Assembly (NCBI GenBank): GCA_013152615.1
Contig: JAADGA010000075.1
Span: 1-12,547, forward strand
From: Alphaproteobacteria bacterium
GTDB lineage: Bacteria > Pseudomonadota > Alphaproteobacteria > Sphingomonadales > Emcibacteraceae
Direction: 5' to 3'
Length of the DNA: 12,547 nt
In this document: piece by piece, positions 1-12,547 of the stretch
How positions within the stretch are numbered: the first letter of the stretch is position 1
Layout: every line of letters starts with the position of its first letter
Program-made: the position numbers and the translations under genes
The notes under the pieces: generated by a model
What the model was told of the DNA's origin: nothing
What the model saw: the letters and a program-made list of their open reading frames with translations, nothing else
The model's database searches: none

Positions 1-219
<219 letters not shown>

Positions 220-225
220 CTATCA

Positions 226-241
226 TTCAAGAGCCGTGCCA
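226..241 (-). promoter_or_regulatory. Sigma-54 (RpoN) promoter of glnK
   Basis: On the minus strand this reads TGGCACGGCTCTTGAA. It matches the sigma-54 consensus TGGCACG-N4-TTGCW at every fixed position except the -12 C, which is A here. The GG and the TTG have the correct 10-base spacing. The predicted start of transcription is near 214, giving a leader of about 28 bases that contains the glnK ribosome binding site. The match is direct; promoter activity is inferred. Confidence 0.8.
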
Positions 242-327
242 CTTTTGAGAAATTGGGTTAGCCTATTGAAAAACAGGGATATTTATAATTTCTAATCGAA
301 AAATCATGCTGTGGAAGCTATTGTTCA

Positions 328-372
328 TGGCTAAAATTTAGTCATATTCATGCAATGACTATTATTTAATCA
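328..372. promoter_or_regulatory. Two 17-bp dyads 28 bp apart, candidate enhancer for glnK
   Basis: TGGCTAAAATTTAGTCA (328-344) and TGACTATTATTTAATCA (356-372) are imperfect palindromes whose centres are exactly 28 bp apart. They lie about 90 to 130 bp upstream of the glnK sigma-54 promoter. The same dyad with the same spacing occurs upstream of narK and nirB. A further half-like element begins TGCCG at 384, again in 28-bp phase. An NtrC-type activator is the natural candidate. The sites also lie in front of the divergent hydroxylase gene and could affect it. Confidence 0.6.
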
Positions 373-417
373 GCTATTTTATTTGCCGTTTCTGTCCGGG
401 ATAAGGTAAAAGGACAT

Positions 418-1644
418 ATGAAACCGACCAACCCCGATAAATTTGATGTGGTTATTTCCGGTGCCGGTGTTGTCGGTATGACCCTGGCGTCGGCGTTGGC
501 TCAAAATGGCTTTACGGTGGCACTGGTGGAATATGGCGATAGTGCCCATCAGATGACGGACCAGTTTGACGGTCGTGCCTATGCCATTTCCTATGCGCCT
601 TTTATGATGCTGAAGGCCCTCGGCCTATGGCACAGGGTTGGCCGCCATGCCCAGCCAATCACAGAAATCCACATTACCGATGGCCATTCTCCGCTGTTTC
701 TGCATTTTGATCACCGGGAGCTTGGCGCTGACGGCCCGCTCGGGCAGATGGTCGAGGTTCGTCATCTGCGCCGGGGGCTGTTTGATGCCATAACGGCAGA
801 AGAAAATATCACCCTGTTCAGCCCTGATCACATTACCGCGCTAACCCCGGTTGCCGGTGGCTGGCGGCTTACCCTTGACCGTGGTCGCGATATTACCGGG
901 ACGCTTGTGGTCTGTGCCGAGGGCAGGCGCGCGCCGCTGCGTGACCGAATGGGTATTAAAATCCACAGTCTGGACTATAACCAGACGGCGATTGTCACCA
1001 CGGTCCGCCATGAACTGGATCATGGGGGCACCGCTTATGAACGGTTTTATCCGGGCGGCCCGTTCGCCATTCTGCCGTTGCCGGGTCGCCAGTCTTCTAT
1101 CGTCTGGTGTGAACCGCCGTCGCGTGCCGGAATAATTATGGGGCTGTCGGATGCCGGGTTTGATGCGGAGCTGACAAAGAAATTTGGTGATTTCCTCGGC
1201 ACGGTCAGCCATCAGGGCAAACGCTGGTCATATCCGCTCAGCGCTCAATTGGCGGATGATTATCTGGCGCAACGTTTTTGCCTGATCGGGGATGCGGCGC
1301 ATGGGATTCATCCGATTGCCGGGCAGGGGTTTAACCTGGGCCTGCGCGATATTGCCGCCCTTGCCGAGGTCCTTGTTGATGCTCGCCGTCTGGGGGCGGA
1401 TATCGGGTCGAAAGCCACGCTGGAACGCTATCGGCGCTGGCGGCGCGGTGACAATAATATTCTGGCCGGGGGTATGGATGTGCTGACCCGGTTATTTTCC
1501 AATGATATTACCCCGATTCGTCTTGCCCGTGCTGCCGGACTGGGACTTGTCGGTGAAATTCCGCCCCTGAAGAAATTCTTCATGCGCCACGCCCGCGGCA
1601 CCATTGGCAAACTGCCAAAACTCCTCAAGGGCGAGAATATTTAG
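418..1644 (+). CDS. UbiH/UbiF/COQ6-family ubiquinone-biosynthesis FAD-dependent hydroxylase
   Basis: This is a flavoprotein monooxygenase (class A aromatic hydroxylase) of the family that adds hydroxyl groups to the ubiquinone ring, probably peripheral on the inner membrane. The visible landmarks are the N-terminal dinucleotide motif GAGVVG at residues 15-20, the DGRAYAIS motif at 51-58 typical of this subfamily, and the second FAD motif [18 protein letters not shown] starting at residue 291. At 408 residues it has full family length. The start is supported by AAGG shortly before the ATG. It is transcribed away from glnK, and a strong terminator lies about 310 bases downstream of its stop. 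The family is clear. Which ring position it hydroxylates (UbiH, UbiF, UbiL or UbiM type) cannot be read from the sequence, so no symbol is given. Confidence 0.93.
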
Positions 1645-1645
1645 C

Positions 1646-1963
1646 ACTTCAGAGATACATAAGGGTCAGGACCCCAGCCTGAATGTCGATACCACCTAGG
1701 GCGCTGATGTCGTTTCTGCTGTGATTAACGATTTGGTCAGGATTCTGGCTGGCGTCAGGCGGGAACTGAAAGAAAACTGGTCTGTTCGCCAGCCGTCCGT
1801 GAAAAAAGCCAGCCGTTTGTGAAAATGTGAAAAAAAGCCAGCCGCTTGTGAAATCAATCGTTGGTGAAACCAGCCGTTTGTGAAAAAAAACAGTCGTCCG
1901 GGTAAAAAGCCAGCCGGAGCGTCAATCACAAGCAGAAGAGTCGGCATAACGAAAAAGCAAGAC
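1646..1963 (+). pseudogene. Possible decayed reading frame of unknown function
   Basis: One plus-strand frame reads as plausible protein interrupted by three in-frame stops (TAG near 1697, TGA near 1820, TGA near 1862). After the first stop comes ADVVSAVINDLVRILAG and then RRELKENWSV, which look like amphipathic helix. A lysine/alanine/proline-rich tail with KKAS, KKPAA and GKKPAGA patches follows, ending in a stop inside the terminator stem. No start codon with a ribosome binding site was found. The frame could be a remnant gene or chance reading through repeats, and I do not recognise the family. The confident features of this stretch are the repeat patch and the terminator. Confidence 0.25.
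1788..1917 (+). repeat. Degenerate short tandem repeat, unit about GCCAGCCGTTTGTGAAAA
   Basis: At least five imperfect copies of a unit near 18-20 bases are visible, at about 1788, 1808, 1837, 1870 and 1890, with a partial copy at 1909. Each has CCAGCCG or a near variant, then YYGTG and an A-run. Unit length is irregular, with extra bases after the second copy and a diverged segment at 1854-1869, so the frame changes between copies. There are no spacers of constant length and no CRISPR-like architecture. Confidence 0.8.
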
Positions 1964-1990
1964 TGAATCACCAGTCTTGCTTTTTAAATT
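1952..1990 (+). terminator. Rho-independent terminator
   Basis: AAAAAGCAAGACTG (1952-1965) pairs perfectly over 14 bp with CAGTCTTGCTTTTT (1972-1985) around a 6-base loop, and T-rich sequence follows. The A-run and T-run are part of the stem, so it could work on both strands. It closes the transcript entering from the hydroxylase gene and separates it from the next promoter. Confidence 0.9.
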
Positions 1991-2058
1991 TTTTAAATTA
2001 TTTTTGGTCGATATAATTATTTATTTTTTCGACGGGGTGTAGTTTTTCCCTCCCCTGA

Positions 2059-2086
2059 CTTGGGCCTCACGTTCGATTGCTATAAT
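2059..2086 (+). promoter_or_regulatory. Sigma-70-type promoter with extended -10
   Basis: A perfect TATAAT at 2081-2086 is preceded by TGC, giving an extended -10. CTTGGG at 2059-2064 serves as a weak -35 with a 16-base spacer. It lies between the terminator and the next gene and points into the secreted-protein/proS genes. The leader to the next start codon would be about 145 bases. No riboswitch was recognised in that leader, only short palindromes such as TGGTTAACCA at 2177-2186. Confidence 0.6.
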
Positions 2087-2239
2087 AGGCCGGCTTATTG
2101 TGGTTGTCATCAATAAAAATCAGGTTTGGATAAATTTATCAACATCTGTTGCAAAAAACACACATGTATGGGATGCTGGTTAACCAAGGCTGTTACAGGG
2201 ATATTCCGGGGAATTGCAGGGATTGCGGGAGAAAACATC

Positions 2240-2689
2240 ATGTGGCGATGTATTTTTGCAACATTAATTATTAACAAAATCTTAATATTTCCAAGTGTTT
2301 CCGCCGAAAGCAAAGCGGTGGTAACGGTTGAGTCCTGTCGGCGGCTGACCGCCTATATTGCCGCGAATGACGTCACCTACAAGGCCGGGGTGGACGTGCG
2401 GGGGCGGGCGGTAAAACCGGCTGATTTGTCGCCCACGCCAAATCTCGGGTTAAAAGACCAGATTTCTTTCCAGCTGATTCTCGATATAGCCAGGCAAAGC
2501 CGGGCCGGTAAAAAAACTTTAAAACAGTTTCGCGGCCACTCTGCTTTCGGGCGTGGTCTCAGGGGCCGGATGGATCTGGGCAGGATTGTTATCAAGAACG
2601 GCACGGTAACCCTTGACGGCAAACCGCTGGCGGCGCCACAGCAAACAAAACTGTATCAATTTTGCCTGCAAAACAAAAAACACCATTAA
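2240..2689 (+). CDS. Small secreted (periplasmic) protein of unknown function
   Basis: This 149-residue protein begins with a Sec-type signal peptide: MWRC, a hydrophobic core IFATLIINKILIF, and a likely cleavage after SVSA near residue 21. The mature part contains YIAANDVTYKAGVDVRGRAV, then PADLSP, and ends in a strand-like section with IKNGTVTLDGKPL. The ATG at 2240 is preferred over an upstream in-frame TTG at 2126 because GGGAGAAAA lies just before it and because the signal peptide starts there. It is upstream of proS in the same direction with a 68-base gap. The body resembles small conserved hypothetical proteins of alphaproteobacteria, but I cannot name a family or function. Confidence 0.8.
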   Translation: MWRCIFATLIINKILIFPSVSAESKAVVTVESCRRLTAYIAANDVTYKAGVDVRGRAVKPADLSPTPNLGLKDQISFQLILDIARQSRAGKKTLKQFRGHSAFGRGLRGRMDLGRIVIKNGTVTLDGKPLAAPQQTKLYQFCLQNKKHH

Positions 2690-2757
2690 CGATCTGGTAA
2701 TAACCGGGCGAGACGGTTATAAAAACGGCATAATTTACGTCATAAAGGTTTTTTAAT

Positions 2758-4062
2758 ATGCGTCTTTCATCCTGTTTTATGCCGACCCTGAGGGAGAACC
2801 CGGCGGAGGCCCAGGTTAGCTCTCACCGCCTGATGCTGCGTGCCGGACTGATTAGGCAGGCCAGTGCCGGGATTTATATCTGGCTGCCGCTCGGGCTTCG
2901 GGTGTTGCGCAAGATCGAGCAGATCGTGCGTGAGGAACAGGACCGGGCCGGGGCGCAGGAAATCCTGATGCCAACCATTCAGTCGGCGGAGTTGTGGCAG
3001 GAAAGCGGTCGTTATGACGCTTACGGCAAGGAAATGCTGCGCATCAGTGACCGCCATGGCCGTGAAATGCTTTATGGTCCGACCAATGAGGAAATGGTAA
3101 CCGATCTGTTCCGGAGCAATATCAATTCCTATAAAGACCTGCCGAAAATGCTCTATCATATCCAGTGGAAATTCCGCGATGAAATCCGCCCGCGCTTTGG
3201 CATCATGCGCGGCCGTGAGTTCCTGATGAAGGATAATTACAGCTTTGACATCGACGCGGAGGCCGGGCGGCTTTCCTATAACAAAATGTATGTCGCTTAT
3301 CTGCGGACCTTTGCCCGTCTCGGGCTGGTGGCAATCCCGGTCAGGGCCGATACCGGGGCTATCGGCGGCGACCTCAGCCATGAATTTCAGATTCTGGCGG
3401 AAACCGGCGAAAGCACGCTCTATTATGACAAGGCGATTGAGGATTTTGAACTGAGCAGCCTGAGCGGTGACATCGCGCCGGCAACCATTGAAAAATTACA
3501 GGGCCTCTATGCGATGGAGGAGGAAAAGCATGACCCGAAAAATTGTCCGGTGGCCCCGGAGGATTTGCGTACCGCAAAGGGGATTGAAGTCGGCCATATT
3601 TTCTTTTTTGGCACCAAATATTCCGCAGCGATGAAGGCAACCGTTGCCGGGCCGGACGGTAAGCTTACCCCGGTGGAGATGGGATCATATGGTATCGGGG
3701 TCTCGCGTCTGGTCGGGGCGCTGATTGAGGCCGGTCATGATGACGATGGCATTATCTGGCCCGAGGCGGTCGCCCCTTATAAAGTCGGTCTGATCAACCT
3801 GCGGGTCAAAGACGACGGTTGCACGGCGGCGTGCGATGATCTCTATCACCGGCTGACACAGGCCGGGGTTGAAGTATTATATGATGACCGCAATATTGGT
3901 GCTGGCGGTAAATTTGCCGATATGGATTTGATCGGCCTGCCGTGGCAGTTGATTGTTGGTCCCCGGGGGCTGAAAAATGCGCTGGTCGAGCTGAAATGCC
4001 GGGCAACGGGCGCGCGCGAGCAGTTGTCGATAGCGGCTGCCCTCGGAAAACTGGGGGCATAG
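2758..4062 (+). CDS. proS: Prolyl-tRNA synthetase (short alphaproteobacterial type)
   Basis: This cytoplasmic class II aminoacyl-tRNA synthetase charges tRNA-Pro with proline. The 434 residues show the N-terminal [12 protein letters not shown] region (35-46), the GPTNEE motif (107-112), motif 2 [20 protein letters not shown] (139-158) and motif 3 [17 protein letters not shown] (308-324). An anticodon-binding domain follows from about residue 340, with [12 protein letters not shown] at 375-386. Residues about 225-275 form only a short linker where enterobacterial enzymes carry an editing insert of roughly 180 residues. This short form is usual in alphaproteobacteria, where trans-editing proteins may compensate. 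An AAAGG ribosome binding site precedes the ATG. lolC starts three bases after the stop, so the two are surely cotranscribed. Confidence 0.97.
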
Positions 4063-4065
4063 GAT

Positions 4066-5322
4066 ATGTTCAGGGCCTATGAGTGGATGGTGGCGATGCG
4101 CTATCTGAAAATCAGGAGCAATGAGGGCTTTGTCACTCTGGTGGCGCTATTTTCCCTGCTTGGCATCACCATCGGAGTGATGGTGTTGATTGTCACCATG
4201 TCGGTGATGAACGGCTTTCGTCAGGATCTGCTCGACAAGGTTATCGGCTTTAACGGTCACATGCTCTATCAGCCTGCGGGCGGGCGGATGAGCGATTATG
4301 ACGCGGCGGTGGCGCGGCTGAAAAAAGTTAAAAATGTCGTCAGCGTCCTGCCGATTATCGAGGGCAATGCGCTCGCGACTTTTGGCAGTTACAGCGTACC
4401 GGCGCTGGTGCGCGGCATCAGGCCGGGGGATATCCGCCAGATGCCGCTGATTGCCGATAATATCAAGCAGGGGACGCTGGCTGATTTTGGCAAGGGTGAT
4501 GACGATATTGTCATTGGCAAGCGGCTGGCGGATAAATATAACCTTGTGCCCGGTGACCGGGTGACATTGATCACGCCGCGTGGCCGGGTGACCCCGTTTG
4601 GCACCGTGCCGCGCATCGCCAGCTACAAGATCGTCGCCGTCTTTGAGGTTGGTGAATATAATTATGATCTTGGCTATTTCTTCATGCCGTTGAGGCAGGC
4701 CCAGCGCTATTTTCAGTATGGCAATCAGGTCGGCGGGCTGGAAATCAGCCTGACCAATCCGGATTTGATCACCAAAATGTTTGATACGGTGCAAAATGTT
4801 ACCCGTCAGTTCGGGCCGGGCGGACGGCTGGTTGACTGGCGCATCCTCAACCGCAGTTTCTTTAACGCACTGCAGGTGGAACGCAATGTGATGTTCATCA
4901 TCCTGTCGTTTATCATTCTGGTGGCGGTATTCAATATCATTTCAACCATGATCATGATGGTGAAAAACAAGACCCGCGATGTCGCTATTTTGCGCACTAT
5001 CGGGGTGTCGAGCAGTTCCATTATGCGGATATTTTTCATTGTCGGCTCCTGTATCGGTGTGATCGGCACCGCCCTTGGCACTATTCTGGGGCTGGCGATT
5101 GCCTATAATGTTCAGGCAATACTCGATTTTATCGAGCGTATGACCGGGCTTAGCCTGTGGGACGGCAAGGTGCGCTTTCTGTCTGAAATTCCGTCGGTGG
5201 TTAATGAGCAGGAGGTGGTGATTGTGGTGGTTGTCGCTCTGGGCTTAAGCTTCCTCGCGACCCTGCTGCCGGCGTGGCGGGCGGCAAAAGTCGATCCGGT
5301 ACAGTCGTTACGCTATGAGTAG
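4066..5322 (+). CDS. lolC: Lipoprotein-releasing ABC transporter permease LolC/LolE
   Basis: This is the inner-membrane subunit of the Lol complex that extracts outer-membrane lipoproteins and passes them to LolA. It has the MacB/LolC fold: transmembrane segment 1 at about residues 22-45, a large periplasmic domain at 46-270, and three C-terminal segments at about 275-298, 319-345 and 383-402. The coupling region KTRDVAILRTIGVS (302-315) contacts the ATPase, and the protein ends near PAWRAAKVDPVQSLRYE. The 418 residues are full family length. AGGAT precedes the ATG. It is translated immediately after proS and is followed nine bases later by lolD. Many alphaproteobacteria have one such permease acting as homodimer, so LolC versus LolE naming is conventional. 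Confidence 0.95.
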   Translation: MFRAYEWMVAMRYLKIRSNEGFVTLVALFSLLGITIGVMVLIVTMSVMNGFRQDLLDKVIGFNGHMLYQPAGGRMSDYDAAVARLKKVKNVVSVLPIIEGNALATFGSYSVPALVRGIRPGDIRQMPLIADNIKQGTLADFGKGDDDIVIGKRLADKYNLVPGDRVTLITPRGRVTPFGTVPRIASYKIVAVFEVGEYNYDLGYFFMPLRQAQRYFQYGNQVGGLEISLTNPDLITKMFDTVQNVTRQFGPGGRLVDWRILNRSFFNALQVERNVMFIILSFIILVAVFNIISTMIMMVKNKTRDVAILRTIGVSSSSIMRIFFIVGSCIGVIGTALGTILGLAIAYNVQAILDFIERMTGLSLWDGKVRFLSEIPSVVNEQEVVIVVVVALGLSFLATLLPAWRAAKVDPVQSLRYE

Positions 5323-5331
5323 GGGGGAAAT

Positions 5332-6007
5332 ATGAGCAAAAAGATTCTGGAATTACAGGATATTCACCGCCATTTTATTCAGGGGGAGAAGGATCTGCAT
5401 ATCCTGAAGGGGGTGAATTTCACCCTGAAAACGGCGGAGGTGGTTGTCGCTTGTCGGCGCGTCGGGGTCGGGCAAATCGACCCTGCTTCAGATCGCCGGT
5501 CTGCTTGACGGCAGGATTGACGGCGAAGTGATTGTCGATGGCCTTGCCTGTAGCGCCCTGTCCGATAACCGCCGCACCCGTATCCGTCGCTATGATATTG
5601 GATTTATTTATCAAATTCACCATTTGCTGCCGGAATTTACCGCACTGGAAAATGTTATCCTGCCACAAATCATTGCCGGAATATCCAGGGGAAAAGCCAG
5701 AAAGCATGCCCGGGAGATGCTGGAGAAGCTCGGGCTGGGGTCGCGCCTTGATCATCGGCCCGCCGAATTGTCCGGCGGTGAACAGCAGCGGGTCGCCATT
5801 GCCCGCGCCCTGATAAATCATCCGAAAATCCTGCTGGCGGACGAGCCGACCGGCAATCTCGATGAGGCCACTGGCAATAGCGTGATGACGGAACTGTTGC
5901 GCCTGTCACGTGATGAAGGTATCGCCGCCCTGATCGCCACCCATAACATCACCCTCGCCAGAAAAATGGACCGCAGCGTCACCCTGCATAACGGAATTTT
6001 GAGCTGA
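5332..6007 (+). CDS. lolD: Lipoprotein-releasing ABC transporter ATPase LolD, frame interrupted by a one-base shift
   Basis: LolD is the ATP-hydrolysing partner of LolC. The first 37 codons ([15 protein letters not shown] to LKTAEVV) read in one frame from the ATG at 5332, preceded by GGGGGGAAA. Near 5443-5446 the frame moves by one base, and the rest continues intact to 6007. The second part has Walker [11 protein letters not shown]-loop [10 protein letters not shown], signature [15 protein letters not shown], Walker [13 protein letters not shown] and the H-loop ATHN. Removing one base at 5443-5446 restores the expected [13 protein letters not shown] and a protein of about 224 residues, the normal length. 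Read literally, the first frame stops at 5508. A TTG at 5444 could start a version lacking the first 37 residues. As the gene is usually essential, a sequencing error or recoding is likelier than true loss. Confidence 0.85.
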
Positions 6008-6142
6008 TAAATTCTGCCGTTTCCTGCTTTTGGCGGCGGCTGGCGCGATAGATGTAATATCCGGGAGCCCGGTGTGTTTATCCTTTGCCATGAGTGATTT
6101 ACGTAGTAAGTAAGGATATGTTTTAACCAGAGAGTAAAAATT

Positions 6143-7519
6143 ATGGTAGTTTCCGCAACCGCGTCTGATGCCCCCCCCTATGATGTGAATGATCGCGCCT
6201 TTCTCGGCCACCCCAAGGGGCTGGCTTACCTTGCTTTTACCGAAGCATGGGAGCGTTTTTCATTTTATGGTATGCAGGCGCTTCTGGTCCTCTATATGAT
6301 AAATTTGTTATTCTTGCCGGGCCACATTGAAAATATAGTTTTTTTCAATAGTTTCCGCCATCTTTTTGGCAATGTCAGCGGGCAGGCGCTGGCGTCGGAA
6401 ATTTTTGGCACCTATACCGCACTCGTTTATCTTACGCCGATTCTGGGCGGATTTATCGCGGATCGGATGCTGGGCAAGCGGCGCACGGTAATTCTCGGGG
6501 CGGTGACGATGGCGCTCGGTCACTTCCTGATGGCATTCGAATCCTCTTTTCTCTTTGCGCTGCTGGCGCTGGTGATCGGTAGCGGGCTGTTGAAAGGTAA
6601 TATCTCCAGTCAGGTCAGCGCACTGTATAAGCCGGGCGACCTGCGCCGGGCCGATGCCTTTCAGATTTTTTATCTTGGCATTAACGCCGGCGTTATTCTG
6701 GCGCCGCTCGTGGTTGGCACCCTTGGCGAAAAAGTCGGCTGGCACTGGGGCTTTGGCGCGGCCGGGGTCGGGATGCTGGTTGGGCTTGTCATCTATTTAT
6801 CCGGCCAGAAGTACCTCCCGCGTGAGCATTTCAAACCAAGGCTCCGTAAAGATCCCACTAAAAAATCAAAGAAATTCACCGCTCAGGAACGGCTGGCTCT
6901 GGTGTCGCTGCTTATTCTTATTCCGGTGCTGGCGGTGGCGATCATTCCCAATAATCAGATATTTAATGCCTATCTGGTGTGGGCCAATGACCGGTTTGAT
7001 CTGGTATTTTTCGGCACGCGGCTGCCGACAACTTGGCTGATTACCCTGGACAGTGTCGTCAGTGTCAGTTTTCTGGCCATTGTCGCCCTGTTCTATCGCT
7101 GGTATGGCAAACATTGGAAAGAGCCGGATGAGCTTACCAAAATTATCATTGGGTCGGTGTTTTCATTCCTCGGGATGATGTGCCTGTTTATTGCTGCGAT
7201 GACGCCTGCCGGTGATAAAATCGGCCTGTTCTGGCCGGTTATGTTCCATGTTATTAACAGTATAGCCTTTGCCCATATCCTGCCGGTGAGCCTTGCCCTG
7301 TTTGCCAGACTGGCCCCCAAAGCCATCAATGCCACCGTTATCGGGCTGTATTTTCTCGCCTTTTTCTTTGGCAATATGATGGTTGGCTGGATTGGCAGTT
7401 TCTATGAAACCATGTCGACAACCAATTTCTGGCTGCTTCATGCCGGTTTTGCCGTCGGTACAGGAATAGTTTTTATACTGTTTAAAATTACAGTATTTAA
7501 ACGGCTCGCCCCGACGTGA
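6143..7519 (+). CDS. POT/PTR-family proton-coupled peptide transporter
   Basis: This inner-membrane MFS-fold symporter imports di- and tripeptides with protons. Family hallmarks are the ExxER proton-coupling motif in EAWERFSFYG (residues 34-43), the PTR2 signature GGFIADRMLGKRRTVILG after the second helix pair, and FQIFYLGINAGVILAPL with the conserved FYxxIN core. At 458 residues it has about 12 to 14 hydrophobic segments, ordinary for bacterial Dtp-type proteins. The start at 6143 has GAGAG eight to twelve bases upstream. Codons 10-12 contain an uninterrupted run of eight C, a possible slippage site. The 135-base gap after lolD shows no convincing terminator, so partial read-through from lolD is possible. 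Substrate range cannot be told from sequence. Confidence 0.92.
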   Translation: MVVSATASDAPPYDVNDRAFLGHPKGLAYLAFTEAWERFSFYGMQALLVLYMINLLFLPGHIENIVFFNSFRHLFGNVSGQALASEIFGTYTALVYLTPILGGFIADRMLGKRRTVILGAVTMALGHFLMAFESSFLFALLALVIGSGLLKGNISSQVSALYKPGDLRRADAFQIFYLGINAGVILAPLVVGTLGEKVGWHWGFGAAGVGMLVGLVIYLSGQKYLPREHFKPRLRKDPTKKSKKFTAQERLALVSLLILIPVLAVAIIPNNQIFNAYLVWANDRFDLVFFGTRLPTTWLITLDSVVSVSFLAIVALFYRWYGKHWKEPDELTKIIIGSVFSFLGMMCLFIAAMTPAGDKIGLFWPVMFHVINSIAFAHILPVSLALFARLAPKAINATVIGLYFLAFFFGNMMVGWIGSFYETMSTTNFWLLHAGFAVGTGIVFILFKITVFKRLAPT

Positions 7520-7626
7520 CGCCACGCGGGACATGGCTGGGGAACATGGAAACAAGGTAAATGGCTTCTGAAGAATTACCATGGCAGGGGAGGGGAAATA
7601 TCCTTGCCCTCGTCATGCAAATAAAT

Positions 7627-9099
7627 TCAGTATGTCGACAAAGAGGTGGCGCCCTCAGGGAGCAGTTCGGTACTTTCACCCGCTGGTTCATCCATAAAGG
7701 CCGCGACGATTATAAAAGTAACAATGGCACTCCCGCCGATCACCATAAAAAACAGTGACGGTGAGATGAAGGAAAAAACGATCAGGAAACACACTGCGCC
7801 AACATTGCCATAAGCCCCGACCATGCCAGCAATCTGTCCGGTCATGGGTCGCCGGATCAGCGGAACGGTCGCAAAAACAGCGCCCTCTCCGGCCTGGACA
7901 AAGAAAGAACACAACATGGTGGCACCAATGGCCAGCGGCAAATACCAGCCGGAAGTAATTTGCGCCATGATAAAATATCCCGTCGCCAGACCGGTTAACA
8001 TGATCATCAATGATTTCTTGCGACCGAATTTATCACTGAAAAATCCGCCGCAGGGCCGGGCGACCAAATTCATAAAGGCAAAGCTTGCCGCAACCATCCC
8101 GGCCTGCACCGCCGACAGGCTGAACATATCCATAAAAAACAGCGGCAACATTGATATTACCGCAAGCTCAGAGCCAAATGTCACCAGATAGGCCAGATCA
8201 AGAATTGCTACCTGCTTGAATTTATAACGCTGCCGTGGTGCTACGCCCCGGGTCAGATTTGGTTTATTTACCTTGAAAATATGATGGAGCTGATACAGGA
8301 ACAAAATCAGCAGGAATCCATAGATGAACGAGGTTGTTGTGGACCCGAGAATAACCAGATTCTGCGGTCCGAGCTTCCAGGTCAACAGCGCCAGAGTTAA
8401 AAATAACGGTGCCTTCATGATGATATAAAGGACAAGGTCACGGTGGCTGCTGATTGCCATCGCCCCGACTTTTTCAGGCTTGGAATAAGGCGTCCCGTCC
8501 GGCGTATTCCTGATATTCAGGTAAAAAACAACCGCGTAAATCAGGGAGATCACCCCGGTGATCCCGACGGCGTAACGCCAGCCCTCCGCGCCGCCAAACA
8601 TCAGCGCCAGTGCCGGTAGGGAAAAGGCCGCCGCCGCCGAGCCGAAATTACCCCAGCCGCCATAAATCCCCTCTGCCAGCCCCACAGTTTTGGCCGGATA
8701 CCATTCACTGATCAGGCGAATGCCGATAACAAAGCCCGCGCCGACAAATCCCATCAGAAAGCGGGCCAGTGCCAGCATTTCAAATGAGGTGGCGGCAGCA
8801 AAGAAAAAACTGAGAAAACCGGAAATAACCAGCAACGCGGCATAGACCGCCCGCGGGCCGAACCGGTCAACAAACATGCCGATTATCACCCGTGCCGGAA
8901 TAGTCAGCGCGACATTCAAAATCAAAATGGCGGTAACCTGTTGTTTATTCAGGCTGAAATCATCCCGGATCATCGCCATTAACGGTGCGTGATTGAACCA
9001 GACGGCAAAACTGATAAAAAAGGCCAGCCATGAAAGATGTAATATTTTGCTCTGACCGCTGAAAGAGAACAGCGCCACCCCCGATGATGATCCCGACAT
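7627..9099 (-). CDS. narK: Nitrate/nitrite transporter, NNP family (NarK/NrtP type)
   Basis: This 12-helix MFS transporter of the nitrate-nitrite porter family takes up nitrate, or exchanges nitrate and nitrite, across the inner membrane. Both nitrate-signature motifs are present: GIYGGWGNFGSA in helix 5 (residues 144-155) and GMVGAYGNVGAV in helix 11 (425-436). The substrate-binding arginines appear as PARVIIGMFVDRFG (Arg70) and VARPCGGFFSDKFG (Arg348). The roughly 490 residues include an extended middle region (about 225-290), more like cyanobacterial NrtP uptake permeases than the short NarK1. AAAGGAGT precedes the ATG. A sigma-54 promoter and candidate enhancer sites lie upstream, and nirB lies across the ars operon. 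This points to assimilatory nitrate use under nitrogen control rather than respiration. Confidence 0.93.
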   Translation of the reverse strand: MSGSSSGVALFSFSGQSKILHLSWLAFFISFAVWFNHAPLMAMIRDDFSLNKQQVTAILILNVALTIPARVIIGMFVDRFGPRAVYAALLVISGFLSFFFAAATSFEMLALARFLMGFVGAGFVIGIRLISEWYPAKTVGLAEGIYGGWGNFGSAAAAFSLPALALMFGGAEGWRYAVGITGVISLIYAVVFYLNIRNTPDGTPYSKPEKVGAMAISSHRDLVLYIIMKAPLFLTLALLTWKLGPQNLVILGSTTTSFIYGFLLILFLYQLHHIFKVNKPNLTRGVAPRQRYKFKQVAILDLAYLVTFGSELAVISMLPLFFMDMFSLSAVQAGMVAASFAFMNLVARPCGGFFSDKFGRKKSLMIMLTGLATGYFIMAQITSGWYLPLAIGATMLCSFFVQAGEGAVFATVPLIRRPMTGQIAGMVGAYGNVGAVCFLIVFSFISPSLFFMVIGGSAIVTFIIVAAFMDEPAGESTELLPEGATSLSTY

Positions 9100-9170
9100 T
9101 ACCCTACTCCTTTAACACCGTCTTAAAATACCCGGCCATAATTGGCTTATTCCGCCCCCTGCCTTGTCAG

Positions 9171-9186
9171 AGCAAATAATGTGCCA
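9171..9186 (-). promoter_or_regulatory. Sigma-54 (RpoN) promoter of narK
   Basis: On the minus strand this reads TGGCACATTATTTGCT. It matches TGGCACG-N4-TTGCW at all fixed positions except the seventh base (A for G), with GG and GC correctly spaced. Transcription would begin near 9160, leaving a leader of about 60 bases before the narK ATG at 9099. Confidence 0.85.
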
Positions 9187-9306
9187 TTAATGCTGCGCCG
9201 CAATAAAATTTGATTTTTTAAGCTTTAAAGGAAGATTCCCCGGGGGTTTCTCACTAAAATCCCTGCCGGTAAGGTCGCTGACCAATGCCGGATTGCAATT
9301 CTGGGC

Positions 9307-9351
9307 CGCCTATATTTTAGCCAATGAGGTTTCATGCCTAATAGTTAAGCT
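9307..9351. promoter_or_regulatory. Two 17-bp dyads 28 bp apart, candidate enhancer for narK
   Basis: CGCCTATATTTTAGCCA (9307-9323) and TGCCTAATAGTTAAGCT (9335-9351) fit the dyad found at glnK and nirB, with centres exactly 28 bp apart. They lie about 120-165 bp upstream of the sigma-54 promoter, a normal enhancer distance. Weaker look-alikes occur in the same 28-bp phase at 9251 (TCACTAAAAT), 9279 (TGACCAA) and 9363 (TGCCGG). Apart from these, the sigma-54 promoter and a hairpin after arsC, the 330-base gap 9100-9429 holds no gene that I can see. Confidence 0.6.
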
Positions 9352-9406
9352 TTTATAGTTCGTGCCGGTATGATTAACGGAAGATGACAGGGTTTTATGT
9401 GATCGC

Positions 9407-9429
9407 AGAGGCGCGGCTTGCGGGCCTCT
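9407..9429 (-). terminator. Hairpin directly after arsC, possible weak terminator
   Basis: AGAGGC and GCCTCT form a 6-bp stem around an 11-base loop immediately after the arsC stop codon. No U-run follows on the minus strand, so it is at best a weak or factor-assisted terminator, or an RNA-stabilising end. Confidence 0.35.
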
Positions 9430-9831
9430 TTACAGCGGATAATCCGGGGGCATATTATCCATCAAATAGTGCTTGATCCGGTCGCGGGCGCGATTAAATG
9501 CCGCGGGCGTGTTGAATATTACCGGGTCGTCGACCGGCCAGTGCAGGCGGGAGAATTTTCCGGCGACAGCGGGGCATACTTCTTCGGCACACAGGGTAAT
9601 GGCCAGATCAACCGTCGACAGATCAATATCATCAACAGATTTTGACCGGTGGCGGCTAATATCAATACCGGCGGCTTTCATTGCCTGAACGGCCAATGGA
9701 TTTACCTGTCCCGAAGGCGCGGAACCGGCACTCAGAGCCGTAATATGCTGACCAAAGAGCTGCCGGGCCAGACCTTGCGCCATTTGGCTGCGGGCGCTGT
9801 TGGCGACACAAAGGAAAAGAATGGTTTTCAT
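9430..9831 (-). CDS. arsC: Arsenate reductase, low-molecular-weight phosphatase type
   Basis: This cytoplasmic enzyme reduces arsenate to arsenite, which the neighbouring ACR3 pump can export. The 133 residues carry the phosphatase-like loop CVANSARS (Cys8 to Arg14, CX5R), a second redox pair CAEEVC (Cys81 and Cys86), and the acidic HWPVDDP segment (98-104). The three cysteines fit the thioredoxin-family-coupled mechanism of this class, with a shorter gap between the last two than in the Staphylococcus enzyme. The start at 9831 overlaps the acr3 stop by four bases (ATGA), indicating translational coupling. An upstream in-frame extension to 9891 would lie inside acr3 and lacks family sequence. 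A plain protein phosphatase role is possible but unlikely in this operon. Confidence 0.92.
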
Positions 9832-10898
9832 ACCTGTTTTTTCTGTTCGGTAAATTCCTCCGGTTCGCCAAACCAGTGGCGTTTCAGCCACAGGGCGACA
9901 CTGACCAGCGAAATCAGCACCGGCACCTCCACCAGCGGCCCGATCACGGTGGCAAAGGCAACCGGGGAGGCGAGGCCGAAGGCGGTAATCGCCACCGCGA
10001 GCGCCAATTCGAAATTATTACTGGCGGCGGTAAAGGCGATCGAGGCCGTGCGCGGATAATCGGCACCGATCCATTTGCCCATGGCAAAACTGATCAGGAA
10101 CATGACGATGAAATAAATAGCCAGCGGGATCGCTATGCGCAGCACATCCAGCGGCAGTTGCAACACCATCCCCCCCTTGAGGCTGAACATGGCCACGATG
10201 GTAAATAACAGGGCTATCAGGGTAATGGGACTGATGCGCGGTTCGAATTTTCTTTTGTACCAATCGCTGCCTTTATGTTTGACAAGCAGTTTCCGGGTAA
10301 GAAATCCGGCCAGAAAGGGAATGCCGAGATAAATCATTACCGATTGGGCAATCATGGCAAAACTGACATCGATGATTTGCCCTTCAAGACCCAGAAACTC
10401 CGGCAGTACCGACATGAAGAACCACGCATAGACACTGAAGAACAGGATTTGGAAAATACTGTTAAACGCCACCAGTGCCGCCGCATATTCCCGGCTGCCA
10501 CCGGCCAGCTGGTTCCAGACAATGACCATGGCGATACAGCGCGCCAGACCGATCAGGATCAGCCCGGTCATATAGGCCGGATAATCCGCCAGAAAGGTTA
10601 TGGCAAGGACAAACATCAGCACCGGCCCGATCAGCCAGTTCTGTATCAGCGACAGCAGCAGAATACGCTTGTCCTGAAAGACTTTGGGTAATTTGTCATA
10701 ATGCACTTTCGCCAGTGGCGGATACATCATCAGAATCAGGCCAATGGCAATCGGGATATTGGTGGTGCCAATGCTCAGGCTGTCCAGCCATTCAGGCAGG
10801 CCGGTAAAGACGCGACCGGCAATCACGCCGGACGCCATCGCAACCACAATCCAGAAGGTTAAATATCTATCCAGAAAGGAAAGGCGTTTTTGTGCCAT
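9828..10898 (-). CDS. acr3: Arsenite efflux transporter ACR3
   Basis: This inner-membrane carrier of the BART superfamily has about ten helices and exports arsenite using the proton gradient. It begins [17 protein letters not shown], the usual ACR3 opening. It has the essential cysteine in the fourth helix in [18 protein letters not shown] and the conserved glutamate in [14 protein letters not shown] near the C-terminus. The 356 residues are normal length. The ATG at 10898 shares its A with the arsR stop (TGATG). A TTG two codons earlier is also open but less likely. It overlaps arsC by four bases at its other end, so arsR-acr3-arsC is one translationally coupled operon. It is unrelated to the ArsB family despite a shared function. 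Confidence 0.95.
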
Positions 10899-11233
10899 CA
10901 GCAATCCGTCCTCTTATCTTTAATGATGATATGGCAGGGCATCTGTTCACTATCCTTGCAGCAGTTTTCGGTAAGATATTTTATGGTGTCGACCAGAGTG
11001 TCATAATTGGCGCGGTAAATATTGGCCCGGCCCGTGCGGTGGCTGGTTACCAGTCCGGCCTGCCTGAGCTTATCCAGATGGAAAGACAGGGTGGCGGCCG
11101 GCATTGCCATATGAGCGCCAATGGCACCGACCATCATGCCCTCGGGTGCGACTTCTATCAGCAGGCGAAAAATCGCCAGCCGGTTTTCCTGTGCCAGCGC
11201 ACTTAATGCTGCAATAACCTTCATAGTATCCAT
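10898..11233 (-). CDS. arsR: ArsR-family arsenic-responsive repressor
   Basis: This small winged-helix repressor dissociates from its operator when it binds arsenite and controls the operon it heads. The 111 residues contain the recognition helix region [19 protein letters not shown] (44-62) and the wing [10 protein letters not shown] (65-74). The classic ELCVCDL metal site is absent. Cysteines instead lie at the C-terminal end: Cys91-Cys92, Cys100 and Cys111, like the Acidithiobacillus-type ArsR that uses a C-terminal CC...C site. The start could be 11233 or the ATG at 11224 ([10 protein letters not shown]), which has GGA in front; neither has a strong ribosome binding site. It overlaps acr3 by one base. 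Confidence 0.92.
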
Positions 11234-11270
11234 ATAACTAGTTTTATAGATATATTAAGAGAGTGCAAGC
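11226..11270 (-). promoter_or_regulatory. Probable arsR promoter and operator region
   Basis: Reading the minus strand, TTGCAC is followed after 14 bases by TATAAA, and the palindrome AACTAGTT lies between this and the start codon. An AT-rich imperfect dyad around AACTAGTT next to arsR is where self-repression would be expected, but no known ArsR operator was matched. The upstream end overlaps the most distal dyad of the nirB enhancer candidate (11266-11282). Confidence 0.35.
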
Positions 11271-11338
11271 TATTTTTAGCCAATTTCCGCAAAAGCCTTA
11301 ATTTTAATCAATAATATCTTTTGCCTATTAATTAATCT
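11266..11338. promoter_or_regulatory. Three 17-bp dyads at 28-bp spacing, candidate enhancer for nirB
   Basis: CAAGCTATTTTTAGCCA (11266-11282, strong right half only), AGCCTTAATTTTAATCA (11294-11310) and TGCCTATTAATTAATCT (11322-11338) have centres at 11274, 11302 and 11330, exactly 28 bp apart. They lie about 95-170 bp upstream of the nirB sigma-54 promoter. The third is 14/17 identical to the glnK copy at 356-372. Together with the narK and glnK copies they give the consensus TGNCTAWWAWTTARNCA, which contains the GNNYR-N5-YRNNC core known for Fis-type helix-turn-helix proteins, the fold used by NtrC. Confidence 0.6.
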
Positions 11339-11433
11339 TCTCTCTGTGCAGCTGCCCAATAATTGAGAAATAATGGATCATGACAATCCGGAAAGATGGC
11401 GGAATCTGTTGGAAATAAAGCGATTGGGTAATC

Positions 11434-11449
11434 TGGCATAAAGCTTGCT
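11434..11449 (+). promoter_or_regulatory. Sigma-54 (RpoN) promoter of nirB
   Basis: TGGCATAAAGCTTGCT matches TGGCACG-N4-TTGCW except at positions 6 and 7, with the invariant GG and GC correctly spaced. Transcription would begin near 11460, about 45 bases before the nirB ATG. Confidence 0.8.
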
Positions 11450-11504
11450 CTTGATGGGGGCAGTATGGTGATGATCAGCATATTCAAGAGTAAAAGAGAA
11501 CGGC

Positions 11505-12547
11505 ATGAAAAAGAAACTTGTCATTATCGGTAACGGTATGGCCGGGATGAGGGCATTGGAGGAACTGTTAAAACTGGTTCCCGAGCAATTTGACGTCAGT
11601 GTTTTCGGGGCTGAACCGCAGGTCAATTATAACCGGATTATGCTGTCGCCGCTGCTGGCCGGGGAACAGAAATTTGACGATATCATCATTAATGACCGCG
11701 CGTGGTATGATGACAATGATATCACCCTGTTTTCAGGGGAGAGCATTGTCAGCCTCAACCGGTCGGACAAAACCATCACCAGTGACCGTGACCGGATTAC
11801 CCCCTATGATATCTTGTGGATTGCCACCGGTTCTGACCCTGTTATCATTCCGGTTGCCGGGTGTGACCTCGACGGTATTGTTACCTTCCGCAATATAAAA
11901 GATGTTGATCAGATGATCGCGGCGGCAAAAACCGGCAAAAATGCGGTGGTGATCGGCGGCGGGCTTTTGGGACTGGAAGCCGCCCACGGGCTGAAACATA
12001 ACGGCATGAAGGTGACGGTCATTCATCTCGCTGACAGCCTGATGGAACGCCAACTCGATGAGGCGGCAGGCTACCTCCTGCGCTCTGAACTGGAAAGCCG
12101 GGATATTACCATCCTGACCGGGGCCAACAGCAGAGAAATAATCGGCGATGGTCATGTTCGGGCGGTGCTGCTGGCCGATGGTCGCGAAATCCCCGCCGAT
12201 CTGGTGGTTATGGCGGTTGGGATCCGCCCCAATATTGCCCTGGCCAAAGCAGCTGGTCTTGACTGCAATCGCGGTATTGTCGTCAATGATCATCTCCAGA
12301 CCTCTGACCCGGATATATTTGCGGTCGGCGAATGTGTCGACCATCGCGGCCGGGTTTATGGTCTGGTGGCGCCGCTTTATGAAATGGGCCGGGCGCTGGC
12401 TGGATTCATGGCCGGTTACAACAGCCGCTACAAGGGGTCCGTCACCAGTACCCAACTGAAAGTAACCGGGGTCGAGCTTTTCTCCGCCGGTGATTTCAGC
12501 GGCGGTGGCGGTGCGGAGGACATCGTCCTCAGGGATGCCCGGCGCGG
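11505..12547 (+). CDS. nirB: NAD(P)H-dependent nitrite reductase large subunit, N-terminal part
   Basis: This cytoplasmic enzyme reduces nitrite to ammonium with NAD(P)H. The 347 visible residues cover the FAD/NAD domain: FAD motif GNGMAG (9-14) in VIIGNGMAGMRALEELL, the NYNRIMLSPLLAGE segment (41-54), the NAD motif GGGLLG (151-156) in VVIGGGLLGLEAAHGL, and the FAD-binding DPDIFAVGECVDHRG (268-282). The sequence then reads toward the BFD-like [2Fe-2S] region and leaves the window; the sirohaem/4Fe-4S half, and probably nirD and a nitrate reductase, would follow. The ATG at 11505 has only a weak AGAGAA upstream. NasB/NirB and related rubredoxin reductases share this N-terminus, but the LSPLLAGE style and the narK neighbour favour assimilatory nitrite reductase. 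Confidence 0.9.
   Translation, partial: MKKKLVIIGNGMAGMRALEELLKLVPEQFDVSVFGAEPQVNYNRIMLSPLLAGEQKFDDIIINDRAWYDDNDITLFSGESIVSLNRSDKTITSDRDRITPYDILWIATGSDPVIIPVAGCDLDGIVTFRNIKDVDQMIAAAKTGKNAVVIGGGLLGLEAAHGLKHNGMKVTVIHLADSLMERQLDEAAGYLLRSELESRDITILTGANSREIIGDGHVRAVLLADGREIPADLVVMAVGIRPNIALAKAAGLDCNRGIVVNDHLQTSDPDIFAVGECVDHRGRVYGLVAPLYEMGRALAGFMAGYNSRYKGSVTSTQLKVTGVELFSAGDFSGGGGAEDIVLRDARR

Follow-up and report, generated by a model that had tools for sequence, protein, structure and literature searches.

Paired NtrC-type dyads at a 28-bp step upstream of nitrogen genes in an alphaproteobacterial lineage

The NtrC systems described in alphaproteobacteria and in Escherichia coli offer the closest points of comparison for the locus considered here. 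The NtrC site of Sinorhizobium meliloti is given as TGC-N11-GCA, and NtrC of this species is described as binding PdusB, the operon being reported as autorepressed (PMC10746234). For Paracoccus denitrificans the site is given as YGCMNNNNTTNNTRGCA (RegPrecise, PMC5424462), and its mutation is described as abolishing induction (PMC5424462). The ChIP-seq motif reported for Caulobacter NtrC is related to those of Fis and E. coli NtrC, and the protein is described as binding the glnBA and glnK promoters (PMC10274813). The E. coli consensus is given as TGCACCAnnnTGGTGCA, with the half-site TGCAC (PMC8743547).

The window, by which we mean the whole stretch of 12,547 nucleotides that was analysed, is contig C75 of a genome of 2.1 Mb in 272 contigs that is 83% complete. 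The genome comes from an alphaproteobacterial lineage; among the matches to its GlnK the first four (91-100%) are MAGs, one of them named Emcibacter sp., and the rest stand at 72% or below.

Dyads, promoters and genes in the window

Six strong 17-bp dyads in the window form three pairs, one each upstream of glnK, narK and nirB, and in every pair the centre-to-centre step is 28 bp. The first dyads of the glnK array (328..344, plus strand), the narK array (9307..9323, minus strand) and the nirB array (11294..11310, plus strand) match both the consensus and the matrix; the second lie 28 bp on, at 356..372 (plus), 9335..9351 (minus) and 11322..11338 (plus), respectively. All six fit the TG(C)...(G)CA frame. 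With the consensus of a preliminary description of this DNA, at up to 3 mismatches and with near-palindromes counted on both strands, 11 matches were found in the window against 3.08 expected, and 0 of 200 shuffles reached 11. An outside matrix was built from 27 distinct sites at other promoters (dusB, glnB-glnA, gltB, folB-uvrC) in other genomes, with T and G at positions 1-2 and C and A at positions 16-17 at 0.90-0.97. It places the six dyads at ranks 1-6 of all window positions (scores 13.7-20.9, the seventh-ranked position, 11353, scoring 9.8), and shuffled windows (n=200) hold on average 0.06 matches at this level; because the consensus had also served to choose the training sites, genome and promoter are independent in this test but the motif is not. 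The 28-bp pairs that had been claimed upstream of the three genes are borne out by these ranks.

Three dyads had been described before nirB. The two given above stand, but the third, at 11266..11282 (plus strand), fits in its right half-site TAGCCA only, scores -5.4 with the outside matrix (rank 60) and -1.96 with nirB excluded from training, and was not accepted as a dyad. Nor is its position fixed, the right half being 28 bp off in the window and, by eye, about 29 bp in relatives. Counted across the genome, the bare pair pattern CTAN5TA-N18-CTAN5TA shows no enrichment (3 matches vs 6 for the reversed control), and support for the dyads rests on the full TG..CA sites and their location, not on bare pair counts.

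As the preliminary description had also proposed, sigma-54 promoters face the three arrays, the -24/-12 elements lying 116-150 bp away. The glnK element, TGGCACGGCTCTTGAA (226..241, minus strand), has one mismatch to TGGCAYN5TTGCW; the narK element, TGGCACATTATTTGCT (9171..9186, minus strand), and the nirB element, TGGCATAAAGCTTGCT (11434..11449, plus strand), match it exactly, and the latter is kept upstream of nirB in relatives. Centre distances from array to promoter are about 116 (glnK), 150 (narK) and 126 bp (nirB), all within an enhancer range of 100-160 bp. Exact matches to this pattern number 8 in the genome, including the narK and nirB elements. With one mismatch allowed there are 152, and since the reversed control gives 66, many of these are due to chance. 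Among 30 sigma-54 promoter matches examined as loci, a dyad scoring at least 13 was found at narK and nirB only.

Gene names rest on NCBIfam matches, several of them below cut-off because the genes are fragments. The 5' part of glnK (PII; 1..186, minus strand) runs off the contig end, the PII match covering residues 1-62, and relatives have glnK-amtB at the same place. The nitrate/nitrite transporter gene narK (7627..9099, minus strand) matches TIGR00886 with 329 bits (cut-off 311.7). The 5' part of nirB, for the nitrite reductase large subunit (11505..12547, plus strand), also runs off the contig end and matches TIGR02374 over 345 of its 794 positions; at 420.5 bits the match stays under the cut-off of 578 because the gene is truncated. 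Elsewhere in the window, the reading frame of a lolD-like ABC ATPase (5332-6007) seems to be interrupted at about 5440, the Walker-A part not being in the frame of the ATG at 5332, either through an assembly error or in reality; after ubiH, the stretch 1790-1920 holds, by eye, imperfect tandem copies of a AGCCAGCCGTTTGTGAAAA-like unit.

In 5/5 same-genus relatives with nirB, this gene is flanked by a divergent narK, with no ACR3 in the stretches examined. In three loci (L131, L133 and L134) one array was located between the two genes, 125-127 bp away on the nirB side and 158-191 bp on the narK side. In the window arsC, ACR3 and arsR lie between narK and nirB (9430-11233), and each gene has its own 28-bp pair, at 150 and 126 bp. 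The split amounts to a natural experiment, with one array between two divergent sigma-54 promoters in five relatives as against a separate pair for each promoter here, and the promoter distances after it are about as in the relatives. Duplication of the enhancer by the arsenic insertion is no more than a guess. Past the narK array, no significant similarity to the relatives was seen (of 300 shuffles, 256, 144 and 181 score at least as high for L131, L133 and L134), and the two window arrays, aligned to each other, score 25 against a shuffle maximum of 26.

The dyads in the genome, in relatives and across the class

The pattern TGNCTAN5TARNCA occurs with zero mismatches at six places in the genome, two of which are the glnK dyads; by count, exact sites are barely above the control (10 vs 6, both strands). 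An exact pair with the 28-bp step at C243:1387-1431 covers the interval from 48 to 4 bp ahead of the dusB start codon, ending three bases before the ATG, and ntrB follows downstream. A further exact dyad lies beside folB at a contig edge (C35:10), and an exact single dyad precedes nrdA (C192:183-199, L059). In relatives (L144, L154, L159) the site on the nrdA side, again a single dyad, falls in a gap common to nrdA and gltB, the latter named from a fragment match to the glutamate synthase large subunit in L154; judged from these relatives, the dyad of the genome itself probably stands before gltB. The genome's glnB-glnA locus (C45, L381) carries two weaker dyads (12.6 and 12.8) 22 bp apart and a near -24/-12 element, TGGCATGAAAAATGCT; the 22-bp step recurs in four relatives (L143, L152, L153, L156). 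Taken together, glnK-amtB, narK, nirB, dusB-ntrB, glnB-glnA and gltB form a nitrogen-assimilation target set that includes ntrBC.

Selection by protein match (E up to 1e-100) found nirB in 6 of 16 genomes of the genus, own included, and the 28-bp pair precedes it in 6/6 (G010, locus L142, among them). A pair search of 60 relatives gave matches in 36, many without the TG..CA frame. Twelve stretches picked from it by eye comprise seven glnK-amtB gaps, three narK-nirB gaps, one ammonium-transporter-like gene (labelled by eye, from another family of the order, with no recognised sigma-54 element) and one ambiguous stretch (G028); in 6/7 of the glnK-amtB gaps a sigma-54 element lies 106-118 bp from the pair. 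A search blind to spacing found the 28-bp pair at glnK-amtB in G002, G006, G009 and G013; G015 has a single site there, and at amtB of G019 the spacing is 39 bp. At dusB the 28-bp pair is present in the own genome and in ten relatives (G001-G003, G006-G008, G010-G013), and by eye in G019; G033 has a single site.

Forty stretches were then considered, taken among the matches listed with a preference for AT-rich cores and mostly representing orthologous promoters, not independent events. A second site, scored at 13 or above, was present in 22, at 28 bp in 15, at 22 bp in 4 (all glnB-glnA) and at 17, 39 and 42 bp in one each; 18/40 have a single site. Fixed dimer spacing, as it had been proposed, describes three promoter types but not glnB-glnA, at 22 bp in the own genome and four relatives, nor the single site at gltB, and with 15/22 tandems at 28 bp it does not extend to every tandem of the lineage.

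A perfect dyad, TGCCTAWWWWWTAGGCA, was also found in a conserved folB-uvrC gap in five relatives of three genera (L139 1397-1895; L146 1232-1733; L150 1273-1765; L162 1324-1818; L174 1341-1823); the genome's own copy lies at a contig edge (L058 1-245). About 60-80 bp after this dyad comes a conserved terminator-like hairpin (TTATCCAC..GTGGATA, then a T run), and we list the unit as a candidate for a small RNA under NtrC control, about 100 nt in length and carrying the dyad close to its start. Rfam gave no match in the six folB-uvrC loci (E up to 0.5) and none in the window at the gathering threshold. A terminator scan of folB-uvrC gave 2 vs 0.1 in shuffles and a promoter scan 2 vs 1.8, and the scans were rated not above chance. 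The gap also holds the words TTATCCACA and TTAACCAT, which we take to be replication-origin motifs. The gap was considered as oriC and rejected: it lies at no minus-to-plus GC-skew turn in G017 or G019 (20 stretches of 20 kb each); the plus-to-minus turn falls at 1.46-1.62 Mb in G017 and 1.61-1.74 Mb in G019, and the gap at 1.919 Mb and 1.583 Mb, respectively. As an origin word TTATCCACA was likewise rejected, being one arm of the terminator-like hairpin instead.

For a wider view, we searched 190 genomes of the class for DusB, obtained matches at E up to 1e-60 in 137 and examined 85 dusB loci, 40 of them mostly from larger genomes; 66 of the 85 have a downstream histidine-kinase motif. Scanned with a window-derived matrix (spacings 17-50 allowed, threshold 12), 33/66 of the promoters with a kinase gene downstream have a pair scoring at least 12 and 33/66 have none. 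Among the 33 pairs the spacing is 28 bp in 9, 29 in 5 and 27 in 2 (16 at 27-29 bp), with 7 others at 18-20, 5 at 40-41 and 5 elsewhere. In shuffles of these 66 loci, 111/1320 reach 12 over all spacings and 7 do so at 27-29 bp; among the 19 loci without the kinase motif 6 reach 12 (3 at 28-29 bp), against 51/380 shuffles. At 17 amtB loci of the class glnK lies upstream in 9, and in 8 of these the 330 bp before glnK could be seen; with a loose cut-off of 5, the pair spacing is 29 bp in three, 28 in one, and 40 and 18 in one each, with no pair in two.

Since 27-29 bp is the commonest spacing at dusB-ntrB across the class, 28 plus or minus 1 bp would be an old preferred spacing, not the sole one. 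This, together with the frame shared by the published alphaproteobacterial NtrC motifs, speaks against the earlier reading of the element as lineage-specific; the letters CTA/TAG inside the frame may be a local trait. No published 28-bp NtrC spacing rule was found in a literature search whose coverage left most subscription journals outside. The dyad frame is already known; what is new is the lineage's regulon, the inner TA...TA letters and the recurrence of 28 bp. The recurrence at 27-29 bp amounts to a simple, testable constraint on the assembly of NtrC dimers on DNA in alphaproteobacteria. Tentatively, and with more doubt than confidence, we propose that alphaproteobacterial NtrC prefers a two-dimer geometry of 28 plus or minus 1 bp (about 2.7 helical turns), where E. 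coli glnA has 32 bp, both as sigma-54 enhancer (glnK, narK, nirB) and as dusB-ntrBC operator class-wide, and that in this lineage NtrC in addition controls a folB-uvrC small RNA.

Candidate regulators and proposed mechanism

The factor at the dyads is very probably NtrC, because of the target set, the conservation and an NtrC with GAFTGA in this genome. The gene ntrC lies on contig C134, upstream of ntrY and ntrX, and is cut by the contig end. Its product, with the receiver domain past that end, has TIGR01818 as best family (428.6 bits, below the cut-off of 558.6 because truncated) and carries the GAFTGA sigma-54 loop and a Fis-type C-terminus. An NtrC core target set from comparative genomics (PMC5343134), as far as it is described there, matches glnK-amtB, glnB-glnA, dusB-ntrB, gltB, narK and nirB. 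The same lines of evidence favour the original reading of the arrays as NtrC-type enhancers before sigma-54 promoters. Scattered dyads, missing pairing or missing conservation had been named as observations that would count against it, and the corresponding searches did not refute it.

NtrX, a paralogue whose gene follows ntrC and ntrY, is very unlikely to be the owner of the sites. NtrX is present (NF051870, 711 bits, cut-off 600) with a Fis-type C-terminus, and a report links NtrYX to nitrate assimilation (PMC5424462), but no GAFTGA was found in the NtrX sequence, so that the usual way of activating -24/-12 promoters would be closed to it, and the dyad precedes dusB-ntrB and glnB-glnA, which belong to the NtrC core set. 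Ownership by another enhancer-binding protein is still less probable: four further proteins with an NtrC-type domain are encoded in the genome (LuxO-like, PEP-CTERM type, FlbD-like and PspF), but their family names point to other duties and the targets are nitrogen genes, the ntrB operon included. Chance, whereby AT-rich promoters would yield dyads and a 28-bp step by accident, may draw on the unremarkable bare pair count and the failed nirB dyad, but is scarcely credible given the top six ranks with the outside matrix, the rarity of such matches in shuffled windows and the pairs kept at orthologous promoters, a conservation that already contradicts it.

With NtrC as the factor, we regard it as highly probable that each pair binds two NtrC dimers and that these activate glnK-amtB, narK and nirB via sigma-54 under nitrogen limitation. 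The sites, promoters, target set, conservation and NtrC with GAFTGA and Fis-type C-terminus are read from sequence; binding, phosphorylation, looping and the direction of regulation we infer from the established NtrC mechanism. Upon nitrogen limitation, NtrB would phosphorylate NtrC, and NtrC-P dimers would occupy the pair, two per array, and assemble into an AAA+ oligomer. By looping, the oligomer would contact the sigma-54 holoenzyme poised at the -24/-12 element, 116-150 bp from the array, and transcription of glnK-amtB, narK and nirB would start. At dusB-ntrB occupancy of the pair would block the promoter, and because the pair sits just ahead of the start codon (48 to 4 bp), this operon is most likely autorepressed by NtrC.

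Comparison with known NtrC systems

An uncharacterised alphaproteobacterial lineage thereby gains a nitrogen regulon with promoter-level detail. Alphaproteobacterial NtrC sites, as published, resemble those found here in the 17-bp dyad, the TGC..GCA frame and the AT-rich core, and also in their targets, which are glnBA, amtB, ntrBC and nitrate assimilation; the negative autoregulation described at PdusB of S. meliloti resembles the autorepression proposed here for dusB-ntrB. Unlike the sites given for S. meliloti and Paracoccus, the present ones have TA..TA at positions 5-6 and 12-13, with positions 3 and 15 loose. Caulobacter NtrC is similar in that the glnBA and glnK promoters are also described among its targets, but it is without GAFTGA and is reported at sigma-70 promoters (PMC10274813), whereas the present NtrC carries this motif and the dyads lie opposite -24/-12 elements. 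The E. coli glnA enhancer is alike in having 17-bp TG...CA dyads in tandem ahead of sigma-54 promoters, and differs in a spacing of 32 bp as against 28 bp. As had been recognised from the outset, the element departs from the enterobacterial NtrC site, its half-site being TG[AC][CT]TA rather than TGCAC, yet it shares with that site the 17-bp TG...CA frame.
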